Source: Chloroflexota bacterium (GTDB lineage: Bacteria > Chloroflexota > Chloroflexia > Chloroheliales > Chloroheliaceae). Taken from it: a stretch of 64,000 nucleotides of DNA. The position numbers and the translations under genes were made by a program. The stretch's first letter is position 1. Each line of letters opens with the position of its first letter. Positions 1 through 64,000 of the stretch are shown here, piece after piece. The notes under the pieces were generated by a model. The model ran no database searches, was not told the origin of the DNA, and saw nothing but the letters and a program-made list of their open reading frames with translations. The stretch covers positions 1 to 64,000 of the forward strand of contig JAQBPB010000005.1 in assembly GCA_028287745.1 (NCBI GenBank), written 5' to 3'.

Positions 1-114
1 ACAGGCGACCTCATCAAAGTCTTGGTTACAGGACACCGGCTTCAGTTTATTTTAACAATTAAAAGAGTGGTAGGGCGGTTTTACCAGGCGACCGGTCTAA
101 ATGGCGGAAAGTGA
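1..114 (+). CDS. C-terminal end of an unidentified protein (partial)
   Basis: Frame 1 is open from the window edge to TGA at 112-114 and gives about 37 residues with no recognisable domain. The ATG of the next reading frame (101) lies inside it, an overlap of the kind seen between translationally coupled genes. It may instead be chance open frame, since the piece is short and its start lies outside the window. Confidence 0.25.
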   Translation, partial: TGDLIKVLVTGHRLQFILTIKRVVGRFYQATGLNGGK

Positions 115-420
115 TTTCCACCTTAATCCAGACCGTTTTGTGTCTAGACAATTGGGTATAGCATCCACCATATAGCACCTTCTAACAACTTCGGAGAGTA
201 TATAGTTACTGGTAGCAAGGATAGCAAGTATACTGTTGAGTTTTTCAAGCTGTACAATAACTGGTATGCAAGCTGCACCTGTAAAGCACATTTAGGTGAT
301 GGTAGCAATACCTACAAGCCTAAAGCTTGTTATCACATTCCGAGCGCATATCAAGCCCTTCGTATTCAGGTGAATATTAGAAAAGATGTAAGAGCTAGTG
401 TAGAAGCTCTTGCAGCATAG
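101..420 (+). pseudogene. SWIM zinc-finger protein, frameshifted or degraded
   Basis: An ATG at 101 opens a short frame that stops at 173-175. The neighbouring frame is open from 148 to TAG 418-420 and encodes a C-x-C ... C-x-H arrangement (CTC, then ACYH about 18 residues later), which is the SWIM zinc-binding signature. The two frames overlap over 148-175, so one indel there would join them into a protein of about 105 residues. SWIM domains bind nucleic acid or protein partners and occur in mobile-element and SNF2-associated proteins. The AT-rich composition differs from the GC-rich genes that follow. It could be a remnant, a sequencing error, or a short intact gene that uses a different start. 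Confidence 0.45.
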
Positions 421-429
421 CTAAAACAT

Positions 430-476
430 AAATGCCTTGTTACAGCAGACTAAAAATCTGTAGAAACAAGGCATTT
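430..476 (+). terminator. Stem-loop after the SWIM remnant
   Basis: Perfect 12-bp arms at 430-441 (AAATGCCTTGTT) and 465-476, with a small inner stem (TACAG/CTGTA). It lies 10 bp after the SWIM stop codon. The A/T-rich arm ends suit a rho-independent terminator, although the T run is short. Confidence 0.55.
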
Positions 477-597
477 ATAAACGACATACTCAGCAAAAGA
501 AGCGTATCTTTTATGTATTTAGGTGTTAAAGCATCAACTTTAGCACCTGCAAGCAAGGTGGATTTACCCCATTGTGATAGGGTTAAAAGAATTAAGG

Positions 598-668
598 CTC
601 GGGTACAGGGATTCGAACCCCAACCGACAGATTCAAAGTCTGCTGTCCTACCGTTAGACGATACCCGA
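598..668 (-). tRNA. tRNA-Gln (anticodon UUG)
   Basis: Read on the minus strand, a 7-bp acceptor stem (TCGGGTA/TACCCGA), a D arm with TAACGGTAGGAC, the anticodon loop CTTTGAA with anticodon TTG, and a T arm containing GGTTCGAATCC fold into a standard cloverleaf of about 71 nt. The discriminator base is G. The 3' CCA is not encoded, as the next bases are CCTTAA, so it would be added by a CCA-adding enzyme. Confidence 0.95.
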
Positions 669-1063
669 ACAATAATCTTATGATACCAGATTCAATAGTA
701 ACTTTCAAGCTATTTATTTACGGTTTCACCTTAAAAGGCCCGGCCAAAAGCCTGTATTGGTCCCGGTTAAAGGCTGCCCTGTAAAAGTAGAGAAATTGCC
801 GTAAAGCAGGAAGCCGGTTGACATAAATAGAAGGGCAAATATGGTTAATCCTTAATATTTTGCTCGCAGAACAACCGAAAAATGGTTTGATACTCAAAAA
901 AGTGCCTGTATCACCGGGCGGATTTCCATACTCTCTTTAAAGAATAGTTTATTTTGTTAGAAAGGTTTGATTCCTTGCTTCAGGGTGCTATAATTTGCGT
1001 AATTAATATTCTTTATGAATATGTTGGACTAATTGAATATGCCGCACTGGAAAAGGACTTTTT
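669..1063. other. Intergenic region upstream of the B12 regulator
   Basis: No coding frame with recognisable content. It holds the promoter at 967-994 described separately. A second TTGACA-like hexamer at 818-823 has no convincing -10 partner. Confidence 0.5.
967..994 (+). promoter_or_regulatory. Sigma-70-type promoter for the CarH-like gene
   Basis: TTGATT (967-972), 16-bp spacer, TATAAT (989-994), about 70 bp ahead of the start codon. Confidence 0.5.
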
Positions 1064-2092
1064 ATGGTAGAGACCACGCTTGATTTTGCGGTTTATAGCA
1101 TCAAAGCGGTGGCCCATATGGCAGGAATTACCGAGCCGACCCTGCGGGCATGGGAAAAACGCTATGATATCCTGGCCCCGACCAGAACCGAGAGCGGACA
1201 CCGGCGCTATACAAAACGCGATATTTACCGGGTAATCTGGCTGAAGCAGCGGCTGGAAGAGGGTATGTCTATTAGCCAGGCGGCTATCCTGCTGCACACC
1301 CAGTTAGACTCGGCCCTGGTCGATGAAGTTTCTTCCGAAAAGCCGGGCTGGAGCCGCTCCCACCCGGCCGGAATGCTTGAAAAAGGCTATAACCGGGCCG
1401 GTAATCAGGATCCCCTGGACGGTTCCACCCTGGTACGCTCGCCCCAGGTCCTGGTAAACCAGTTACTGACGGCTTTCCTCAACTATGATGAGGCTACAGC
1501 CCATAATCTTTTGGCCGAAGCTGCCAGTTTTTACTCCCCCGAAACGGTTTGTATTGATATAATTCAAAAAGTACTCTGTATAATAGGCGAGTACTGGGCC
1601 CGAAATGAAATTACCGTGGCTAACGAGCATTTCGCCAGTACGGTCTGCCGGGCCCGAATTACGGCGATGCTTGAGGGCTTGCCCTATCCCCAGCGCGGCC
1701 CGCTGGTGCTTACCGCATGCGGCCCCCAGGAATTTCACGAATTAGGCATTCTTATTACAACTTACTGCCTGCGGCGGCATGGCTGGCGGGTTATATACCT
1801 GGGCCAGAACGTACCGGCTATTGAGCTGGAAAAAGATGTGCGGCGGCTGAAACCGGCCCTGGTGGTTTTTTCGTCCAGCCGGGCCGAAACCGCTCACCTG
1901 CTGGCGCGGGAAGTGGTCCCCGTAATTGACCAGGTCCGCACGGGCGAGCTGTCGAATTTGATGTTCGCTTACGGGGGCCGGGTTTTCTTGGAGGATAGTT
2001 CTTTGCACAGTCTTTTCAAGAATAAACTCTATTTCGGCAATGATGCCTTCGATAGTGTAAATTTGATGGAAAAGACCTTTAGCGGTAACTAG
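1064..2092 (+). CDS. MerR-family regulator with B12-binding photosensory domain (CarH/LitR-like)
   Basis: 342 residues. Residues 8-80 form a MerR-type winged-helix DNA-binding domain (YSIKAVAHMAGI..TLRAWEKRY, GHRRY). After a linker comes a helical cobalamin-capping domain (about 125-205) with W178-x9-E188-H189, the Wx9EH signature of CarH proteins, and then a Rossmann-like cobalamin-binding domain (about 212-335) with E223-F-H225-E-L-G228, in which His225 would be the lower axial ligand. In the family, adenosylcobalamin drives DNA binding in the dark and light breaks the complex, which derepresses carotenoid or photoprotection genes. That role here is inferred from the conserved residues. The start is supported by AAAAGGA just upstream. 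No carotenoid gene lies beside it, so its targets are elsewhere. Its stop overlaps the next gene's stop tail to tail. Confidence 0.88.
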   Translation: MVETTLDFAVYSIKAVAHMAGITEPTLRAWEKRYDILAPTRTESGHRRYTKRDIYRVIWLKQRLEEGMSISQAAILLHTQLDSALVDEVSSEKPGWSRSHPAGMLEKGYNRAGNQDPLDGSTLVRSPQVLVNQLLTAFLNYDEATAHNLLAEAASFYSPETVCIDIIQKVLCIIGEYWARNEITVANEHFASTVCRARITAMLEGLPYPQRGPLVLTACGPQEFHELGILITTYCLRRHGWRVIYLGQNVPAIELEKDVRRLKPALVVFSSSRAETAHLLAREVVPVIDQVRTGELSNLMFAYGGRVFLEDSSLHSLFKNKLYFGNDAFDSVNLMEKTFSGN

Positions 2093-2724
2093 CGGGTTGC
2101 GGCTAACTGCCCCCGGCATTCCAATAAATGATACTGAAAGCTGCCGCTATCGTGCGAATAATACATATAGACCAGTTCGATGCCAAGCCCGTGCAGCAGC
2201 CGTAAGCCGGGATGCTGGGGCATCGGGCGGCCGCTGGCAAAGACTACCTGCTTGATACCGGCCTGGACAATCGCCTCGGTGCATCCCAGGCAGGGTTCGC
2301 CGGTTACGTAGATCTGGGCGCCTTCAGTCCTGGCTCCCAGGCGAGCGGCGTTAAAGATTGCATTGGTCTCGGAATGCAGGCAGGGCACGGCACAGGCGTT
2401 GTAGGAAGCCCCGCTGGGGAGGTCGGCCCGGCCGCAGGCAGGGGGATGGGGATACCCGCGCGGCACACCGTTATAGCCATCCGAAACAACCGTTTTATCC
2501 CGCACGATCACCGAGCCGTGACCGGCTTTTGGACAGTTGGTCATGCGCGAATTTAGCATGGCTTTTGCCATAAAAAACCCGTGGGCGTCCGGCCGCGCGC
2601 CGGTAGAAAGGATGTCCGCGATAGCCCCGTACCATTCCTGGCGGTTATTCTGGCGGTCCAACCCGTCCATCCGGCTCTCAAATTCCTCAAACGTAGCGTA
2701 ATCCACGCCCTCGATATAGCTCAT
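2089..2724 (-). CDS. dCMP/cytidine deaminase family protein
   Basis: About 211 residues. The zinc-dependent deaminase core is visible: a cysteine before HSETNAI (usual form HAE, catalytic Glu) and EPCLGCTEAI (PCxxC zinc ligands), preceded by the TNCPKAGHGSVIV and SDGYNGVPRG segments typical of deoxycytidylate deaminases and ComEB proteins. These make dUMP from dCMP. An N-terminal stretch of about 50 acidic residues is not part of the usual core. I prefer ATG 2724, which has CAGGAG 12 nt upstream, to a GTG at 2745. The gene ends in a CTAG shared with the convergent photoreceptor gene. It lies downstream of the aminotransferase on the same strand and may be cotranscribed. Confidence 0.82.
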   Translation of the reverse strand: MSYIEGVDYATFEEFESRMDGLDRQNNRQEWYGAIADILSTGARPDAHGFFMAKAMLNSRMTNCPKAGHGSVIVRDKTVVSDGYNGVPRGYPHPPACGRADLPSGASYNACAVPCLHSETNAIFNAARLGARTEGAQIYVTGEPCLGCTEAIVQAGIKQVVFASGRPMPQHPGLRLLHGLGIELVYMYYSHDSGSFQYHLLECRGQLAATR

Positions 2725-2762
2725 GTGGTCCCAACACTCCTGCACTCTGACTAAAACCGGTC

Positions 2763-3968
2763 TTAAACTTCCAAAACTTTCTTCATGCGGGCCAGCCCTT
2801 CCTGGAGATTCTCCAGGGAGTTGGCATAGGATAGGCGCAAAAAGCCTTCTCCGGCTTCGCCAAAGGCGGCGCCCGACAGGGTCGCCACGCCGCCTTCGTA
2901 CATCAGCTTATGGGCCAGGTCCTGGGAAGTATAGCCGGTGCCCCGGATATCGGGGAAGGCATAGAAAGCGCCTACCGGCGGGGCGCAATTTACCCCCGGC
3001 ATCGCGTTGAGGCTGTTGACCACCAGTTCACGCCGCCGGGTGAATTCGGCTAGCATATTATCCACGCAGTCCTGCGGGCCTTCCAGGGCGGCAACCCCGG
3101 CCATCTGGGTAAAGCTGGCCGTACAGGAGTTGCTATTTACCATCAGCCGGGACATGGGTTTGTTTAACCATTCCGGCACCAGGCCGTAGCCCAACCGCCA
3201 GCCGGTCATGGCGTAGGTCTTGGAAAAACCATCCAGTACGATAGTCCGGCCAGCCATGCCCGGCCTGACCGCAATCGACTCGTGGGTCCCACTGTAAAGC
3301 ATGCGGCTGTAAATTTCATCCGAAAGGACTATCAGGTCGTGCCGGTTGGCAATCTCGGCAATCTGGTCCAGGTCCCGGGCATCTAACACGCTGCCGGTCG
3401 GGTTATGCGGCGAGTTTATGATAAGCAGTTTAGTCCGGGGTGTTACCAGGCTTTCCAGTTCGGCCGGGTCCAGCCTGAATTCACGTTCCACCCGCAAAGG
3501 GATCGGGACGCCTTTGCCACCGACATAGTCAATCATCGAACGGTAGATCGGGAAGCCGGGGTCCGGGTAGATAACTTCGTCACCTTCGTTGACCAGGGCC
3601 AGAATGGTGTAAAACAGGATGGGTTTGGCCCCGGGAGTGACAATAATGTTTTCGGGGTCGGCCCATTCAATCTGGCGGGAACGGGACAGTTCGCGGGCTA
3701 TCGCCTGGCGCAATTCCGGCAGGCCGTTGGCCGGGCCGTAATGGGTGTAGCCGTTTTGCAGGGCTTTAACGCCCGCTTCTATAATATGGGGCGCGGTATC
3801 GAAATCCGGCTCCCCAATTTCAAAATGGATTATGGACTTGCCCTGTGCTTCAAGCAAGCGGGCCTGGCGCAGCACTTCAAATGCGCCTTCGGTCCCCAGT
3901 CTTTCGGAGCGGTCGGCCAGGTAACGCCCTGGGTCTTTACTCAGTTCCCGTGGTTCGTTGCTTAACAC
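2763..3968 (-). CDS. Pyridoxal-phosphate-dependent aminotransferase, class I/II
   Basis: 401 residues, normal family length. The AspC-like fold is recognised by EIGEPDFDTAPHI near the N terminus, SPHNPTGSV (Asn contacting PLP), SDEIYSRMLY (Asp pairing with the pyridine nitrogen), and FSKTYAMTGWRLGY, where Lys forms the internal aldimine. The C-terminal FLRLSYANS supplies the Arg for the substrate carboxylate. Substrate choice (aspartate, alanine, aromatic) cannot be read from sequence alone. The GTG start at 3966-3968 is preceded by a very strong AGGAGG site. It follows fabH by 15 bp on the same strand, so the two are likely cotranscribed. Confidence 0.88.
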   Translation of the reverse strand: MLSNEPRELSKDPGRYLADRSERLGTEGAFEVLRQARLLEAQGKSIIHFEIGEPDFDTAPHIIEAGVKALQNGYTHYGPANGLPELRQAIARELSRSRQIEWADPENIIVTPGAKPILFYTILALVNEGDEVIYPDPGFPIYRSMIDYVGGKGVPIPLRVEREFRLDPAELESLVTPRTKLLIINSPHNPTGSVLDARDLDQIAEIANRHDLIVLSDEIYSRMLYSGTHESIAVRPGMAGRTIVLDGFSKTYAMTGWRLGYGLVPEWLNKPMSRLMVNSNSCTASFTQMAGVAALEGPQDCVDNMLAEFTRRRELVVNSLNAMPGVNCAPPVGAFYAFPDIRGTGYTSQDLAHKLMYEGGVATLSGAAFGEAGEGFLRLSYANSLENLQEGLARMKKVLEV

Positions 3969-3983
3969 TTTTCCTCCTGAAGT

Positions 3984-5009
3984 TTAAACAGTAACTTTAC
4001 CCCATTTAATTACCGCCGCACCCCAGGCAAAACCACCCCCGAAACCGGCGACTGCTACTCGCATTCCTTCTTTCAGCACATCTTCGCGCACGGCATCATA
4101 CAGGGCGATCGGGATTGATGCTCCGCTGGTGTTGCCGTAGCGCTGTAAATTCTGGTAAACCTTGCTGGTCGGCAGGTCTAACCGCGACCGCACGCCCTCG
4201 ATAATCCGGGCGTTCGCCTGGTGGGCGACCATCAGGTCAACGTCTTCCAACTGCAAATTGGTGGATTTAAGGACCTGGTGAAAGGCATCCGCCATGCCCC
4301 GCACAGCGCCCTTAAAGACTTCCGGGCCGTTCATCTTGATGAAATGCTGGCGGTCCCGGACGGTCTGCTCGCTGGCGGGCATTTTGGAGCCGCCCGCCGG
4401 AATCATCAGGTGGCAGGCTTTAGCGCCGTCACTCATCAACACCACCGACTCAATTTCGCCCATGGCCGTGTCACCCTCCTGGGCAGCCTGGATGACCGCC
4501 GCGCCCGCCCCGTCACCAAAAAGTACACAGGTCGAACGGTCCTGCCAGTCAATCACCCGCGACATAGTTTCCGAACCGATTACAAGGATATTTTTTGCCA
4601 TTCCGCTGACTATGTAAGCCCGGGCCACGCTCAGGGCGTATACGAACCCGGCGCAGGCCGCTTCCAGGTCAAAAGCGCCCGCTTTGGTCGCGCCAATCGC
4701 ATCCTGGGTCAGACAGGCCGTGCTGGGAAAAGTGTGTTCCGGAATAAGGGTGGCGCAAATAACCAGGTCCAGTTGGTCGGCGCCCAGCCTGGCGGAAGCG
4801 AGAGCTTGCTTGGAGGCTTCAATCGCCATGGAAAGCGTGGTTTCTTCCGGAGCGGCGATGCGGCGTTCGCGGATGCCGGTGCGCTGGACAATCCAATCAT
4901 CGGAAGTATCTACGATTTTTGCCAGTTCCTGGTTAGTTAATATTTTAGATGGTAGATACACCCCTAGCCCGGTAATAGCGGCGCGGGGTAATCTGGTCTG
5001 GTTATTCAA
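3984..5009 (-). CDS. fabH: 3-oxoacyl-[acyl-carrier-protein] synthase III (FabH-like)
   Basis: KASIII-type condensing enzyme that starts fatty-acid synthesis from acyl-CoA and malonyl-ACP. The catalytic triad is visible: Cys in LEAACAGFVYAL, His in VAHQANARII, and Asn in YGNTSGASIPIAL. The N-terminal AAITGLGVYLPSKILTN and DDWIVQRTGIRERRI are canonical FabH motifs. I place the start at TTG 5009, because AAAGAGGAG lies 9 nt upstream and the protein then begins just before the first beta strand, as in E. coli FabH. A GTG at 5051 in the same frame would add 14 residues. It is the first gene of a minus-strand run into the aminotransferase and deaminase. It could be a FabH paralogue of another pathway. 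Confidence 0.9.
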   Translation of the reverse strand: MNNQTRLPRAAITGLGVYLPSKILTNQELAKIVDTSDDWIVQRTGIRERRIAAPEETTLSMAIEASKQALASARLGADQLDLVICATLIPEHTFPSTACLTQDAIGATKAGAFDLEAACAGFVYALSVARAYIVSGMAKNILVIGSETMSRVIDWQDRSTCVLFGDGAGAAVIQAAQEGDTAMGEIESVVLMSDGAKACHLMIPAGGSKMPASEQTVRDRQHFIKMNGPEVFKGAVRGMADAFHQVLKSTNLQLEDVDLMVAHQANARIIEGVRSRLDLPTSKVYQNLQRYGNTSGASIPIALYDAVREDVLKEGMRVAVAGFGGGFAWGAAVIKWGKVTV

Positions 5010-5087
5010 GCCTACAAACTCCTCTTTAGTCCTTATATTTTCGGTTGTCACATGCCTTACATAGCTGAGCAGTCTTCTTACTTATCC

Positions 5088-5116
5088 ATTATACGGAAGT
5101 TTGGGGCGTGCGTCTA
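5088..5116 (-). promoter_or_regulatory. Promoter for fabH
   Basis: On the minus strand TAGACG (5111-5116), 17-bp spacer, TATAAT (5088-5093), shortly upstream of fabH. Confidence 0.5.
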
Positions 5117-5278
5117 CCCTTTACTGAAAACCCCTGTAAGAATACCGGGTGGTTGTCCGGTTTTTACCATCCCGCAAAGGGTTTTTGTAATACCCGCCGG
5201 TTTCGTTCTGGCGGTGTGGTGGTGGTAGTAAAACCGTTATATAACTTTGTTACAAATTAATTGTATAAAACGAAACCG

Positions 5279-5306
5279 TTGACTATTGAAAATGTTAATA
5301 TATAAT
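5279..5306 (+). promoter_or_regulatory. Promoter for the exported PPC-repeat protein
   Basis: TTGACT (5279-5284), 16-bp spacer, TATAAT (5301-5306), in an AT-rich tract 25 bp ahead of the TTG start. The rest of the 5052-5331 gap shows nothing else I can name. Confidence 0.6.
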
Positions 5307-5331
5307 TAAATAGAATTCCCGGTGTTTAAAG

Positions 5332-8196
5332 TTGGCCCTTAAATCAACTCCTCAGAAAATAAAAATGAATAAATTTTCAAGAAATGGCTTGCGCGATTTT
5401 AGAACCAATGCCCCTCGCCTTGTTCGAGGACGCCGCAGTTCTAATAGCCGGATCTTCAAGTTTACCGGGCTGGCAACTCTCCTGGTGATGGGGCTTGCCC
5501 TGTTCGCGGCAGTTTTTGCCGGTGATACCAACCTGGCCGGTCCCACCCGGCCCCTGGGGCAGGCTGCCGCCGCTACTCCCCCTCAAAAAATTAGAAACAA
5601 CCTGCCCATAGCCCTACCCAACACCAAAATGGAAGCTCGCCTGTTCGCCGACCAACACTCTTCACAATTCAACTTTGATAACTTGAACCGCTTGCGCCTG
5701 GAAAGAGCGGTCGCCCTCGGCGAAGTACCGGCCTCGGCCCTGCAAAGCCAGCCGGGCAGTTTTACTCCCGTTCCTGGCTCCTTTCAACCCGCTACAACGC
5801 CTCTTCCGACTAATTCGAGCTATTCAAATGATAATGCCCGCGCCCTGGTCTATACCCCGCCCGAGGCTACGGCGGGGGTGCCGGTCTGCGGCCCTGATCC
5901 CGGTGACGATATTTTCGAGCCGGATGATGCGCCGGGGCCTGCCCGGGATGTCACCGGGTCCGTTTCGCCTGCGCTGCGTGAAACTCACAGCTTGCGTACC
6001 ATCAGCAGTTTTCCGGCTAACAGCCCAGACTTTGACGGTGACAATGATTGGGTTAAGCTGCGCCTGAACCCCGCTGCGACTTATACTTTTTCCACGGCCA
6101 ACCTCAGGCCGACCGGCCCGGTCCCGCTGGATACCATCCTTGAACTGTACCGGGGCACAGCGGCCGGGCCTACTACCCCCATCAATGCCAGCGACGATGC
6201 CGGTCCTGGCAGCCCGGCTTCTGGTTTAACCTATACCACTGCCGCCGGGGATGATGCGGCCGGGGTTTTCTTCTATCTGAGAATTTACGGCAAGCCCAAT
6301 GCCAGTTGCTACGGCACCTACGACCTGGTAATCAGTTACACCACTGTAGTTACCGCAACGGTCGCGGCGACCGTTACCGGCACGCCCAGTACCTGTACGG
6401 ACGATTATGAGAGTGATAACTCTCCCGACCAGGCTAAAGAACTGCGGGTCACTTACGGCCCAACCCCGCCCTTTAGCGGCCAGCCCGGCACTCCCGATTT
6501 TTCGTCGGCCAATAATGATGTCCAGGCCCGGCTTATCTGCCCGGTGGGCGACCTGGACTGGGTCTATTTTGATATGGTTAAGGGCAAGCCTTACAGCCTC
6601 TTTACGACTTCTTTAACCAACGGCCTGGATACCATTTTGATTTTGTTTGAGCAGGATGCCAGCGGGGCCTTGAATCCGCTTTATTCCAATGACGACTTCC
6701 CCGGCATGGGCCTGGCCTCCCGGATAGATTTTATCGTCCCGGCTACGGCCGATACCGCGACCGGCGAATTTACCCGCTACTGGGCCGCCGTAAAGGATGT
6801 CACCGGTAAGGGAGTTGACCGGCTTTCTTATAACCTGGTGCTGCAATCGGCCGGTAAAGCGGCCGGGGATTGTATTGATAATTACGAGCCGGACGGCCTG
6901 CAATCGGTCGCTAAAGAAATCCTTGTGAACGAGGTCCAGACCCACGTTATGTGTCCCAATGGTGAGGCCGATTGGGTTAAGTTTTACGCCAAAACCGGCC
7001 TGACTTATTCCGTCAGGGCGGCTTTCCCGCCCACACCCGGCATGGATACCGACCTGCATGTGTTCTCGGTCCTGTTTGACCCGGCCGACCCGGAAAAGGT
7101 GGTTTCGCAGCGGGAAATCGCCGCCAATGACGACGCCTCGGCGACCGACCTTTCCAGCCAGGTGAGCTTTACTGTCCCGGTGGCCGGTGAGTATTACGCC
7201 CAGGTCAAAAACACCGGCGACGTGGGGCGGCCCGGTATGACCTACCAGTTGACCTATGCCGTGGCCGGTAGCACAGTCGTTCCGCCCACCACCGCTCCCA
7301 GCGGGCCGGCACCCACTCGAACAGCGACAGCCACCGCTACCTCAACACCAACTGTTACTGTTGCGCCTACGGCTACTACCGTGGCTTCCGTCCTGGCCCT
7401 TAAGTTTGCCGACCCGGCTTTCCAGAAACTCTGGTACTACACCGACCTGCCGGTGGCCCAGAACCAGACGCAGCGCAGTTGGGAATGGGGGCCTAAACCG
7501 GGAGTGGTCTTGCATGAGCCCTATGCCGGTTCGCCGGGTGAGGCGCGCCAGGTCCAGTATTTCGATAAGAGCCGCATGGAGATTAATAATCCCAAAGGCG
7601 ACCGGGCCAGCCCCTGGTTTGTCAGCAACGGCTTGCTGGTAAAAGAGTTAATTACCGGGCAGGTGGCCCGGGGCGATTCTGCTTTCGAGCAGCGCAACCC
7701 GGCCCGCCTCCAGGTAGCGGGCGATATTACCCCGGATAATCCCGCGCCGACCTACGCCATGTTTGGCGAACTGACCGGACGGGCCGCCGACCAGACCGGG
7801 CAGGTGGCGAAACAGGGCCTTTCGGCCGGTGGGACGGTCCAGGCGCTGGCTGCGCCACCTGAAAACGTCAGGTTAGCCGCTTACATCGGGGAAACCGGCC
7901 ATAATATCCCCCTGGTTTTCTATGATTTCATGCGGGGTAACGGCAAGGTCTACGAAAAGGGCTATAAAGACGGCCGGTTGCGGGATTGGGTCTTTGCCAT
8001 GGGCTATCCTCTTTCGGAAGCCTACTGGGTTAAAGCCCGGGTTGATGGGGTTATGCGCGATGTACTTGTCCAGGTTTTCGAGCGGCGTGTCCTGACCTAC
8101 ACCCCTGCGAACTCGCCGGAGTGGCAGGTCGAAATGGCGAACACCGGCCAGCATTACTATTTGTGGCGCTACAGCCGCAACCTGCCCGCCGAATAA
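5332..8196 (+). CDS. Large exported protein with PPC-type beta-sandwich repeats
   Basis: 954 residues. A basic N terminus is followed by a hydrophobic segment (about 45-63), giving a signal peptide or membrane anchor. Three segments of about 150 residues each start with a Cys and an acidic stretch (VCGPDPGDDIFEPDD, TCTDDYESDNSPDQAKEL, DCIDNYEPDGLQ) and contain DWVK/DWVYF, the pattern of bacterial pre-peptidase C-terminal (PPC) domains. A Thr/Pro-rich linker (about 650-690) leads to a C-terminal domain of about 265 residues, rich in Trp and Tyr (RSWEWGPKPG, VQYFDKSRME), of a type I associate with Chloroflexota secreted proteins but cannot name. No catalytic motif is visible, so a cell-surface binding or structural role is likely. 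The start is either TTG 5332 or ATG 5365; neither has a good ribosome-binding site. Confidence 0.8.
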   Translation: MALKSTPQKIKMNKFSRNGLRDFRTNAPRLVRGRRSSNSRIFKFTGLATLLVMGLALFAAVFAGDTNLAGPTRPLGQAAAATPPQKIRNNLPIALPNTKMEARLFADQHSSQFNFDNLNRLRLERAVALGEVPASALQSQPGSFTPVPGSFQPATTPLPTNSSYSNDNARALVYTPPEATAGVPVCGPDPGDDIFEPDDAPGPARDVTGSVSPALRETHSLRTISSFPANSPDFDGDNDWVKLRLNPAATYTFSTANLRPTGPVPLDTILELYRGTAAGPTTPINASDDAGPGSPASGLTYTTAAGDDAAGVFFYLRIYGKPNASCYGTYDLVISYTTVVTATVAATVTGTPSTCTDDYESDNSPDQAKELRVTYGPTPPFSGQPGTPDFSSANNDVQARLICPVGDLDWVYFDMVKGKPYSLFTTSLTNGLDTILILFEQDASGALNPLYSNDDFPGMGLASRIDFIVPATADTATGEFTRYWAAVKDVTGKGVDRLSYNLVLQSAGKAAGDCIDNYEPDGLQSVAKEILVNEVQTHVMCPNGEADWVKFYAKTGLTYSVRAAFPPTPGMDTDLHVFSVLFDPADPEKVVSQREIAANDDASATDLSSQVSFTVPVAGEYYAQVKNTGDVGRPGMTYQLTYAVAGSTVVPPTTAPSGPAPTRTATATATSTPTVTVAPTATTVASVLALKFADPAFQKLWYYTDLPVAQNQTQRSWEWGPKPGVVLHEPYAGSPGEARQVQYFDKSRMEINNPKGDRASPWFVSNGLLVKELITGQVARGDSAFEQRNPARLQVAGDITPDNPAPTYAMFGELTGRAADQTGQVAKQGLSAGGTVQALAAPPENVRLAAYIGETGHNIPLVFYDFMRGNGKVYEKGYKDGRLRDWVFAMGYPLSEAYWVKARVDGVMRDVLVQVFERRVLTYTPANSPEWQVEMANTGQHYYLWRYSRNLPAE

Positions 8197-8236
8197 CCTT
8201 TTATTATTTGCCACCGGGCTGGAAGGCCAGCCCGAA

Positions 8237-8266
8237 AAAATACCTGTACGCCTGTACAGGTATTTT
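8237..8266 (+). terminator. Bidirectional terminator after the exported protein
   Basis: Perfect 13-bp arms AAAATACCTGTAC (8237-8249) and its complement (8254-8266) around a GCCT loop, flanked by A and T runs. A second GC-rich hairpin (GGGCTGG/CCAGCCC, 8216-8233) lies just before it. Confidence 0.8.
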
Positions 8267-8356
8267 AAATTCTAAAATAGGCTTTACCACCGCTTACTTT
8301 TCCGGGGTCAGGCCTTATCAGGTAGCTGTCAGGTGATTGAGGAAATATAGGGATAA

Positions 8357-8494
8357 AGCAAGGTCGAGGGCCTGGAGTTCGAACAGATTTATGGTGCCTG
8401 GTGGGAGCGTATCGTCTATAGCGACGCGAAGGCCGGACTTATCCGCTCGGCCGAACGCTACCTGCAAAAAATCGGCACCCGCCTGGCCGAATAG
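8357..8494 (+). pseudogene. C-terminal remnant of an MBL-fold hydrolase gene
   Basis: A frame with no start codon runs from just after an in-frame TAA (8354-8356) to TAG 8492-8494 and encodes 45 residues. They include LEFEQIYGAWWERIV, DAKAGLIRSAERYL, which match the usual C-terminal tail of bacterial metallo-beta-lactamase-fold hydrolases. The metal-binding HxHxDH part is absent. The GC-rich codon use looks like a genuine former gene, so I read it as the 3' end left by a deletion. Confidence 0.6.
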
Positions 8495-8530
8495 TCCTTC
8501 TTATTCTACTGCGCCTGTTAATCCTGTCTT

Positions 8531-8552
8531 GCCGGGTAGTTACCCGGCGGTT
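8531..8552 (+). terminator. Hairpin after the MBL remnant
   Basis: GCCGGGT/ACCCGGC stem (8531-8548) followed by GGTTTTG, in the position of the old terminator of the broken hydrolase gene. It also separates it from the convergent deacetylase-like gene. Confidence 0.55.
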
Positions 8553-8555
8553 TTG

Positions 8556-9752
8556 CTAAAACCGGAAATGCCGGTGATAGGACCGGAGTTGGGACAGGTA
8601 CTTTTCCACGTCCAGCTCAATTAATGGGATATTGTCCGGGACGGTTTCGATTACCGCCGGGGTCCGGCCCAGCATGGCGGCGGCGGTGTTAAGCACCCCG
8701 GCGGGCAAGTTGTAAAGATTATACCCGCCTTCCAGAATGACGATATAGCGGCCCTCGCAGTAGCGCCCGGCGCATTCTTTGACAATACCGGTCAGGCGGT
8801 GGTAAAGCTGGGCCGAAAGGCTCAGGCCGCCGCCCGGGTCCCAGACATATGGGTTAAGCGTATCATTAAAATGCCCGTCATATCCGGCGGAAACTATTAT
8901 CAGGTCCGGCCGGTGCTGCTCGACCAGGGCCGGGATTACTTGCTCAAACAGGGCCAGGTAGGTGGCATCGCCGGTCTTGGCCGGTAACGGCAGGTTGACC
9001 GAATACCCGGTTCCGGCACCCTGGCCGGTTTCCTGGAACGCTCCTTTTTCGGGGTAAAGCTCCGGCCCGAACTGGTGCAGCGAGCAATAAACCACCCGGT
9101 CGTCTTCCTCAAAGATTGCCTGGGTGCCGTCCCCGTGATGCAAATCCCAGTCAATAATCAGCACTTTTTTCCAACCGGCTTGCTGCGCCGCCCGGGCGGC
9201 CAGGGCCGCGTTATTAAAGATGCAAAAGCCGCCGCCATTGTCCCGGCTGGCATGGTGCCCCGGCGGACGCGACAGCACCAGGGCGCTATTGGCATCTCCC
9301 CGGCTCAATAAATCTACGGCGCAGATGGCGGCCCCGGCCGCCAGTTGAGCTATCTCAAAGGCACCGGCTTCCAGGTAGGTCGCTTCGGCCAGTTCGCCGC
9401 CGGTCAGGCTCAACTGCCGGACCTTTTCGAGATATACGGTCGAGTGGACCCCGGCCAGCTCGGCCGGTGTGGCCGGGCGCGGCTGGTATTCTCTGAACTG
9501 GCCCGGGCCGGTCCCGACCAGGCCAAACCCCAACAAAGCCTCATAACAGGTAGTCACTCGCAAAGGTTGTTCGGGATTGGACACGCGCTTTGGCAGGGGG
9601 TAGGGGTATTCCAGTTTGGCAACCGAATAGACCGGGTCAACCAGTTCTAACCCGGCAACGTGATGTATAAGCTTATCGCCCTCAAAAGAAATTTCGCCGG
9701 TAAGGTAGTGGGTAAAGTCAGCTGAGTAAATTAGGGCTGGTGATAGGTTCAT
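8556..9752 (-). CDS. Histone-deacetylase-family metallohydrolase
   Basis: 398 residues, the arginase/deacetylase fold that removes acetyl groups from lysines, polyamines or small molecules using zinc. Signatures seen: RPPGHHASRDNGGGFC (active-site His pair), DWDLHHGDGTQAIF (Asp and His zinc ligands), VSAGYDGHFND (second Asp ligand region) and LEGGYNLYNLP near the C terminus (usual GGY loop). The N-terminal 70 residues are longer than in the minimal family. In bacteria such proteins include acetoin-utilisation and acetylpolyamine hydrolases; the substrate here is unknown. It is the last gene of a minus-strand set with the cyclic-nucleotide-binding and DUF4388 proteins, starting 14 bp after the former stops. 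Confidence 0.88.
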   Translation of the reverse strand: MNLSPALIYSADFTHYLTGEISFEGDKLIHHVAGLELVDPVYSVAKLEYPYPLPKRVSNPEQPLRVTTCYEALLGFGLVGTGPGQFREYQPRPATPAELAGVHSTVYLEKVRQLSLTGGELAEATYLEAGAFEIAQLAAGAAICAVDLLSRGDANSALVLSRPPGHHASRDNGGGFCIFNNAALAARAAQQAGWKKVLIIDWDLHHGDGTQAIFEEDDRVVYCSLHQFGPELYPEKGAFQETGQGAGTGYSVNLPLPAKTGDATYLALFEQVIPALVEQHRPDLIIVSAGYDGHFNDTLNPYVWDPGGGLSLSAQLYHRLTGIVKECAGRYCEGRYIVILEGGYNLYNLPAGVLNTAAAMLGRTPAVIETVPDNIPLIELDVEKYLSQLRSYHRHFRF

Positions 9753-9765
9753 AAGGCTTTTTGAG

Positions 9766-10197
9766 TTAACGTTTGTTTTCTTCCAGGGCCCGGATACGCC
9801 GGGTTAAGATTGGCAGCATGGCGACGGCGATATTCGGTTCCCGGCGCAAAACATCCAGAAAGACCCAGCGGTCCAGTTCAATCACCTGGGTTTCGGTCTG
9901 GGCCGTTACGGTTGCGCTGCGTGGGTAGCCGTCAATCAGCGACATTTCGCCAAAGAACTCGCCTTTGGTAAGGCTGGACAGTTTCGTTTCGGGCTGTCCG
10001 GGCCGGGTCCGCATCGTCACGGCAACGGTGCCTTCAATAATTACGAAAAGCCCGGCCCCCGGGTCGCCCTGTTTGATGATGCTTTCGCCTTTGTTAAAGG
10101 TTCTGGTCGTTACCAGTTTTAATAGCATTTCCAGGTGTTCTTCTTTAAGGGCGGCTAAAATCGGGACGCGTCTTAAACTATCGGCCAGACTTTCCAT
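9766..10197 (-). CDS. Cyclic-nucleotide-binding domain protein
   Basis: 143 residues when started at ATG 10197. Longer frames run into the upstream gene, which ends at 10244, so this start is preferred. It is almost entirely one cNMP-binding beta-barrel: KGESIIKQGDPGAGLFVIIEG, then the phosphate-binding cassette GEFFGEMSLIDGYPRSATV with the conserved Glu and Arg that hold cAMP or cGMP. No DNA-binding or kinase domain is attached, so it must act through a partner. The neighbours suggest it works with the DUF4388 protein or the deacetylase-like enzyme, but this is inference. Confidence 0.85.
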   Translation of the reverse strand: MESLADSLRRVPILAALKEEHLEMLLKLVTTRTFNKGESIIKQGDPGAGLFVIIEGTVAVTMRTRPGQPETKLSSLTKGEFFGEMSLIDGYPRSATVTAQTETQVIELDRWVFLDVLRREPNIAVAMLPILTRRIRALEENKR

Positions 10198-10243
10198 GAC
10201 TATACTCTTTCTTGAATTTCGGGACTGTGGTACTCCGTCCGGG

Positions 10244-11701
10244 TTAGCTAAGTTCTTGCAAAAGGGCCATAGCTCGTTCGTAAAACAGGTCGGCCAGGCT
10301 TTTATCAATAAACATCTGCGCTACCCGGCGGGCCTGGTTGCAATAGGTCTTGAGGGCCGGTAGATTTTCTTCCGACTGGATAAGCAACTGGACTACCCGG
10401 TTGGAACGCTTGCCAAAGATTTCTTCGGCCAGTTCCACGATTTGCATTTTTACTTCGCGAACCGTACGGGGACGGCTGGCATAATTAAAAAGTTTATCCT
10501 CGGAAGGCGCGGTCAACACATCAATTATACTGCCGGTCTTGCCTACAATCTGGTAGACCCGCAAGATGCTTTCTTCCAGCACTTCTTCTGTCTCGTAATA
10601 GCTGCCCAGCTTGCGGCCGGTATTGAGAAAGATATAACCGTTTTCTTCGTCACTGGTAATGTGGACTACCCCGGTGCGGTTGCCCTGTTCCAGGGTATTG
10701 AGCAGTTTATTAATCTTCACGCTCTGGCTGCTCAGGCCGGTTAATTCAGGTTCTCCGATTATCAGGGCCGAGTAGCTGTGTACGAATTCGGGCTCCAGTG
10801 GGTAAATCAGGAGCTTATTTTGCTCATCGGCCGGTACTTGCTGGTTAATCATCCGGCGTAGCGCCTGCATATCCCTGTAAAAGTCCACGCCTTCGGCAAA
10901 GCGGGTATGGACTACCCGGCCCCGGTAGAGCAGCGAAAACCCTTCGGTCTGCCCCAGGAAGCAGGTCATAAAGCCCGAAAAGTTGGCTTTCCAGAGCAAA
11001 TCATAAGCCGTTTTAACCAGCCCGCCGGGCGGCTCCAGTGCAAAAGCGCTCACAAAGGGTAGCGGCAAGCCGGTCCAGTGATGGAAACGCGGCGGGCGCA
11101 AAACTTCATCGCCCAGGTGTTCCCGCAACTGTTCCAGGCCGGTCCGGCCGGTTTCCGAATTTACGTCTAACGGGATAACCCCAATAGCCGGTTCCGGCTC
11201 AGACACCGGGCTTTTCTCCGCGCTAACCGGGGGCGGCGTGGAGTGATTCTCGTCTGTCAACACCGGGTTTCCCGGCCCGGTCAGCGGATTATCTAATGGT
11301 GCGGGAATTTCGCTCCCGGCTTCCTGGGCCGGGCTGGCCGGTTCCGGCTCGACCGCGTCAGTGGCGGTGGCGGGGGTGCTCAGGCCGGACGCGTCATCTT
11401 CGGTCAGGATACCCAGCGCTCCCAGCAGCATAAACTCTTCAGTGCGGCTGATGGTTTGTTCCGGGTAGGCCACGTTTCGTTCCCAGCGGACTTCGGCGGT
11501 CTTGTTGCCTAACAACTGGTAAACCACGTCATCCCCGTTCACATTTTTATTGGTGGCATGGCGGAGATGCCCCCTGGTAAAGTAAACTTCGGCAAAGGGC
11601 CGTTCATTCTCAAGGAACAGCAAGCGTCCGGTCTGGCCTTTTTTACGGGCATATTTAATTAGCTCTATTATCGAGAATGAGTTCGCTCTTTGCTGGGACA
11701 T
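10244..11701 (-). CDS. DUF4388 domain protein
   Basis: 485 residues. Residues 1-95 match the DUF4388 (PatA N-terminal-like) pattern: SIIELIKYARKKGQTGRLLF, EVYFTRGHLRHA. A low-complexity acidic/Pro linker (about 110-185) follows, then a globular half that ends with a second DUF4388-like segment (INKLLNTLEQGNRTGVVHI, GYIFLNTGRKLGSYY) and a helical tail. These proteins are linked to signalling and gliding/twitching control in several bacteria, with no known enzyme activity. The ATG at 11701 has AAGG upstream. It is the first gene of the three-gene minus-strand set, with a TATACT -10-like hexamer at 11733-11738. Confidence 0.75.
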   Translation of the reverse strand: MSQQRANSFSIIELIKYARKKGQTGRLLFLENERPFAEVYFTRGHLRHATNKNVNGDDVVYQLLGNKTAEVRWERNVAYPEQTISRTEEFMLLGALGILTEDDASGLSTPATATDAVEPEPASPAQEAGSEIPAPLDNPLTGPGNPVLTDENHSTPPPVSAEKSPVSEPEPAIGVIPLDVNSETGRTGLEQLREHLGDEVLRPPRFHHWTGLPLPFVSAFALEPPGGLVKTAYDLLWKANFSGFMTCFLGQTEGFSLLYRGRVVHTRFAEGVDFYRDMQALRRMINQQVPADEQNKLLIYPLEPEFVHSYSALIIGEPELTGLSSQSVKINKLLNTLEQGNRTGVVHITSDEENGYIFLNTGRKLGSYYETEEVLEESILRVYQIVGKTGSIIDVLTAPSEDKLFNYASRPRTVREVKMQIVELAEEIFGKRSNRVVQLLIQSEENLPALKTYCNQARRVAQMFIDKSLADLFYERAMALLQELS

Positions 11702-12159
11702 AGCGCCTTGCCGGTTCTCTTTCGTTGGCTCAAGTATACTGACGGGAAGAGATGATCTAGCGGTAATTCAATAAAAAAACCATTGAACTAGTTGCTGTAG
11801 AACGAGAAAGGTTATCAGGATAACGCAAAAGGGTATTTAGTTAAAAAGGTGTTATGTATCGGGTCTAGTAAGTTACAAATTAACCCTTAAATTGTTACCC
11901 GGTTGACCTTAAACGCCATCCATTTTACGCCAAAGGTTTCAGACTTCAAGGGAAAGTCGTACCGCTATAGTAGGTTAGTAATAAATAGTTGTCAAGGTCA
12001 AAAAGTTTCTCCGGTCCCGGTACTTTCGGCATGATTGCCTTTTAAGTGGGCCTATTGTAAAATTTAGGTAGGTTATTCTTCCTGGCCTGGGGAAGTTAAG
12101 TTGGCCGGGCTACCGGCTCATTTCACTGAATCACTTTAACTTACGTAAAAGAGAACAAT
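11702..12159. other. Divergent intergenic region
   Basis: No coding content. It separates the DUF4388 set from the aldehyde oxidoreductase and holds the promoter at 12035-12063 and the minus-strand -10-like site at 11733-11738. I see nothing else. Confidence 0.5.
12035..12063 (+). promoter_or_regulatory. Promoter for the aldehyde oxidoreductase
   Basis: TTGCCT (12035-12040), 17-bp spacer, TAAAAT (12058-12063), about 95 bp ahead of the ATG. Confidence 0.5.
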
Positions 12160-14025
12160 ATGTCGTACGCTAACAAAGTCTTGCGGGTCAATCTTACCAC
12201 TCGTAAAGTAATTTCCTTGCCTCTGCCTGACCAGCTAAAACGGGATTATCTGGGTGGACGTGGTTTCGCCGTCAAGATGCTGTACGAACTCTTACCAAAG
12301 GGCACCGATCCATTTTCTCCTGACAATATGCTTATTTTTTCGACCGGCCCGCTCAACGGTACGGTGGCACCCGCCGGGGCCAGCCTGACCGTCGTCAGCC
12401 GGTCGCCCCTGACCGGCCTTTTAGGCATTGATACGACTTCCGGGTTCTGGGCCACCGAATTGAAATTCGCCGGTTACGATATGGTTATCATCCAGGGCCA
12501 GGCCGACGAACTGGTCTACCTGGAGATTGATGACGACCGGGTAGCCATAAAGTCGGCCGATTGGCTGCGCAAGCGCGGCACTCATGATACTACCGCTTTG
12601 CTCCAGGAGCGCCTGGGTGACGACTTTAAGGTAGCGGCAATCGGCCCGGCCGGTGAAAACCGGGTGCTGTACGCCAGTATTGTCTGCGACCACATGGATA
12701 AAATCAACCGGACCGGCCTGGGCGCTGTAATGGGCGCCAAAAACCTCAAGGCGATTGCGGTCCACGGCACCAGAGATATTAACCTGGCTAATACCGACCG
12801 CTTTCTAAATAAAATGAAGGAAAGCCATAACGCGGTCAAGAATGATCCCATGTTTATCCCCCTGAGCCGCTATGGCACGACCGAACTTTTCGACCAGTCC
12901 CATTCGGCCGGGGCGCTGGCAATTCGCAATAACCAGGAAGGGGTCTTCAACCGGATTATCGGGGTCAGCCGGAACACTATTGATAACCTGTCTCGCGGGC
13001 CGGACCGGCGGCTGGTCGAGCGGCCATGTAGCTACTGTATTATGCCCTGTAAAGCCTATATCGAAATTAAAAAGAATGGCGAGCCCATCCGGCGAAACCG
13101 GCCCCACTACCAGACAATTGCCAGCCTGGGGCCGCGCCTGGGTATTTCGAGCGCCCAGACCATCATCGAGGCCAATCATCTTTGCGAAGATATGGGCCTG
13201 GACCCGATTTCGTTTGGGGCTTCCCTGGCCTTCTTGATGGAGTGCTACCAGCGCCGCAAGTTCGACCAGGATGTGCTGGAGTGGGGCAGCGACAGCCAGT
13301 TGCTTGACCTTATCCGCGATACCAGCTACAAACAGGGTGTGGGTGAACTGCTCTCCCAGGGCGTCCGCCGGATGAGTTCGGTCTTTCCGGGCAGCCATGA
13401 ATTTGCGATGGAAGTAAAGGGGCTGGAACTTCCTGGCCTGGAAGGCCGGGCGGCCAAGGCCCATGCCCTGGCGATGGCAATTGGCAACCGGGGCGGCGAT
13501 ACCGCGCTGCATTGGCCCCAGTTTGAAATCCTGGAAAAGACCGAGGAAGAAGCCGAAGACCTGTTTGTCTTTGGTAGCGCCGCCGACCCCCAGGACTGGC
13601 ACGGTAAGGCAAGTATGGTTATCTGGCACGAGTATTTCGCGGCCTTGCTGGACTCCGCCGGTATTTGCAAGCATTACGCTTTTTCGGCCTACACTCTCAA
13701 GCCTAAAGATATTGCCGAGTTTTTGACCTACGCCACCGGCACTACCTACCGCGAAATGGACGTTATGATGATCGGGGAGCGGGTTAGCACGGTCGAGCGC
13801 ATGTTTAACCTGCGCTTTGGCATGAACCCCACCACCGACGATACCCTGCCCAGGCGGCTCTTGAACGAACGGCTGACTGACGGTGCGGCCCAGGGGCAGA
13901 CCATCGAACTTGGCCGGATGCTCCAGGAGTATTACATGCTGCGCGGCTTTACCGAAGATGGTTTTCTCAAAATGGAAAACCTGCACAATCTTAACCTTGT
14001 TAGCGAGCGAGTGGCCGCCCGGTAA
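12160..14025 (+). CDS. Tungsten-dependent aldehyde ferredoxin oxidoreductase
   Basis: 621 residues, the usual AOR length. The N-terminal domain begins KVLRVNLTTRK and contains YLGGRGFAVK, GPLNGT, and the pterin-binding loop around AAIGPAGENRV and RTGLGAVMGAKNLKA. The 4Fe-4S cysteines are seen as CSYCIMPC (Cx2Cx3C) plus a fourth Cys in AGICKHYAF. The family oxidises aldehydes to carboxylates, passing electrons to ferredoxin, with a tungsten bis-pterin centre, in the cytoplasm. It is most common in anaerobes. Substrate and in vivo direction are unknown. The sulfurtransferase downstream has its own promoter, so cotranscription is not required. Confidence 0.92.
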   Translation: MSYANKVLRVNLTTRKVISLPLPDQLKRDYLGGRGFAVKMLYELLPKGTDPFSPDNMLIFSTGPLNGTVAPAGASLTVVSRSPLTGLLGIDTTSGFWATELKFAGYDMVIIQGQADELVYLEIDDDRVAIKSADWLRKRGTHDTTALLQERLGDDFKVAAIGPAGENRVLYASIVCDHMDKINRTGLGAVMGAKNLKAIAVHGTRDINLANTDRFLNKMKESHNAVKNDPMFIPLSRYGTTELFDQSHSAGALAIRNNQEGVFNRIIGVSRNTIDNLSRGPDRRLVERPCSYCIMPCKAYIEIKKNGEPIRRNRPHYQTIASLGPRLGISSAQTIIEANHLCEDMGLDPISFGASLAFLMECYQRRKFDQDVLEWGSDSQLLDLIRDTSYKQGVGELLSQGVRRMSSVFPGSHEFAMEVKGLELPGLEGRAAKAHALAMAIGNRGGDTALHWPQFEILEKTEEEAEDLFVFGSAADPQDWHGKASMVIWHEYFAALLDSAGICKHYAFSAYTLKPKDIAEFLTYATGTTYREMDVMMIGERVSTVERMFNLRFGMNPTTDDTLPRRLLNERLTDGAAQGQTIELGRMLQEYYMLRGFTEDGFLKMENLHNLNLVSERVAAR

Positions 14026-14134
14026 GCCGTATCTTATTTAATTTGTGTCATAGCTCTGGCACTCAAGAATGGCCTTACCCACCGTTTGCCTTCTTGAAGT
14101 CCAGGGCTCTTTTATTTCATACATCTGCCTGTGG

Positions 14135-14164
14135 TTGCTTTAAGGGTTATTCCTCCTCTATAAT
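14135..14164 (+). promoter_or_regulatory. Promoter for the sulfurtransferase/glycosyltransferase pair
   Basis: TTGCTT (14135-14140), 18-bp spacer, TATAAT (14159-14164). It lies inside the longest open frame of the following gene and so argues for the later start at 14256. Confidence 0.55.
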
Positions 14165-14255
14165 CACCAGACCCAGCAATGGTCTTTGCTTACCGGTAAA
14201 TATTGTAATTTCTAATAAACCTGATAAATACCTGATAAATAAGGAAGCGAAAATT

Positions 14256-15107
14256 TTGGAAACGACTAGCCTGGACCTGGCGCCCTACTTTGTTGAAACT
14301 GACTGGCTGGCCCAGCACCTGGACGACCCGCAAGTACGGATTATAGATTTGCGCTATTACTGGGACCGTCCCGGCCTGGAAGCGTACTCGGCGGGGCATA
14401 TTCCCGGCGCGGTCTACTTACAGTGGGACCAGGACCTGCGTGACCCGGCTTACCAGGGGAAATTCATGGTGCTGCCGCCGGAAAACCTGGCCGCTTTGAT
14501 GGGCCGCCTGGGCGTGGACAATTCTATGACCGTCGTGGCCTACGATGATGAAGGCGGCCACTATTCTTCCCGCCTGTTATGGACCTTGCAATATTATGGT
14601 TTCGAGCAGGTCCGGATTTTACACGGCGGAGTCCAGAAGTGGCTAAGTGAAGGCCACCCTTTCGTAACCGAAGGGCCCCGGGTAGAGCCTAAAGTCTTTG
14701 TACCCGGCGCGGTCCGTCCGCAATGGCGGATTCTTGCCAGCGAGGTGCTGGGACGCCTGGCCGACCCTGAAACGGTTGTGGTGGATGTGCGGCGACCGAC
14801 CGAGTACACCGGGGAAGAAGTAAGGGCGGCGCGGGGCGGTCATATTCCCGGCGCGACCAATTTGCTGTGGCTGGATAATCTTGAGAAAGACAAATGGACC
14901 TTCAAGGACGCGGCGACCCTCCGCCGGCGCTTTGAAAACGCCGGAGTCACCCCCGGCAAGCAGATTATTACCTATTGCCACGGAGGCGTGCGGGCCTGCC
15001 ATGCGGCCCTGACCCTCAAGATGCTGGGCTATCCCAATGTGACGGTTTATGAGGGGTCGTGGGCGGAGTGGGGCAACGACCCGGCCTTGCCGGTGGAACA
15101 GGGATGA
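14256..15107 (+). CDS. Sulfurtransferase (tandem rhodanese domains)
   Basis: 283 residues in two rhodanese domains. The N-terminal inactive one contains VRIIDLRYYWDRPG and SAGHIPGAVYLQWD; the C-terminal one has VVVDVRRPTEYTG and the active loop TYCHGGVRACH with the sulfur-carrying Cys. This is the thiosulfate/3-mercaptopyruvate sulfurtransferase layout, which moves sulfane sulfur to cyanide or thiols. The loop CHGGVR is not diagnostic of either substrate. Start TTG 14256 is chosen because AAGGAAG precedes it, the rhodanese homology begins right after it, and a promoter lies at 14135-14164. The stop overlaps the next ATG (ATGA), indicating translational coupling. Confidence 0.87.
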   Translation: METTSLDLAPYFVETDWLAQHLDDPQVRIIDLRYYWDRPGLEAYSAGHIPGAVYLQWDQDLRDPAYQGKFMVLPPENLAALMGRLGVDNSMTVVAYDDEGGHYSSRLLWTLQYYGFEQVRILHGGVQKWLSEGHPFVTEGPRVEPKVFVPGAVRPQWRILASEVLGRLADPETVVVDVRRPTEYTGEEVRAARGGHIPGATNLLWLDNLEKDKWTFKDAATLRRRFENAGVTPGKQIITYCHGGVRACHAALTLKMLGYPNVTVYEGSWAEWGNDPALPVEQG

Positions 15108-16342
15108 AAGTAGCGATAGACTATACTCCGGCGGTCCGGCAGAGCGGCGGTATTGGTCGCTGGACCCGCAGCCTGGTCGATGCGCTGGTGTCCCTGGAAG
15201 AAGCTCGCGACACCCGGTTCGTCCTATTTTATGCCGGGGGCGGCTTAAACGAAAAGCAACAGGAGTTTGTCCGGACTGAACAGGCCAAATATGCGGCGTT
15301 GAAAAATTCTAGCAGCCCTGAAGTACGGTTTGTGCGGCTGCCTTTCTCCGAACCGGTCCTGACACGGCTCTGGCAGAGGTTGCGCCTGCCCTTACCCCTG
15401 GAATTAATGGCCCGATTGGGTCAGCCTCTTTCCCTGGCTAACCCGCTGGGAAACCCGGATGTGCTGCACTTTCCGGACTTTGTAGTACCGCCTCACCTGG
15501 GCGGACGTTCGCTGGTAACAGTCCACGACCTAAGTTTTATGATTACTCCAGAGTGTGCCGAGGAGAGTTTGCGCCAGTACCTGACAGCGGCGGTTCCGCG
15601 AAGCGTGCGCCGGGCCGACCGGGTCAGTGTTGATGCCGCCGCTATCAAAAACGACCTGGCAGAACGCTTGCAGGTCCCGCTTGAAAAAATGACGGTTATT
15701 TACGGCGGGGTTGGCCCGGAATTTCACCCGATCACAGATACAGCTTACCTGGAGGAAGTGCGGGGCCGCTTAAAGCTGCCGGAGCATTTTTTGCTGTTCC
15801 TGGGCACAATTGAGCCGCGTAAGAACCTGGCCCGGCTGGCCGAAGCCTGGGCCAGGATTAAAAATACCAACGTCGGGCGGGGCCGCAAGTTGGTACTGGG
15901 CGGACGCAAAGGCTGGCTCTATGAGCCTATCCTGGAGCGCATTGACGAGTTGGGCCTGCGCGATGAAATCGTCTGGCTGGACTTTGTGCCGGAAGGCGAC
16001 CTGGCGGCGGTCTACAACCTGGCCGACCTGTTCTGCTTTCCCAGCCTTTACGAAGGTTTCGGCATCCCGCCACTGGAAGCCCTGGCTTGCGGGACACCGG
16101 TAGTGACCGCTAATAATTCTTCGCTGGCCGAAATCTTTAGGGGGGCGGCCCTGATGTGCGAAGCGACCGAGGTAGACTCAATTGCCCGGGCGCTGCGCCA
16201 GGGCCTGGAAAGCCTGGACGGTGATGGGCAGTTGCTGGCCGGACTCCAGGCCGAAGGTTTAAAGCGCGTCAAGACCTTTACCTGGGAACGGGCTGCCGGC
16301 GAAGCCCTGTCCCTCTACCGCGAAATGAGCCGGAAAGGGTAG
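15104..16342 (+). CDS. Glycosyltransferase family 4 protein
   Basis: 412 residues. The N-terminal Rossmann half begins MKVAIDYTPAVRQSGGIGRW, where the glycine loop binds the acceptor side. The C-terminal half has FLGTIEPRKNLARLAEAW and FPSLYEGFGIPPLEALACG, the GT4 nucleotide-sugar binding motif with E-x7-E. No membrane segment. It transfers a sugar to a lipid or polysaccharide acceptor on the cytoplasmic face; donor and acceptor are not readable. The start overlaps the sulfurtransferase stop by ATGA, and this is favoured over the upstream in-frame start at 15059 because homology begins at this Met. Confidence 0.9.
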   Translation: MKVAIDYTPAVRQSGGIGRWTRSLVDALVSLEEARDTRFVLFYAGGGLNEKQQEFVRTEQAKYAALKNSSSPEVRFVRLPFSEPVLTRLWQRLRLPLPLELMARLGQPLSLANPLGNPDVLHFPDFVVPPHLGGRSLVTVHDLSFMITPECAEESLRQYLTAAVPRSVRRADRVSVDAAAIKNDLAERLQVPLEKMTVIYGGVGPEFHPITDTAYLEEVRGRLKLPEHFLLFLGTIEPRKNLARLAEAWARIKNTNVGRGRKLVLGGRKGWLYEPILERIDELGLRDEIVWLDFVPEGDLAAVYNLADLFCFPSLYEGFGIPPLEALACGTPVVTANNSSLAEIFRGAALMCEATEVDSIARALRQGLESLDGDGQLLAGLQAEGLKRVKTFTWERAAGEALSLYREMSRKG

Positions 16343-16387
16343 GGAGTGGGCGGTTGGGCTAACCTGCCGAGTTTAGGGGCAATCGAA

Positions 16388-16434
16388 AAAGGTATGTGCC
16401 AGGGTAGTTATACCCCAACACATACCTTTTTTTA
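16388..16434 (+). terminator. Bidirectional rho-independent terminator
   Basis: AAAGGTATGTG (16388-16398) pairs with CACATACCTTT (16419-16429) and is followed by a T run. It sits between the convergent glycosyltransferase and hydrolase genes and can serve both. Confidence 0.85.
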
Positions 16435-16479
16435 AACCTGTAGCCCGGCCAGGACTGTAATAAAGTTCGCTCGAATAGG

Positions 16480-17550
16480 TTAGTGGGCTTTGAAGAAATC
16501 CAGCAGCAGCCGGGTAACTTCTCCGGCTTTTTCCAGGTGCGGCGTGTGGCCGCAATCCGCCAGGACCTCTTCATGGTACTGGCCGCCATTGGCCTGGTAT
16601 TTTTCCAGCAGCGCCCGCATTTGCCCGATCATAGGCTGCGCCGGAAAGACTTCTTCTCCCGGCCAGCCCGGGACCGCTCCCAGTTGCCCTAAGACCCCAA
16701 AATCAAACAGCGAATTGTCCGAAACTATCTGGTCGCTGTCGCCCCGGTACCATAAGATGTCCGGTTTTGGACTAATATCAACGATACCTGATTGGTTGAG
16801 ATAGGTCGGGGCCAGGGTATTGTTTACCCCGTTCGGGCCGGGCGCGACATTCGGCCAGTTTTCGGATGGGGCCAGGTCGCCGGGCCAGTTCTGATCACCC
16901 TCTTTAGTCGAGAGCATGGCCGAAACATATACTTCTTCCAGTTCCGGCGAAACCTTAAAGGGTGGCTTGAAGTAAAAGGAATTCATAATATTGCGAGGTG
17001 AGGTCGGTGCGTCGGCGCTGCGGTCGCCCTCTTTAATGCGCTGCCGGAAGTCAGGGTTTACCCCGCCGCCGCCACATCCGGCCCCATCCGGGTAATTCAA
17101 CTGGCCGTCGGGACCGTGAGTACCGCCAAAGCCGTAGGGCGAACCTGGCGCTTGCAGGGCCAGTGACCGGACCGTTTCGGGATAGTCCTGGGTATACTGG
17201 AGGACAATGTTGCCGCCGAGCGACCAGCCCAGCAGGTGAAAGGAGGTTAAGCCTAATTCCTGGACAAAGCTGGCCAGGTCATCGGAAAAATCCCGGACGC
17301 CCCTGGTAGCATCCACCGGTTGGGTCTGGGTATCGCCATATCCGCGCATATCCGGCGCGTAAACTTTGAAACCGCCTTCATTTGCCAGCGCTAACATCAA
17401 TTCCTGAAAGAACCAGCTACTGCTAATATTGCCATGGACAAGGACGATAGGTACTCCCCCGGAGGGACCGGTTTCCAGACTGGCAATTTCCAACCGGCCG
17501 GTAACGACCCGGCGCTGTGTAATGCCTGGTAAAAACTCTACCTGGGTCAT
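16480..17550 (-). CDS. Alpha/beta-fold hydrolase
   Basis: 356 residues. The fold is shown by IVLVHGNISSSWFF (oxyanion HG), YAPDMRGYGDTQ, the nucleophile elbow GWSLGG (Ser), an acid candidate in YRGDSDQIVSD and the His in DCGHTPHLEKA. A long glycine-rich cap insertion (about residues 145-235) separates the core halves. Reaction unknown: esterase, lactonase and haloalkane-type activities are all possible. ATG 17550 has TAGGAG upstream. It is monocistronic, with its own promoter. Confidence 0.85.
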   Translation of the reverse strand: MTQVEFLPGITQRRVVTGRLEIASLETGPSGGVPIVLVHGNISSSWFFQELMLALANEGGFKVYAPDMRGYGDTQTQPVDATRGVRDFSDDLASFVQELGLTSFHLLGWSLGGNIVLQYTQDYPETVRSLALQAPGSPYGFGGTHGPDGQLNYPDGAGCGGGGVNPDFRQRIKEGDRSADAPTSPRNIMNSFYFKPPFKVSPELEEVYVSAMLSTKEGDQNWPGDLAPSENWPNVAPGPNGVNNTLAPTYLNQSGIVDISPKPDILWYRGDSDQIVSDNSLFDFGVLGQLGAVPGWPGEEVFPAQPMIGQMRALLEKYQANGGQYHEEVLADCGHTPHLEKAGEVTRLLLDFFKAH

Positions 17551-18078
17551 ATATGTGCTCCTATTATTTTTTTAATTTTCCTGGAAATAAAAGGACTGTG
17601 CCACTTTATTATAAGGCTTTACATGGGAAAATTCCAAAATTTATCTGTTCTATTTCAAATAAAAGAGGAGGTTATCTTTTTGGACGATAGCCTCCCGTTA
17701 ATAAGGTTCGGAATACGTGTTTTTAATTGGGAACCCAGGAAGAACAGAATTAGTTGCTAAGTCTTACCGGGAAATATTACCGGCAATCTGGCGGAGTTCT
17801 TTCTTATAATTACAGCGCAACACCGGAGGAGTGCTCCATTTCTCGTAAAAAACTTCTATTTAGCTTTAAAACTTTTCAGCGTTTATCCCGTATATATACT
17901 ACGACTAGCTGCTGTATCAGGAAGTTTCATGGCGGCCAAAAGCGCGCAAATGCAATTTAAAATTTTAGTCTCTTTCAGTCTTACTACACTTTTCTAATCA
18001 AATTGTAAAACTTTTCACAACCCGTTTACGTATTATATTAGGTGGATCTAATACAGTTAAAGATAATTCCGTGAAATT
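17551..18078. other. Intergenic region between hydrolase and sigma factor
   Basis: AT-rich and without a convincing gene. It contains the hydrolase promoter at 17608-17637 and an imperfect inverted repeat (GGAGGTTATC 17667-17676 against 17686-17695) with no T run. A 68-codon frame at 17754-17960 has no homology I recognise. Confidence 0.5.
17608..17637 (-). promoter_or_regulatory. Promoter for the alpha/beta hydrolase
   Basis: Minus strand TTGGAA (17632-17637), 18-bp spacer, TATAAT (17608-17613). Confidence 0.5.
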
Positions 18079-18107
18079 TTGACAGGTTGCGGAATTTGAA
18101 GTATTAT
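18079..18107 (+). promoter_or_regulatory. Strong promoter for the primary sigma factor gene
   Basis: Consensus TTGACA (18079-18084), 17-bp spacer, TATTAT (18102-18107). It leaves an untranslated leader of about 200 nt before the ATG at 18319, long enough for post-transcriptional control, though I see no named riboswitch. Confidence 0.7.
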
Positions 18108-18318
18108 GCGCGAGTCATAATTTTAAGAGACTACTGACCTGCTTTTCTGCTCAAGTTCTATCAGGCACGTAGATTTCACCACGTAGTTTCAATCAACTAC
18201 ATAGAATCCAAACAGCGGCAATCCTATTAAGCAAATTGCGCTGTGTTAAGGTCGCGGCGGAAGAAGTTTGTAAAATGTACGATTTGGATCACATGTTAGG
18301 TAAAAGGCGAAGAATATA

Positions 18319-19491
18319 ATGGCTACTAACACTTATTTAAAAGAAAATAACGACAGCCTTGACTTCGCTGCTCTGATGGAGCAGCCTGAGTTAACGCTGC
18401 CCGCTAATAAATTTAAGAAAAATAAGACTAATTCTAAAGTTCAGGCGCACTGGGATAATAATAGCGGTAATAATGAAATAGGTAAGGATAGCCCCGATGT
18501 TGAGGAACCTGCCGACCTGCAAGAGGCGCCTAGCTTCCTGGAAGTAGATGCTTTTATCCCGGCCGGGGCGGAAGCCGAACTTATAGCGATTGAAGCCGAG
18601 GAAGCCGAACTTGATCCTGAAGAAGCCCGGCTGAATGAAATGGCATTCGAGTCGGCCGAGATCGACGACTCTCTAAAGCTTTACTTGCGCGAAATTGGGC
18701 GTTTTGCTTTGCTGAATAGCGAGCAGGAAGTTTCGCTGGCCCGCCGGAAAGATGCCGGGGACCGCGATGCTGCCCAGAAACTGGCTAACTCTAACTTGCG
18801 CCTGGTAGTCAGCGTTGCTAAAAAGTATATGGGCCGGGGTATGACTCTCCAGGACTTGATCCAGGAAGGTAATATCGGCCTGATGCGGGCGGTCGAGAAA
18901 TTCGACCACACCAAAGGCTACAAGTTTTCGACCTATGCTACCTGGTGGATTCGCCAGGCGGTCACTCGTTCGATTGCCGACCAGGCCCGGGTAGTCCGGC
19001 TACCGGTCCACTTTGTGGAAGCAATCGGCCGGATGGAGCGGGTTCGACGGACCTTGCAGCAGGAGTTGCACCGCGACCCGAAGCCGGTCGAAATTGCCAA
19101 GGCTCTGGGCGTGACGGTCGACAAGGTGATTGATATGCTCAAGCACAAGACCGACACTATTTCGCTGGAAACCCCGGTTGGGGAAGAAGGCGATAATACG
19201 CTGGGTGACCTGGTCGAGGACCACACCACCGAATCTCCGGTTGACGTAGCGACCCGTTCTCTGCTGGCCGACCAGTTACGACAGGTGCTGGGTGGCCTGG
19301 GCGAACGCGAGCGCCGGGTGATCGAGATGCGCTTCGGCCTGGAAGGTGGCGAACCGCGCACCCTGGAAGAAGTCGGCCGCGAGTTCGGTGTTACCCGCGA
19401 ACGGGCCCGGCAGATGGAAGCCATTGCTTTGCGAAAGCTGCGAGAACCGGAAAATGCCCGCTTGCTGCGGGACTACGCCGGAAGCATCTAA
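18319..19491 (+). CDS. rpoD: RNA polymerase primary sigma factor (RpoD/SigA)
   Basis: 390 residues. An acidic, poorly conserved N-terminal part (1-110) is followed by region 1.2 ([16 protein letters not shown]), region 2 ([49 protein letters not shown] for -10 melting), region 3 ([13 protein letters not shown]) and region 4 ([32 protein letters not shown] for -35 recognition). All regions are intact, so it directs housekeeping transcription. A strong promoter precedes it and a clean terminator follows. Chloroflexota can carry several RpoD paralogues, so whether it is the main one cannot be told from the window. Confidence 0.93.
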
Positions 19492-19505
19492 GTTAAAAAA
19501 TGAAA

Positions 19506-19535
19506 GGGACTGCCTTAAACCGGCAGTCCTTTTTT
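19506..19535 (+). terminator. Rho-independent terminator of the sigma factor gene
   Basis: GGACTGCC (19507-19514) pairs with GGCAGTCC (19522-19529), followed by six T. Confidence 0.92.
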
Positions 19536-19666
19536 GTTTAAAATAGAAAGACTTGCCTTTAGTGATAAAAGCCGTTAAAATCTAAATCAGGCGAGCGGTA
19601 AGCCGGTTCACACAGCAGTAACATTCTTATAGTATGGCCCCACTTTAAATTTGCAAAGGGCTTTTT

Positions 19667-20410
19667 ATGCCAGACTCTCCTACTAATCCGGGTCAAACTC
19701 CCGCGTCATTCCCGCCTTCAGACAAGAGTCGCTTTTCCAAATTTATTAGCTTTATAGCCCGGCCCTTGTTTGTCTTTTGTGTGATAGCCATTGTAGTTGG
19801 CAGCGGTACTCTGGTCAGTAACCTGACGGCGGTATCTAAAAGTAAGGTGGCGGCCTTACCGACCGGTGAGTCCGGCAAACCGGGGCCCACGACAAAAGCC
19901 GGGCTGGCGGTATCTACCCCTCACCAACCCAGCCCTACCCCTGACCGTATAATTAAGGTCTTTATTACCGGGGAAGTAGCCCGCCCCGGTGTTTATGAGA
20001 TGCGCGATGGTGATAGAATTATCGACGCGGTTAAGGTAGCGGGCGGTTTTACCGGGGAAGCCGACAAGGACCGGATTGACCAGGCCCTGCGGGTCAGAGA
20101 TGAAATGCGGATAGAAATCCCGAGGCGGTACCCTTCGCCCCTGCCTGGCGCTTCACCCGATGTAACCCAGGCTTCGCCGGTCCAGGCGGTTTCCGCTCCC
20201 TCTACCGCTGCGGTTGGCACCAGCATCAATGTTAATACCGCCAGTGCCGCCGACCTGGATAAATTGCCCGGTATCGGAGAAGTACTTTCCCAGCGGATTG
20301 TTGACTACCGGACCAAGAATGGCCCTTTTCGAGCCCTGGATGACCTGCGCAAGGTTACGGGTTTGAACAATAGCATCATTGAGAAAATCAAGGATTTAAT
20401 TACTTTCTAA
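19667..20410 (+). CDS. comEA: ComEA-like DNA-binding competence protein
   Basis: 247 residues. One membrane segment (about 27-50) anchors it, followed by a Pro/Thr-rich linker, an SLBB domain (IKVFITGEVARPGVYEM, RIIDAVKVAGGFT) and a C-terminal pair of helix-hairpin-helix motifs (INVNTASAADLDKLPGIGEV, LDDLRKVTGLNNSIIEKI). This is the standard ComEA layout, the outside receptor that binds double-stranded DNA for natural transformation. No comEC or comF lies next to it in the window, so the uptake channel would be encoded elsewhere. Confidence 0.9.
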   Translation: MPDSPTNPGQTPASFPPSDKSRFSKFISFIARPLFVFCVIAIVVGSGTLVSNLTAVSKSKVAALPTGESGKPGPTTKAGLAVSTPHQPSPTPDRIIKVFITGEVARPGVYEMRDGDRIIDAVKVAGGFTGEADKDRIDQALRVRDEMRIEIPRRYPSPLPGASPDVTQASPVQAVSAPSTAAVGTSINVNTASAADLDKLPGIGEVLSQRIVDYRTKNGPFRALDDLRKVTGLNNSIIEKIKDLITF

Positions 20411-20709
20411 ATGCCTCATTTGTCGTAAAACGGTATACCGTAAGCGGATAACGTCAGATATGTATTTAACCAGCTAAAATCAGCCTATGCCTTTCACTTC
20501 AGCCCGTATTTTGCAGCCTATCCGACGTTATAACTTAATAGTTCAATATTTGTCCGTATTATCCGTATAACGTTTTGCGCCGTATTCCTGCATATGTGCA
20601 ACCAGCTTGCAGCCTTAATCGTTGTTAACATGAGACCGGTAAATCTACATTTATTTACCCGGTAGTTACCACATAACACGATGAACGAAAAGCGGGGACG
20701 GAGGCATTT
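20411..20709. other. Intergenic region upstream of the ECF sigma factor
   Basis: No gene. It holds a perfect 12-bp palindrome ACGGTATACCGT (20430-20441) and a longer-range inverted pair ACGTTATA/TATAACGT (about 20525-20574). Either could be an operator; no function is assigned. Confidence 0.45.
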
Positions 20710-21471
20710 TTGACCTGGCAAACAGCGCCTGGCGATACAGTTGTAATGATTGCACCGGTTTCGAATTGGATTAGACCGGTGAGCAAACAATCTACTAACA
20801 CTGGGCGCAATCGCACTATAGAAGGACAATACACCGACTTGTGGGATGAAGCCACCTGCATCGAGCGTGCCCGTCAAGGCGATCAAGCCGCTTTCGCCGA
20901 GATCTATCAACATTTTGAGCGCCCGATATATGGTTTAATTTATCGATTAATGGGTAACTCCGAAGACGCTTTTGATATAACACAGGATGTGTTTGTCAAG
21001 GCTTATAAGGCGTTAGCCAGGACTTCACCTGACCTAAACCTATCCGCCTGGTTGCACCGGATTGCTTCTAATACCTGCCTGGACGTTTTACGCCGCCGTA
21101 AGATAGTCCGTTGGCTTCCCTGGGATCCCACCGAACACGCCAATATAACCCGGGCTTCGGAAAGTGATGAACCTGAACGCCGCTTGATGGGTGAGGAAAC
21201 CCGCCTCCAGGTCCAGGCAGTCCTTAACCAGATGAATGAGCGCTACCGCCTGTGCTTGATCTTAAGAGAGTACCAGGAGCTTTCGTGTGAGGAAATTTCC
21301 GAAATAATGAGCACTTCTCGCCAGGCGGTTAAATCAATGCTTTTCAGGGCGCGGGACCAGTTTAGAGAAATTTACGAAAGACAGCAGGCAGCGCAGTTGG
21401 AGCTTGGTAAGAATTCTTTAAGTGCTCAGCCAGCCGCAAAAACCAAAGAAAAGAAAGGAGGACGGCGTTAA
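20710..21471 (+). CDS. ECF-type sigma factor (RpoE-like)
   Basis: 253 residues. Region 2 is seen as FERPIYGLIYRLMGNSEDA, FDITQDVFVKAYKAL, LSAWLHRIASNTCLDVLRRR; region 4 as YRLCLILREYQELSCEEISE with STSRQAVKSMLFRARDQ. An extra N terminus of about 45 residues precedes region 2. The TTG start at 20710 is supported by GGAGG about 7 nt upstream. The stop TAA shares its last base with the next gene's ATG, so sigma and anti-sigma are translated in a coupled way. It directs a stimulus-responsive regulon; the signal is likely at the cell surface. Confidence 0.9.
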   Translation: MTWQTAPGDTVVMIAPVSNWIRPVSKQSTNTGRNRTIEGQYTDLWDEATCIERARQGDQAAFAEIYQHFERPIYGLIYRLMGNSEDAFDITQDVFVKAYKALARTSPDLNLSAWLHRIASNTCLDVLRRRKIVRWLPWDPTEHANITRASESDEPERRLMGEETRLQVQAVLNQMNERYRLCLILREYQELSCEEISEIMSTSRQAVKSMLFRARDQFREIYERQQAAQLELGKNSLSAQPAAKTKEKKGGRR

Positions 21472-23231
21472 TGGAAAATAGTAATTGCGACCGCTGCCGT
21501 CACTTTCTTTCGGCGATAATGGACGGCGAGGCAACTTTTAACGAGGCCGATTTTGTCCGGCGCCACCTGGCGACCTGTGCCGACTGCCGGGAAGTGCAAC
21601 AGGCTTACCATAATTTGCGGGCCCAGTTGCGCCTGCTCAGTACGCCGCAACCCCCGGCCAGCTTGAAAATGGCTGTAATGAACCGGGTGAACGGCCACTC
21701 GCCCGTCTATGCCCGGCGAAGACCGGCGGCCGGTTTCTACCCCCTGCTGGCTCCCTGGCAAAAGGGGCTGTTTGTGACGGCGGCCCTGGCCGTTGTATTC
21801 GTCGCCGGTTTTGTGGCCTCTATGCTTTTGCGAGGCCAGCCGTTTGAAGTCGAGGGCCAGCCGGTCGCTAACACCACCGAGCAAAAAGTGGTGGTGGCTT
21901 TCAACCGCCCGGTAGACCGCAACTACATCATGGCTAATGCCCCGACCCTGTTCTCAATTAAAGACGCACAGAATAACCCGCTTGAAATCGACTTCGATAA
22001 GATTGTAATCGAGGGAAACACGGTCGAGCTGCCTATCAAACGGGATGGGATGCAGTTACAGGAGAACGAAAAAATAAATGTGGTGGTCAACGCCCAGATT
22101 AAGGATGAAAAAGGGGCTATGGTGACCAACCCGGGTCTCAAGGCGGCGGTGGTTTCCAACCAACCTACTACGGCCCGCAAGACCCAACCGGCCAATAATA
22201 ATGCCCAGGCGGTGATTACTACGCCGGTGCCCGCGACCCATACACCGGTGCCCGCCATCCCGACCACGACCCAACCGGCTGCCACGGCACCGGCCCATTC
22301 GCCGGTGCCGCCTACGGCCACTGTTTCGCCAACCCTGACGATTACGCCTACCAGCACCAGCCACCCGGCCACGCCTCCGGTTTCACCGAGCGTGCAAGTT
22401 ACCGGGACAGTTTCGGTTTCACCGGCGGCGACAGTTACCCAGACCGTATCCGCCACGCCCACCATTCCTTTACCCGTAACGGTGACTCAAATCGCGGTCA
22501 CTACGGCCGCAACAGTAACTACGGTGGTCCCCTCGCCCACTACCGCCCGGCCAACTAATACACCCGTAGCTACGCCTACAATACCGGTCACAATTTCTAC
22601 TACTACGGCCCCATCAACGGTGCCTGTCACCGGTACACCAGTTATCACGGCGACCACGCCTGCCACTCCGGCTCCGACCACGACGCCAGCCTCGGGGACC
22701 CCTGAACCGGTTACCACTTCTCCGGAGGCTACGCCTTCTACCGCGGTTGTGGAGTGTGCGGTGCCGGTGGCGGCGACCTTTAAGAGTGCTTATCCCAACG
22801 CAGCCTCACGGGTGGGCTGCCCGACCGCATCCCAGAACCAGGCCGCCTTTACCTACCAGGTCTTCCAAAAAGGCAGCATGCTCTACAACCAGCAAACCGG
22901 CCGGATTTACGTTTTCTACAACTTTGGCGGTTGGGCTAACTACCAGGCCAGCGGCCCGGTGGCCCAGTCCACTCCGGCCACGACACCCGGTACGGTTACA
23001 CCTGATCCTTCCGGTTGCAGCACCACTCCCAGGGGCTCCTTCGGGACACTCTGGGACACTAACCAGGCGGTCCAATCCGCCCTGGGCTGTCCGCAGGGCC
23101 AGGACATCAGCACTTCGGCCGGTGTTGTCCAGAACTTTAGCCGGGGTGTAATGATCTACAATCCGCTGGCAAGCCTGCCGGTATCAGTGGTCTATGCTGA
23201 CGGCGGTTACCAGGCTTTCTCAAACAAATAA
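21471..23231 (+). CDS. Membrane anti-sigma factor with Ig-like and LGFP-type surface domain
   Basis: 586 residues. Residues 1-50 are a zinc-finger anti-sigma domain (CDRCRHFLSAIMDGE, then HLATCADC, the H-x3-C-x2-C ligands). One membrane helix lies at about 98-122. Outside come an Ig-like segment starting KVVVAFNRPVDRN, a Thr/Pro/Val-rich mucin-like stalk of about 190 residues, and a C-terminal region with two LGFP-like repeats (SRVGCPTASQNQAA...QKGSMLYNQQTGRIYVF and ALGCPQGQD...SRGVMIYN). The inner domain should hold the cognate ECF sigma factor, while the outer part looks able to sense or bind the wall. A surface-stress sensor is the most likely role. Confidence 0.85.
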   Translation: MENSNCDRCRHFLSAIMDGEATFNEADFVRRHLATCADCREVQQAYHNLRAQLRLLSTPQPPASLKMAVMNRVNGHSPVYARRRPAAGFYPLLAPWQKGLFVTAALAVVFVAGFVASMLLRGQPFEVEGQPVANTTEQKVVVAFNRPVDRNYIMANAPTLFSIKDAQNNPLEIDFDKIVIEGNTVELPIKRDGMQLQENEKINVVVNAQIKDEKGAMVTNPGLKAAVVSNQPTTARKTQPANNNAQAVITTPVPATHTPVPAIPTTTQPAATAPAHSPVPPTATVSPTLTITPTSTSHPATPPVSPSVQVTGTVSVSPAATVTQTVSATPTIPLPVTVTQIAVTTAATVTTVVPSPTTARPTNTPVATPTIPVTISTTTAPSTVPVTGTPVITATTPATPAPTTTPASGTPEPVTTSPEATPSTAVVECAVPVAATFKSAYPNAASRVGCPTASQNQAAFTYQVFQKGSMLYNQQTGRIYVFYNFGGWANYQASGPVAQSTPATTPGTVTPDPSGCSTTPRGSFGTLWDTNQAVQSALGCPQGQDISTSAGVVQNFSRGVMIYNPLASLPVSVVYADGGYQAFSNK

Positions 23232-23237
23232 ATTAAA

Positions 23238-23274
23238 AGTGGGTTGAGCCACCTTTAAGGTGGCTCAACCCACT
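23238..23274 (+). terminator. Terminator-like hairpin after the anti-sigma gene
   Basis: 16-bp perfect stem, AGTGGGTTGAGCCACC with its complement around TTTAA. The T tract is weak (CCTCTT), but the AT-rich upstream side would also serve the convergent transporter gene. Confidence 0.7.
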
Positions 23275-23363
23275 CCTCTTCAGACTTTTTATTTTCTTTA
23301 ACATTACTTTCAAAAATCAGTCCGGCACCTGCAACAGGTACGCCAGCGGTTTTTTGCTGGCCG

Positions 23364-24299
23364 CTAAATTAAAAGAGTCAGGATCAGGGTCAGCGAAAGC
23401 GCGCTTAGCAGGGTGCTGATAAAGACCACCCCCGCCGTGAATTTGGAGTCGGCGCCAAACTCGATTGAAAGCAATACGACCGTTACGGCAGTCGGCATAG
23501 CCATTGCCACAATCGGGATTTTGGCTGAAAGACCGTTCAGGCCAAAGACCGGGGCCAGCAACCAGACTGCCATGACCGCCAGGGCCGGTGAAAGGATCAG
23601 CCGGTACACTACCGCCAGGCCAATGCGCGGCATAGCGACCAGGTCGGGCCGGGTTTCGGCCAGTTGTAAGCCCAGCGAAAGCAGGATAATCGGCAGCGCA
23701 GCTTCCCCCAAGAGCGAGATACTTTTGTCCACCGGGTCCGGCACCCGCAAATTTGTCAACAGGATAAACCCGGCCGCTGTTACGGCATAGGTCAGGGGCA
23801 TCCGGAAGACTTTACGTACCCCTTGCTGCCAGGTCATCTGGCCCCGGGTCGCCAGCCAGACCGCCAGGGTATTAAACAGGACTTGCTGGGTTACAAAACA
23901 TATAATCGCCATGTCGCGGCTTTCCCGGCCAAAGGCCAGGTCCATCAGCGGCACCCCATAATTTCCGGCGTTGGTAAAAAGAATTGTCAAAAGAAACGAA
24001 CTGCTCTGGGGGGCCGTGAAAGCCAGCAACCGCCCGGTTAGCATGCCGATAACTAACAGGATGGTTGTCACAAGTAAAATTACCGCGACCGCCCCAAAGG
24101 CCACGCCCCCGGTTAGCTGGCTGTGGGTCAGGGACGAGAAGGCCAGGCAGGGACTTAGAATATACAAACCTAGCCGGGCGATAGTTGCAATGTTCAGGCG
24201 CAGGATGCGTTGCCCAAAATAGCCTGCCCCGATTACAATAAAAATTGGTAGGACCGTATTTACAAAGACCGAAAAAACCGTTGAAATCGCGTTGCTCAG
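23364..24299 (-). CDS. AEC-family (auxin efflux carrier-like) transporter, non-standard start
   Basis: About 311 residues with some ten membrane helices and the AEC pattern: N-terminal NTVLPIFIVIGAGYFGQRIL, the TNAGNYGVPLMDLAFG crossover region, and LPIILLSLGLQLAE. The first ATG/GTG/TTG in frame is TTG 24167, which would remove the first helix. The frame stays open well upstream and encodes exactly the missing N terminus, but contains no ATG, GTG or TTG. CTG at 24297-24299 has AGAAAGG 9 nt upstream and gives the family's usual length, so I place the start there. Exports small organic anions; substrate unknown. A start-codon mutation is the alternative. Confidence 0.75.
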   Translation of the reverse strand: MSNAISTVFSVFVNTVLPIFIVIGAGYFGQRILRLNIATIARLGLYILSPCLAFSSLTHSQLTGGVAFGAVAVILLVTTILLVIGMLTGRLLAFTAPQSSSFLLTILFTNAGNYGVPLMDLAFGRESRDMAIICFVTQQVLFNTLAVWLATRGQMTWQQGVRKVFRMPLTYAVTAAGFILLTNLRVPDPVDKSISLLGEAALPIILLSLGLQLAETRPDLVAMPRIGLAVVYRLILSPALAVMAVWLLAPVFGLNGLSAKIPIVAMAMPTAVTVVLLSIEFGADSKFTAGVVFISTLLSALSLTLILTLLI

Positions 24300-24590
24300 G
24301 ACTGAAAGCCTTTCTTTAAGCCGGTAGGCGGTGGTCAGTTGCCAGTAGTCAGAAGCCGGTGAAATTAGTAAGAAGCAGAAATTACACTTATTTTCAGGTT
24401 ATCGCAACGTGTGCATTATTGTCCCAAAGTCAGTCCACATCCGCCTTTAGTATGGCTCTGCCACATTTTCTAAATTTCTGGGTATAACTTTAACAGAAAA
24501 CCGCCTACTTTTGAATTCAGATTGCTTTGCAAGAATTAACCATTTTCTGGCTACCGTCCCCTGCCCGCTGCCTTCTCTCCCCACTGACTA
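24300..24590. other. Intergenic region with TAGTCAG-type repeat copies
   Basis: No gene. One copy of the dispersed repeat (CAGTAGTCAGAAG, 24343-24355) and, in inverse orientation, CCCCACTGACTACTGACTAC (24579-24598). The second overlaps the -35 of the SDR promoter. Confidence 0.55.
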
Positions 24591-24598
24591 CTGACTAC
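24579..24598 (-). repeat. Dispersed TAGTCAG-type intergenic repeat
   Basis: Its reverse complement GTAGTCAGTAGTCAGTGGGG resembles 27100-27123 (GTAGTCAGAAGTCAG then TAGGTGGGG) and, in part, 24343-24355. All copies are intergenic. Confidence 0.6.
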
Positions 24599-24619
24599 CC
24601 CCCGGCCTTGTAGTATAAT
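24591..24619 (+). promoter_or_regulatory. Promoter for the SDR-SurE-ECH operon
   Basis: CTGACT (24591-24596), 17-bp spacer, TATAAT (24614-24619). The -35 lies within the dispersed repeat. Confidence 0.55.
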
Positions 24620-24664
24620 CGCGGCAGAATTAACCTCAAAATTTAGAAAGGAAAAGAATCCACT

Positions 24665-25432
24665 ATGGAGTTGAAGGACAAAGCGGTTCTGGTTTCAGGT
24701 GGTGCCTCAGGACTTGGCGGGGCATGTGTAAGGCTATTGAGTGAAGCGGGGGCCCGGGTAATTATTGCCGACCTGAACCAGGCCCAGGGCGAAGAACTGG
24801 CCGGGGAATTGGGCGACCGCGTTCATTTCGTCAAGACCAATGTAACCGATGAAGAGTCGGTAAAAGCGGCGGTCCAGGCCGCAGTTGACCGCTTTGGCGG
24901 CTTGCAAGTCGCTATAAATTGCGCCGGGGTTGCCGTGGCCGAGAAAGTTCTGGGCAAGGATGGCCCGCTGCCCCTTGCTAACTTCAGCAAAGTCATTCAA
25001 GTTAATCTCATTGGCACTTTTAACGTCATCCGGTTGGCTTCCGCCGCTATGGCTAACAACCAGCCCAATGCCGGGGGCGAGCGCGGCGTAATTATTAATA
25101 CCGCTTCGGTCGCGGCCTTTGACGGGCAAATCGGCCAGGCGGCTTACTCGGCATCCAAAGGTGGGGTGGTCGGAATGACCCTGCCAATAGCCCGCGAACT
25201 GGCCCGTTACGGCATCCGGGTAATGACTATCGCCCCGGGTATTTTTGATACGCCGATGCTGGCCGGACTACCGGAAGCTGCCCGGCAATCGCTGGGACAA
25301 CAGGTGCCGTTCCCTTCGCGCCTGGGCCAACCCCGCGAATACGCCGCCCTTGCCAGACACATTATTGAAAATGAAATGTTAAACGGCGAAGTCATCCGGC
25401 TAGATGGCGCGATTCGGATGGCTCCGAAATAA
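24665..25432 (+). CDS. Short-chain dehydrogenase, 3-hydroxyacyl-CoA dehydrogenase type-2-like
   Basis: 255 residues, one Rossmann domain. Cofactor loop [15 protein letters not shown], then IIADLN with Asp after the second strand (NAD preference), [10 protein letters not shown], and the catalytic Ser ([11 protein letters not shown]) with [10 protein letters not shown] (Tyr and Lys). The insertion [20 protein letters not shown] and the ending [15 protein letters not shown] closely follow the HSD17B10 / type II 3-hydroxyacyl-CoA dehydrogenase subgroup, so beta-oxidation of short or branched acyl-CoA is likely. An enoyl-CoA hydratase two genes downstream agrees with this. Confidence 0.87.
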
Positions 25433-25473
25433 ATAACCGGGCCTGAAGGCAAATTCTAAAGGAGTATTTTCTT

Positions 25474-26256
25474 TTGCGTATACTTTTAACAAATGACGAT
25501 GGTATTGACGGTCCGGGCCTTCAAGCCCTTTATGAGGCGGTGGCAGACCTACCGGAGGTAGAGGTAACGGTTATTGCCCCCGACCGGAATTGGAGCATTA
25601 GCGGCCATAACAAGACCATGGACCGGCCTTTGCGCGTTTCCGAAATCAAATGGTACAACGGCCTGGCGGCTTTTTCGACCGACGGCACGCCCGCCGACTG
25701 CGTCAGCCTGGCCGGACTGGGCCTGATGCCGGACAAGCCGGACCTGGTGTTAAGCGGGATCAATACCGGCCCAAACCTGGGCGATGATGTGACCTATAGC
25801 GGGACCGTGGCGGCGGCTATGGAAGCCCATATTGCCGGTATTCCAGCCCTGGCTTTTTCCTGCGACGCCTATGTGGACCATAACTTTGACGCGGCGGGCC
25901 GCTTTGCCCGGCGAATGGTGACTCTTTTCCAGCGAAACTTGAAAGGTGAGGAAGGCGGGCTGGTCCTGACCTCGGATTTACTGCTTAATATCAATGTGCC
26001 CAGCCTTAATTTCGATGAAGTGGCCGGGATTGAAATCACCCGGCAGGGCCACCGCATTTATCGCGACGAACTGTTCCGGCGCGAAGACCCGCGCGGCCGT
26101 CCTTACTACTGGATTGGCGGCGAACGGCCCGACGGCCACCTGATTGACGGGACCGATATTGCCGCTGTCGCTGCCCGGAAGATTAGTATTACCCCCATGA
26201 TGCTGGACCTGACCAACTACCTTTTGCTGGAAAAGCTAAAGGGCTGGCAGTTTTAA
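25474..26256 (+). CDS. surE: 5'/3'-nucleotidase SurE
   Basis: 260 residues. LLTNDDGIDGPGLQAL (metal-binding DD), VIAPDRNWSISGHNKT, DGTPADCV, LSGINTGPNLGDDVTYSGTV and GIPALAFS are the full SurE signature set. It dephosphorylates nucleoside monophosphates and short polyphosphates using a divalent metal, in the cytoplasm. The TTG start is supported by AAAGGAG 11 nt upstream and by homology beginning at this residue. It lies in a tight co-directional set with the SDR and ECH genes (gaps about 40 bp). Confidence 0.94.
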   Translation: MRILLTNDDGIDGPGLQALYEAVADLPEVEVTVIAPDRNWSISGHNKTMDRPLRVSEIKWYNGLAAFSTDGTPADCVSLAGLGLMPDKPDLVLSGINTGPNLGDDVTYSGTVAAAMEAHIAGIPALAFSCDAYVDHNFDAAGRFARRMVTLFQRNLKGEEGGLVLTSDLLLNINVPSLNFDEVAGIEITRQGHRIYRDELFRREDPRGRPYYWIGGERPDGHLIDGTDIAAVAARKISITPMMLDLTNYLLLEKLKGWQF

Positions 26257-26291
26257 CGGGTTTGTTTAGCTGATTAAATTGGGAGAGGATA

Positions 26292-27089
26292 ATGAGCCAG
26301 GAACAAACGGAATTTCAAAATGTCCGGTTTGAGCGAGTAGGGGCGCGGGCCAATATTATTATCAACCGGCCTGAGAAACGAAACGCCCTCAACGCCGCGA
26401 CAATCGCGGAACTTTACCGGGCTTTTGAAATCTGTAAAAAAGACCCGGCCGTCCGGGTTGTGGTGTTAAGCGGAGCCGGGGATAAAGCTTTTTGCGCCGG
26501 GGCCGACCTGGCCGAGAACCTGCAAAGCATGAACGAGTACTTGCGCCTGGTCCAGCGCGAGAATTTTGTCGGCCTGTTCAAGATTATCCCGCAACTGGGC
26601 AAGCCGGTAATCGGCTCGGTCCAGGGGCTAGCACTGGCCGGGGGTTGCGGCCTAGCCGCTTCCTGTGACTTTGTAATCGCCAGTGAGGCGGCCCGCTTTG
26701 GCACTCCCGAGGTAAACGTTGGGCTGTTCCCCATGATGATTTCGGCGGTCCTGATTCGTAACCTGGGTCGCAAGAAAGCTTATGACCTGATGTTCACCGG
26801 GCGTCAAATTGACGCCCGGGAAGCCGAAAGAATTGGCCTTATTACAAGGGTGGTCCCGGCGGAACAGCTTCAAGCCGAGGTGGATGCCCTGGCTGACGAC
26901 CTGGCTGCAAAGAGCCCGGCCATTTTCAAGCTGGGGAAGGACGCCCTTATCAAGGCCGACCAGATGCCTTTCAACGAGGCGCTGGACTTCCTCAGCACGA
27001 TGCTCTCGATGAACTTCCTGACCGAAGATGCCAAAGAGGGGCAGACCGCCTTTGTCGAGAAGCGGAAACCGGAGTGGAAGGGGCAGTAG
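26292..27089 (+). CDS. Enoyl-CoA hydratase/isomerase family protein
   Basis: 265 residues, crotonase fold. INRPEKRNALNAATIAELY, AFCAGADLAENLQ (oxyanion-hole loop), and VQGLALAGGCGLAASCD (second oxyanion Gly) are clear. GTPEVNVGLFPMM provides the acidic position used for catalysis in hydratases. It probably acts with the SDR dehydrogenase upstream in acyl-CoA breakdown. GAGAGGATA before the ATG supports the start. Exact substrate is open. Confidence 0.87.
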   Translation: MSQEQTEFQNVRFERVGARANIIINRPEKRNALNAATIAELYRAFEICKKDPAVRVVVLSGAGDKAFCAGADLAENLQSMNEYLRLVQRENFVGLFKIIPQLGKPVIGSVQGLALAGGCGLAASCDFVIASEAARFGTPEVNVGLFPMMISAVLIRNLGRKKAYDLMFTGRQIDAREAERIGLITRVVPAEQLQAEVDALADDLAAKSPAIFKLGKDALIKADQMPFNEALDFLSTMLSMNFLTEDAKEGQTAFVEKRKPEWKGQ

Positions 27090-27099
27090 CCTGGAGGAA

Positions 27100-27123
27100 G
27101 TAGTCAGAAGTCAGTAGGTGGGG
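27100..27123 (+). repeat. Dispersed TAGTCAG-type intergenic repeat
   Basis: GTAGTCAGAAGTCAG followed by TAGGTGGGG, 11 bp after the ECH stop; matches the inverse copy at 24579-24598. Confidence 0.6.
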
Positions 27124-27204
27124 TAAGACGGTTCAGAGTTTGCAGAGCGCTTGGGAATGGACGAAGTCCAGGCTGAAACCCGGGAATTGTTACCTGGGGT
27201 GGAG

Positions 27205-27233
27205 TTGATTTATTAAGCTCAAAGTGCTACAAT
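27205..27233 (+). promoter_or_regulatory. Promoter for rpsB
   Basis: TTGATT (27205-27210), 17-bp spacer, TACAAT (27228-27233). It leaves a leader of about 150 nt before rpsB, a usual place for S2 autoregulation, though I cannot fold it by eye with confidence. Confidence 0.6.
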
Positions 27234-27388
27234 AGCTGGCGGTGTTTTAATTGCACCGTGTGAATTTTTGTCAAATAAGCACGCTATCCGACCGCTTGGT
27301 TCGTGTCCGGTCACTCGAAAAAGACCCGGATAACCGGCAGGATGACGATAGCGGAAGTTCAACGATTTGAAAGGACATAGTACCCATA

Positions 27389-28534
27389 ATGGTTGCTACT
27401 ATTAACGACGCCCCTCCGTCGACTCCCACTACTTTGGCTCGCCCCCTGGCTACAATTGAACCCGGCCAGACTCCCGCTCAAATTATGAAGATGCTGCTTG
27501 AAGCTGGCGTCCACTTCGGACATCAGACCAAGCGCTGGAACCCTAAAATGCGCCCCTACATCTTCACCGAGCGCAACGGGATTCACATCATTGACCTGGC
27601 CCAGACCGTTACCGGCCTGGAAGCGGCGGCGGCTTTTGTGGAAGAACTGGCGGCTCAGGGCGGAAAATTGCTTTTCGTCGGGACCAAGAAGCAGGCCCAG
27701 GACGTTATAGCCGAAGAATCCACCCGCTGCGGGCAGTTCTACGTGAACAAACGCTGGCCCGGTGGACTGTTGACCAACTTCGTCACCATCCGCACCCGGT
27801 TGCGCTACCTGGGTGAGCTGGAAGCCCAGCGCGCCCGTGGCGAGTTCGATATGCGGACCAAGAAGGAAGCCAGCAAGCTGAACGAACAAATCCGCAAGCT
27901 GACCGAAGTCCTCGGCGGTATCAAAGGCATGCCTGACCTGCCGAGCGCCATGTTCGTGATTGACCCTCACAAAGAACGCATCGCCATGCTGGAAGCCCTC
28001 CGGTTGGAAATCCCGGTTATCGCCATTGGCGACACCAACGCCGACCCGGACGAAATCGACTACGTTGTGCCTGGTAATGACGACGCTATCCGTTCCATCA
28101 AGATTATTTCCGCCCGCCTGGCCGACGCCTTCATCGAAGGCACCAACCGCCGGGAAGCCACCCGCGCCGAGCAAATGCTGACCGAAGAGGAGCATGGCGG
28201 CCGGGGCGACCGTGGTGGTGATCGTGGTCCTCGCCAGGACCGTGGTGATCGCGGCCCTCGCCAGGATCGCGGCCCTCGTCCGAACCAGGGCGGTGGTGAC
28301 CGTGGCCCTCGTCCGAACCAGGGCGGTGGTGACCGTGGTCCTCGCCAGAACCAGGGACAGCAAGGCCAGCAGGGACAGCAAGGCCAGCAAGGCCAGCACC
28401 GGGACAATGCCCCGGCCCAGAGGCCAGCTGCTCCTGCTCCTACCCAGGAACAGGCTGAAGTAGCCCCTTCCGCTCCTGAAACCGCTGCTACCGCACCGGC
28501 TTCGAATGTAGAGACCAACAATAGCAACAGCTAA
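27389..28534 (+). CDS. rpsB: 30S ribosomal protein S2 with RGG/Gln-rich C-terminal tail
   Basis: 381 residues against about 230-260 usual. The S2 core (about 28-262) is complete: [46 protein letters not shown] and [14 protein letters not shown]. The C-terminal 110 residues are not S2: repeats of [18 protein letters not shown], then GQQ repeats, then an Ala/Pro/Glu tail ending NSNS. Such RGG tracts bind RNA and are disordered. The underlying DNA is a tandem repeat. It heads the cluster rpsB-tsf-pyrH-frr-uppS, a common bacterial order. Confidence 0.96.
28200..28400 (+). repeat. Tandem repeats coding the RGG/GQQ tail of S2
   Basis: Units resembling GGTGACCGTGGTCCTCG repeat several times, followed by CAGCAAGGC/CAGCAGGGA units. 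In-frame repeats like these can change length by slippage. Confidence 0.75.
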
Positions 28535-28562
28535 TTGTTGAAAAATACGAACTGGTAGTACC

Positions 28563-28592
28563 GTGGGCCGACAGTTTTTCAGGTCGGCCCAC
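28563..28592 (+). terminator. Stem-loop between rpsB and tsf
   Basis: GTGGGCCGAC (28563-28572) pairs perfectly with 28583-28592. There is no T run, so it is more likely an attenuator, or a processing or stability element that sets the rpsB:tsf ratio, than a full terminator. Confidence 0.6.
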
Positions 28593-28644
28593 ATTGTGCC
28601 ACTTAAAAGTGAGAAATAAGTATAATTATTAGAGGAGAAGACAC

Positions 28645-29181
28645 GTGGAAATTTCGGCTCAAGCGGTGAAGGCGCTTCGTGAGGAAACCGGCGCTGGCAT
28701 CCTGGAGTGCAGGAACGCCCTGGCAGCCAGTGATGGTGATGCCAAGAAAGCCAAAGTCTGGTTGGAAGAACGCGGTTTGAAGAAGGCCGAAAAAGTCACC
28801 GGACGTGAAGCCAAGCAAGGTTTGATCGAAACTTATATTCACCAGGGCCGTGTTGGCGCGATGGTTGAAATCAGCTGCGAAACTGACTTCGTTGCCCGCA
28901 CAGAAGATTTCCAGAAGCTGGCGAAGGATATCGCTTTGCACGTGGCCGGTCTTAGCCCGCGGTTCACTTCGGTTGAGGAAATCCCGGCCGAGGAACTTGA
29001 AGAAGCCAAGCGCGAGCATGGTGACAACATCAAGCGTTACTACGAAGACAACGTGTTGTTGAACCAGGCTTTCGTGCGCGACCCGAAGGTCAGCATCAAC
29101 GACCTGGTCACTCAGGCCAAAGCCAAATTGGGCGAGAATATTGTTGTTCGCCGCTTCGTACGCTACGAACTGGGTAAATAA
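28645..29181 (+). CDS. tsf: Translation elongation factor Ts
   Basis: 178 residues, the short form lacking the duplicated core domain of the E. coli protein. Residues 1-55 are the UBA-like N-terminal domain (AVKALREETGAGILECRNAL), then GLIETYIHQGRVGAMVEISC and ETDFVARTEDFQKLAKDIA, the core that contacts EF-Tu and releases GDP. The GTG start is preceded by AGAGGAGAAG. It follows rpsB and precedes pyrH, as in many bacteria. Confidence 0.95.
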   Translation: MEISAQAVKALREETGAGILECRNALAASDGDAKKAKVWLEERGLKKAEKVTGREAKQGLIETYIHQGRVGAMVEISCETDFVARTEDFQKLAKDIALHVAGLSPRFTSVEEIPAEELEEAKREHGDNIKRYYEDNVLLNQAFVRDPKVSINDLVTQAKAKLGENIVVRRFVRYELGK

Positions 29182-29189
29182 ACTTTTTG

Positions 29190-29229
29190 ACAAAGCGGAT
29201 GTGGGTCTTATAACCTGCATCCGCTTTGT
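29190..29229 (+). terminator. Terminator-like hairpin after tsf
   Basis: ACAAAGCGGATG (29190-29201) pairs with CATCCGCTTTGT (29218-29229), preceded by CTTTTTG. The T run after it is short. Confidence 0.65.
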
Positions 29230-29295
29230 TGTATGTTCCGGCACAGTGTTTGGTGGTTTCCGTTTTAACTTTTTTAGGGTATAATTTTGTATGCC

Positions 29296-29330
29296 GTTGA
29301 ACGTTTAACGGTAGCTGCTCAACGTTCAAC
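29296..29330 (+). promoter_or_regulatory. Inverted repeat just after a TATAAT box upstream of pyrH
   Basis: GTTGAACGTT (29296-29305) and its exact complement AACGTTCAAC (29321-29330) lie about 10 bp downstream of TATAAT (29280-29285). It could be an operator or a leader hairpin for pyrH. It also resembles AACGT-type dispersed repeats found elsewhere in the window. Confidence 0.45.
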
Positions 29331-29510
29331 CAGGAAACTTTTAAGGTAGCCGTTGCGTTATATCTTATCAGGGCGGCTTAAACACCCGGGGTTTCCCGAC
29401 TATGCCTTTCGCCCTCCAAACGGGAACCACCATCTAAACGATAATAGGGCAGGCTACGAACGTTAGTAAATCTAGCAAGCCTTTACCTGAGAAGGGATAG
29501 AATTTACAGA

Positions 29511-30251
29511 ATGCCTCAACCGGCATACAAACGGGTATTGCTCAAATTGAGCGGCGAAGCCTTGATGGGCCAGGAAAAATTTGGGATTGATCCCAAAATT
29601 GCCCAGGTAATCGCTAATAAGATCAAAGCAATTGTTGAATTAAAAGTAGAAGTAGCTATAGTTGTAGGTGGTGGTAACATCTGGCGGGGGTTTAAGGCCA
29701 GTTCCCAGGGTATGGAACGGTCGGCGGCGGATTATATGGGTATGCTGGCAACGGTCCTGAACGGGCTGGCTTTGCAGGATTCGCTGGAACATAGCGGCGT
29801 TTTTACCCGGGTTATGACGGCCATCGAAATGCACCAGGTCGCTGAACCGTATATCCGGCGGCGGGCCATCCGACACCTGGAAAAAGGCCGGGTCATTATC
29901 CTGGCCGGTGGCGCCGGGTTGCCATATTTCACGACCGATACCACCGCCGCGCTGCGTTCGATGGAAATTAATGCCGATGTTATCCTGATGGAAAAGAACC
30001 AGGTCAACGGTGTGTATGACTCGGACCCTCGCGGTAACCCGGAGGCCCGGAAGTTTGATCAATTAACTTTCCGCGAAGCGCTCAACCTCAACCTGCGGGT
30101 GATGGATAGCACCGCCCTGGCGCTGTGTATGGAAAATAATATGCCCTTAATCGTCTTTGATATGATGAAGGACGATAACCTGCTTAAAGCGGTGATGGGC
30201 GAGCGCGTTGGGACCCTGATTAAAAACGAATTTACAACGATTGAGAATTAA
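29511..30251 (+). CDS. pyrH: Uridylate kinase (UMP kinase)
   Basis: 246 residues, amino-acid-kinase fold. [15 protein letters not shown] (phosphate loop), [47 protein letters not shown] and [15 protein letters not shown] are the bacterial PyrH signatures. It makes UDP from UMP and ATP and is usually allosterically inhibited by UTP. AGAAGGGATAG precedes the ATG. It stands between tsf and frr in the conserved cluster. Confidence 0.95.
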
Positions 30252-30364
30252 TTCGGTATCAGCTAATAGCTGGAGGGAAGGGCAAAGCAAGCTGTCCCTG
30301 GGTAGATTAACCACTGACTTTAATAGCCAGGGAAATTGCCCACTGATAAGGAGGAAAGGCTCAT

Positions 30365-30922
30365 ATGATCCAGGATGTACTAACCGAAACCGAAACTAAA
30401 ATGAAAAAGGCCATGGACGCCTTGCGACGCGAATTGCAGAACATCCGCACCGGCCGGGCCGTACCGGGCCTGATCGAAAAGATTCCGGTTGACGTTTATG
30501 GTACCAGCACGCCGCTCAACCAGCTTGGCAGTGTTACCGCCCCGGAGGCCCGCTTGCTGGTCGTCCAACCCTGGGATAAAAACACCATGGGCGCTATCGA
30601 AAAGGCCATTCAGAAGTCCGAACTGAACCTTACCACCAATAACGACGGTAAAGTTATCCGGATCCCTATTCCGGCCCTGACCGAGCAGCGCCGCAAGGAA
30701 CTGGTCAAAGTGGTCAAGAGCAAGGTGGAAGACTCCAAAGTGACCGTGCGGAATATTCGCCGGGATAACCTCAACGACATTAAAGAGCTTTTGCACGAAA
30801 AGCTTATCAGTGAGGATGAGGATAAACGCGCTCACGAGAAAATCCAGAGCCTGACTGATAAATATATTATGGAAAGCGATCAGATCGGCCACCACAAGGA
30901 ACAAGAAATTTTAGAGGTGTAA
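30365..30922 (+). CDS. frr: Ribosome recycling factor
   Basis: 185 residues, the family's exact length. The motifs AMDALRRELQNIRTGRAVPGL, LNQLGSVTAPEARLLVVQPWD and RKELVKVVKSKVEDSKVTVRNIRRD mark the two-domain RRF, which splits post-termination ribosomes with EF-G. AAGGAGG lies shortly upstream of the ATG. It ends 8 bp before uppS, so the two are cotranscribed. Confidence 0.96.
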   Translation: MIQDVLTETETKMKKAMDALRRELQNIRTGRAVPGLIEKIPVDVYGTSTPLNQLGSVTAPEARLLVVQPWDKNTMGAIEKAIQKSELNLTTNNDGKVIRIPIPALTEQRRKELVKVVKSKVEDSKVTVRNIRRDNLNDIKELLHEKLISEDEDKRAHEKIQSLTDKYIMESDQIGHHKEQEILEV

Positions 30923-30930
30923 GTAGTAGC

Positions 30931-31740
30931 ATGTTCAAATTCAGACCGGCCTCGAACGCTGCCAAGTCGGCCGAGCCAACTACTGACGAACTGGCCGCCC
31001 TGGGCCTGGACTCTGCTACCGTACCCAAACATGTCGCCATTATTATGGACGGCAACGGCCGTTGGGCCAAGCAGCGCAGCCTGCCCAGGGTCGCGGGCCA
31101 CCGGGCGGGTGCGGAAAACATCCGGCGGATTGTCGAAAGCTCTATCCGTTACGGTGTAAAGCACCTTACCCTTTACGCTTTTTCCACTGAAAACTGGAAC
31201 CGGCCCGAGGAAGAAGTCAGCGCGTTAATGACTATTCTGGGTGAAGTATTGGAGCGCGAAACGCCCAAGCTTCACGCCGAAGGCGTGCGCATTAACCACC
31301 TGGGACGGCTGGACGGCATGAGTGCCAACCTCAAAAAGGGCATCCAGGAAGCCACTGAATTGACCCGCAATAATACCCGGCTGACTTTAAATGTCTGCTT
31401 TAATTATGGCGGCCGGCTGGAAATCGTGGACGCGGTCCGTAAGATTGTGGCTAAAGGTATCCCGGTCGATGAAATCTGCGAGGAAACCATCAGCCGTAAC
31501 CTCTATAATATCGAAATTCCCGACCCGGACCTGATTATCAGGACCGCCGGGGAACAGCGCCTCTCCAACTATCTGATCTGGCAGGCGGCCTACAGCGAGT
31601 ACTGGTTCACGCCGTTGAACTGGCCTGACTTCGGAAAAGAGCAGTACCTGAAGTCACTCAAAGATTACACCGCCCGCCTGCGCAAGTTTGGCAAGACCTC
31701 CGACCAGGTCCAGGGCCAGCCCCCGGCGCAAGCGGAATAA
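30931..31740 (+). CDS. uppS: Isoprenyl (undecaprenyl) diphosphate synthase
   Basis: 269 residues, cis-prenyltransferase. HVAIIMDGNGRWAKQRSLPR (catalytic Asp and pyrophosphate site), AFSTENWNRPEEEV, CFNYGGRLEIVDA, and DLIIRTAGEQRLSNYLIWQ / SEYWFTP complete the family signature. It makes the C55 lipid carrier for wall and polysaccharide synthesis from FPP and IPP at the membrane. An N-terminal extension of about 28 residues precedes the core. Last gene of the cluster, followed by a strong terminator. Confidence 0.95.
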   Translation: MFKFRPASNAAKSAEPTTDELAALGLDSATVPKHVAIIMDGNGRWAKQRSLPRVAGHRAGAENIRRIVESSIRYGVKHLTLYAFSTENWNRPEEEVSALMTILGEVLERETPKLHAEGVRINHLGRLDGMSANLKKGIQEATELTRNNTRLTLNVCFNYGGRLEIVDAVRKIVAKGIPVDEICEETISRNLYNIEIPDPDLIIRTAGEQRLSNYLIWQAAYSEYWFTPLNWPDFGKEQYLKSLKDYTARLRKFGKTSDQVQGQPPAQAE

Positions 31741-31757
31741 TTGTTCCTTATAAACAT

Positions 31758-31796
31758 AAAAAAGTCCCGGCTCACATTCTGCGCCGGGACTTTTTT
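31758..31796 (+). terminator. Strong bidirectional terminator
   Basis: AAAAAAGTCCCGGC (31758-31771) pairs with GCCGGGACTTTTTT (31783-31796). It closes the uppS operon and also the convergent CopC-CopD gene, whose stop codon lies at its edge. Confidence 0.93.
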
Positions 31797-33117
31797 ATGC
31801 CGGTGGCGGTAATGATATCAACAGTCCGGCCAGCCCCAGTATCCCTACCAGCAAAGCTAACTCTAGCCGCCACCACCGTTCCGACTTCTTGATTACCGAC
31901 CGCCACCCGGCCCAGGCTATCGCCGCCACTATTATTAACAGGCCTGATTTCACCAGCAGGGTTTGGCCGTAAAGCGTGTTCAGCCAGCCCCAGGGGGAAG
32001 GCCCCGCCAGCCGCAACCAGGCCATCAGAAGGCCGCTAATTATCAGCCAGCCCAGGGCTAACCCGGCCAACCGGCCAAAACGGCGCACCAGCCAGCTTCC
32101 AGTCACTTCGATTTCGGGTATCTTCCATAGGGCTATTAAAGAAACCAGGCCGCCCACCCACAGGCCCATTGCCGCTAAATGGACCGTATTGGCGGGCAAT
32201 CCCAGCCAGACCGTATCGGAAATTACCGCGTGACTGGTCTGGCCGTCCACCAGCGCCAGGCCCATGTACAGCCCGGTCAGACCCCATTTTAGCCCGGCGC
32301 CCTCCCGGTCAACTCCCAGAAAGACCCACAGCAAAAGGGCCGCGCCCAGCCGTTCGGTCGTTACCTGTCCAAAACTGGAAGCCAGTATATCGGCGATTAC
32401 GTCAGGGTTGAAAAGCTGCTCGCTACTGAGGCTGGCGCTCTGGCCCAGTAACCCGACCGGTTCGGCCACCAGCAGCAGGCCGAGGCCACCGTAAGACAGC
32501 CGCTTGAGGCGCGGGACGGCCGCCTTTTTAAGCTGGCTTGCCCCGGCAGGCAGGACCAGCCATTCAAAAAAGAAAGGCCCAAAGCCCAGGGCATACCCGG
32601 CGAAATGGATCAGCCGCCCCAGTACCTGCAGGACCAGGCCCAGTTGCGAAACCCCACCTACGTCCGAACCGGTCCAGGCGGCCCGCTGGACGGTCGTACT
32701 CGGCTGCCCGACACTGAAGGTGTAATTGCCGCGTACCGGGTGACTGTCCTGGGAAATGACCTGCCAGGTTACCTGGTAGGTGCCGGTTGCCGTAGCGTTA
32801 ACCGCGATGCTGATTTCCTGGTCGTTGACGCTAATCGCGCCCTGCTCGACCGGTTTTCCGGCCGGGCCGGTTACGATAAGGCCGTGCCGGATGGGTTTGA
32901 CCGGTTCCGTAAAGGTCAGTTTAACCCGGTCGGGGGCCTGTTCTAAAACTGTCCCAGTCCGGCAATCAACCGCAGAGGGTGACGCCGCCGGGGTCGCACA
33001 GCGGTCCGGCGGCCAGGTCTGGACCAGGCTGCCGTGAGCCAGGGCGGGTAAGGGCTGGACCAGCCAGACCACCATTACCCCGCCCAGGATGAGCGCGCTG
33101 TGGAGTAGGCGGCGCAT
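31795..33117 (-). CDS. Copper-resistance CopC-CopD fusion protein
   Basis: 440 residues. A signal peptide (1-27) ends before AHGSL, whose N-terminal His is the usual Cu(II) ligand. The CopC beta-barrel (28-130) has VKLTFTEPVKPIRHGLIV and SQDSHPVRGNYTFSV with a second ligand His. Then about eight membrane helices form the CopD part (GRLIHFAGYALGFGPFFFEW, VDGQTSHAVISD, VHLAAMGLWVGGLVSL). YcnJ/PcoCD-like fusions take up or bind copper outside the membrane. It begins 2 bp after the MFS gene stops, so the two are cotranscribed. Confidence 0.87.
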   Translation of the reverse strand: MRRLLHSALILGGVMVVWLVQPLPALAHGSLVQTWPPDRCATPAASPSAVDCRTGTVLEQAPDRVKLTFTEPVKPIRHGLIVTGPAGKPVEQGAISVNDQEISIAVNATATGTYQVTWQVISQDSHPVRGNYTFSVGQPSTTVQRAAWTGSDVGGVSQLGLVLQVLGRLIHFAGYALGFGPFFFEWLVLPAGASQLKKAAVPRLKRLSYGGLGLLLVAEPVGLLGQSASLSSEQLFNPDVIADILASSFGQVTTERLGAALLLWVFLGVDREGAGLKWGLTGLYMGLALVDGQTSHAVISDTVWLGLPANTVHLAAMGLWVGGLVSLIALWKIPEIEVTGSWLVRRFGRLAGLALGWLIISGLLMAWLRLAGPSPWGWLNTLYGQTLLVKSGLLIIVAAIAWAGWRSVIKKSERWWRLELALLVGILGLAGLLISLPPPA

Positions 33118-33119
33118 TA

Positions 33120-34436
33120 TTACAGCGGGGCCGGTTCAGTAGACCGGATTTCCGGGACGGCTTGTGGTGCCTCTATACCAGTCTCCTTGCCGGGCTGTTT
33201 GATGCGGGTTACCATTCCGGCTGCAACCAGGCAGAGCAGGCCCGCCGTCCAGAAGCTGGCGCTGTAGTCGCCCAGCCAGGTATAAAGCGCCCCGGCTCCA
33301 AAGGCGGCCGTGGCGGCTCCGAACTGGTGAGCGGCGAAAATCCAGCCAAACATGATACCGCCGCTGGCTTTACCAAAAATATCGGAAGTCAGCCTGACGG
33401 TAGGCGGGACCGTGGCGACCCAGTCCAGGCCGTAAAAAACGATAAAGATTAACAGCCCGGCAAAGGTGCTGTTCAGGGCATAGGGTAGAAATAACAGTGA
33501 GAGGCCACGCAAGCCGTAGTACCAGGTGAGTAGCTTGCGGTTATCAAAGCGGTCCGAGAGCCAGCCGGATATAGTCGTGCCGATCACATCGAAAATACCG
33601 ATCAGCGCCACCAGTCCGGCAGCCGCTACTTCCGCGAAACCGTGATCCATAGCGGCCGGAATTAAATGAGTGCCGATTAAACCGTTGGTGGAGGCCCCGC
33701 AGACAAAAAAACTCCCGCTCAAAATCCAGAAATTCCTGGAGCGCAGTCCTTTGCCCAGGCCGCCCAGCGCGGCGGCTATCGGGTTGCCGGTGGCCGGAGG
33801 CGTTATCACGGTTTCGCCGGTTGCGCCATACGGCTTAAGGCCAATATCCGCCGGACGATTGCGCATTCCCAGGGCTACGATTGGTACTATCGCCAGGACG
33901 GCGATAGAGGTTGTCCATGAAGCGGCCTGCCAGCCAAAGCTTGTCACTAACCAGGCTAGCAAAGGCAGGAAAATCAGTTGGCCGGTCGCGCTGCTGGCTG
34001 AAAGCAACCCGACGACCAGGCCACGCCGCTTGATAAACCAGCGGTTGGCGACCGTAGCCGACAGCACTATCGCGGTTGCGCCGGTTCCCGTCCCGATCAC
34101 AACACCCCATAAGAGGTCCAGGTGCCAGGGGGCAGTCATCTGGCTGGTCATCGCGGCGGCAATGCCTACGGTTGTCAGGGCGATCAACATTACCCGGCGC
34201 ATCCCGTAGCGTTCCATCAGGGCCGCCGCGAATGGTCCGAATAACCCGAACAGGATCAGGTTTATTGACACGGCCAGTGAAATATCGGCCCTGGTCCAGC
34301 CGAATTCATTTTGCAGGGGTACGATCAGTACGCTTGGGGTAGACCTGACGCCAGCCGAAACTATTAAAGTCAAAGCAGTGATTCCGGCGACTATCCAGGC
34401 ATAGTGAAAGGCACGTTGGGGTACTTTCTGGACCAT
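33120..34436 (-). CDS. Major facilitator superfamily transporter
   Basis: 438 residues with twelve predicted helices. The first loop has RYGMRRVM and the second half WLSDRFDNRKL, the two MFS loop-2 motifs. The start FHYAWIVAGITALTLIVSAGVRS and PLQNEFGWTRADISLAVS resemble the oxalate/formate and monocarboxylate porter subgroup. The substrate is not readable. It lies between a MarR regulator (upstream, same strand) and CopC-CopD (downstream), so MarR control is likely. Confidence 0.85.
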   Translation of the reverse strand: MVQKVPQRAFHYAWIVAGITALTLIVSAGVRSTPSVLIVPLQNEFGWTRADISLAVSINLILFGLFGPFAAALMERYGMRRVMLIALTTVGIAAAMTSQMTAPWHLDLLWGVVIGTGTGATAIVLSATVANRWFIKRRGLVVGLLSASSATGQLIFLPLLAWLVTSFGWQAASWTTSIAVLAIVPIVALGMRNRPADIGLKPYGATGETVITPPATGNPIAAALGGLGKGLRSRNFWILSGSFFVCGASTNGLIGTHLIPAAMDHGFAEVAAAGLVALIGIFDVIGTTISGWLSDRFDNRKLLTWYYGLRGLSLLFLPYALNSTFAGLLIFIVFYGLDWVATVPPTVRLTSDIFGKASGGIMFGWIFAAHQFGAATAAFGAGALYTWLGDYSASFWTAGLLCLVAAGMVTRIKQPGKETGIEAPQAVPEIRSTEPAPL

Positions 34437-34458
34437 TAATAGGGAACCTTTCGCTCAA

Positions 34459-34497
34459 ATGGCAATATGATATTAGCTGCCAGGCCAATATTGCCAT
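34459..34497. promoter_or_regulatory. Inverted repeat upstream of the MFS gene (candidate operator)
   Basis: ATGGCAATAT (34459-34468) and its exact complement ATATTGCCAT (34488-34497). The right arm sits in a near-palindrome GGCCAATATTGCC. It lies between the MFS start and an AT-rich TATTAT on the minus strand, a position suited to repression by the adjacent MarR protein. Confidence 0.5.
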
Positions 34498-34575
34498 ATA
34501 ATACATTCATCGAATAACAGGGTTATTCTTTATAAAAACCGGTATATAATACCAAAAGTTTGCGCGGCACAAAAA

Positions 34576-34995
34576 CTAAGCGATAGTCGCTTCCAGGTCT
34601 GCCAGCAGGGTCTTAAGCATTTCGACCTGGGGCTGTCCTAGATTTTGCCTGATTTTAGCCTGGGCCTGTTCCCATAACGGGTAAGCAACTTCAAGGGCAA
34701 GCCGGGCCTGGCTGGTCAGGTGGACGGTATGTTCTCGCTGGTCCTGGCCGGGACTGAAAGTTATTAAATTCTCGCGTTCCAGCACCCGCAAGTTGCGTCC
34801 CAGGGTGGTGCGGTCCAGCCCAAGATTTTCGGCCAGCCCGCTAATGCTGACCGGTTCCAGTTGTCTGATAGCTATCAGGGCGGAATACTGGGTCACTTTC
34901 AGGCCGCTTGGCTCAAGCACAGCATCATAAAAGCGGGTAATCGCCAGCGAAGCTTGCCGCAAGTTGATACAGATACAGGAGTGAGATTTATTCAT
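34576..34995 (-). CDS. MarR-family transcriptional regulator, probably leaderless
   Basis: 139 residues. Winged helix: LKVTQYSALIAIRQLEPVSI, SGLAENLGLDRTTLGRNLRV (recognition helix), LERENLITFSPGQDQREHTV (wing). The N terminus carries two close Cys (C7, C9 in SHSCICIN), which could serve redox or metal sensing; not proven. ATG 34995 is preferred to an upstream GTG because a consensus promoter places the -10 hexamer six bases before it, so the transcript would begin at the AUG. It sits upstream of the MFS and CopC-CopD genes and is their likely regulator. Confidence 0.87.
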   Translation of the reverse strand: MNKSHSCICINLRQASLAITRFYDAVLEPSGLKVTQYSALIAIRQLEPVSISGLAENLGLDRTTLGRNLRVLERENLITFSPGQDQREHTVHLTSQARLALEVAYPLWEQAQAKIRQNLGQPQVEMLKTLLADLEATIA

Positions 34996-35001
34996 AATAC
35001 G

Positions 35002-35030
35002 AGTATATACACGCAATTTTTGGCTGTCAA
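35002..35030 (-). promoter_or_regulatory. Consensus promoter of the MarR gene
   Basis: Minus strand TTGACA (35025-35030), 17-bp spacer, TATACT (35002-35007). The ATG follows after six bases, so the expected start point is the A of ATG. Confidence 0.8.
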
Positions 35031-35092
35031 TCCGTAAAAATGCTTAAACGCAGACTTTCGCCGGGTTGTGTTATAATTATAGACAAAATACG

Positions 35093-35248
35093 ACGTTAAA
35101 CTTTGAACTTAGAACGTAAAATGTGGAACGTAACAATAAATAAGCAGCCTACAACGTAAAAGGTGGTCAGACGGAAAGTCCCGGCCAGTTAATAAAATTG
35201 GACATTAACCGGCGATATAAACTGGCTTACGTCCTCCGTTCTAGGTTC
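35093..35248. repeat. AACGTAAA-type repeat cluster between MarR and rbfA
   Basis: AACGTAAAATGTGG (35113-35126) recurs as AACGTAAAAGGTGG (35153-35166), exactly 40 bp on. GAACTTAGAACG (35105-35116) has an inverse copy with one mismatch at 35237-35248. This makes a loosely inverted, non-coding element of about 150 bp. Confidence 0.55.
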
Positions 35249-35282
35249 TACGAAAAGATTGGATTGGAAGTAATAACGCTTA

Positions 35283-35693
35283 ATGAGCAGGCGAACAGAA
35301 CAGGTAGCCGCGGCTATCAAAGAAGAGGTAAGTAAACTTATCCAAAGGGAGCTAAAAGACCCCCGGTTGGGTTTCGTGACAGTAACCCGGGTTGAGGCCA
35401 GCCCCGATTTAAAGTATGCCAAGATTTTCTTCAGCGTCATGGGCGATGAAACGGTCAAAGCCGAGACCCTGAAAGTGTTAAAGCGGGCCAGTGGTTTTAT
35501 CCGGCATGAACTGTCGCATATACTGACCCTGCGCTACACTCCTCAACTGGTCTTTGAATTTGATGTGGCGATGGAACACGGCGATAAAATCCAGCGGCTT
35601 TTGATGCAACTGGAACAGGAAGAAAAAGAGCGCGAACAATTTGCCGGTAACTCTGGAGTAACGGATACGGCCGAAAAATCAGGAGATGCTTAG
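35283..35693 (+). CDS. rbfA: 30S ribosome-binding factor A
   Basis: 136 residues. SRRTEQVAAAIKEEVSKLI, LKDPRLGFVTVTRVEASPDL, YAKIFFSVMGDE and RHELSHILTLRYTPQLVFEF cover the whole RbfA KH-like fold. It aids 16S 5'-end maturation and cold adaptation. An acidic tail of about 25 residues follows. It stops 3 bp before mtnP, so the two are probably cotranscribed. Confidence 0.94.
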   Translation: MSRRTEQVAAAIKEEVSKLIQRELKDPRLGFVTVTRVEASPDLKYAKIFFSVMGDETVKAETLKVLKRASGFIRHELSHILTLRYTPQLVFEFDVAMEHGDKIQRLLMQLEQEEKEREQFAGNSGVTDTAEKSGDA

Positions 35694-35696
35694 CGC

Positions 35697-36575
35697 ATGC
35701 CAGAAGCCTTAGTTGGAATTATTGGTGGTAGCGGTCTTTATCAGGTTGAGGGTCTTTCGGAGGTAGAAGAATTTTATCCCGATACGCCCTGGGGCAAGCC
35801 CAGTGACGCCCTGATGGTCGGCAAACTTTCCGGGGTGCCGGTGGCTTTTTTGCCTCGTCACGGCCGGGGGCACCGCATTTCACCTACCGACCTGCCCGTC
35901 AGGGCCAACATTTACGCCTTTAAGATGCTGGGCGTACAGTCGCTCCTTTCCGTCAGCGCAGTTGGCTCGATGAAAGAAGAAATTGTGCCGCTGGATATGG
36001 TTGTGCCGGACCAGATTTTCGACCGGACCGTGTCCCGGACCCGGACTTTCTTTGGCGATAATTCCGGGGTGGTCGGGCATATCCCTTTCGCTGAACCGTT
36101 CTGCCAGACTTTACGCCCGCTTTTAAAAGAAGTTTCCGAAGCAAGCGGCGCGACAACCCATTACGGCGGCACTTATATCTGCATTGAAGGCCCGCAATTT
36201 TCTACCCGTGGTGAAAGCCTGATCTACCGGCAGTGGGGCGTGGATGTCATTGGTATGACCGCCATACCGGAAGCCAAACTGGCCCGTGAAGCTGAAATGC
36301 ACTATGTATTGCTGGCCTGCGCCACCGATTACGACTGCTGGTACGAATCGCACGATAGTGTTACGGTTGAAATGGTCGTACACAACCTGCATAAAAATGT
36401 GGGCCGGGCCAAAGAAATCATCCGGCAATTTGTGCCGCTGGCCGCCGCGTTAAAAGACCGGTCCGTCCCATGCGGTTGCAGTGAGGCTCTGGCGACAGCG
36501 GTTATGACCGACCGCAAGCTGATACCCGCTGCCAGCGTTGAAAAGCTGGGTCTAATCGTTAAGAAATACTTATAA
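35697..36575 (+). CDS. mtnP: S-methyl-5'-thioadenosine phosphorylase
   Basis: 292 residues. VGIIGGSGLYQVEGL, PRHGRGHRISPTDLPVRANI (phosphate-binding His/Arg), SVSAVGSMKEEI, CIEGPQFSTRGES, VIGMTAIPEAKLAREAEM and ATDYDCW define the MTAP branch of purine phosphorylases; the Asp in TDYD contacts the adenine. It splits methylthioadenosine to adenine and methylthioribose-1-phosphate for methionine salvage. AGGAG lies upstream of the ATG. Confidence 0.93.
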   Translation: MPEALVGIIGGSGLYQVEGLSEVEEFYPDTPWGKPSDALMVGKLSGVPVAFLPRHGRGHRISPTDLPVRANIYAFKMLGVQSLLSVSAVGSMKEEIVPLDMVVPDQIFDRTVSRTRTFFGDNSGVVGHIPFAEPFCQTLRPLLKEVSEASGATTHYGGTYICIEGPQFSTRGESLIYRQWGVDVIGMTAIPEAKLAREAEMHYVLLACATDYDCWYESHDSVTVEMVVHNLHKNVGRAKEIIRQFVPLAAALKDRSVPCGCSEALATAVMTDRKLIPAASVEKLGLIVKKYL

Positions 36576-36626
36576 AGCAAGCTTTAAGGTTTGGTCCGGC
36601 CCCGCCGGTCAGCCTGAAATACACAA

Positions 36627-37499
36627 GTGGCAAAGAATAATCAAAAGCCTTTAGAGCCGGTCCAGGTAGTCGAAGTGGGACGCCGTTCCGAGGGACCGGA
36701 TACGCCCGGTGTAAGCCGGGACAGCGACCGCCGGGGCGCCTGGGTGCTGGCCGGCGCCGCGTTTGGTTTACTGGTTCTGGCCGTGATTTTGCCCGGCACT
36801 TTCCTGGAGAAAATTACCTGGCTCAACTCGGGGATTTGCCCCCAGCGACCTGACCATACTTATTTCATTGAGGGGCGGCAAATGCCGCTGGAAGCTCGCA
36901 TGGCGGGCATCTTTGCCGGGTTTCTGTTAACCTTCCTGGGACTGTGGCTGGTTGGCCGGGGCCGGGCGCTGCAATGGCCCAGCCGCCGGGTGGCGCTGCT
37001 GCTGGCGGGCCTGGTCGTAATAATGGTGCTGGACGGGCTTAACTCTACCGCGTATGACCTTGGTTGGCCGGTTTTCTACCAGCCTCAAAACTGGCTGCGG
37101 GTAGTTACCGGCGCGATTAGCGGGGTAGGTATGGCCGGGTTGTTGCTGCCGGTGGTCAATATGACTATCTGGCGGCGCGGCTACCTGACGCCCTCCTTCC
37201 GGCGGGACCGTGAGGTTATTTACGCCTTAATCCCGGCTTTGCTCTATGCCCTGGCAACAATCCTGGGCTGGGGACCGCTTTTCTGGCCGCTATCGCTCCT
37301 GGCGGTAGGCGGTGTTGTACTTATGCTGGTGATGTTCAACCTGCTTATCCTGGCGATACTCTTTCGCAAGGAGAACGCGGTTAGTTCATTCTATGGGTTG
37401 CTGGCTCCGGCGACCCTGGTGATTTTGTTTAGTTTAGGCCAGATGGCGCTTTTTGCCGTCCTGCGCTTCGCCCTGGGTGGCGCTCAAGCCCCCCTGTAA
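36627..37499 (+). CDS. DUF2085-type membrane protein
   Basis: 290 residues with about seven membrane helices. The segment ICPQRPDHTYFIEGRQMPL followed by ARMAGIFAGFLLTFLGLWLV matches the DUF2085 pattern (usually CHQRPERS...CARCTGIY), here without the later Cys pair. Function unknown. GTG start with no clear ribosome-binding site. It follows mtnP by 51 bp and precedes the bactofilin-like gene by 37 bp, so it may be part of either group. Confidence 0.72.
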   Translation: MAKNNQKPLEPVQVVEVGRRSEGPDTPGVSRDSDRRGAWVLAGAAFGLLVLAVILPGTFLEKITWLNSGICPQRPDHTYFIEGRQMPLEARMAGIFAGFLLTFLGLWLVGRGRALQWPSRRVALLLAGLVVIMVLDGLNSTAYDLGWPVFYQPQNWLRVVTGAISGVGMAGLLLPVVNMTIWRRGYLTPSFRRDREVIYALIPALLYALATILGWGPLFWPLSLLAVGGVVLMLVMFNLLILAILFRKENAVSSFYGLLAPATLVILFSLGQMALFAVLRFALGGAQAPL

Positions 37500-37536
37500 T
37501 CTGCGGTTTAACGGCTGCTCAAGATTAAGAGTCATA

Positions 37537-38433
37537 ATGAGTGAAGAAAACAATAATCAAGAACCGATGACCTTCCCCAGCAAACCGGCTTACCAGGCGA
37601 CTGCCCGGCCGGTTCCGGCCAGCCCTTTGAACAGGCCGGACTTTGAAGATAACCTGGCGGGCTTCCGAAACGAATTCTTTGAGTTTGTAGCCGAAACCGA
37701 CCCGGATTTTGACCTTGAACTCCTTCAAAATAACCCGGCTCCGCTCGCCCCACCCGCCCCTACCCACCCGGCCAGCGAAGAAGTATGGCATCCTACCCGC
37801 AAAGATGAACTGGCCGGTCCGCTGCGCTTGAGCGGGCCTAAAGTTATTTCCGGTGATGTCTTTGGCGATTATGTCCAACTGGTCAGCGAAGTGCGGGTCA
37901 GGGGAAACCTTTACGGCCGGAGCGAGGTCCAGATTGGGCCGGGCTGTGTCGTGGAAGGTCACGTAATTAGCGGCGGCTTTTTGAAGATCGAAGCGGGCAG
38001 CCGGATAGAAGGTGCGGTAGTTGGGACCGACATCAGTTTGACCGGCCCAATCTACGTGCAGGGCCCGGTTTTTAGCCGTCAATCGCTGGAAACCTGGGGC
38101 CAGTTGGAAGCCCAGGCCCTTTATGCCGGGACCAACCTTACCCTTAAAGGCGGCCCTTCCGACGAAGTCCGCGTTGAGGCCGGTTTGATACTGGCTAAAG
38201 CCGGTGACCTGGATGTTTCTACCCGTGTTACCCTGGCGAAACAAAAAGTAGATCCCCAGCAACAAATGTTTTACCTCGCGCAAGGCGAAGGCGGCAATAT
38301 TATTCTGACGCCGGTTACGGACCTGTCGCAAATTGGCCCCGATGAAGTGGGCTATCGCACTACCGTCTTAACTACCCTCACCGATGCCGAACTGGAAAAG
38401 TTGTTAGCCGAATTGGAAACTTTGAAGAACTAA
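37537..38433 (+). CDS. Bactofilin-like polymer-forming protein
   Basis: 298 residues. After an acidic/Pro-rich N terminus (1-90), a repeated pattern of short beta turns with Gly and Val at regular spacing (SGPKVISGDVFGDYVQLVSE, VRGNLYGRSEVQIGPGCVVE, GGFLKIEAGSRIEGAVVG) forms a right-handed beta-helix as in bactofilins. The last 60 residues are helical. Bactofilins polymerise without nucleotides at the inner membrane and position wall or envelope enzymes. I use ATG 37537, because the longer frame from 37453 overlaps the previous gene. 11 bp separate it from the coiled-coil gene. Confidence 0.75.
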   Translation: MSEENNNQEPMTFPSKPAYQATARPVPASPLNRPDFEDNLAGFRNEFFEFVAETDPDFDLELLQNNPAPLAPPAPTHPASEEVWHPTRKDELAGPLRLSGPKVISGDVFGDYVQLVSEVRVRGNLYGRSEVQIGPGCVVEGHVISGGFLKIEAGSRIEGAVVGTDISLTGPIYVQGPVFSRQSLETWGQLEAQALYAGTNLTLKGGPSDEVRVEAGLILAKAGDLDVSTRVTLAKQKVDPQQQMFYLAQGEGGNIILTPVTDLSQIGPDEVGYRTTVLTTLTDAELEKLLAELETLKN

Positions 38434-38444
38434 GTGGAGAAGTC

Positions 38445-41333
38445 ATGCTACCTCCTGAATCCAGAGAAAAATCCGTTGACCACGCGGACCTGAAACCTGA
38501 TAGCACCAATATACCGCTGAATGGTGACCGTCTGGCGGAACTTGGGCGGGTGGACGCGTCTTTCGAGTCTGAAGGGGCGCCTGCATTATTGGAGGACGAG
38601 GCCACCCTGCCGTTTGCGGCCGGTTTGCCGCTCAGTCCGGTTGCTTTGCAGCCCGCCACGGGAGGCAACGCGCCGGGGTTCCGGGTAAGCTTATCCGACC
38701 AGGTTCAACTTGAAGACGGCCTGCAGGACGCGGCCATCCTGGCCTATGAGTATGATAGGCGGCGGGTAGAATGGTGGCGGCTGCGCCGGTTGGGCCTGAT
38801 TGGCTTACCTTCTATCACCCTGATATTCCTGGCGGTGGGGCTATTTACCGCCGTGCTTGGCCCTTCTTTTAAGAATCTTACTTCCTTTTTCCTGCCCCTG
38901 GGCCTGCTTTTTGTGGTAATCTCGGTTGTATTTGCGCTATATTGCTGGCTAACCCGGCCCCAGGTTGTTTCTTTTGGCCGGGCCTACCGCCGCCTGGTTT
39001 CGATTCCGCTTTCACAGGGGGGGATTACCTGGTGTGATGCCGCCGTACCGGCCCCGGACTTCCACGCTTTGCGCGATAGTTACTTCACGCTTTACCAGGA
39101 AAGTCACGATATGGGCGCCCACGCTACCCCGGTCGCCCAGTCCAGCGATATCGGCCATAAAAAGCAAACCCTGCAAGACCTTAAAACTTTACTCAAACCG
39201 GTCCTGCCCGACCAGGCCCAGGAAGTCCCCAGCCCGTTTATTCCCCGTGAGGAAGCGGCCCTGCTGGATAAACTGCGCCTGGAACCGCTGGGCTGGCCGG
39301 AGCTTTCCAACCTGAGCCAGCATTCCTTACCGCTTGAAATGCAGCATCTCAATACGCCTGTTGAACTGCAACGCCTGGCCCAGGAAATTGAAAGCTATAA
39401 CGGAATGCGGGCTGAAACGTCCCAGCTTTTCAACGATACGGTGGACCATGTCGCGGTAGCCACGCCCCTGCACAGCCAGATTACTTCCCGCATGGCGGCC
39501 AACTTCACCTCAGTCGAGGCGGAAATTAAGCAATGGCGCGATCGAACCGGCCGTGAGAAGAATTTCTATGCCTCCGTAGTTGATAGCTACCAGTCCGCCG
39601 GGGACCAGGTTGGCCTGGGTTATGACCGGACCGCCCTCCGGCTTGAAGAAGAAGTTCAACCGGCCATCATTCAAATGGAGTCCGATGCGGATTTCTACCG
39701 CATGAATATCGAGGAACACTACCAGGAAATCCGCCAGGAGATCGAGAGCCAGCGCGATGGCGTCCTGGATGACCTGAACCGCGACCGCCGCGAGCTGGAA
39801 AGCATTATTGATGAGCGTTCGGACGAACACGCCCTTTTGCAGGCTGAGTTTAAGAGCTTTAAGGAGCAGCGCGCCCGGCTGGAAACCTCGACCGACCAGC
39901 GCTTTGACGCCCTGAAACAACACCTGGACGACCTGACCCGCCGCTCCTACTCGGTCCCGAACCCGCCGCATTTCCGTTCCGATTACGCCGTAGAGGCTTC
40001 GGCTGGTACGACGGAAGAATGTTTGCAGCAGTTAGCCGAACTCCGGGCCGAAACCCGCCTGGCTACCAGTGCCGCCAATAATGCCCTGACCCGCTTCGCC
40101 CGCTTGCAGTTTGAACCGCTGGACGAGTTAGCCCGCCTGGAAACTCAGATCCGGTCCAGCACCAAGTGGCAGTCCACGGCCTACCTGGGGCAGTTGATTA
40201 ACTTCAAACAGAGCGGCCAGCTGCTGGCCCTGGCCGGTGAGGTCAGCGAAGCGGCCAGTGTCTACCTGGATACCGCCGCCGATTTCGAAAGGCTCAACCA
40301 CCGCTGGTGCGCCCTGGAAGCCTCCATCCGCAGCCTGGGCCTGGCCGGTTATGCCAGCCGGTTGCAGGAAGCCCAGGAATATTTGCTCAGCCTTAGCCGG
40401 GTTACCGGTTCGCTGCACAGCAGCTTACTTTCCGGCGCGCACAGCCCGGAGATGGCGCGCCCGGCGACTTTCCAGACGATTTATGACCTGGCGGCTGGCC
40501 TGGAGCGCGAACTTGAGGAACTGACCTCGTTAGCCGGTTCGCTTTCTTTTACCGAGGAGCGGCTTTCGGACCTGGGCGAAGAACTGGCCCAGTTGAACGA
40601 ACAGTATGACCGCAATACCGCCGAAATCGAACAGGTCCAGACCGATGCTTCGGTTAAGCTCTACCAGTTGTCCCAGAAGCAAAAGCAAATACTGGAAAAG
40701 CTGGATAGTCTTAAAGCCGAGCGGACCAGGCAAATTCGCGGCCATATTGACGAGTTGGCCGCTGAAAAGAAAGCTATTCTAAAGCTGCATAAGAATGGCG
40801 AGAATGAACTTTCGGAAATTGCCTACGCCACCGACCGGCTGCTTGAAACCCATATTTCAAGCGCGGAAAGGCTGCTGGCGGAGGCTCGCCAGCTTCACAA
40901 GGGCCTGGAAACGTCTATTTCGGGTATTGTACGTGACTTTGAAGCCAGCATCTTGCCGGACCGCTACGTAAAGACCGGCAGCGAACTGCTGGTGCCGGTC
41001 TGGTATTTCCAGTTCAAGGAGCGGCCCACCTGGTCGCAGCGCGTGCTTGGTTTCGCCAGTTGTCACGTAACTATGGACCTGGAGCCAGGCGCGGGCCAGA
41101 ACGGGCCAGACCGTTCTTCCCTCTGGAAATTCTTAAACTCGGCCAGACCGGCGACTTACTATCACCTGGTTGAAGAGCCGCAACTCACCACCCTGGTCGG
41201 CGCTCATAATCTGGATTACCCGGCCGGGCAGATTGAAGTTTCAACCGCGCAGATTGATAAACTGGTTGCCGAAGGCTGGCTGAACCGCTGGCTGGCAAAA
41301 ACCTTAAAAGGGGCCCTCAAACGTCATAAATAA
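38445..41333 (+). CDS. Very long coiled-coil membrane protein of unknown function
   Basis: 962 residues. An acidic N terminus of about 115 residues leads to two adjacent membrane helices (about 120-170: LPSITLIFLAVGLFTAVLG and FFLPLGLLFVVISVVFALY). The remaining 790 residues are mostly charged heptad sequence (EEHYQEIRQEIESQRDGVLD, EEELAQLNEQYDRN type stretches), with a short globular end containing VLGFASCHVTMDLEPGAG. No enzyme motif is seen. The layout resembles membrane-anchored cytoskeletal or chromosome-organising proteins. GGAGAAG precedes the ATG, and the tight spacing to the bactofilin-like gene suggests joint function. I do not recognise the family. Confidence 0.75.
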   Translation: MLPPESREKSVDHADLKPDSTNIPLNGDRLAELGRVDASFESEGAPALLEDEATLPFAAGLPLSPVALQPATGGNAPGFRVSLSDQVQLEDGLQDAAILAYEYDRRRVEWWRLRRLGLIGLPSITLIFLAVGLFTAVLGPSFKNLTSFFLPLGLLFVVISVVFALYCWLTRPQVVSFGRAYRRLVSIPLSQGGITWCDAAVPAPDFHALRDSYFTLYQESHDMGAHATPVAQSSDIGHKKQTLQDLKTLLKPVLPDQAQEVPSPFIPREEAALLDKLRLEPLGWPELSNLSQHSLPLEMQHLNTPVELQRLAQEIESYNGMRAETSQLFNDTVDHVAVATPLHSQITSRMAANFTSVEAEIKQWRDRTGREKNFYASVVDSYQSAGDQVGLGYDRTALRLEEEVQPAIIQMESDADFYRMNIEEHYQEIRQEIESQRDGVLDDLNRDRRELESIIDERSDEHALLQAEFKSFKEQRARLETSTDQRFDALKQHLDDLTRRSYSVPNPPHFRSDYAVEASAGTTEECLQQLAELRAETRLATSAANNALTRFARLQFEPLDELARLETQIRSSTKWQSTAYLGQLINFKQSGQLLALAGEVSEAASVYLDTAADFERLNHRWCALEASIRSLGLAGYASRLQEAQEYLLSLSRVTGSLHSSLLSGAHSPEMARPATFQTIYDLAAGLERELEELTSLAGSLSFTEERLSDLGEELAQLNEQYDRNTAEIEQVQTDASVKLYQLSQKQKQILEKLDSLKAERTRQIRGHIDELAAEKKAILKLHKNGENELSEIAYATDRLLETHISSAERLLAEARQLHKGLETSISGIVRDFEASILPDRYVKTGSELLVPVWYFQFKERPTWSQRVLGFASCHVTMDLEPGAGQNGPDRSSLWKFLNSARPATYYHLVEEPQLTTLVGAHNLDYPAGQIEVSTAQIDKLVAEGWLNRWLAKTLKGALKRHK

Positions 41334-41353
41334 ATGTGAGTAATTGAAACAAT

Positions 41354-44188
41354 TTGCGGATATTTAAGCCAGATAGCAGTTTTATCTCTTTTATAACACG
41401 AATATTTTCGTTAAAAGAAAAGGCTGGCCTCCCAAGTAGCCTTATATTGTTTCTATTTGCCAACCTGCTGGTAATCTTTGCCCTTTATCAGACCCGGCCG
41501 GTCTATTTGATTGACGTGGGAACACCGGCAGACGCGGTGTACCTGGATAACTTTAACGCCCCCGAAACGAACGGGCTGGGTACTTACCGCTGGACCGGGG
41601 ATGAGTCGGAGGTTATTCTACCGCCGGTTGGTTCCCCGTTTACGATAGAAGTCCAGGCGACTGTCTCGCGCCCCGTGCCGGTCCCGGTCCATTTCAGTTT
41701 GACCTGGGACAACCCCACTTACACCCGGAATTTCGATATTCCCGCCGATGAAGTCGCCCGGTCCGAGCTAAAGGGCTATGCCCTTGAAGTTAATAACCGG
41801 CCGCCACTTAATTTCGATACCAGGCGGCTTATTATCCAATCCGACTCTTTCAAACCAGGCCAGGGTGATGCCAGGACGCTGGGTATCCTGGTCCACCAGG
41901 TTTCGGTCCAGGCTCGCTCTAACAGTTTAGGCTTCGTCACACCGCCCCTGCTGACATGGTTGCTTTTGAGCCTGGCCCTGTTGAGCTTTCAAAGCTGCCT
42001 GGGCGTTTTGTTTATCCGGCAAAACCTGCTGGCTAAAAAGTGGCAGGGGATATTCTATACCGGTGCTTTACTGATGCCCCTGGCCCTGGCGGTCCTGTTC
42101 TTTGCCGCCACGCCTTTTTTCCTGGTCAATTCGCTGGCCTTAAGCCCCTACCTGCTGCTGTCTGGAGTGGTTATCCTGGTTACGCTGCTGACCGGCCTGC
42201 CGGTTTTCCGCTGGCTGGCCCTGGGCCTGCTGGGACTCACGCTGGCTAACCTGTATGGCTTTTTTGATGTAAGCTTCCTGCTGGTATTCGGTCTGACCCT
42301 GTTTGGACTGTGTTTCCTGTATAACCCGCGGTTGCAAAGTACCGGCCTGAACCTGTTGATTATCGCCACGCTGGGGGTGCTGGCAAGCTGGGGTATCTTA
42401 CAAAAAATAAACTTCCGGACCGCTGACGCCGAGCGCCACCACTTTATGTGGTTAAACCAGCTGGATATATTGCTTCGCCAGGGTGAGTTTTACCCGCGCT
42501 GGGCCACCGACTTCGCCTTTGGACACGGAAGCACCGTCTTTAACTTTTATGCCCCGGTTTCGCGTTACCTGGGCGAAATTTTTGTCCTCGCCGGGCTACC
42601 GGCCGGGACCGCCTACCGGGGACTGCTTACCGTCCTTGGTATCCTGGGCGGCATTGGGCTTTATTTCGCGGCTCGGCAGTTCCTGGGGAAACCGAGTTCG
42701 GTAATAGTCGCCGCGGCCTACCTGTTCAACCCCTACCGGCTGGCAAACATCTACCAGCGGGGAAGTATCGCCGAGGCAGTTGCCTTTAGTTTTCTGCCTT
42801 TTTTATTACTGGCCTTTAGCCTGCTCTTAAACCTTGATTTCAGCCGCCGTAAGGCGGTGCTGCTGGGAGCAATCACCTATGCCCTGGTAGTATGCAGCCA
42901 CCAGCTAACCGGCTTTTTTACCATCATCTTTTTTGCCGGGCCTTATATTCTGCTAAACCTGGCCTGGCTGGCCTGGCAGGAAAAGCAAGAAGGGTGGCCC
43001 CTGGCCTTCCGTAACCTGGGCCGCCGGGCGTTTTGGGTAGGGTTCACCCTGACTTTAGGGTTAGGGCTTTCAGCCTTTTACGTGTTACCCGCCTTTGCCG
43101 AATCGGGCAGTGTCTGGCTGGGGAATTATGTACGCTATAAGCCGGAAGCCAGTTTAATAGATTTAACCAACTATGCCCGGCTTGGGGATTGGGTTGCCCA
43201 CATTGAAAAGTTAAAAACCCCTACGGCTTACCTGGAGAATTTATCCTGGATTGGTATCAGCCATTTGCTGTTAGCCGGTCTTGGCCTGGTGGTGTCGTTT
43301 ATCCCGGTGGCCCGCAAGCACAGCTCGCAGTGGCTGCCCGGAATTGCCGGTCTGATGCTAATCCTGCTCCTGGGCATGCAGCTTAATTTCACCGCGCTCT
43401 TCTGGCAGCAGGTTCCCTTCATGCGCTATATCGAGTTCCCCTGGCGGCTTATGATTTTTGTAGGCTTGTTCGCCCCACTTTTAATCGGCTTCCTGTTTGA
43501 AAGGACCGTTCAATTTGCCAGCCACTTACTGCGCGTGCATACCGCCAGACCGCGCCCGGCCCTGGCCGTAGCGAGCGTGGCGCTTTCCCTGATAGGGCTG
43601 GTAGCCTGGACCGGCGAGGGGAATGTCGTCCTGCATTTCACTGACCCCACCTTAACCGGACGCTATACGCAGCAAGATGTCTATACCCAGGTGGGCGACT
43701 ATTACTATTTGCCTATGACGGTGGCTAAAAACCAGGAAGCGACCCTGGAAGCAACTCTAAAGGATTCCGATAAGCCCTATATTGAGCGCGATAATCGCCA
43801 GGATGCCGACCCCATAACCATGCAGCGCCTGAGCCCTACGCGCTTTCAGGTAACCGCTACTCTTTCCCGGCCCGGAAAGGTGGTGCTGCCTGTTTTTTAC
43901 TTCGCCGGTTGGAAGTTAACTTCCAATGGGCAAACCCTGCCTATTGGCTCCAGCCAGCCCCTGGGCCTGATTACGGCCCAACTACCCCCGGGTGCGCAGG
44001 TACTTGAACTCAAATTCGAAGACACCCCTATCCGGAGTGCCAGCGTACTTCTAACGGTAATTTGTGGTCTGGTTGTACTGGTAATGGTGGTGACCGGCTG
44101 GAAGAAACGCCTGGTAACTAAAAATAGAGCTGATTCAACGCCGCTGGTTGAGAAAGACTTGCCTGACCCGCAAATATTATCGAGTTAA
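41354..44188 (+). CDS. Polytopic membrane protein, PTPS-related/GT-C-like
   Basis: 944 residues. An N-terminal helix, an extracytoplasmic beta domain (about 60-190), a run of twelve or so membrane helices, and a C-terminal extracytoplasmic beta domain (FQVTATLSRPGKVVLPVFYF) before a last helix. The central part has GEFYPRWATDFAFGHGSTVFNFYAPVSRYL, AAAYLFNPYRLANIYQRG and EFPWRLMIF, which match the '6-pyruvoyl-tetrahydropterin synthase-related' membrane domain. These resemble YfhO/GT-C lipid-linked sugar transferases; real activity is unknown. TTG start with a weak ribosome-binding site, 20 bp after the coiled-coil gene. Confidence 0.78.
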   Translation: MRIFKPDSSFISFITRIFSLKEKAGLPSSLILFLFANLLVIFALYQTRPVYLIDVGTPADAVYLDNFNAPETNGLGTYRWTGDESEVILPPVGSPFTIEVQATVSRPVPVPVHFSLTWDNPTYTRNFDIPADEVARSELKGYALEVNNRPPLNFDTRRLIIQSDSFKPGQGDARTLGILVHQVSVQARSNSLGFVTPPLLTWLLLSLALLSFQSCLGVLFIRQNLLAKKWQGIFYTGALLMPLALAVLFFAATPFFLVNSLALSPYLLLSGVVILVTLLTGLPVFRWLALGLLGLTLANLYGFFDVSFLLVFGLTLFGLCFLYNPRLQSTGLNLLIIATLGVLASWGILQKINFRTADAERHHFMWLNQLDILLRQGEFYPRWATDFAFGHGSTVFNFYAPVSRYLGEIFVLAGLPAGTAYRGLLTVLGILGGIGLYFAARQFLGKPSSVIVAAAYLFNPYRLANIYQRGSIAEAVAFSFLPFLLLAFSLLLNLDFSRRKAVLLGAITYALVVCSHQLTGFFTIIFFAGPYILLNLAWLAWQEKQEGWPLAFRNLGRRAFWVGFTLTLGLGLSAFYVLPAFAESGSVWLGNYVRYKPEASLIDLTNYARLGDWVAHIEKLKTPTAYLENLSWIGISHLLLAGLGLVVSFIPVARKHSSQWLPGIAGLMLILLLGMQLNFTALFWQQVPFMRYIEFPWRLMIFVGLFAPLLIGFLFERTVQFASHLLRVHTARPRPALAVASVALSLIGLVAWTGEGNVVLHFTDPTLTGRYTQQDVYTQVGDYYYLPMTVAKNQEATLEATLKDSDKPYIERDNRQDADPITMQRLSPTRFQVTATLSRPGKVVLPVFYFAGWKLTSNGQTLPIGSSQPLGLITAQLPPGAQVLELKFEDTPIRSASVLLTVICGLVVLVMVVTGWKKRLVTKNRADSTPLVEKDLPDPQILSS

Positions 44189-44280
44189 GACAGCGGTGGG
44201 CCGCAAAACCTGGTTTTCTCTCCCTTTAAATTACGGCAATAAACGGGCTATTTTCTTCTTTCAGGCGTTTATGCGCCGGG

Positions 44281-47200
44281 CTATACCCCTCGATAGGCTT
44301 TTGGCGACTGGCCGATAATCGCCCGGAAAACGCGGCTGAAATATGCCGGGTCTTCCAGTCCCACCTCATTCGCGATTGATGTGATACTCAAATCGGTAGT
44401 TTTAAGTAAAAACCTGGCTTGTTTAACTCGAAAACGGTTAAGGTACTCCCAGGGAGAAATACCAGTCTCCTGGTGGAAAATCTCGCCCAGGTAGTTCTTG
44501 CTAATCCCCATTTCGTGCGCAATTTCTTTAAGGGTAAGCGGACTGGAATAATTTTGCTGTAAATAGGCAATAGTCCGTTTGACAAGCATGCTATTTGACT
44601 GGGTCAGCAATTTTGTATCTCCTGCCACCTGTTGTAAAAGGTTGGTTGCTTCCTCGGAATGCAAGATATCTTTGGTCTGATAGATAACCCGGCTGAAATC
44701 AAGATTTTGTATATCTTCCGGCGAAAGGACTTTGCCGCTGATAACCAGCACCGGCACATTCCGGGTTGCCAGGTTGGTCCGTAACCATTCGATTACCTCG
44801 AACCCATTAACTTCGGGCATTACCAGGTCAATAATCACCAGGCCAGGAATAAGCTGTTTGAGTATGGTTATAGCACTGGTGCCATTGTCTGCCAGGTTGA
44901 TTGTATAGCCGGGTAGCGCTTCCTTAACCAATTGGTGGTACATATTAAGGGACTGAATATCATCGTCAACGATTAGAATTTCACCCAGACCTTCCTTCTG
45001 ACATAAAATTTCGAGCATGCCTGTCAGCGTCTGGTAATTGAAGGGCTTGAGTAGAATATTGGTTAAAGAGGATTGCGCGCCTTCTGGTGAATTATCTTTA
45101 TATAACATAAAAGGCAACTGGGCTAATTGCGGGGTGGTTCGTAAGTAATCCAATACCGTCCAATCGTTTTTTGTCGCGTTGTTACTGTCCCAAACAAGGA
45201 TTGAGGGGTTTAATTCCAGTAATTGCTGGCGTACATCAGCCGGGCGAAGCTGGTAAATACAGAGATCTTCCCGCTGGCTTAATTGTTCCTTTTCAGGTGA
45301 GGCACCCTGGCGATTGGTAATCCATACTAAATTTTGCTTGCCCTGGTTAACTTCCGGTAGAGTCAGAAATTGACCGCTCAGGTTCGGTAGGGGTATATAA
45401 ATGTGAAAAGTACTGCCAAGGTTGGGCCGACTTTCGACCTTGATAATCCCCTGGTGTAACATCACCAGGCGGCGGCTAATGCTCAAACCCAGGCCAATTC
45501 CCCTGGTGTGCCGGTTGGGCTGCTCACCTATCACGAAAGGTTCAAAGATAGAAGCTTGCTGGTCGGCGGAAATGCCTTGCCCGGTGTCTTTGACCCAGAT
45601 ATGCATATAGGGCGGCTGTACATCCGCGCCTAAAGTAATCTTGCCGTTCCTGGTGAATTTACTGGCATTACTTAACAGGTTTAACAAAACCTGGCGCAGC
45701 CGCATCGGGTCGGCTTGGAGTAAAGGCAGGTTCTGGGGCACTTCTAATTGCCATATATTTGTTTCCTGGCTAGAAGTGGCGCTGGCTATACTATTGAAAA
45801 CATCTTCCAGAAATACCTGGAGATCCATAATTTCCGGTGAAATCTCAAGTTCGTCTATTTCAGCCAGGGAAAGGGCCAGCAGGTCATTAATCAATTGTAA
45901 TAAATGTTCCCCACTCTGGTAAACATGGGAAAGATCCGAGGTAATTTCGGCCGCCAATTCGGCACTGAACGGGCTTAGCTCATTTAAGGCCGCTTTGGTA
46001 TAACCCAGGATGATATTGAGCGGAGTCCTTAGTTCATGACTGACATTTGCCAGCAAGCGGGTTTTAAGGTTATCCGCTTTTTCGGCTGCTTTTCGGGCCG
46101 CTAAAGCCTCTGAATACAGTTCGGCGTTATGGATGGCAATCGCCAGTTGGTCCGCAAGCAGTTGCAAGCCCATCAATTGTTCCCGGTTCTGGGAGGTAGG
46201 GCAATCCCGGTGTAAATCCAGTACTCCCAGGACGGTTCCGCCAAAACGGACCGGCAAAATTATCCTTGAACGCAACTGGGGCCATTGAGGGTCGGCCCGG
46301 AAGCGCTGGTTGTAACGCATATCAGGCACAAAGATCAATTCCCCGGTCATCAGTACTTCACTCAATACGGCATCTTCTTGCAACATTACCTGGTGGGATT
46401 TGGTGGTACTATCCAGGTCATCCAGCATAAAAGCATGAGTTGCTTCGGACCATAGATAGAATTGCACCCGGTCAAAATTATAGTTGCTGCGAATCAGGTT
46501 GACGATAGTCTGCGTAAGTTCTTGGCGGTCTAAAATCGCGCCAATCTGGCGGTTGACAGCCAGGTTGGTTTCCAGTTGGGTCATCCGCTGCTGCTCACGG
46601 CGGCGATTGAATCCGACCAGACGGTTGGGCAGTTCAGCAATTGCAATAAGCTTCTGGGCCGTTACTTCAGCCGCATTCTCCCTGGTAATTAGCCGGGGTT
46701 TGTAGCTAAAATGCATGGTCAGGGGCTGTCCCAAAGCCGCCTTCAAAGCCAGTTCCACGGCTTGCTTGCCGAATTCAACAGTTGGCGTATCCACAGTAGC
46801 CGCCATTGTCCCGCTTGAAATAGCCGCCAGCGCTTCCGGGTCGCCATTTATTCCAACCACAATTGTTTCTGGCGTCAGCAAGCCGAGTTCTTCGGCTGCT
46901 TTGCGAGCGGTCAGGGCCAGGGAGTCCGACAAGCCAAAAATTACATTCGGTCGCGAACTTAATTTTTGCATTTCGGCCAGTATCTGGGGGTAGGCCTGGT
47001 CGTACCGCCAGAGAGAGGGGATATGCGAAACCTGGATGGAATTGTAGTTTTCAAATGTATTATAAATGGCCGCTAACCGGTTACGGCCGTCATCCCCATG
47101 ATGGGTTGCCAGGCCGCCAATTACCAGGACTGTACCCTGTACATGCAGTTCTTTTATAAGGTGCTGGCTTAACATCTGGGCAATCCAGTACAGGCCGAAG

Positions 47201-47523
47201 GGACATACCATGCCAGGGTGATTGCATTTCTGCTCGTGGCAGCCTGGCTGTTCATTTAAAAGAATAACCGGGATATTCTGGTTGCGGATAAGTTTAATTA
47301 ATGGCGCAGGCAAACTCTGGACAATAAAACCCTTTATTTCCTGGATCTGCAATTCTTCAACAATGCTTAAGTAATCCCCTTCCTGTAAATTGCCGTAGTC
47401 AATGTCAAAAGTGATTAAATCAATATCCAGGTGTCGCGCTTGTTGCTCAATAGCCATACCCACTTGAACCCAAAAGGCGTCACTGGACTCCAGTTGTAAA
47501 CCAATACGGATAGTATTTTCCAT
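44281..47523 (-). CDS. Chimeric sugar-sensing histidine kinase/response regulator with AraC DNA-binding domain
   Basis: 1080 residues and no membrane helix or signal peptide. Order: LacI/ribose-type periplasmic-binding-protein fold (1 to about 300, with an odd CHEQKCNHPGMVC cluster), GAF (about 325-475), HisKA (NVSHELRTPLNII, phospho-His), HATPase (LLNLLSNASKF, DTGQGIS, GIGLGLSI), a degenerate receiver (about 735-850), a canonical receiver (ILIVDDD, VIIDLVMPEVNG), and an AraC/XylS double helix-turn-helix (about 975-1080: LTLKEIAHEMGISKNYLGEI, DPAYFSRVFR). It should sense a sugar inside the cell and bind DNA itself. Divergent from the galactoside locus, it is that locus's likely activator. AGAGAGG precedes the ATG. 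Confidence 0.88.
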   Translation of the reverse strand: MENTIRIGLQLESSDAFWVQVGMAIEQQARHLDIDLITFDIDYGNLQEGDYLSIVEELQIQEIKGFIVQSLPAPLIKLIRNQNIPVILLNEQPGCHEQKCNHPGMVCPFGLYWIAQMLSQHLIKELHVQGTVLVIGGLATHHGDDGRNRLAAIYNTFENYNSIQVSHIPSLWRYDQAYPQILAEMQKLSSRPNVIFGLSDSLALTARKAAEELGLLTPETIVVGINGDPEALAAISSGTMAATVDTPTVEFGKQAVELALKAALGQPLTMHFSYKPRLITRENAAEVTAQKLIAIAELPNRLVGFNRRREQQRMTQLETNLAVNRQIGAILDRQELTQTIVNLIRSNYNFDRVQFYLWSEATHAFMLDDLDSTTKSHQVMLQEDAVLSEVLMTGELIFVPDMRYNQRFRADPQWPQLRSRIILPVRFGGTVLGVLDLHRDCPTSQNREQLMGLQLLADQLAIAIHNAELYSEALAARKAAEKADNLKTRLLANVSHELRTPLNIILGYTKAALNELSPFSAELAAEITSDLSHVYQSGEHLLQLINDLLALSLAEIDELEISPEIMDLQVFLEDVFNSIASATSSQETNIWQLEVPQNLPLLQADPMRLRQVLLNLLSNASKFTRNGKITLGADVQPPYMHIWVKDTGQGISADQQASIFEPFVIGEQPNRHTRGIGLGLSISRRLVMLHQGIIKVESRPNLGSTFHIYIPLPNLSGQFLTLPEVNQGKQNLVWITNRQGASPEKEQLSQREDLCIYQLRPADVRQQLLELNPSILVWDSNNATKNDWTVLDYLRTTPQLAQLPFMLYKDNSPEGAQSSLTNILLKPFNYQTLTGMLEILCQKEGLGEILIVDDDIQSLNMYHQLVKEALPGYTINLADNGTSAITILKQLIPGLVIIDLVMPEVNGFEVIEWLRTNLATRNVPVLVISGKVLSPEDIQNLDFSRVIYQTKDILHSEEATNLLQQVAGDTKLLTQSNSMLVKRTIAYLQQNYSSPLTLKEIAHEMGISKNYLGEIFHQETGISPWEYLNRFRVKQARFLLKTTDLSITSIANEVGLEDPAYFSRVFRAIIGQSPKAYRGV

Positions 47524-48310
47524 ATCTACCTCTCTGGTTCAGCAATGACCAGAATTTCATTATAACTATTGATTTTTATTACATTTTCCAGTTTTTATTT
47601 AAGATTGGCGTTAATACTTGCCGCCCGGACTCACTGAAATTAGCAGCTATACCATTCAAGGCAGCTACTTCACTTAATTCTTTTACCATCCGGTGCGGTC
47701 TGCAAAAAGGGTCCACACTCTTACACATCTCGGCTAATATTTAAAATGCCGTTGGTACTCAGCTACCACCGCTCTACCAACCTGGCGACAAAAGGGTAAC
47801 AGGCGGGGCAGTCTGGGAGCCTGCACTTCTTTATATACACCAAAGTAAAATGCACCCGCTACGCTATTACACGTGCATTCTCCCCGTAATTCTGCCCGCC
47901 CGCGGCCCTGTTTAAAACCTGGTATCCATCTCGTTTTGTTGCTGGGTAGTCTGACGGGCGATTAGCTTTTCCGGCCCCTGCGGGCATTTCCACTTACTCC
48001 ACCTGCTGTGCAGCAAGATGGAATGTGTCACACACTGATTATATTTTGATAGGTATGAGGAGAGCTAATCTGTAATTGCGTCTAAAGTCCAACGTCAAAT
48101 TAATAAGGTGCTTAAAATGAAAATCTTAATAAGCATCTTTATATCTGACTTTAACAGTTAATTTTCATAATTGTAACATAAGGGAAGGGATTTGCAATTT
48201 TGTTAAATTAGCGGGTTATCATCCAAAAGTAGTGGGTAATTGTCCAAGACTTGCCTTTTAAACTTAGCTAGAATGGACTCACACAAATATACCAGTAAAG
48301 TTAAATAAAT
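47524..48310. other. Long divergent regulatory region of the galactoside locus
   Basis: No gene in 787 bp. Contents: minus-strand TATAAT (47559-47564) for the regulator gene; inverted pair AATGCAC/GTGCATT (47849-47855, 47873-47879); palindromes TGCTGTGCAGCA (48004-48015) and TGTGTCACACA (48024-48034), the latter next to TATATT (48040-48045); direct repeats at 48213-48247 and a -10-like TAGAAT (48269-48274). The size and motif density suggest complex control. Confidence 0.55.
48213..48247 (+). promoter_or_regulatory. Direct repeats 21 bp apart, candidate AraC-type operator
   Basis: GGGTTATCATCCAA (48213-48226) and GGGTAATTGTCCAA (48234-48247) agree at 11 of 14 positions and start exactly 21 bp apart, two helical turns. 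The second abuts the poor -35 region of a promoter with -10 TAGAAT (48269-48274). This is the geometry of AraC activator half-sites. Confidence 0.55.
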
Positions 48311-48691
48311 ATGGAAAACTCGGCTCTAAAAATTTTATTACTTGACGACGATATACCAACCCTTGAACTTTACCAACGTGAGCTGAGTAGAACTTATTTA
48401 GTTTTCGCCTGTGCTACTGAGAGTGAGGCCTTTACTTTAATATACGGCCACCAGATGGAGGCCATTATTCTAGAGCCTGCTTTACGCAGTGGGCAAGGTT
48501 GGGCTTTTCTGGCGATGTTGAGAGGTCTGCCACAAACCCGTACTACTCCGGTTGTCCTGTGTAGTATTTTGGACGAGCGACGGCGGGGAAGGGAACTTGG
48601 TGCAACTATCTGTCTGGTCAAACCGGTATTACCGGCAGAGCTTCGTAATACCCTGGACCAGGTTGTTTATACCAAACACAAGGTTTCGTAG
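48311..48691 (+). CDS. Receiver-domain protein lacking the phosphoacceptor Asp
   Basis: 126 residues, one receiver domain and nothing else. The acidic triad D12-D13-D14 (ILLLDDDIPTLELY), S85 (VVLCS) and K104 (LVKPV) are kept, but the strand-3 phosphorylation site reads AIILEPALRS, with Glu55 where Asp belongs. In canonical receivers Asp-to-Glu often mimics phosphorylation, so the domain may be locked active or act only by binding a partner. No output domain is attached. It is the first gene downstream of the direct-repeat operator and precedes the sugar transporter by 193 bp. Confidence 0.8.
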   Translation: MENSALKILLLDDDIPTLELYQRELSRTYLVFACATESEAFTLIYGHQMEAIILEPALRSGQGWAFLAMLRGLPQTRTTPVVLCSILDERRRGRELGATICLVKPVLPAELRNTLDQVVYTKHKVS

Positions 48692-48769
48692 TTCTTTTCA
48701 AAAAATAAAATATTTATAACCAAAACGATTACAAATGCCTGAGAAGTAAATTTCTTCTACTTTAGTGAT

Positions 48770-48858
48770 CTCTAAAATCAGGAGGTATTTTAGAGGATTT
48801 AAACAAACGAAGGTCGAATATCTACTAAGAATGAAGCTTATGCTTGGTTATAGCATAA
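48770..48858 (+). promoter_or_regulatory. Two hairpins in the leader of the binding-protein gene
   Basis: CTCTAAAAT (48770-48778) pairs perfectly with 48787-48795 around a loop CAGGAGGT that is itself Shine-Dalgarno-like. TTATGCT (48838-48844) pairs with AGCATAA (48852-48858) just before the real ribosome site (AAGGAGGA). They may stabilise this transcript segment or control its translation. Confidence 0.4.
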
Positions 48859-48884
48859 TCATTCAAATATCAAGGAGGATTATA

Positions 48885-50348
48885 ATGAAGAAAACCGCAA
48901 GGGTGCGATACCTTTATGTTTCCATGGTTCTAACCATGCTGCTGTGTTTGGTAATGGCCTGTGGCGATTCCACCCCCACAACCGCTGGCACCGGCAGCAC
49001 CAAGGCCGGGTCACCCGCCGCCGCTGCCGCAAATACCCCTAAACCTACCGCCACAACCCTTGCCCTGCAGGTCGGTAGTACTAGCGCCAAGGTTAACTTA
49101 ACCTATATGACCTGGGGTGGTGATAGCGATAAAACCAGAAGGTTCAAAGAAAACCAGGCCGCTTATCCTGAATTTGCCGACTATAGTATGAGGTTATTAG
49201 CCCAGGGCGGTGATGCCGATGTGGCTAGCTTTTTGCGTTTAGCCCTTACTTCCGGCAAAGATATCCCGGATATCTTGCAGCTTAACCGCACGCAACTGGC
49301 CGAATTTGCCGAATCCGGTGAGTTGACCGACCTGACCTCGGTAATGGAACCTTTCAAGGCAGATTTGACCGCCGGTGCCCTCAATATTGCTACATACAAT
49401 GGTAAGTTCTTTGCTTTCCCCAACCAGGTAAATAGCAAAATCTGGTATTACCGGGCGGACCTGTTTGAGCAGGCTGGGATTAATGTTAACAACATCAAGA
49501 CGCTGGCTGACCTTATCAGCGCCGGTAAGACTCTGAACGCCAAGTTCCCCAAAAGCTATATCTTTAATATCAGCTCGCAACTCTGGGCCAGCTACCTGCC
49601 AATGTTCCTTTCGGCTTACCCTGACATTCGTATGGCTAACGACAATGGGGAATACCAGCTTACCAAGCATCCTGGCTTTGCCGAAGTTCTAAAGATGTTC
49701 AAAGACCTCAAAGACTCCGGTGTGGCGGCCCCGATTGATGACTGGTCCAACGACTGGCAGCAGGCATTCAAGGATGAAACCATTGTTTCTGCTTTTAGCG
49801 CCAGCTGGATGGCTACCTTTCTACCTACCTTTGCCCCTAACCAGAGCGGTAAATGGAAGGCTACCCTTTGGCCCAGCGGCTTAACCTCGGCTGACCAGCG
49901 GTATGGCGCGGAAGGTGGCGGTTCGGTAACAGTAGTGCCTAAACGGGCCCCGCATGCCAAGGAAGCTATCGCTTACCTGACCAAAAACTACCTGAACAAG
50001 CAAACCCCGGTTAAAGATTACCAGAACGGTGGTGTCACACCCTATCTTAAGAGCGCGCAGAGTGATGTATTGAACTTCATCAATGGCGCGACCAAACCGG
50101 CCGATTTAGCTGAAGAAAAGTGGTTACAGCGTCCCTATGTCTTCTTTGGGAAGGAATTCCAGCCCCTGGTCTTCCAGAGTTTCGACTACGTCAAGGCCTT
50201 TAATTACGATCCCGCCGCCGCAAAAGAGCTTGAAATCTTCAGTCAATGGGCCCGCAAGTATATAAACGGGCAGGTCCCTTTGAATGATGCTCTGGCCGGG
50301 GCGCAATCTGATATGCAAAGCCAGATCGGCAACCCTTATCAGAAATAG
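48885..50348 (+). CDS. Sugar ABC transporter substrate-binding lipoprotein
   Basis: 487 residues. A basic N terminus, hydrophobic stretch and lipobox LVMAC (Cys about residue 26) show a lipoprotein signal; a Thr/Ala/Pro-rich linker follows. The rest is a family-1 (MalE/UgpB-like) extracellular binding fold (NLTYMTWGGDSDKTRRF, IPDILQLNRTQLAEFAESGE, NGKFFAFPNQVNSKIWYYR, PHAKEAIAYLTKNYL). The start is ATG 48885 with AAGGAGGA immediately upstream; the longer frame to 48765 is not used. It captures an oligosaccharide, probably a galactoside given the downstream enzymes, and hands it to the two permeases. Confidence 0.92.
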   Translation: MKKTARVRYLYVSMVLTMLLCLVMACGDSTPTTAGTGSTKAGSPAAAAANTPKPTATTLALQVGSTSAKVNLTYMTWGGDSDKTRRFKENQAAYPEFADYSMRLLAQGGDADVASFLRLALTSGKDIPDILQLNRTQLAEFAESGELTDLTSVMEPFKADLTAGALNIATYNGKFFAFPNQVNSKIWYYRADLFEQAGINVNNIKTLADLISAGKTLNAKFPKSYIFNISSQLWASYLPMFLSAYPDIRMANDNGEYQLTKHPGFAEVLKMFKDLKDSGVAAPIDDWSNDWQQAFKDETIVSAFSASWMATFLPTFAPNQSGKWKATLWPSGLTSADQRYGAEGGGSVTVVPKRAPHAKEAIAYLTKNYLNKQTPVKDYQNGGVTPYLKSAQSDVLNFINGATKPADLAEEKWLQRPYVFFGKEFQPLVFQSFDYVKAFNYDPAAAKELEIFSQWARKYINGQVPLNDALAGAQSDMQSQIGNPYQK

Positions 50349-50477
50349 CTAAACCTGTCGAACCGTGGATAAAGGCTGACCGGATTACTAAAGTAGTTTA
50401 TCTGCCCAGTATGAGTTCAGCCTTTCCTGATTTTCCCAGGCTAAGTTGCCCTTAATTTAACAGGCGAAGAGGTCTTT

Positions 50478-51419
50478 ATGAAGGAAAATATATCACCTGT
50501 GCTTGAAACAGGTAAGGCACTGCCAAAAGTAAAATCAAAAGTGATTAGAAATGTCGCGTGGGTAGACCGGTTAGCCCCTTACCTGTTTATTTCACCGTTC
50601 ATTCTTTTCTTTTTAGCTCTTTTCATCGGCCCCAGTATCTATTCTTTGGTCCTTAGCTTCTTCCGCTATAAAGGTTATGGCGATGCTACCTTCGTGGGTA
50701 TAGCCAACTATGTTTCTATTTTGCAGTATCACGTCTTCTGGACTGAACTGGTAAATACTATCTTTTACTGGCTGGTCCATGTTATTCCTTTGATGGTAGG
50801 CGCTTTCCTGCTGGCGGTCCTGGTCAGGTCCAAGTTTATAAAAGGACAGCGTTTCTTCAAGCCGGTTCTGTTTGTGCCGAACATTGTCGCAACCGTTGCT
50901 GCCGCCCTGGTCTTTCAGAGCTTGTTTGGCACCCAGTATGGCGTCATAAACAAGCTTCTGGGTACGCAGATTGATTGGCTCCATGACCCCACCATAACCA
51001 AATTTGTAGTAGTGCTCCTGTTAATCTGGAAAGGGCTTGGCTGGTGGTTCATAATTTTCCTGGTTGGCCTGACCTCGATTAATCCTGAATTAGAGGAGGC
51101 CGCCACCGTAGATGGTGCGTCAGTCCGGCAGCGCCTGGTTTACATTGTTATTCCTCTCATGCGCAATATCTTCCTGTTTGCCTTCGTTATTGATGCTATA
51201 AATTCTTTACGTATGTTTACCGAGCCGAATGTGCTGGTAGGCAGGTCAGGCCAGTTAGCGGATCCTGAAGTAGCACCTTTACTAAACTTGCTTATCAGCA
51301 ATTTGCGGGGGGCTTCCTTTGGTCAGGCTTCGGCCGTGGGTTGGATCTTATTTGTACTGACACTTGGTATTACCTTAATCCAATTCCGCATTTTACGCAG
51401 CAGTGATGAGGAGCGCTAA
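50478..51419 (+). CDS. Sugar ABC transporter permease (MalF/UgpA-like)
   Basis: 313 residues, six membrane helices (first at about 35-57: PYLFISPFILFFLALFIGP). The cytoplasmic EAA loop is EEAATVDGASVRQRLVYIVIP, which docks the ATPase. KGLGWWFIIFLVGL and the ending match the carbohydrate-uptake CUT1 permeases. AGAGG precedes the ATG. It ends 2 bp before the partner permease. Confidence 0.93.
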   Translation: MKENISPVLETGKALPKVKSKVIRNVAWVDRLAPYLFISPFILFFLALFIGPSIYSLVLSFFRYKGYGDATFVGIANYVSILQYHVFWTELVNTIFYWLVHVIPLMVGAFLLAVLVRSKFIKGQRFFKPVLFVPNIVATVAAALVFQSLFGTQYGVINKLLGTQIDWLHDPTITKFVVVLLLIWKGLGWWFIIFLVGLTSINPELEEAATVDGASVRQRLVYIVIPLMRNIFLFAFVIDAINSLRMFTEPNVLVGRSGQLADPEVAPLLNLLISNLRGASFGQASAVGWILFVLTLGITLIQFRILRSSDEER

Positions 51420-51421
51420 CA

Positions 51422-52300
51422 ATGGCTAGTAATGCTACTTTTGTATCGAAAAGCGGTGAAGGTCAGGCCAGGTTTTCCTCAAAGCGCCTCAAAAAGTTTT
51501 TTGGCTACCTGGTTTTGTGGATTTTATCCTTTCTCTCGCTGTACCCGTTAGCCGTGATGGTACTTAATTCCTTCAAAACCGATACCGAAATTAACGGCAA
51601 CCCTTCCGGCATACCGGAAAACTTTACCCTGGAAAATTATACGCAGATCTTCGCGGTCCAGGGTGGGTTAATCGGGAACTTTATGAATGGGATAATTATT
51701 GCCCTCATAACAACGGTTGTTTCTGTTTTCCTGGCCGCCATGGCCGCTTTTGCCTTCTCCAAGTACAGTTTTAAGGGGCGTAACATTATTTTTGCCTTCC
51801 TGTTGTCTACGATGATGGTCCCTCATGAGATAACGATACCCCCGCTTTTTCTAATTTTCTCCAAGCTTGGTTGGGTTAATACTTTCCAGGGCATGATTGT
51901 ACCGGGGCTGGTAAGTGTATTCGGTTTGTTCATGCTCAGGCAGTATATGCTGGGCGTGCCAAACGAAATCTTCGAAGCTGCCCGGATAGATGGTGCGGGG
52001 CATTGGCGGCTTTTCTGGTCAATAATGGTGCCGATTGCCAATCCGGCTATCGCTTCGCTGTCTATTCTTCAGTTCCTGGGCACCTGGAACAGCTACCTCT
52101 GGCCGATCATTATTGCACCGGACCCCAGTATTCAACCGATTATGGCCGTCCTGCCGACCATCCGGGACCAGCAAGGTTACGCACCTCTCTGGGCGACCAT
52201 TATGACCGGCTGCGTACTTGCTACTTTGCCCGTTATCCTGGTGTTTGTCATCTTCCAGGACAAATTTATCTCTGGCGTTACGGTAGGCGCTGTTAAATAG
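51422..52300 (+). CDS. Sugar ABC transporter permease (MalG/UgpE-like)
   Basis: 292 residues, six helices. VLNSFKTDTEINGNPSGIPE is the typical first outside loop, and EAARIDGAGHWRLFWSIMVP is the EAA loop. It forms a heterodimer with the upstream permease. No ATP-binding subunit gene lies in the locus, so a shared MsmK/UgpC-type ATPase encoded elsewhere is expected. GAGGAG at the end of the previous gene serves as ribosome site. Confidence 0.93.
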   Translation: MASNATFVSKSGEGQARFSSKRLKKFFGYLVLWILSFLSLYPLAVMVLNSFKTDTEINGNPSGIPENFTLENYTQIFAVQGGLIGNFMNGIIIALITTVVSVFLAAMAAFAFSKYSFKGRNIIFAFLLSTMMVPHEITIPPLFLIFSKLGWVNTFQGMIVPGLVSVFGLFMLRQYMLGVPNEIFEAARIDGAGHWRLFWSIMVPIANPAIASLSILQFLGTWNSYLWPIIIAPDPSIQPIMAVLPTIRDQQGYAPLWATIMTGCVLATLPVILVFVIFQDKFISGVTVGAVK

Positions 52301-52327
52301 TAATACTGCTGGAACCTGATAAAAATT

Positions 52328-52360
52328 CAGCAGGTTGCCGGAAATCCCGGCAACCTGCTG
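52328..52360 (+). terminator. Strong stem-loop between transporter and glycosidase genes
   Basis: CAGCAGGTTGCCGG (52328-52341) pairs perfectly with 52347-52360 around AAATC. There is no T run downstream, so partial termination or protection of the transporter mRNA end is more likely than a full stop. Confidence 0.6.
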
Positions 52361-52430
52361 AGTAAATGGACCTGAGCGGGAAGAAAACCTGGCACTAATT
52401 CTTGAAACGGATGGAAACCGGTTAACAACT

Positions 52431-54599
52431 ATGTCTATAACTTATCTGGCCGACAATAACGCCTGGCTGATCGAAACAACGAGTACTGCATATGTTTTTG
52501 GAGTTAGCGAAAATAACTCACTTTTTCATTATTACTGGGGCAGCCGCTTGCCCCACGCCAGCGACTACCCCGGCCTGGGGCCATTAAAAAACCAGCATAT
52601 CTACGATAAAGGCGGGATAGCGGCCCTGGAATATGCGGGCTGGGGAGGGCTTAATTTCACTGAACCGGCCCTGAAAGTTACTTTCGCGGATAACGTGCGC
52701 GACCTGGTCCTGGTTTACCAGGACTACAAAATTGTCAACGGTAAGGACTTTACCGGGCTGGAAGTAACTGTTAAAGACACTTACTTTCCTCTCCAGGTAA
52801 AACTTTCTTACCGGGTCTTTGCAGACACGGATATTATCGAGCGGTGGGCTACGGTTATCAACCAGGGGGATACTCCGGTGAGAATCGAGCAAGCGATGGC
52901 CGGTACGCTTTTCCTACCCTCGCCTGGTGAGGGAAACTACCGCCTAACCCACCTGGCCGGCCGGTGGGGAGCCGAGTTCCTGCTAAACCAAATGCCCATT
53001 ACCGACGGCAAAAAGACCCTGGAAAGCCGCCGGGGGCATACCTCTAACCAGGCTACTCCCTGGTTTGCCCTTGATTATGTCCAGCCGTCCGGTAGCGGTG
53101 CCGATGAAGACCAGGGCCAGGTCTGGTTCGGGGCGTTGGGCTGGAGTGGTAACTGGGTTATCTCTGTCGAGCAGACAACTTACCCGGTGGTAAAGAGCGT
53201 GCAGATTAGCGCCGGAATTAATCCTTTCGACTTTGGCTGGCATCTCAAACCTCTCCAGAGCTTTAAAACTCCCGTATTAAGCTTTGGTTACACCAATCAG
53301 GGCTTCGGTGAAGTTAGCCGCTTGCTGCACCGCTACCAGAACCGCCACATATTACCCGCAAAATTTTTAGATACACCGCGCCCGGTCCTGTATAACTCCT
53401 GGGAACCTATCAGGTTCGATGTGCGCGAGGAAAGTCAGATAAAACTGGCCGAAAGAGCGGCCCGGATGGGAGTGGAGCTTTTCGTGGTGGATGACGGCTG
53501 GTTTGGTGCGCGAGATAACGACCGCGCCGGGCTGGGAGATTGGACCGTCAGTCCTTCAAAGCTGCCGGAAGGTCTTGGCCCTCTAATCAACTATGTGCAT
53601 TCGCTGGGCATGCAATTCGGGTTGTGGGTTGAGCCGGAGATGATAAATCCTGACAGCGACCTGTACCGGGAGCATCCCGACTGGGTCTACCATTTCCCCA
53701 ACCGGGCCAGGACCGAAAGCCGCAACCAGCTTGTCTTAAATTTGTCCCGGCTGGATGTGCAGGAATACCTGTTTAACGTATTGGATAGCCTGCTGGAAAA
53801 TAATGATATTGCCTATATTAAATGGGACTACAACCGCTCGGTCAGCGAACCGGGCTGGCCGGAGGCCGCCCCCGAAGAACAGCGTGAGGTCTGGGTCAGG
53901 AGCACACTTGGCTTTTACACTTTGCTTGACCGTTTAAGAGAGGCCCATCCCGGCGTATCCTGGGAATCATGCAGCAGCGGCGGGGGCCGGGTAGACCTGG
54001 GAGTGCTACGCCGGACCGACCAGGTCTGGACGAGTGATAATACCGACCCTTATGACCGGCTTTTTATCCAGGAGGGCTATACTTTAGGCTATACGCCCCG
54101 CGCAATGTACAGCTGGGTTGTAGATTCGCCGCACTGGCTGGGTAAGCGGGAAACTTCCCTGGCCTACCGGTTCCACTCCAGTATGATGGGCGGCCTGGGT
54201 ATTGGCGGCCATATTCTAAACTGGCCGGAAGAAGAGATTGCGACTGCCCGCGAGATGGTGGGGCAGTACAAACAAATCCGCCACCTGGTCCAGGATGGCT
54301 TGCTCTACCGGCTGCTTTCACCTCGCCACGGTAGTTATACGGCCGTTTCTTACGTCAGGGAGGACCGGCAAGAAGCGGTGCTTTTTGTCCTGACGCTGGG
54401 CAGAAGGCTTGGTTTAGCGGTGCCGCGAATCCGGTTGAAAGGTTTAGAACCGGCTACTCTTTACCGGGTGGGGGGCCTGGGAACCAGTCAAATTACTTTA
54501 AGCGGGGCAGCCCTGATGGAACACGGCCTCAGCTTTGAACATCTCGCCTACGATTTCGCCAGCACCATGGTCCAAATAAAGGCCAGCGCCATGTCCTAG
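52431..54599 (+). CDS. Alpha-galactosidase, glycoside hydrolase family 36
   Basis: 722 residues, the usual length. An N-terminal beta-sandwich (HYYWGSRLP, W-rich loops) precedes a TIM barrel: FVVDDGWFGARDND, GLWVEPEMINPDSDLYREHP, YIKWDYNRSVSEPG (nucleophile Asp), WESCSSGGGRVDLGVL and WTSDNTDPYDRL (acid/base Asp), then a C-terminal beta domain. It releases terminal alpha-galactose from raffinose-type sugars or galactomannan pieces. No signal peptide, so it acts in the cytoplasm on imported oligosaccharides. No clear ribosome-binding site precedes the ATG. Confidence 0.94.
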   Translation: MSITYLADNNAWLIETTSTAYVFGVSENNSLFHYYWGSRLPHASDYPGLGPLKNQHIYDKGGIAALEYAGWGGLNFTEPALKVTFADNVRDLVLVYQDYKIVNGKDFTGLEVTVKDTYFPLQVKLSYRVFADTDIIERWATVINQGDTPVRIEQAMAGTLFLPSPGEGNYRLTHLAGRWGAEFLLNQMPITDGKKTLESRRGHTSNQATPWFALDYVQPSGSGADEDQGQVWFGALGWSGNWVISVEQTTYPVVKSVQISAGINPFDFGWHLKPLQSFKTPVLSFGYTNQGFGEVSRLLHRYQNRHILPAKFLDTPRPVLYNSWEPIRFDVREESQIKLAERAARMGVELFVVDDGWFGARDNDRAGLGDWTVSPSKLPEGLGPLINYVHSLGMQFGLWVEPEMINPDSDLYREHPDWVYHFPNRARTESRNQLVLNLSRLDVQEYLFNVLDSLLENNDIAYIKWDYNRSVSEPGWPEAAPEEQREVWVRSTLGFYTLLDRLREAHPGVSWESCSSGGGRVDLGVLRRTDQVWTSDNTDPYDRLFIQEGYTLGYTPRAMYSWVVDSPHWLGKRETSLAYRFHSSMMGGLGIGGHILNWPEEEIATAREMVGQYKQIRHLVQDGLLYRLLSPRHGSYTAVSYVREDRQEAVLFVLTLGRRLGLAVPRIRLKGLEPATLYRVGGLGTSQITLSGAALMEHGLSFEHLAYDFASTMVQIKASAMS

Positions 54600-54711
54600 G
54601 CAAGCCGGGGAAATTTCCTGGCTACACCGCTGCCGTTGGTTTGCCTTGCCGGAAACCAGGCACTTGCTACGGCTTTGAGGTTTAACCGGCCAGCTATGAA
54701 AAGAGTTAAAG

Positions 54712-56814
54712 GTGGATCAGACAAATAATTTGGATGCAAACAATAAGGATTTAAGCAACTTTTCAGCCAAAACTCCCACAGTTTTTTACGGGGGCGATTA
54801 CAATCCGGACCAGTGGCCGGAGGAAGTCTGGCTGGAAGATGTCCAACTGATGCGGGAGGCCCGAGTAAACCTGGTATCCCTGGGGATATTTTCCTGGGCG
54901 CGTCTGGAGCCGGTCCAGGGCCAGTACGATTTTGACTGGCTCGATAGGATAATGAATTTGCTTCACCGGAATGGGGTAATGGTAGACCTTGCGACCGCGA
55001 CGGCTTCGCCACCAGCCTGGCTTGCCTTGCAGTATCCGGAAAGTTTACCGGTCACTAAAGACGGCACCACTTTATGGCCCGGTTCGCGCCAACAATACTG
55101 CCCGCATAGCAAAGCCTACCGCGAAGCGGCGGCGCTATTGGTGTCGCAAATTGCTACTCGCTATCGCAATCACCCGGCCCTGGTGATGTGGCATATCAAC
55201 AACGAATATGCTTGCCACGTCAGTGAGTGCTTTTGCGATGCCAGTGCGGCCGCTTTCCGGGAATGGCTGCGGCAGCGCTATGGCAGCCTGGAAAGGCTTA
55301 ATGATGCCTGGGGAACGAGCTTCTGGAGCCAGCACTATGCCGATTGGGCCGAAATAAATCCTCCCAGGACTACTCCAACTCAAATCAACCCTACCCAGCA
55401 GCTTGATTGGCAGCGGTTTTGTTCCGACTCTATTTTAGAATGTTTCCAGCTTGAGCGGGATATCCTGCGCGGGATTACCCCGGCTATTCCTGTTACCACA
55501 AACTTCATGGGGTTCTTTAAGCCGTTAGATTACTGGAAATGGGCGGGCCGAGAAGACATTGTTTCCGATGACGCCTATCCCGACCCGTCAGATTCCACTT
55601 CCCATGTTGATACGGCTATGCGGTTCGACCTGATGCGCTCGCTGGGCCAGGGTAAGTCCTGGATTTTAATGGAGCAGGTGACCAGCCAGGTTAACTGGCG
55701 GCCTCAGAACGTCCTGAAACGGCCCGGCCAGATGCGAATGTGGAGCTACCAGGCGGTGGCCCGGGGCGCTAACGGCATTATGTTCTTCCAGTGGCGGGCT
55801 TCCCGGTCCGGCGCTGAGAAATTCCACGGTGCACTGGTCCCTCACGTGGGCACCACCAATTCCCGAGTTTGGCGCGAAGTGAAACAACTGGGCCAGGAGT
55901 TGAGCCAGTTATCAGAAGTTCTCTACAGCCGGGTCACGGCAGAAGTAGCCATCCTTATGGATTGGGAAAGCTGGTGGGCGCTGGAAATACCTTCCAAGCC
56001 TTCTACCAGTATAAGTTTTATCAACCAGGTAAAAGCTTACTACGCGCCGTTGTTCGCTAAAAATATACCGGTTGATTTCGTATCACCGGAAAGTGACCTG
56101 TCAAAATACCGGGTAGTGCTACTGCCTAACCTGTACCTGGTCAAAGAAAGCACTGCCCAAAGGCTTAACCAGTTCGTGGCTGGAGGTGGCAAGCTGGTGA
56201 TGTCCTTCTTCAGTGGGATTGTAAATGAAGAGGATCATATCTACCTGGGCTGCTACCCGGCCCCTTTCCGGGAAATGCTGGGCATAAGGGTGGAAGAATT
56301 TGACCCTTACGTACCCGGCCAGACCAATTCAATCAATCTGGCCGGGTACGGTGAATACAAGTGCGAACTCTGGAGTGATGTAATTGACCTGGAAGGCGCT
56401 GAAGCTCTTGCTACCTATGGGTCCGACTTTTACGCCGGAAAGCCTGCACTAACTCGTTATCATTATGGCAAAGGGGTCAGTTATTACCTGGGTACCCAAC
56501 CGGAAGCGGCCGCGATGAGCCTGCTGCTGGCCCGGGTCTGTGCGGAAGCGGGGGTAAAACCTACCCTCGCCGTACCGGAAGGCGTTGAAGTGGTCCGGCG
56601 CGAGACCGGGGATAGTGCCTACCTGTTCCTGATAAATCATAACAACACCAACGTAGAAATAACCCTGGATCAACCTGCCAGTAACCTGCTGTCTCAAAAG
56701 AATGAGTCGGTGGAAGCTGCATCGTTGATCTCGCTTGAAGGCTATGGAGTGGCAATCTTAGCAAGCAAGATTTCTAATCCTGGAATAGATCAGCCTGTAA
56801 TGGGCAATAAATAA
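54712..56814 (+). CDS. Beta-galactosidase, glycoside hydrolase family 42
   Basis: 700 residues. YYGGDYNPDQWP-like opening (FYGGDYNPDQWPEEVWLEDV), VSLGIFSWARLEPVQG, HINNEYACHVSECFCDASAA (Glu acid/base followed by the zinc cysteines), ILMEQVTSQVNWRP (nucleophile Glu), and a trimerisation domain with YYLGTQPE near the end. It removes beta-galactose from short oligosaccharides in the cytoplasm. Together with the alpha-galactosidase it covers both anomers. The start is GTG 54712, weakly supported. It precedes the first PhyH gene by 16 bp. Confidence 0.94.
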   Translation: MDQTNNLDANNKDLSNFSAKTPTVFYGGDYNPDQWPEEVWLEDVQLMREARVNLVSLGIFSWARLEPVQGQYDFDWLDRIMNLLHRNGVMVDLATATASPPAWLALQYPESLPVTKDGTTLWPGSRQQYCPHSKAYREAAALLVSQIATRYRNHPALVMWHINNEYACHVSECFCDASAAAFREWLRQRYGSLERLNDAWGTSFWSQHYADWAEINPPRTTPTQINPTQQLDWQRFCSDSILECFQLERDILRGITPAIPVTTNFMGFFKPLDYWKWAGREDIVSDDAYPDPSDSTSHVDTAMRFDLMRSLGQGKSWILMEQVTSQVNWRPQNVLKRPGQMRMWSYQAVARGANGIMFFQWRASRSGAEKFHGALVPHVGTTNSRVWREVKQLGQELSQLSEVLYSRVTAEVAILMDWESWWALEIPSKPSTSISFINQVKAYYAPLFAKNIPVDFVSPESDLSKYRVVLLPNLYLVKESTAQRLNQFVAGGGKLVMSFFSGIVNEEDHIYLGCYPAPFREMLGIRVEEFDPYVPGQTNSINLAGYGEYKCELWSDVIDLEGAEALATYGSDFYAGKPALTRYHYGKGVSYYLGTQPEAAAMSLLLARVCAEAGVKPTLAVPEGVEVVRRETGDSAYLFLINHNNTNVEITLDQPASNLLSQKNESVEAASLISLEGYGVAILASKISNPGIDQPVMGNK

Positions 56815-56830
56815 TACCTGGAGGATAATT

Positions 56831-57652
56831 ATGACGACAGTCGAATATGACTTGATAAATTACCAGGAGAAGGAGCCGCACCGCAAGATAGAGGTGCAGG
56901 CTACCCCTGAACAATTGCAATCTTTCGCTGAAAATGGCTACCTGGTGCTGGAAAGGGTGCTTACGCCGGAGCACCTGGAAGAACTGCGCAACGGCTTGAT
57001 GGAGGTTGTAGAGCGGGAGAACCCCCCTTCCAAGAAACAAAGTTATGGTAGAGAATACGGCGGAATTTATGCCCGCGGGTTGCTCGACAAGCATAAAGCT
57101 TTTCATTCCCTGATTAACTTCCCCCCGGTTACTACGGTGGCCCAGGCCATGCTCGGCCCGCGCATTCAAATCAGGTCTTTTAGCGGGCGGGTTACTTATC
57201 CGGACGCTCCCGCCGAGACCAAGTGGCATATTGATAACCGGAGTTGGATTGAGCCGATGCCGCCATTCTATATCTACCCCAGTTCCATCAATTGCATTTA
57301 CTACCTGGATGACCTGACCCCGGAAACGGGCGGTTTAGGCGTCGTGCCCGGTACGCACAAGCACTCCACCCCGCCGCCGGACGATTTCAGAGAGATTCCC
57401 GAAGAAGTAGTCCTGTATGTACCGGCCGGTAGTGTGGTGATGAAGAATACGGGCATATGGCACCGGGGTAGAATTAATAAACCGGGCGGCGGCATTCGGC
57501 GCAACCTGCTGGTCGGCCATAGTCCTATCTGGATGAAACATGCCAACTTCGACGGTTTTTCCAATGTTGGCGGCGAGTTAACCCGGCCGCTTATTGAAAA
57601 CGGTGACCCCTTTATGCGTGATTTATTGGGCGCTGAACACGGCTTAGGATGA
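56831..57652 (+). CDS. Phytanoyl-CoA dioxygenase (PhyH) family protein, copy 1
   Basis: 273 residues. Double-stranded beta-helix 2-oxoglutarate/Fe(II) dioxygenase: KWHIDNRSW gives the H-x-D iron ligands, IWHRGRINKPGGGIRRN supplies the distal His and an Arg for 2-oxoglutarate, and GLGVVPGTHKHS is the usual loop. A hydroxylation of a small molecule, possibly a sugar-linked or lipid compound, is expected; nothing shows which. About 89% identical to the next gene. GGAGG precedes the ATG. Confidence 0.88.
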   Translation: MTTVEYDLINYQEKEPHRKIEVQATPEQLQSFAENGYLVLERVLTPEHLEELRNGLMEVVERENPPSKKQSYGREYGGIYARGLLDKHKAFHSLINFPPVTTVAQAMLGPRIQIRSFSGRVTYPDAPAETKWHIDNRSWIEPMPPFYIYPSSINCIYYLDDLTPETGGLGVVPGTHKHSTPPPDDFREIPEEVVLYVPAGSVVMKNTGIWHRGRINKPGGGIRRNLLVGHSPIWMKHANFDGFSNVGGELTRPLIENGDPFMRDLLGAEHGLG

Positions 57653-57709
57653 GCCAATTCGCCTTTCCTGACCTCACAACAGTGACTTGAGTAAATTTGG
57701 AGGACAATG

Positions 57710-58531
57710 ATGACCACAGTCGAATACGACCTGATAAATTACCAGGTGAAGGAGCCGCACCGCAAAATAGAGGTGCAGGCTACCCCTGAACAATTGCAAT
57801 CTTTCGCTGAAAACGGCTACCTGGTGCTGGAAAGGGTGCTTACGCCGGAGCACCTGGAAGAACTGCGCAACGGCTTGATGGAGGTTGTAGAGCGGGAGAA
57901 CCCCCCTTCCAAGAAACAAAGTTATGGTAGAGAATACGGTGGTATTTACACGCGGGGTCTTCTCGACAAGCATATAGCTTTTCATTCCCTGATCAATTTC
58001 CCGCCGGTAACCACTATCGCCCAGGCCATGCTCGGCCCGCGCATTCAAATAAATTCATTCACCGGCCGGGTTACTTATCCGGACGCTCCCGCCGAGACCA
58101 AGTGGCATATTGATAACCGGAGTTGGATTGAGCCGATGCCGCCTTTTTACAAATATCCAAACTCAATCAATTGCATTTATTACCTGGATGACCTGACCCC
58201 GGAAACGGGCGGTTTAGGCGTCGTGCCCGGTACGCACAAGCGCTCCACCCCGCCGCCGGATAACTTCGATGACATTCCCGAAGAGGTAATCTTGTATGTA
58301 CCGGCTGGCACGGTTGTAATGAAAAACACCGGGGTCTGGCACCGGGGAAGGCCCAACAAACCGGGCGGCGGGGTAAGGCGCAACCTGCTGGTCGGCCATA
58401 GTCCTATCTGGATGAAGCAGACCCGGTTTGACGGTTTTGCGGAAACCGGCGGGGCCCTGACCAAGCCGCTCATAGATAGTGGCGACCCATTTCTGCGCGA
58501 CATACTGGGCGCTGAGCACGGGTTAGGGTAG
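57710..58531 (+). CDS. Phytanoyl-CoA dioxygenase (PhyH) family protein, copy 2
   Basis: 273 residues, a tandem paralogue of the preceding gene. The same iron ligands (KWHIDNRSW, VWHRG) are intact, so both should be active. The first 80 residues differ at one position, while residues 178-266 differ at about twenty, many near the active-site entrance (PPFYKYPNS, KRSTPPPDNFDD). This suggests a shifted substrate. The second of two adjacent ATGs is used, by alignment with copy 1. TTTGGAGGACA lies upstream. Confidence 0.88.
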   Translation: MTTVEYDLINYQVKEPHRKIEVQATPEQLQSFAENGYLVLERVLTPEHLEELRNGLMEVVERENPPSKKQSYGREYGGIYTRGLLDKHIAFHSLINFPPVTTIAQAMLGPRIQINSFTGRVTYPDAPAETKWHIDNRSWIEPMPPFYKYPNSINCIYYLDDLTPETGGLGVVPGTHKRSTPPPDNFDDIPEEVILYVPAGTVVMKNTGVWHRGRPNKPGGGVRRNLLVGHSPIWMKQTRFDGFAETGGALTKPLIDSGDPFLRDILGAEHGLG

Positions 58532-58583
58532 GTCTCCTGCCCGGTTAGCGTTAACCGGTTTGAAACAACGCCGCAGCAGTTAA

Positions 58584-58642
58584 TCCCAGGAGCAAAGTCC
58601 TGGGAAGTTTTCAGGGGAGTAGACGGTTTACCTGCTCCCCTG
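58584..58642 (+). terminator. Two consecutive hairpins after the PhyH pair
   Basis: TCCCAGGA/TCCTGGGA (58584-58591, 58598-58605) followed by AGTTTT, then CAGGGGAG/CTCCCCTG (58612-58619, 58635-58642). The first looks like a weak terminator. The rest of the 58532-58776 gap shows nothing else. Confidence 0.6.
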
Positions 58643-58776
58643 CTGCTTTAAACATGCCTGTACTGGCAGCGGAACCATTTAACCAGGGCTTGTTTCAGGC
58701 TGCCCCCGGCTTCTGCTCTTATAGAAGTCAATTAAGGTTGCCAGCAACTTTCAGCTTTTCGAAAGGAGTATTTTAG

Positions 58777-59595
58777 TTGCGATTAGAAAATAATACCCTT
58801 ATAAACCTGCTCACAGGGGAAATTGCCCCGGCTGATATTTCCGAAAATAAAGACGTTCCTTCGCTGCAGGTGGTCCTTCCCAGTGGCGAATTAAATAGAA
58901 ATGTTTCAATAATTGTAATCCCAGGCGGCGGTTATACCTTCCTTGCTCCCCATGAAATGCAGCCGGTGGCGGACTGGCTGTCAAAAGCGGGGTATACCTG
59001 CTTTATCCTTCGCTACCGCCTGGCCCCGGCCTATGTTTACCCGGTGCCTTTTCAGGATGTGCAGAGGGCTATTCGCCAGGTGCGCTCTCTCATCCAGGAC
59101 AACTCATTTAATTCCGCAAAATTGGGTGTCATAGGTTTTTCGGCGGGCGGCCACCTTGTGAGTACAGTCTCCACCCATTTTTCACCCCAGGAAACCGGCA
59201 CAGGACCGGGGGAACCTGTAAATTTGCGGCCGGATTTTCAAATACTGGTTTATCCGTTAATATCCTTATTTAACAGACCGCCGGAAAGGCTCGTTAATAT
59301 CCTGGGCGCCAATCCTTCTGCGGACGATATTGAGCTATTAAGTAATGATAAGCATGTCACGTCTCAAACCCCGCCCGCTTTCGTATTTCACTCTATCGGC
59401 GACCAGATGGTAGGCGTTTTGCACTCGGACCTGTATACCGCGAGCTTGAAAGAGGCGGGTGTCCCTTATGAATATGTCCGGGGAGATTATGGCGGGCACG
59501 GTATCGCGGTACATCCGTATTGGACAGATGCCTGCCTGGAATGGCTAGAAACGGTTTCGGCGACACCGGCTTCTGAGGTAGTCTACAAAAAGTAG
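58777..59595 (+). CDS. Alpha/beta hydrolase, acetyl-esterase-like
   Basis: 272 residues. VIPGGGYTFLAPHEMQPVAD (oxyanion region), RYRLAPAYVYPVPFQDVQRA, nucleophile GFSAGGHLVSTV, acid-region HSIGDQMVGVLHSDLY and His in YGGHGIAVHP. This matches the BD-FAE/acetyl-xylan-esterase type hydrolases that remove acetyl groups from plant sugars. No signal peptide, so it would deacetylate imported oligosaccharides. The TTG start has AAAGGAG upstream. Fits the carbohydrate context. Confidence 0.85.
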   Translation: MRLENNTLINLLTGEIAPADISENKDVPSLQVVLPSGELNRNVSIIVIPGGGYTFLAPHEMQPVADWLSKAGYTCFILRYRLAPAYVYPVPFQDVQRAIRQVRSLIQDNSFNSAKLGVIGFSAGGHLVSTVSTHFSPQETGTGPGEPVNLRPDFQILVYPLISLFNRPPERLVNILGANPSADDIELLSNDKHVTSQTPPAFVFHSIGDQMVGVLHSDLYTASLKEAGVPYEYVRGDYGGHGIAVHPYWTDACLEWLETVSATPASEVVYKK

Positions 59596-59620
59596 TTGAA
59601 AAGAAGGATAGCAATTACCC

Positions 59621-60664
59621 ATGGAACAATCAACTCCTACCTGGACCCGCCAGGGTCTTGTCTTACCTCGCAGTAAAGATAGCTACGGCTCCCACGTAAT
59701 GGGCGACCCCTGCATCGTCTGGGATAGTGAAATTGACAACTGGCGGATGATTTTATTCTCCGACCCACCCGGTCACGGCCAGGCGGTCCACCTGGGTAAC
59801 CCTGCTGAAGTAGGTCCGGGAACCTGGCAGTTTGAGGGGCCTTTAACATTTACCAATCCTGAAGCTTTTCCTTCCACCAGTACTCACAAACCCTGGATTA
59901 TCCTGGACCCCTACCGGCCTAACCAGGCGGCTAAAATAAACGGCCGGTTCGGACTTGTCGTTGTAAGCTGGTTAAGCGAAACGCGCAGTAAAGTTATCCA
60001 GCAGGCCTGGTCCGATAAGCTGGCCGGACCCTGGACGCTCGAAGAAGGTATTACAATCCCCCTGGGCGAACCTGCTGACTTCGACGCCAGGCACGTTGAT
60101 GCCGTATCGGCCTATTATTTCGAGGAGCGCCAGGAGTTGCTATACTTTTATATGGGCTATCCGCAGCAGGCTCAGGACCGGGCGGTCAGCCCTTACGGTT
60201 CGGCCCAGGCATTTGCTACCCGGAAGTCAGGCGAAACGACCGTTACAAAAGGCGGTGTTATCCTGGAACCCTGCCAGCAAAGCGGCCATTGGGCCAGCGG
60301 TTGGGTCGGCGGTCTGCAAATACTACCCGGCAAAGAACACCGCTGGATTGCAATCGCCAATGCCTCGCCTAGCGCCCCTGACCCAAGGGACAAAAGCATT
60401 GCGCGGGAGGAACCGGCTCCCAGCCTGGGCGGATTTGCTTATTGTGACGAGGAATGGCCGGTAAGTAACTGGCAGTGGTATTCTCAACCGGTTGAATGGA
60501 TTGATATGATGCCCCAGGAGGCTATTGATGCCGGGGAAGGCGTAAATTTCTGGCGGCAGTATATCTTGCTGCTACCGGATGGAAAAGCTGCCCTTTTCTA
60601 TAACAGCGGTTCCTACGGCAAAGAGCAGATGTACATGAAAATAACCGGCGACGCCTTAATGTAA
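59621..60664 (+). CDS. Five-bladed beta-propeller glycosidase-like protein, unassigned
   Basis: 347 residues. Repeated blade-like segments (MGDPCIVWDSEIDNWRMILF, GRFGLVVVSWLSETRS, HVDAVSAYYFEERQELLYFY, FWRQYILLLPDGKAALFYNS) resemble GH43/GH32/GH130 propellers. Acidic residues that could be catalytic stand in DPCIVWD, DARHVDA and the EE of CDEEWP, but I cannot assign the family. No signal peptide. It may be a cytoplasmic glycosidase or phosphorylase for a side-chain sugar. GAAGGATAG precedes the ATG. Confidence 0.65.
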   Translation: MEQSTPTWTRQGLVLPRSKDSYGSHVMGDPCIVWDSEIDNWRMILFSDPPGHGQAVHLGNPAEVGPGTWQFEGPLTFTNPEAFPSTSTHKPWIILDPYRPNQAAKINGRFGLVVVSWLSETRSKVIQQAWSDKLAGPWTLEEGITIPLGEPADFDARHVDAVSAYYFEERQELLYFYMGYPQQAQDRAVSPYGSAQAFATRKSGETTVTKGGVILEPCQQSGHWASGWVGGLQILPGKEHRWIAIANASPSAPDPRDKSIAREEPAPSLGGFAYCDEEWPVSNWQWYSQPVEWIDMMPQEAIDAGEGVNFWRQYILLLPDGKAALFYNSGSYGKEQMYMKITGDALM

Positions 60665-60783
60665 TCCTGGGCCAGCCGCCAGGTTCGGCTGCCCGCTCTC
60701 TAAGATTTTGGGGTTCATAAGCAGTTTATCACTGCCGGGCTTTCAGCCAGACAACCAGGCAGCCCAAATAATTTTAATCACAG

Positions 60784-60821
60784 TTGGATGGGGAAATTGT
60801 ATCCGCATCCAATTTTCTTTT
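60784..60821 (+). terminator. Rho-independent terminator at the end of the glycosidase locus
   Basis: TTGGATG (60784-60790) pairs with CATCCAA (60806-60812), followed by TTTTCTTTT. The remaining gap (60665-60993) shows no gene. Confidence 0.75.
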
Positions 60822-60993
60822 AAAAGTTTATCACAGTAAGCTACAGCCAGCCACCGGGTGGACTCAGGGTAAGTTGTAGCCGGTTATTTTACTTAAAATA
60901 TTACTAAGAGGCTATTTTCTTTCTTATACCTGCCGGGTTATAATTAAAGTGTTGTAATACTCTCCTGATTAGCATTATCCGAGGGAAATCTAA

Positions 60994-61663
60994 ATGACTC
61001 CACCCCCACCCGGAGTTTTATGGAAGGTTAAACTTTCCCGGTACCTGCTATGGGTTTGTTTTTTAATCCTGGCGCTCTTTACCAGCTTTGTGTTGTTTAG
61101 CGATACTCGCCTCAAACAACTCCAGGGGTTGGCAATAGATAACCGGGATATTTTTATATTACCGATAGTGGCTACGCGTGTATTGCCAAATATGATAGCC
61201 AGCGCAAAGCCCTATTAAGCTGGGGTGGTAAGGGCAGCGGGGACGGGCAATTCGCGGAACGCCTGGGCCTGGGCGAGCTGGCAATCAGCCCGGAAAACGA
61301 GCTTTACGTCCTGGATAGAGGAAACTACCGGGTTCAAAAGTTTGACCTGGACGGCAAATTTTTAAGCGGCTGGGGCAGCCAGGGCACCGGGCCAGGCGAC
61401 TTTGTAACGCCGGAAAAGATTGCGGTTGCAGGCCGGGGCCAGGTCTATATCTGGAACAGGGCGCTTAAATACTTTGATGCAATGGGAAATTACTAGAGGT
61501 TTTTGATAGCAATGGCCGTACTTTACGCCAGTTCTCCGTTGGCTGGCCGAAGTGGCTACAGAATAACTCATACTATTTCTTGCTAGCTTCTATCATTTTG
61601 CAGCTTATGCAGGTAATTACCGAAATCATAGCCAGGAAAACCTTCTCACCTGGCCGGGGATAG
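60994..61663 (+). pseudogene. NHL-repeat membrane protein broken by two frameshifts
   Basis: Reading across three frames gives one sensible protein of about 220 residues: a membrane helix (YLLWVCFLILALFTSFVLF), NHL beta-propeller repeats (YITDSGYACIAKYD; SWGGKGSGDGQF; ELYVLDRGNYRVQKFD; SGWGSQGTGPGDF), and a C-terminal helix (YYFLLASIILQLMQVI) ending at TAG 61661-61663. The first shift is one missing T at the T run 61151-61155, the second one missing base near 61492. NHL propellers bind peptides or sugars outside the cell. It is either a true pseudogene or carries homopolymer errors. Confidence 0.7.
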
Positions 61664-61760
61664 CCGCAAAAAGCTAAATAGGCCCGGTTTAAACCTTGCA
61701 ACCGGTCAGTCTACCAGGCTTGTTATGTCAGTAACTTCAACCTGAAACGAAGGAGTATTT

Positions 61761-62825
61761 ATGGCCGCAGGAAAATGGCGCTTTTCAACCCAGTTAGGCG
61801 ACACCGGGAAAGCCGGTCTACTGGCGGAAGCCCACGCGATTGAGGAAGCCGGGTTTGAAACCGCCTGGACACCGGAGCTGTACCGCAGCACTTTTGTACC
61901 ACTGGCGGCGGTTGCCACGCAGACCTCCCGGCTACAACTTGGCAGCGGTATCGCGCTGGCCTTTACCCGCAGCCCGCTTATCCTGGCTCTTAGCGCCCTG
62001 GACATGGACGAGTTCAGCGAGGGCCGCTTTGTGCTGGGCCTGGGTACGGGGGTAAAGCGCCTGAACGAGAACTGGCACAACGTACTCAATTATGGCCAGC
62101 CGGCCCCGCATATGCGCGAGACCGTCGAGGCGGTCCGACTTTTGATGTCGAAAGTCCATACCGGAGAGCCGATTTCTTACAAGGGCGAGTATATAAACCT
62201 GGATATCAAAGGCTTTCAAAGGCCCTTCCCGCCATTCCGGCCCAAAATTCCCATCTACATGGCCGGTATCCAGGAAAAGATGGTCGAAGTGGCCGGGCAG
62301 GTGGCTGACGGCTTGCTGGGGCACCCAATCTGTACTCCGCGCTGGATTAAAGAGGTGATTTTGCCGCACCTGGCGGCGGGCCTGGAGAAATCCGGCCGCT
62401 CACGTAGTGACTTTATGTATTCTCCCTCGGTAACGGTCGCGCTTGCCGCCAGCGACAGCCCGGCGGATATAGCCGAGGCCCGGCGCGCCGCCCGCACGAC
62501 TATCGCCTTTTATGGTACTGTCAAGACCTATGACCCGATCTGGGAAATGCACGGCTTCCAGGCACCAATCAACCAGGTGCGCCGGGCCTTTATCCGTAAT
62601 GACCACACCGCCATGCTTGATGCCGTAACCGACGAAATGGTTGACGTTTTCACGATTGCCGGGACCAAAGATACCGTAATCAAACGGCTGGCCGAACTCC
62701 AGGGCCTGTGTGAGGTTATCTGGACCGGCGGTCCGACTTACTATCTTCCGCTGGAACAGGTTGCGACCTATCGCCAGCGTTTATTTGAGCTGGTGGCTGG
62801 TTTGACCGGGAAAAAGGTTTTATAG
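61761..62825 (+). CDS. LLM-class F420-dependent oxidoreductase
   Basis: 354 residues, luciferase-like TIM barrel. GLLAEAHAIEEAGFETAWTP, VATQTSRLQLGSGIALAFTR, ALDMDEFSEGRFVLGLGTG and MRETVEAVRLLMSK are typical of the F420-dependent (MSMEG-type) subgroup rather than FMN alkane monooxygenases, though the cofactor cannot be proven by eye. It transfers hydride to or from an unknown small molecule. GAAGGAG lies 8 bp before the ATG. Confidence 0.87.
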   Translation: MAAGKWRFSTQLGDTGKAGLLAEAHAIEEAGFETAWTPELYRSTFVPLAAVATQTSRLQLGSGIALAFTRSPLILALSALDMDEFSEGRFVLGLGTGVKRLNENWHNVLNYGQPAPHMRETVEAVRLLMSKVHTGEPISYKGEYINLDIKGFQRPFPPFRPKIPIYMAGIQEKMVEVAGQVADGLLGHPICTPRWIKEVILPHLAAGLEKSGRSRSDFMYSPSVTVALAASDSPADIAEARRAARTTIAFYGTVKTYDPIWEMHGFQAPINQVRRAFIRNDHTAMLDAVTDEMVDVFTIAGTKDTVIKRLAELQGLCEVIWTGGPTYYLPLEQVATYRQRLFELVAGLTGKKVL

Positions 62826-62875
62826 CTCCGGCCTTTGCGATAAGCCGTTTAAATTTACCCGGGAATAACAATATT

Positions 62876-64000
62876 TTGAATGCTTATAACCAGACAAACG
62901 AATTACCGGCTGACTCACTGAGTGGCATCCGGCGCTACGCGGAGGTTGCCCGGCGCTTGCTGAGGACCAGCGCCCGGGTCCAGGCCGGGGAACGCGTAAC
63001 CATCCTGGGCCGGGCCGACAGCCTGGATTTTTGCGAAGCCCTGGAACTGGAATGCCGCCGGGTGGGCGCTTTGCCCTTTGTGGTAGTCGGGAGCGACGCC
63101 GCCCTGCTGGTGGCCCTGACCGACGAATCAATACCGGAGGCCGCCCTGGCCCAGCCCAGCCCGCAATTGCTGGCGGCCCTGGAAGCTTCCGACCTGGTTA
63201 TCACGACTTTTTTTGAAAGGGCCGAACCGGGCCGCTTTAGCCGGTTATCTCAGGCCCGCCAGCGTGCCCTTAAGCAAAGCGAAGAAGCGCCCAGCAATAT
63301 TATCTATGATGGCAAGCGGCGCTGGATTGGCACCGAAGTACCGACGCCCGGCCAGGCCCTGGCGCTTGGCCTTGATTGGCCTTCTTTACAGGCGATGTTC
63401 TGGCAGGCCATGCAGGTGGACTATGTTGCCTTAGAAGACCAGGCCCGGCGGCTGGCCGACCGGTTGGCCGGGGCGGGCCGTTTGCGCCTGCGCGATGCCG
63501 GGGGCAAGACCGACCTCTGGCTGCCCCAGGCGGTGGGCGGCCGCCCCCTGGAACGCGATGACGGGATAATTTCGGCTGAGGATATTGCTGCGGGCGCAGT
63601 CTACCTGAATTTGCCCTCCGGCGAGGTTTGTTTTGCCCCACCTGAACAAAGCGCCCAGGGGAAGGCTTATATCGAGGTGGCCTACTGGCAGGGCCAGCCT
63701 ATCCGAGGCCTGGAACTGGAATTCGACTGTGGCGTGGTCAGGCCGCTGCGGGCTGAAAGCGGTTTTGAGCTTTTCTGTGAGGTGGTCCGGGACTCCGGCG
63801 GCGACTCGATGCGGCTGGGCGAGTTTGGCATTGGCCTCAACCCGGCTGTAACAAAAGTGACCGGCCTGACCCTGCTGGATGAAAAGATGATCGGCACCTG
63901 TCACCTGGCCCTGGGCGAAAACCGGGCGCTGGGCGGCCTGAACGATAGTGCCCTGCACTGGGATTTAGTGGTCCAGGCAGCTATTTTAGAGGTTGACGGC
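62876..64000 (+). CDS. M29-type aminopeptidase (partial, runs off the window)
   Basis: About 375 residues without a stop before the edge. ALEASDLVITTFFERAEP, FWQAMQVDYVALEDQARRLA, DDGIISAEDIAAGAVYLNLP, SGEVCFAP (first metal Glu), LGEFGIGLNP (second Glu), LDEKMIGTCHLALGENRALG (metal Glu/His) and LNDSALHWDLV (His, Asp) are the thermophilic aminopeptidase (AmpS/PepS, M29) metal-site motifs. It cleaves N-terminal residues using a two-metal centre. TTG 62876 is the likely start, with only a weak ribosome site. It lies 50 bp after the oxidoreductase on the same strand. Confidence 0.82.
   Translation, partial: MNAYNQTNELPADSLSGIRRYAEVARRLLRTSARVQAGERVTILGRADSLDFCEALELECRRVGALPFVVVGSDAALLVALTDESIPEAALAQPSPQLLAALEASDLVITTFFERAEPGRFSRLSQARQRALKQSEEAPSNIIYDGKRRWIGTEVPTPGQALALGLDWPSLQAMFWQAMQVDYVALEDQARRLADRLAGAGRLRLRDAGGKTDLWLPQAVGGRPLERDDGIISAEDIAAGAVYLNLPSGEVCFAPPEQSAQGKAYIEVAYWQGQPIRGLELEFDCGVVRPLRAESGFELFCEVVRDSGGDSMRLGEFGIGLNPAVTKVTGLTLLDEKMIGTCHLALGENRALGGLNDSALHWDLVVQAAILEVDG

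Follow-up and report, generated by a model that had tools for sequence, protein, structure and literature searches.

A CTG codon as the probable genus-conserved start of an AEC-family transporter gene in Chloroflexota

Introduction

Initiation at CUG and initiation at starts under IF3 control are both already known in kind. In Streptomyces, the excerpted report on sigR (PMC5472188) describes a GTC start that IF3 represses and that 32 of 34 species share, and the same excerpts give an ATC start for Streptomyces infC, the codon that is also found at infC in the genomes considered here. For CUG itself, the excerpted text of PMC5622118 counts recent switches to this codon at 2 of 61,358 ancestral AUG starts, 1 of 5,080 GUG starts and 1 of 2,468 UUG starts, and with two switches among that many ancestral AUG starts, CUG starts must be considered rare. 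Excerpts of a study in E. coli (PMC11497404) report that CUG supports less stable initiation complexes than AUG, GUG or UUG do, and that wild-type and variant initiator tRNA are both inefficient on this codon.

Here we consider a gene of the AEC family whose start is most likely a CTG shared by three species of one genus. As far as sigR is described in the excerpted report, in both genes a strong, conserved Shine-Dalgarno sequence precedes a non-canonical start that is found genus-wide and missed by standard start prediction; they differ in the codon and in the type of gene, and whereas initiation and IF3 repression were measured for sigR, the AEC start is proposed from sequence comparison. 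The infC gene, with its ATT or ATC start, offers another likeness, a non-canonical start conserved by descent and present as ATC in the same three genomes, but the infC start serves autoregulation, whereas for a transporter gene no comparable loop is evident. The excerpted cases of PMC5622118 share the use of CUG as a bacterial start codon; there, however, CUG is a recent switch, while the AEC CTG is common to three species. The open-licence literature searched yielded no description of this particular gene, of an AEC gene with a conserved CTG start, or of a conserved CUG start on a Chloroflexota transporter.

Results

The AEC gene, its frame and its product

The window is the whole stretch of Chloroflexota DNA that was analysed, 64,000 nucleotides in length. 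Its ORF analysis places an AEC-family gene on the minus strand, within an open frame of 344 codons that spans 24398 to 23364. The preliminary description had reported a gene with no ATG, GTG or TTG at its 5' end, and a CTG with AGAAAGG 9 nt before it as the one available start. Both elements were located on the minus strand, at 24299-24297 and 24309-24315, and the first standard start codon of the frame is indeed a TTG at residue 45 counted from the CTG (TTG45), from which a protein of 267 residues would be made. The features considered below are:

21471-23231, zinc-finger anti-sigma-like gene, convergent neighbour of the AEC gene
23235-23277, minus strand, 20-pair terminator hairpin downstream of the AEC gene, between the convergent genes
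23364-24299, minus strand, AEC-family (PF03547) transporter gene, 311 codons from the proposed CTG (24299-24297) to TAG (23366-23364)
24165-24167, minus strand, TTG at residue 45 counted from the CTG, first standard start codon, rejected as start
24168-24299, minus strand, codons 1-44, coding-like in dN/dS and holding the first helix and the beginning of the second in the structure model, lost with a TTG45 start
24297-24299, minus strand, CTG, proposed start codon of the AEC gene, identical in codon and position in 54-19 and isolate 14
24309-24315, minus strand, AGAAAGG, Shine-Dalgarno-like motif ending 9 nt ahead of the CTG
24399-24401, minus strand, in-frame TAA closing the AEC frame upstream, as seen in the sequence
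24665-25432, short-chain dehydrogenase gene, divergent neighbour of the AEC gene

The product is an AEC (auxin efflux carrier/PIN-type) membrane transporter of the ordinary kind, and the search of its own 6.34-Mb genome gave no further PF03547 gene. The PF03547 (Mem_trans) profile matches residues 45-339 of the open frame over profile positions 2-342 of 343 (E 5.6e-23), with 81.5 bits against a Pfam gathering cut-off of 25.7; the score with TIGR00946, the auxin efflux carrier subfamily, is 67.3 bits against the NCBI curated threshold of 246.05, so the protein is not filed in that subfamily. Since the PF03547 match begins 12 residues past the CTG, the family domain includes the region ahead of TTG45. 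A structure model built from seven sequences (pLDDT 76.5, pTM 0.78) has helices at residues 2-33 and 37-58 and can be superimposed on PIN8 (PDB 7qp9) with Z 32.1 and rmsd 2.8 over 304 aligned residues, model 2-311 to chain 0-366, the N-terminal helix lying on the first residues of PIN8. Read from the CTG, the protein is thus predicted to have the full PIN-type fold including the first helix, and it resembles the described AEC/PIN proteins (PF03547, TIGR00946, PIN8) in family domain and in full-length fold. The earlier suggestion that the frame upstream of TTG45 encodes the first helix of the family is borne out by the domain match from residue 12 and by the modelled helix 2-33. The promoter scan gave no good site for the AEC gene, with one weak minus-strand match at 24639-24612 (9/12).

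Conservation at the proposed start in three species

The ortholog search covered 61 genomes, the own genome and 60 relatives, 27 of which gave a match. The same-genus orthologs, in Chloroflexi bacterium 54-19 (G001; MKTJ01000035.1) and Chloroflexi bacterium isolate 14 (G002; CADDZM010000034.1), have 81% identity across all 311 residues and lie in a syntenic setting. An alignment of the orthologous start regions, the check that the preliminary description had proposed, places CTG at the same codon in all three species and (A/C)GAAAGG 8 nt upstream of it in both 54-19 and isolate 14; the 1-nt difference in length is confined to the spacer, the window having one more base between motif and CTG. 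For the three species pairs, the DNA of the block 80 to 17 nt upstream of the CTG is identical at 18/52, 26/56 and 28/57 positions, that of the motif at 6/7, 7/7 and 6/7, that of the spacer between motif and CTG at 4/8 for every pair, and that of codons 1-15 at 36/45, 36/45 and 39/45. In this three-species comparison, conservation goes up at the CTG.

Substitution in the 43 codons that follow the CTG is of the coding type in all three pairs. Between the window and 54-19, dN and dS are 0.141 and 1.03 for codons 2-44 and 0.139 and 0.99 for the rest of the gene; between 54-19 and isolate 14 they are 0.061 and 0.64, with 0.039 and 0.67 for the rest; and between the window and isolate 14, dN is 0.103 and pS 0.753, a value beyond correction, with 0.140 and 0.88 for the rest. 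Because of this pattern we consider that the stretch from the CTG to TTG45 evolves as translated sequence.

Retention of the CTG in three species is not significant by itself. Across the gene, 63 of 148 fourfold sites are unchanged in all three species, which makes neutral retention of the base not unlikely, and of the 27 CTG codons inside the window gene, 9 are CTG in all three; on these sequence comparisons, selective retention of the codon is not established. On the home contig, counting both strands, 50 of 4240 CTG triplets (1.2%) have a Shine-Dalgarno match of at least 6 nt at a suitable spacing (50/4240, 51/3694 and 14/1151 by the three contigs), so that the presence of such a match at this CTG in all three orthologs is not attributable to chance.

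The 16S rRNA gene gave no match in the window's genome, 54-19, isolate 14 or the further genome G003, and was found only in G004, a genome of the same family, where the 3' end reads CACCTCCTTTCT in three copies. AGAAAGG is perfectly complementary to the last seven bases, CCTTTCT, of this end, the exact mature 3' end being assumed by us from other bacteria. With the full complement AGAAAGGAGG as reference, the aligned spacing to the AEC CTG is 6, 5 and 5 nt, and an aligned spacing of 5-6 nt is the usual range. RNA folding around the start, in three 86-nt stretches, was no better than in shuffles (z 0.96, 0.03 and 0.95), and we do not propose a conserved hairpin regulator because of these unremarkable scores.

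A start further upstream was set aside. In 54-19 it is excluded by an in-frame stop seven codons before the CTG, and in the 150 nt upstream, whether there or in the window, no ATG, GTG or TTG of any frame reads into the gene; isolate 14 has an in-frame GTG (-93) and ATG (-87), and the frame is open there only.

Survey of starts and the infC control

How isolated the AEC start is was judged from a survey of two syntenic regions, the window contig and the infC contig, with 60 genes that have an ortholog in 54-19 and/or isolate 14. Six of the 60 were flagged because no canonical codon lay close to their aligned 5' end, under a lenient criterion that does not by itself prove the actual start codon of the 54 unflagged genes. 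Among the flagged genes, 21411 and 30862 each contain a conserved ATG further in, and C131:9596-10154 has one further in that is seen in the window species only. The AEC gene and infC are the only full-length frames without a canonical start among those surveyed, and broad use of CTG starts in the genus was not seen in the 60 genes. In the window's genome, infC lies at G000:C131:17484-18192; in none of the three same-genus genomes does it have an ATG, GTG or TTG start, and all of them have a conserved ATC after GAAAGGAG. Recovery of this ATC serves as a positive control, indicating that the method detects true non-canonical starts, and the usual IF3 autoregulation probably operates in this lineage.

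A short open frame with an NHL repeat at 61143-61493 was also among the six flagged for the lack of a canonical codon at this end; it resembles a gene fragment, since the matching 54-19 frame extends further upstream.

Discussion

We propose that the CTG at 24299 is, very probably, the real start of the AEC gene and is conserved as such in the genus. Conservation of CTG and motif in both orthologs and the coding-like codons 2-44 together support the genuine CTG start envisaged in the preliminary description, and the argument is one of comparison among three species. In such a scheme the 3' tail of the 16S rRNA would pair with AGAAAGG and place the CTG in the ribosomal P site, where the initiator tRNA would be used despite a C-U mismatch at the first base. 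The product would be the full-length AEC protein of 311 residues, with methionine expected at residue 1.

The main rival is a start at another non-canonical codon nearby, GTT (codon 8) or ACG (codon 7), or, in the window, ATT (codon 5). Unlike the genus, its relatives in the class offer canonical starts, which mostly lie 4-8 codons past the CTG position: of 31 AEC relatives, 30 have a canonical codon within codons 3-11 counted from that position, most often at codon 8, and the remaining one is truncated by the end of its contig. Where these relatives have ATG or GTG, all three genus members keep ACG GTT, which counts in favour of this rival. However, no Shine-Dalgarno-like motif lies at the usual distance from these codons, the sole one being ~30 nt from GTT, and conservation as coding sequence already covers codons 2-7; codon 5 is ATT, CTT and CTC across the three species and hence not shared. 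We regard a start at any of these codons as improbable, and with the CTG as the start, the AEC protein of the genus would begin a few residues ahead of those of its relatives.

The other readings deserve less credence. TTG45 (24167) is the earliest standard start codon of the frame and would be chosen by a standard gene caller, yet the 267-residue protein would begin inside the Pfam domain and lack the first modelled helix (2-33) together with part of the second, and codons 2-44 are under purifying selection; moreover, the codon is not a shared NTG, 54-19 having CTC in its place, and it sits in model helix 2. A start at residue 45, the alternative named in the preliminary description, is accordingly disfavoured, and we consider it very improbable. 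Loss of the start codon in the common ancestor, leaving a relic that is no longer translated, would agree with the missing canonical start; set against this, in each of the three pairs dN is well below dS along the entire gene, the frames are open in three species and the motif ahead of the CTG is kept, so that a relic seems to us more improbable still. Least probable of all is a sequencing or assembly error that conceals an ATG or GTG, for while all three genomes are draft assemblies, the same CTG stands in three separate ones, which refutes it.

If the CTG is the start, it is perhaps a weak and IF3-sensitive one, giving low AEC expression that may rise when IF3 is limiting. By analogy with Streptomyces sigR, the gene is probably weakly expressed and sensitive to IF3. 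A further step, that selection holds the CTG in place as a built-in weak, IF3-sensitive start limiting the only AEC transporter found in the genome, is one that we consider doubtful; were it true, the gene would parallel the sigR GTC switch with a CUG conserved across the genus, in a phylum for which the open-licence searches brought up no such case.

Irrespective of such details, standard gene callers accept ATG, GTG and TTG only, and would annotate this gene with 44 residues and the first helix missing. With its support from three species, the CTG start offers a clean case for asking how frequently bacteria use CUG, and it bears on whether weak starts are kept to limit membrane-protein synthesis through IF3, with infC and its ATC start in the same genomes as a built-in comparison.

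Some other starts in the window may be put on record. At 29486-29511, CCTGAGAAGGGA upstream of pyrH (ATG at 29511) is conserved in the three species, and the GGG of CCTGAGAAGGGA ends 14 nt ahead of the ATG, a long Shine-Dalgarno spacer. The M29 peptidase gene at 62879-63997 has only TTG or later codons in the window, with no clear Shine-Dalgarno sequence, while an ATG is available in 54-19. The gene at 25474, which we take to be surE-like, starts with TTG after AAAGGAG, and TTG is found there in all three species.

Follow-up and report, generated by a model that had tools for sequence, protein, structure and literature searches.

The locus raised the question of how a sugar is sensed and answered when sensor, kinase and DNA-binding domain are joined in one polypeptide lacking a membrane helix, and what a neighbouring receiver with Glu in place of the phospho-accepting Asp contributes to the response. 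Both genes lie in the window, the whole stretch of 64,000 nucleotides of Chloroflexota DNA analysed here.

Domain organization and solubility of the hybrid protein

The hybrid gene and the domains encoded by it were located as follows.

44281–47523, minus strand: hybrid sensor/regulator of 1080 aa (ORF, Pfam, hydrophobicity, homologues)
46624–47523, minus strand: Peripla_BP_4 domain (PBP), ribose/galactose-binding-protein-like, aa 1–300, signal peptide absent (Pfam, PDB sequence matches, Foldseek)
46132–46530, minus strand: GAF domain, aa 332–464 (Pfam)
45868–46065, minus strand: HisKA domain with phospho-acceptor His496 in NVSHELRTPLN (Pfam; kept in homologues)
45385–45711, minus strand: HATPase_c domain, aa 605–713, with intact N and G boxes (Pfam)
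45004–45342, minus strand: REC1, degenerate receiver, aa 728–840 (alignments and model, no Pfam match)
44680–44979, minus strand: REC2, canonical receiver with phospho-acceptor Asp899 and Lys951 (Pfam and homologue alignment)
44290–44523, minus strand: AraC-type DNA-binding domain HTH_18, aa 1001–1078 (Pfam)

The length of 1080 residues was counted from the earliest possible start codon. Pfam placed Peripla_BP_4 at residues 13–266 (73.4 bits against a cut-off of 35.1), GAF at 332–464, HisKA at 487–552, HATPase_c at 605–713, Response_reg at 849–948 and HTH_18 at 1001–1078, which together with the alignments gave the order PBP-GAF-HisKA-HATPase-REC1-REC2-AraC in a single polypeptide. Pfam and motifs together show a kinase (HisKA, HATPase), a receiver and an HTH_AraC domain within a single protein, which places it among the hybrid two-component systems. 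The H-, N- and G-boxes of the kinase were intact in the alignment, both in the window protein and across homologues, in which REC2 was also canonical, and the DHp domain was the best conserved region of the hybrid when conservation was compared across loci.

The preliminary description of this DNA had counted two receivers in the protein. Two receiver-fold domains are indeed present, but REC1 is itself a degenerate pseudo-receiver. No Pfam match was obtained for residues 728–840, although the region was receiver-like in the alignments and showed receiver-like strands and fold in the predicted model. In the homologue alignment it lacked the acidic pair and retained W-D (Asp779) and K-P (Lys826-Pro). 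The full-length model had a pTM of 0.37 and was thus read within single domains only.

Neither a membrane helix nor an earlier start was found in the hybrid, and the same was true of 15 homologues (Kyte-Doolittle hydrophobicity). The most hydrophobic 19-residue stretch (Kyte-Doolittle 1.9) was located around strand 3 of REC2; as this maximum is inside the REC2 core, the hybrid is concluded to be soluble. The protein was therefore as first described, 1080 residues with all modules from PBP to AraC and no membrane helix, so that sensing, kinase and DNA-binding modules do share one soluble polypeptide. Judging from these domains, sensing, phosphorelay and DNA binding probably all occur within it.

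Predicted sugar-binding domain and neighbouring genes

In PDB sequence matches and Foldseek, the PBP domain was nearest to ribose-, allose- and glucose/galactose-binding proteins, with a PDB profile match to 2ioy (E 2e-28) and with GanP and ribose-binding proteins among the Foldseek matches. The PDB sequence matches also included 2x7x ('sensor protein'), which we take to be BT1754, a fructose sensor of Bacteroidota. The conserved residues D15, F/Y17, W18, W172, S199-D200 and N226 suggest a sugar pocket. A metal site at the three-Cys loop (C95, C100, C107) was considered and rejected, as the loop was present in some close relatives only.

The second gene of the pair is separated from the hybrid gene by 787 bp and is followed by a sugar transport and degradation locus.

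48217–48274, plus strand: predicted operator-promoter (layout conserved in 26 of 26 loci)
48311–48691, plus strand: stand-alone pseudo-receiver of 126 aa, Glu55 at the phospho-Asp position, Ser85 and Lys104 retained (ORF, Pfam, alignment, model)
48885–50348, plus strand: SBP_bac_1 substrate-binding lipoprotein of a sugar ABC transporter, ATG at 48885 (ORF, Pfam)
50478–51419, plus strand: CUT1-type permease 1, BPD_transp_1 (ORF, Pfam)
51422–52300, plus strand: CUT1-type permease 2, BPD_transp_1 (ORF, Pfam)
52431–54599, plus strand: GH36 alpha-galactosidase, Melibiase (Pfam E 3e-122)
54712–56814, plus strand: GH42 beta-galactosidase (Pfam E 1e-160)

The hybrid gene thus adjoins a sugar locus (CUT1, GH36, GH42) with a predicted operator, and from this position it presumably controls the locus. 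It is solely the neighbouring enzymes that point to galactosides as the ligand. Enzymes of the alpha-galactosidase type recurred, as GH36 at the window locus, L082 and L111, and as GH4, a family that includes alpha-galactosidases, at L083 and the Roseiflexaceae-type loci; this recurrence supports galactosides as the ligand at the window locus. At L021, an alpha-amylase-family enzyme was found instead, indicating that the specificity must vary between loci.

Replacement of the phospho-Asp by Glu in the stand-alone receiver

The product of the second gene matched PF00072 (Response_reg) at 33 bits against a cut-off of 30.2, and its model had the receiver fold with a mean pLDDT of 92. With Glu55 where the phospho-accepting Asp would be, as had been noticed from the letters, this PF00072 domain is a pseudo-receiver of the aspartate-less class. 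Stand-alone receivers were compared at this site across Chloroflexia and Anaerolineae-type genomes; of the 27, 26 carried Glu and one (G033) carried Asp. The idea that Glu is always needed was rejected on account of G033 and of the Asp in the companion receivers at the arabinose-type loci L141 and L162 (see below). The conserved Lys and Ser/Thr were retained across the pseudo-receivers, and the second acidic residue was absent from many of them. Some copies were as low as 26–30 percent identity; Glu, Pro56, Cys84, Ser85 and Lys104-Pro-x-x-Pro were near-invariant in the deep lineages.

A receiver fold without the phospho-Asp is shared with ChxR, RitR, FrzS and the surveyed aspartate-less receivers. 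In that survey Glu was the commonest replacement (26 percent) and the second acidic residue was often lost, as in the window pseudo-receiver (PMC4395418); Glu alone is thus unsurprising here. The window pseudo-receiver differs from these proteins in being a single domain, tied to one kinase family and heading the target operon.

When compared with REC2 of the same loci, the pseudo-receiver was better conserved in alpha1 and the K104 loop and less conserved in the alpha4 region. It thus appears to keep the receiver fold and the kinase-docking face (alpha1/beta5-alpha5) better than REC2, and the pairing face worse. Any partner could account for the conservation of alpha1.

Conservation of the gene pair

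The pair was searched for class-wide in 158 genomes, and then in scans of a set of named genomes and of the phylum. The hybrid was present in three Chloroflexia families of the 158 class genomes with the pseudo-receiver nearly always adjoining, and Anaerolineae-type and Caldilineales members were added by the two further scans. The two genes adjoined in all but one or two of 27 cases. Kinase and pseudo-receiver were about 9 kb apart in G075, and the kinase side was missing from L095, a small contig. The one close relative of the hybrid within the window's genome (C11, 58 percent) also had an adjoining pseudo-receiver. A paralogue in G001 (L023, C72) had neither an adjacent pseudo-receiver nor the operator described below, and the same genome has two other pairs. 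The preliminary description had made its reading depend on the two genes being conserved together, and they were, next to sugar ABC transporters, both within Chloroflexia (three families) and among Anaerolineae-type genomes. The divergent pairing it had emphasized was true of the window's genus and some others, but many loci were colinear (kinase, pseudo-receiver, permeases), and divergence was dropped as a defining feature.

The pseudo-receiver was the first gene before the transporter at most loci. Most loci had CUT1 transporters downstream, with an oligopeptide-type transporter at L130 and an oligopeptide-type ABC ATPase at L110. Mirror-tree correlations were high for every domain and hence uninformative; the distance correlation with the pseudo-receiver peaked at REC2 (0.96), all domains being high.

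A shared predicted operator-promoter in front of the pseudo-receiver gene

Comparison of the intergenic regions gave the consensus layout TTTTnTCCAA-N11-TATTnTCCAAGAC-N18-TAnAnT. In the window, TCCAA at 48222 and TCCAAGAC at 48243 form a 21-bp direct repeat, followed by an 18-bp spacer and the −10 element TAGAAT at 48269–48274. With variations, TCCAA-N16-TCCAAGAC-N18-TAnnnT was found upstream of the pseudo-receiver in all 26 loci having enough upstream DNA, regardless of the orientation of the kinase. In 25 of these, the leave-one-out operator score was higher than that of any of 60 shuffles. Taken by itself, the repeat pattern of the window did not reach significance in a comparison with shuffles, the significance coming from the between-locus comparison only. 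A gene-blind, operator-first search detected six exact sites in the 158 class genomes, all six before pseudo-receivers, against one match for the reversed-pattern control. Across 400 phylum genomes, exact matches were found only twice, both in the window's genome. On these counts the regulator looks local. As the operator is short and locus-specific, it allows operons to be predicted in a phylum that has received little study.

In the colinear loci the operator was located between kinase and pseudo-receiver, not upstream of the kinase, so that the regulated unit begins with the pseudo-receiver. The position of the operator in all loci, together with the exact-site search, makes it most likely that the pseudo-receiver heads the operon that the hybrid activates. 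The constant feature across loci is thus that the pseudo-receiver comes first after a shared operator, a point absent from the preliminary description. Position and conservation suggest the AraC domain as the protein binding there. From the 18-bp spacing, the proximal repeat would cover the −35 region, a class II position; class II activation with the proximal site on −35 is known for the AraC-type family.

Loss of phospho-His, receivers and companion

In the hybrids of L096/L104 and of L111, the RECs were gone and the phospho-His was replaced (Glu, Gln), with PBP, GAF and AraC kept; no member of the pseudo-receiver family was found above the general receiver background in these genomes. The L111 locus retained its CUT1 operon, with a weak operator before epimerase-CUT1-GH36. 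The hybrid of L110 had lost both RECs and kept the His, and here the pseudo-receiver was kept. This pattern, with two losses to go by, is suggestive of a pseudo-receiver working with a His-containing DHp domain.

Comparison with known systems

Like the hybrid, the Bacteroidota system BT1754 joins a PBP-like sensor to HisKA, HATPase, REC and AraC domains in a single polypeptide, and in such systems the gene also lies beside the sugar locus under its control. BT1754 is a membrane-spanning protein, and its binding of fructose takes place in the periplasm (PMC3404733). The hybrid, in contrast, has no membrane helix, hydrophobic segment or signal peptide and falls outside this periplasmic, transmembrane type, so that the contrast drawn at the outset holds; it further adds GAF, a pseudo-REC1 and a companion pseudo-receiver, and the transport genes beside it are those of an ABC transporter rather than a SusC/D locus.

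XylR of E. coli combines a cytoplasmic PBP/LacI-like sugar domain with AraC in one protein and activates genes for uptake and catabolism, without kinase, receivers or companion. The hybrid shares the cytoplasmic PBP and AraC but has HisKA, HATPase and REC2, and is thus not of the XylR type. The XylFII-LytS and CuaD-type three-component systems of Firmicutes differ in having the sensor outside the membrane and separate proteins. In these systems, a PBP-like sugar sensor coupled to a kinase governs sugar uptake (PMC10384115).

The best Foldseek match of the hybrid was ShkA of Caulobacter, likewise a soluble kinase followed by a pseudo-REC1 and a canonical REC2; in alignment, model and Foldseek, REC1 lies between CA and REC2 as in ShkA-like kinases. 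ShkA lacks PBP and AraC. It is controlled by c-di-GMP acting on REC1, the transcription factor that it activates is a separate protein, and it sets a precedent for the control of a hybrid kinase by a pseudo-receiver of its own (PMC7010744). In the linker leading to REC2 of the window hybrid, the DDR motif of ShkA-like, c-di-GMP-gated kinases was not seen by eye. No described Chloroflexota system matching hybrid, operator and companion was found in the freely accessible literature; subscription papers may describe one. It is this conserved combination, in a cytoplasmic hybrid system with an ABC transporter, that appears to be new. The unit shows a probably sugar-sensing hybrid system shifted entirely into the cytoplasm.

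Proposed mechanism and alternative explanations

The locus may be explained as a soluble one-polypeptide sugar-responsive two-component activator with a companion pseudo-receiver, an explanation to which, taken whole, we give an even chance. An imported galactoside, or galactose released from it, would bind the PBP domain in the cytoplasm, and the signal would pass via GAF and a long helix to the kinase. His496 would autophosphorylate and its phosphoryl group be transferred to Asp899 of REC2, and the AraC domains, by binding the 21-bp direct repeat at 48217–48274, would switch on the operon of pseudo-receiver, CUT1, GH36 and GH42. As the first operon product, and having no Asp to accept a phosphoryl group, the pseudo-receiver would most likely compete with REC2 or REC1 for docking on the DHp region and so tune the kinase, giving a feedback coupled to operon output for which a negative sign is weakly favoured. 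That the hybrid is a soluble sugar-responsive activator of the window operon is very likely, and an action of the pseudo-receiver on the adjoining kinase is reasonably probable. Negative feedback is plausible but falls short of probable.

The opposite outcome would arise if the Glu mimicked phosphorylation and the pseudo-receiver paired with REC2 in a heterodimer, or relieved REC1 inhibition, so that the activator was locked on in a feed-forward manner after the operon had fired. In some receivers an Asp-to-Glu change can imitate phosphorylation, although alone it is often non-activating (PMC4395418). The constitutively active PhoB mutant D10A/D53E was among the Foldseek matches of the pseudo-receiver, a pseudo-receiver beside REC2 gates the hybrid kinase in ShkA, the top match of the hybrid (PMC7010744), and the distance correlation was highest for REC2, all domains being high. 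However, it is in the alpha4-beta5-alpha5 face, used for pairing, that the pseudo-receiver is poorly conserved, and L110 retains the pseudo-receiver without either REC; a feed-forward role is considered unlikely. A role on the side of the ABC transporter, as a cytoplasmic adaptor that reports or limits transport and has the kinase merely as its regulator, would fit the gene order, as the pseudo-receiver directly precedes the transporter in most loci, mostly CUT1 and at L130 oligopeptide-type, and L110 has an oligopeptide-type ABC ATPase. We regard this as quite unlikely, since the transporter family varies where the pseudo-receiver is constant, which suits a kinase partner better, since transporters usually have no pseudo-receiver, and since the pseudo-receiver was lost alongside the kinase His at L111, yet the CUT1 operon stayed.

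The domain-reduced hybrids, which lack phospho-His and both RECs in two lineages and keep PBP, GAF and AraC, in L111 also with the weak operator, make direct gating possible, that is, a ligand-gated AraC regulator like XylR in which the kinase module has a structural part only. In the window protein and most homologues, nevertheless, the REC2 Asp and the H, N and G boxes are intact and highly conserved, with DHp the best conserved region of all, and such gating is very unlikely for the window protein. The strongly diverged copies and the Asp-bearing companions at arabinose-type loci would be compatible with a former single-domain response regulator that is now functionless, but the near-invariant residues of the deep lineages and the conserved operator always retained by the gene render a mere remnant highly improbable.

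The explanation by a companion acting on its kinase may be extended to a widespread Chloroflexota unit, in which each operon driven by a cytoplasmic sugar hybrid would open with a non-phosphorylatable receiver binding that kinase, a decoy-receiver feedback loop setting sensor gain. We propose this extension only tentatively, with doubt prevailing; if true, the first product of the operon would set the gain of its own sensor. Bacterial pseudo-receivers are common, their switching and targets are mostly obscure, and the mechanisms of their activation and inactivation were called a mystery in a 2025 review (PMC12632262). For the family described here the partner is obvious, the promoter is shared and the genetic surroundings are clear, so that two proteins are enough to put the question to the test.

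A related unit with an Asp-bearing receiver

The window's genome also encodes a hybrid with a LacI-type sugar domain (C97, L141:3287-6862). It is followed by an operator-like site and then by a stand-alone receiver with Asp, CUT1 and an FGGY-family kinase, and further on by a class II aldolase-like gene (identified by eye), L-arabinose isomerase and GH42. Most other LacI-type hybrids in the class had no such companion receiver. A matching LacI-type hybrid, site, receiver and transporter were found in G001 (L162). These two units indicate that a stand-alone receiver heading the target operon is a wider theme, of which the Glu version is one branch.

Variation of the hybrid protein

The phospho-His and both receivers were missing from the hybrid proteins encoded at two of the compared loci (L111:1150-4902 and L104:8571-11174), which retained the PBP, GAF and AraC domains. 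At L111, a weak operator remained ahead of an epimerase-CUT1-GH36 operon. The hybrid at L110:10001-13335 had neither receiver and an intact His-box, and its gene was followed by the operator and pseudo-receiver and then by an oligopeptide-type transporter ATPase. The PBP domain of the window's own hybrid carried a three-cysteine loop (C95, C100 and C107; window 47200-47242), common to only some close homologues, which may be a metal or disulfide site.

In one draft genome, the hybrid gene was split across several reading frames (L081:8113-11012; L081 and L108 are the same contig), beside an intact pseudo-receiver and a still recognisable operator. The breaks likely reflect assembly error or decay.

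Neighboring and related genes

A palindrome-like GGAAACGATTCCA separated the pseudo-receiver from the transporter genes at L022:8847-9100 and L024:7711-7972, and a LacI gene closed both operons; the two elements probably constitute a second, LacI-type control.

The window's own genome harbored an L-arabinose unit on contig C97 (L141:3287-17415), comprising in listed order:

LacI-type PBP hybrid kinase-AraC
6986-7043, operator-like site
stand-alone receiver, Asp present
CUT1, FGGY kinase, araD-like gene, araA and GH42

Downstream of the window galactosidase genes lay a near-alike tandem pair:

56831-57652, first PhyH-type dioxygenase gene
57707-58531, second PhyH-type dioxygenase gene
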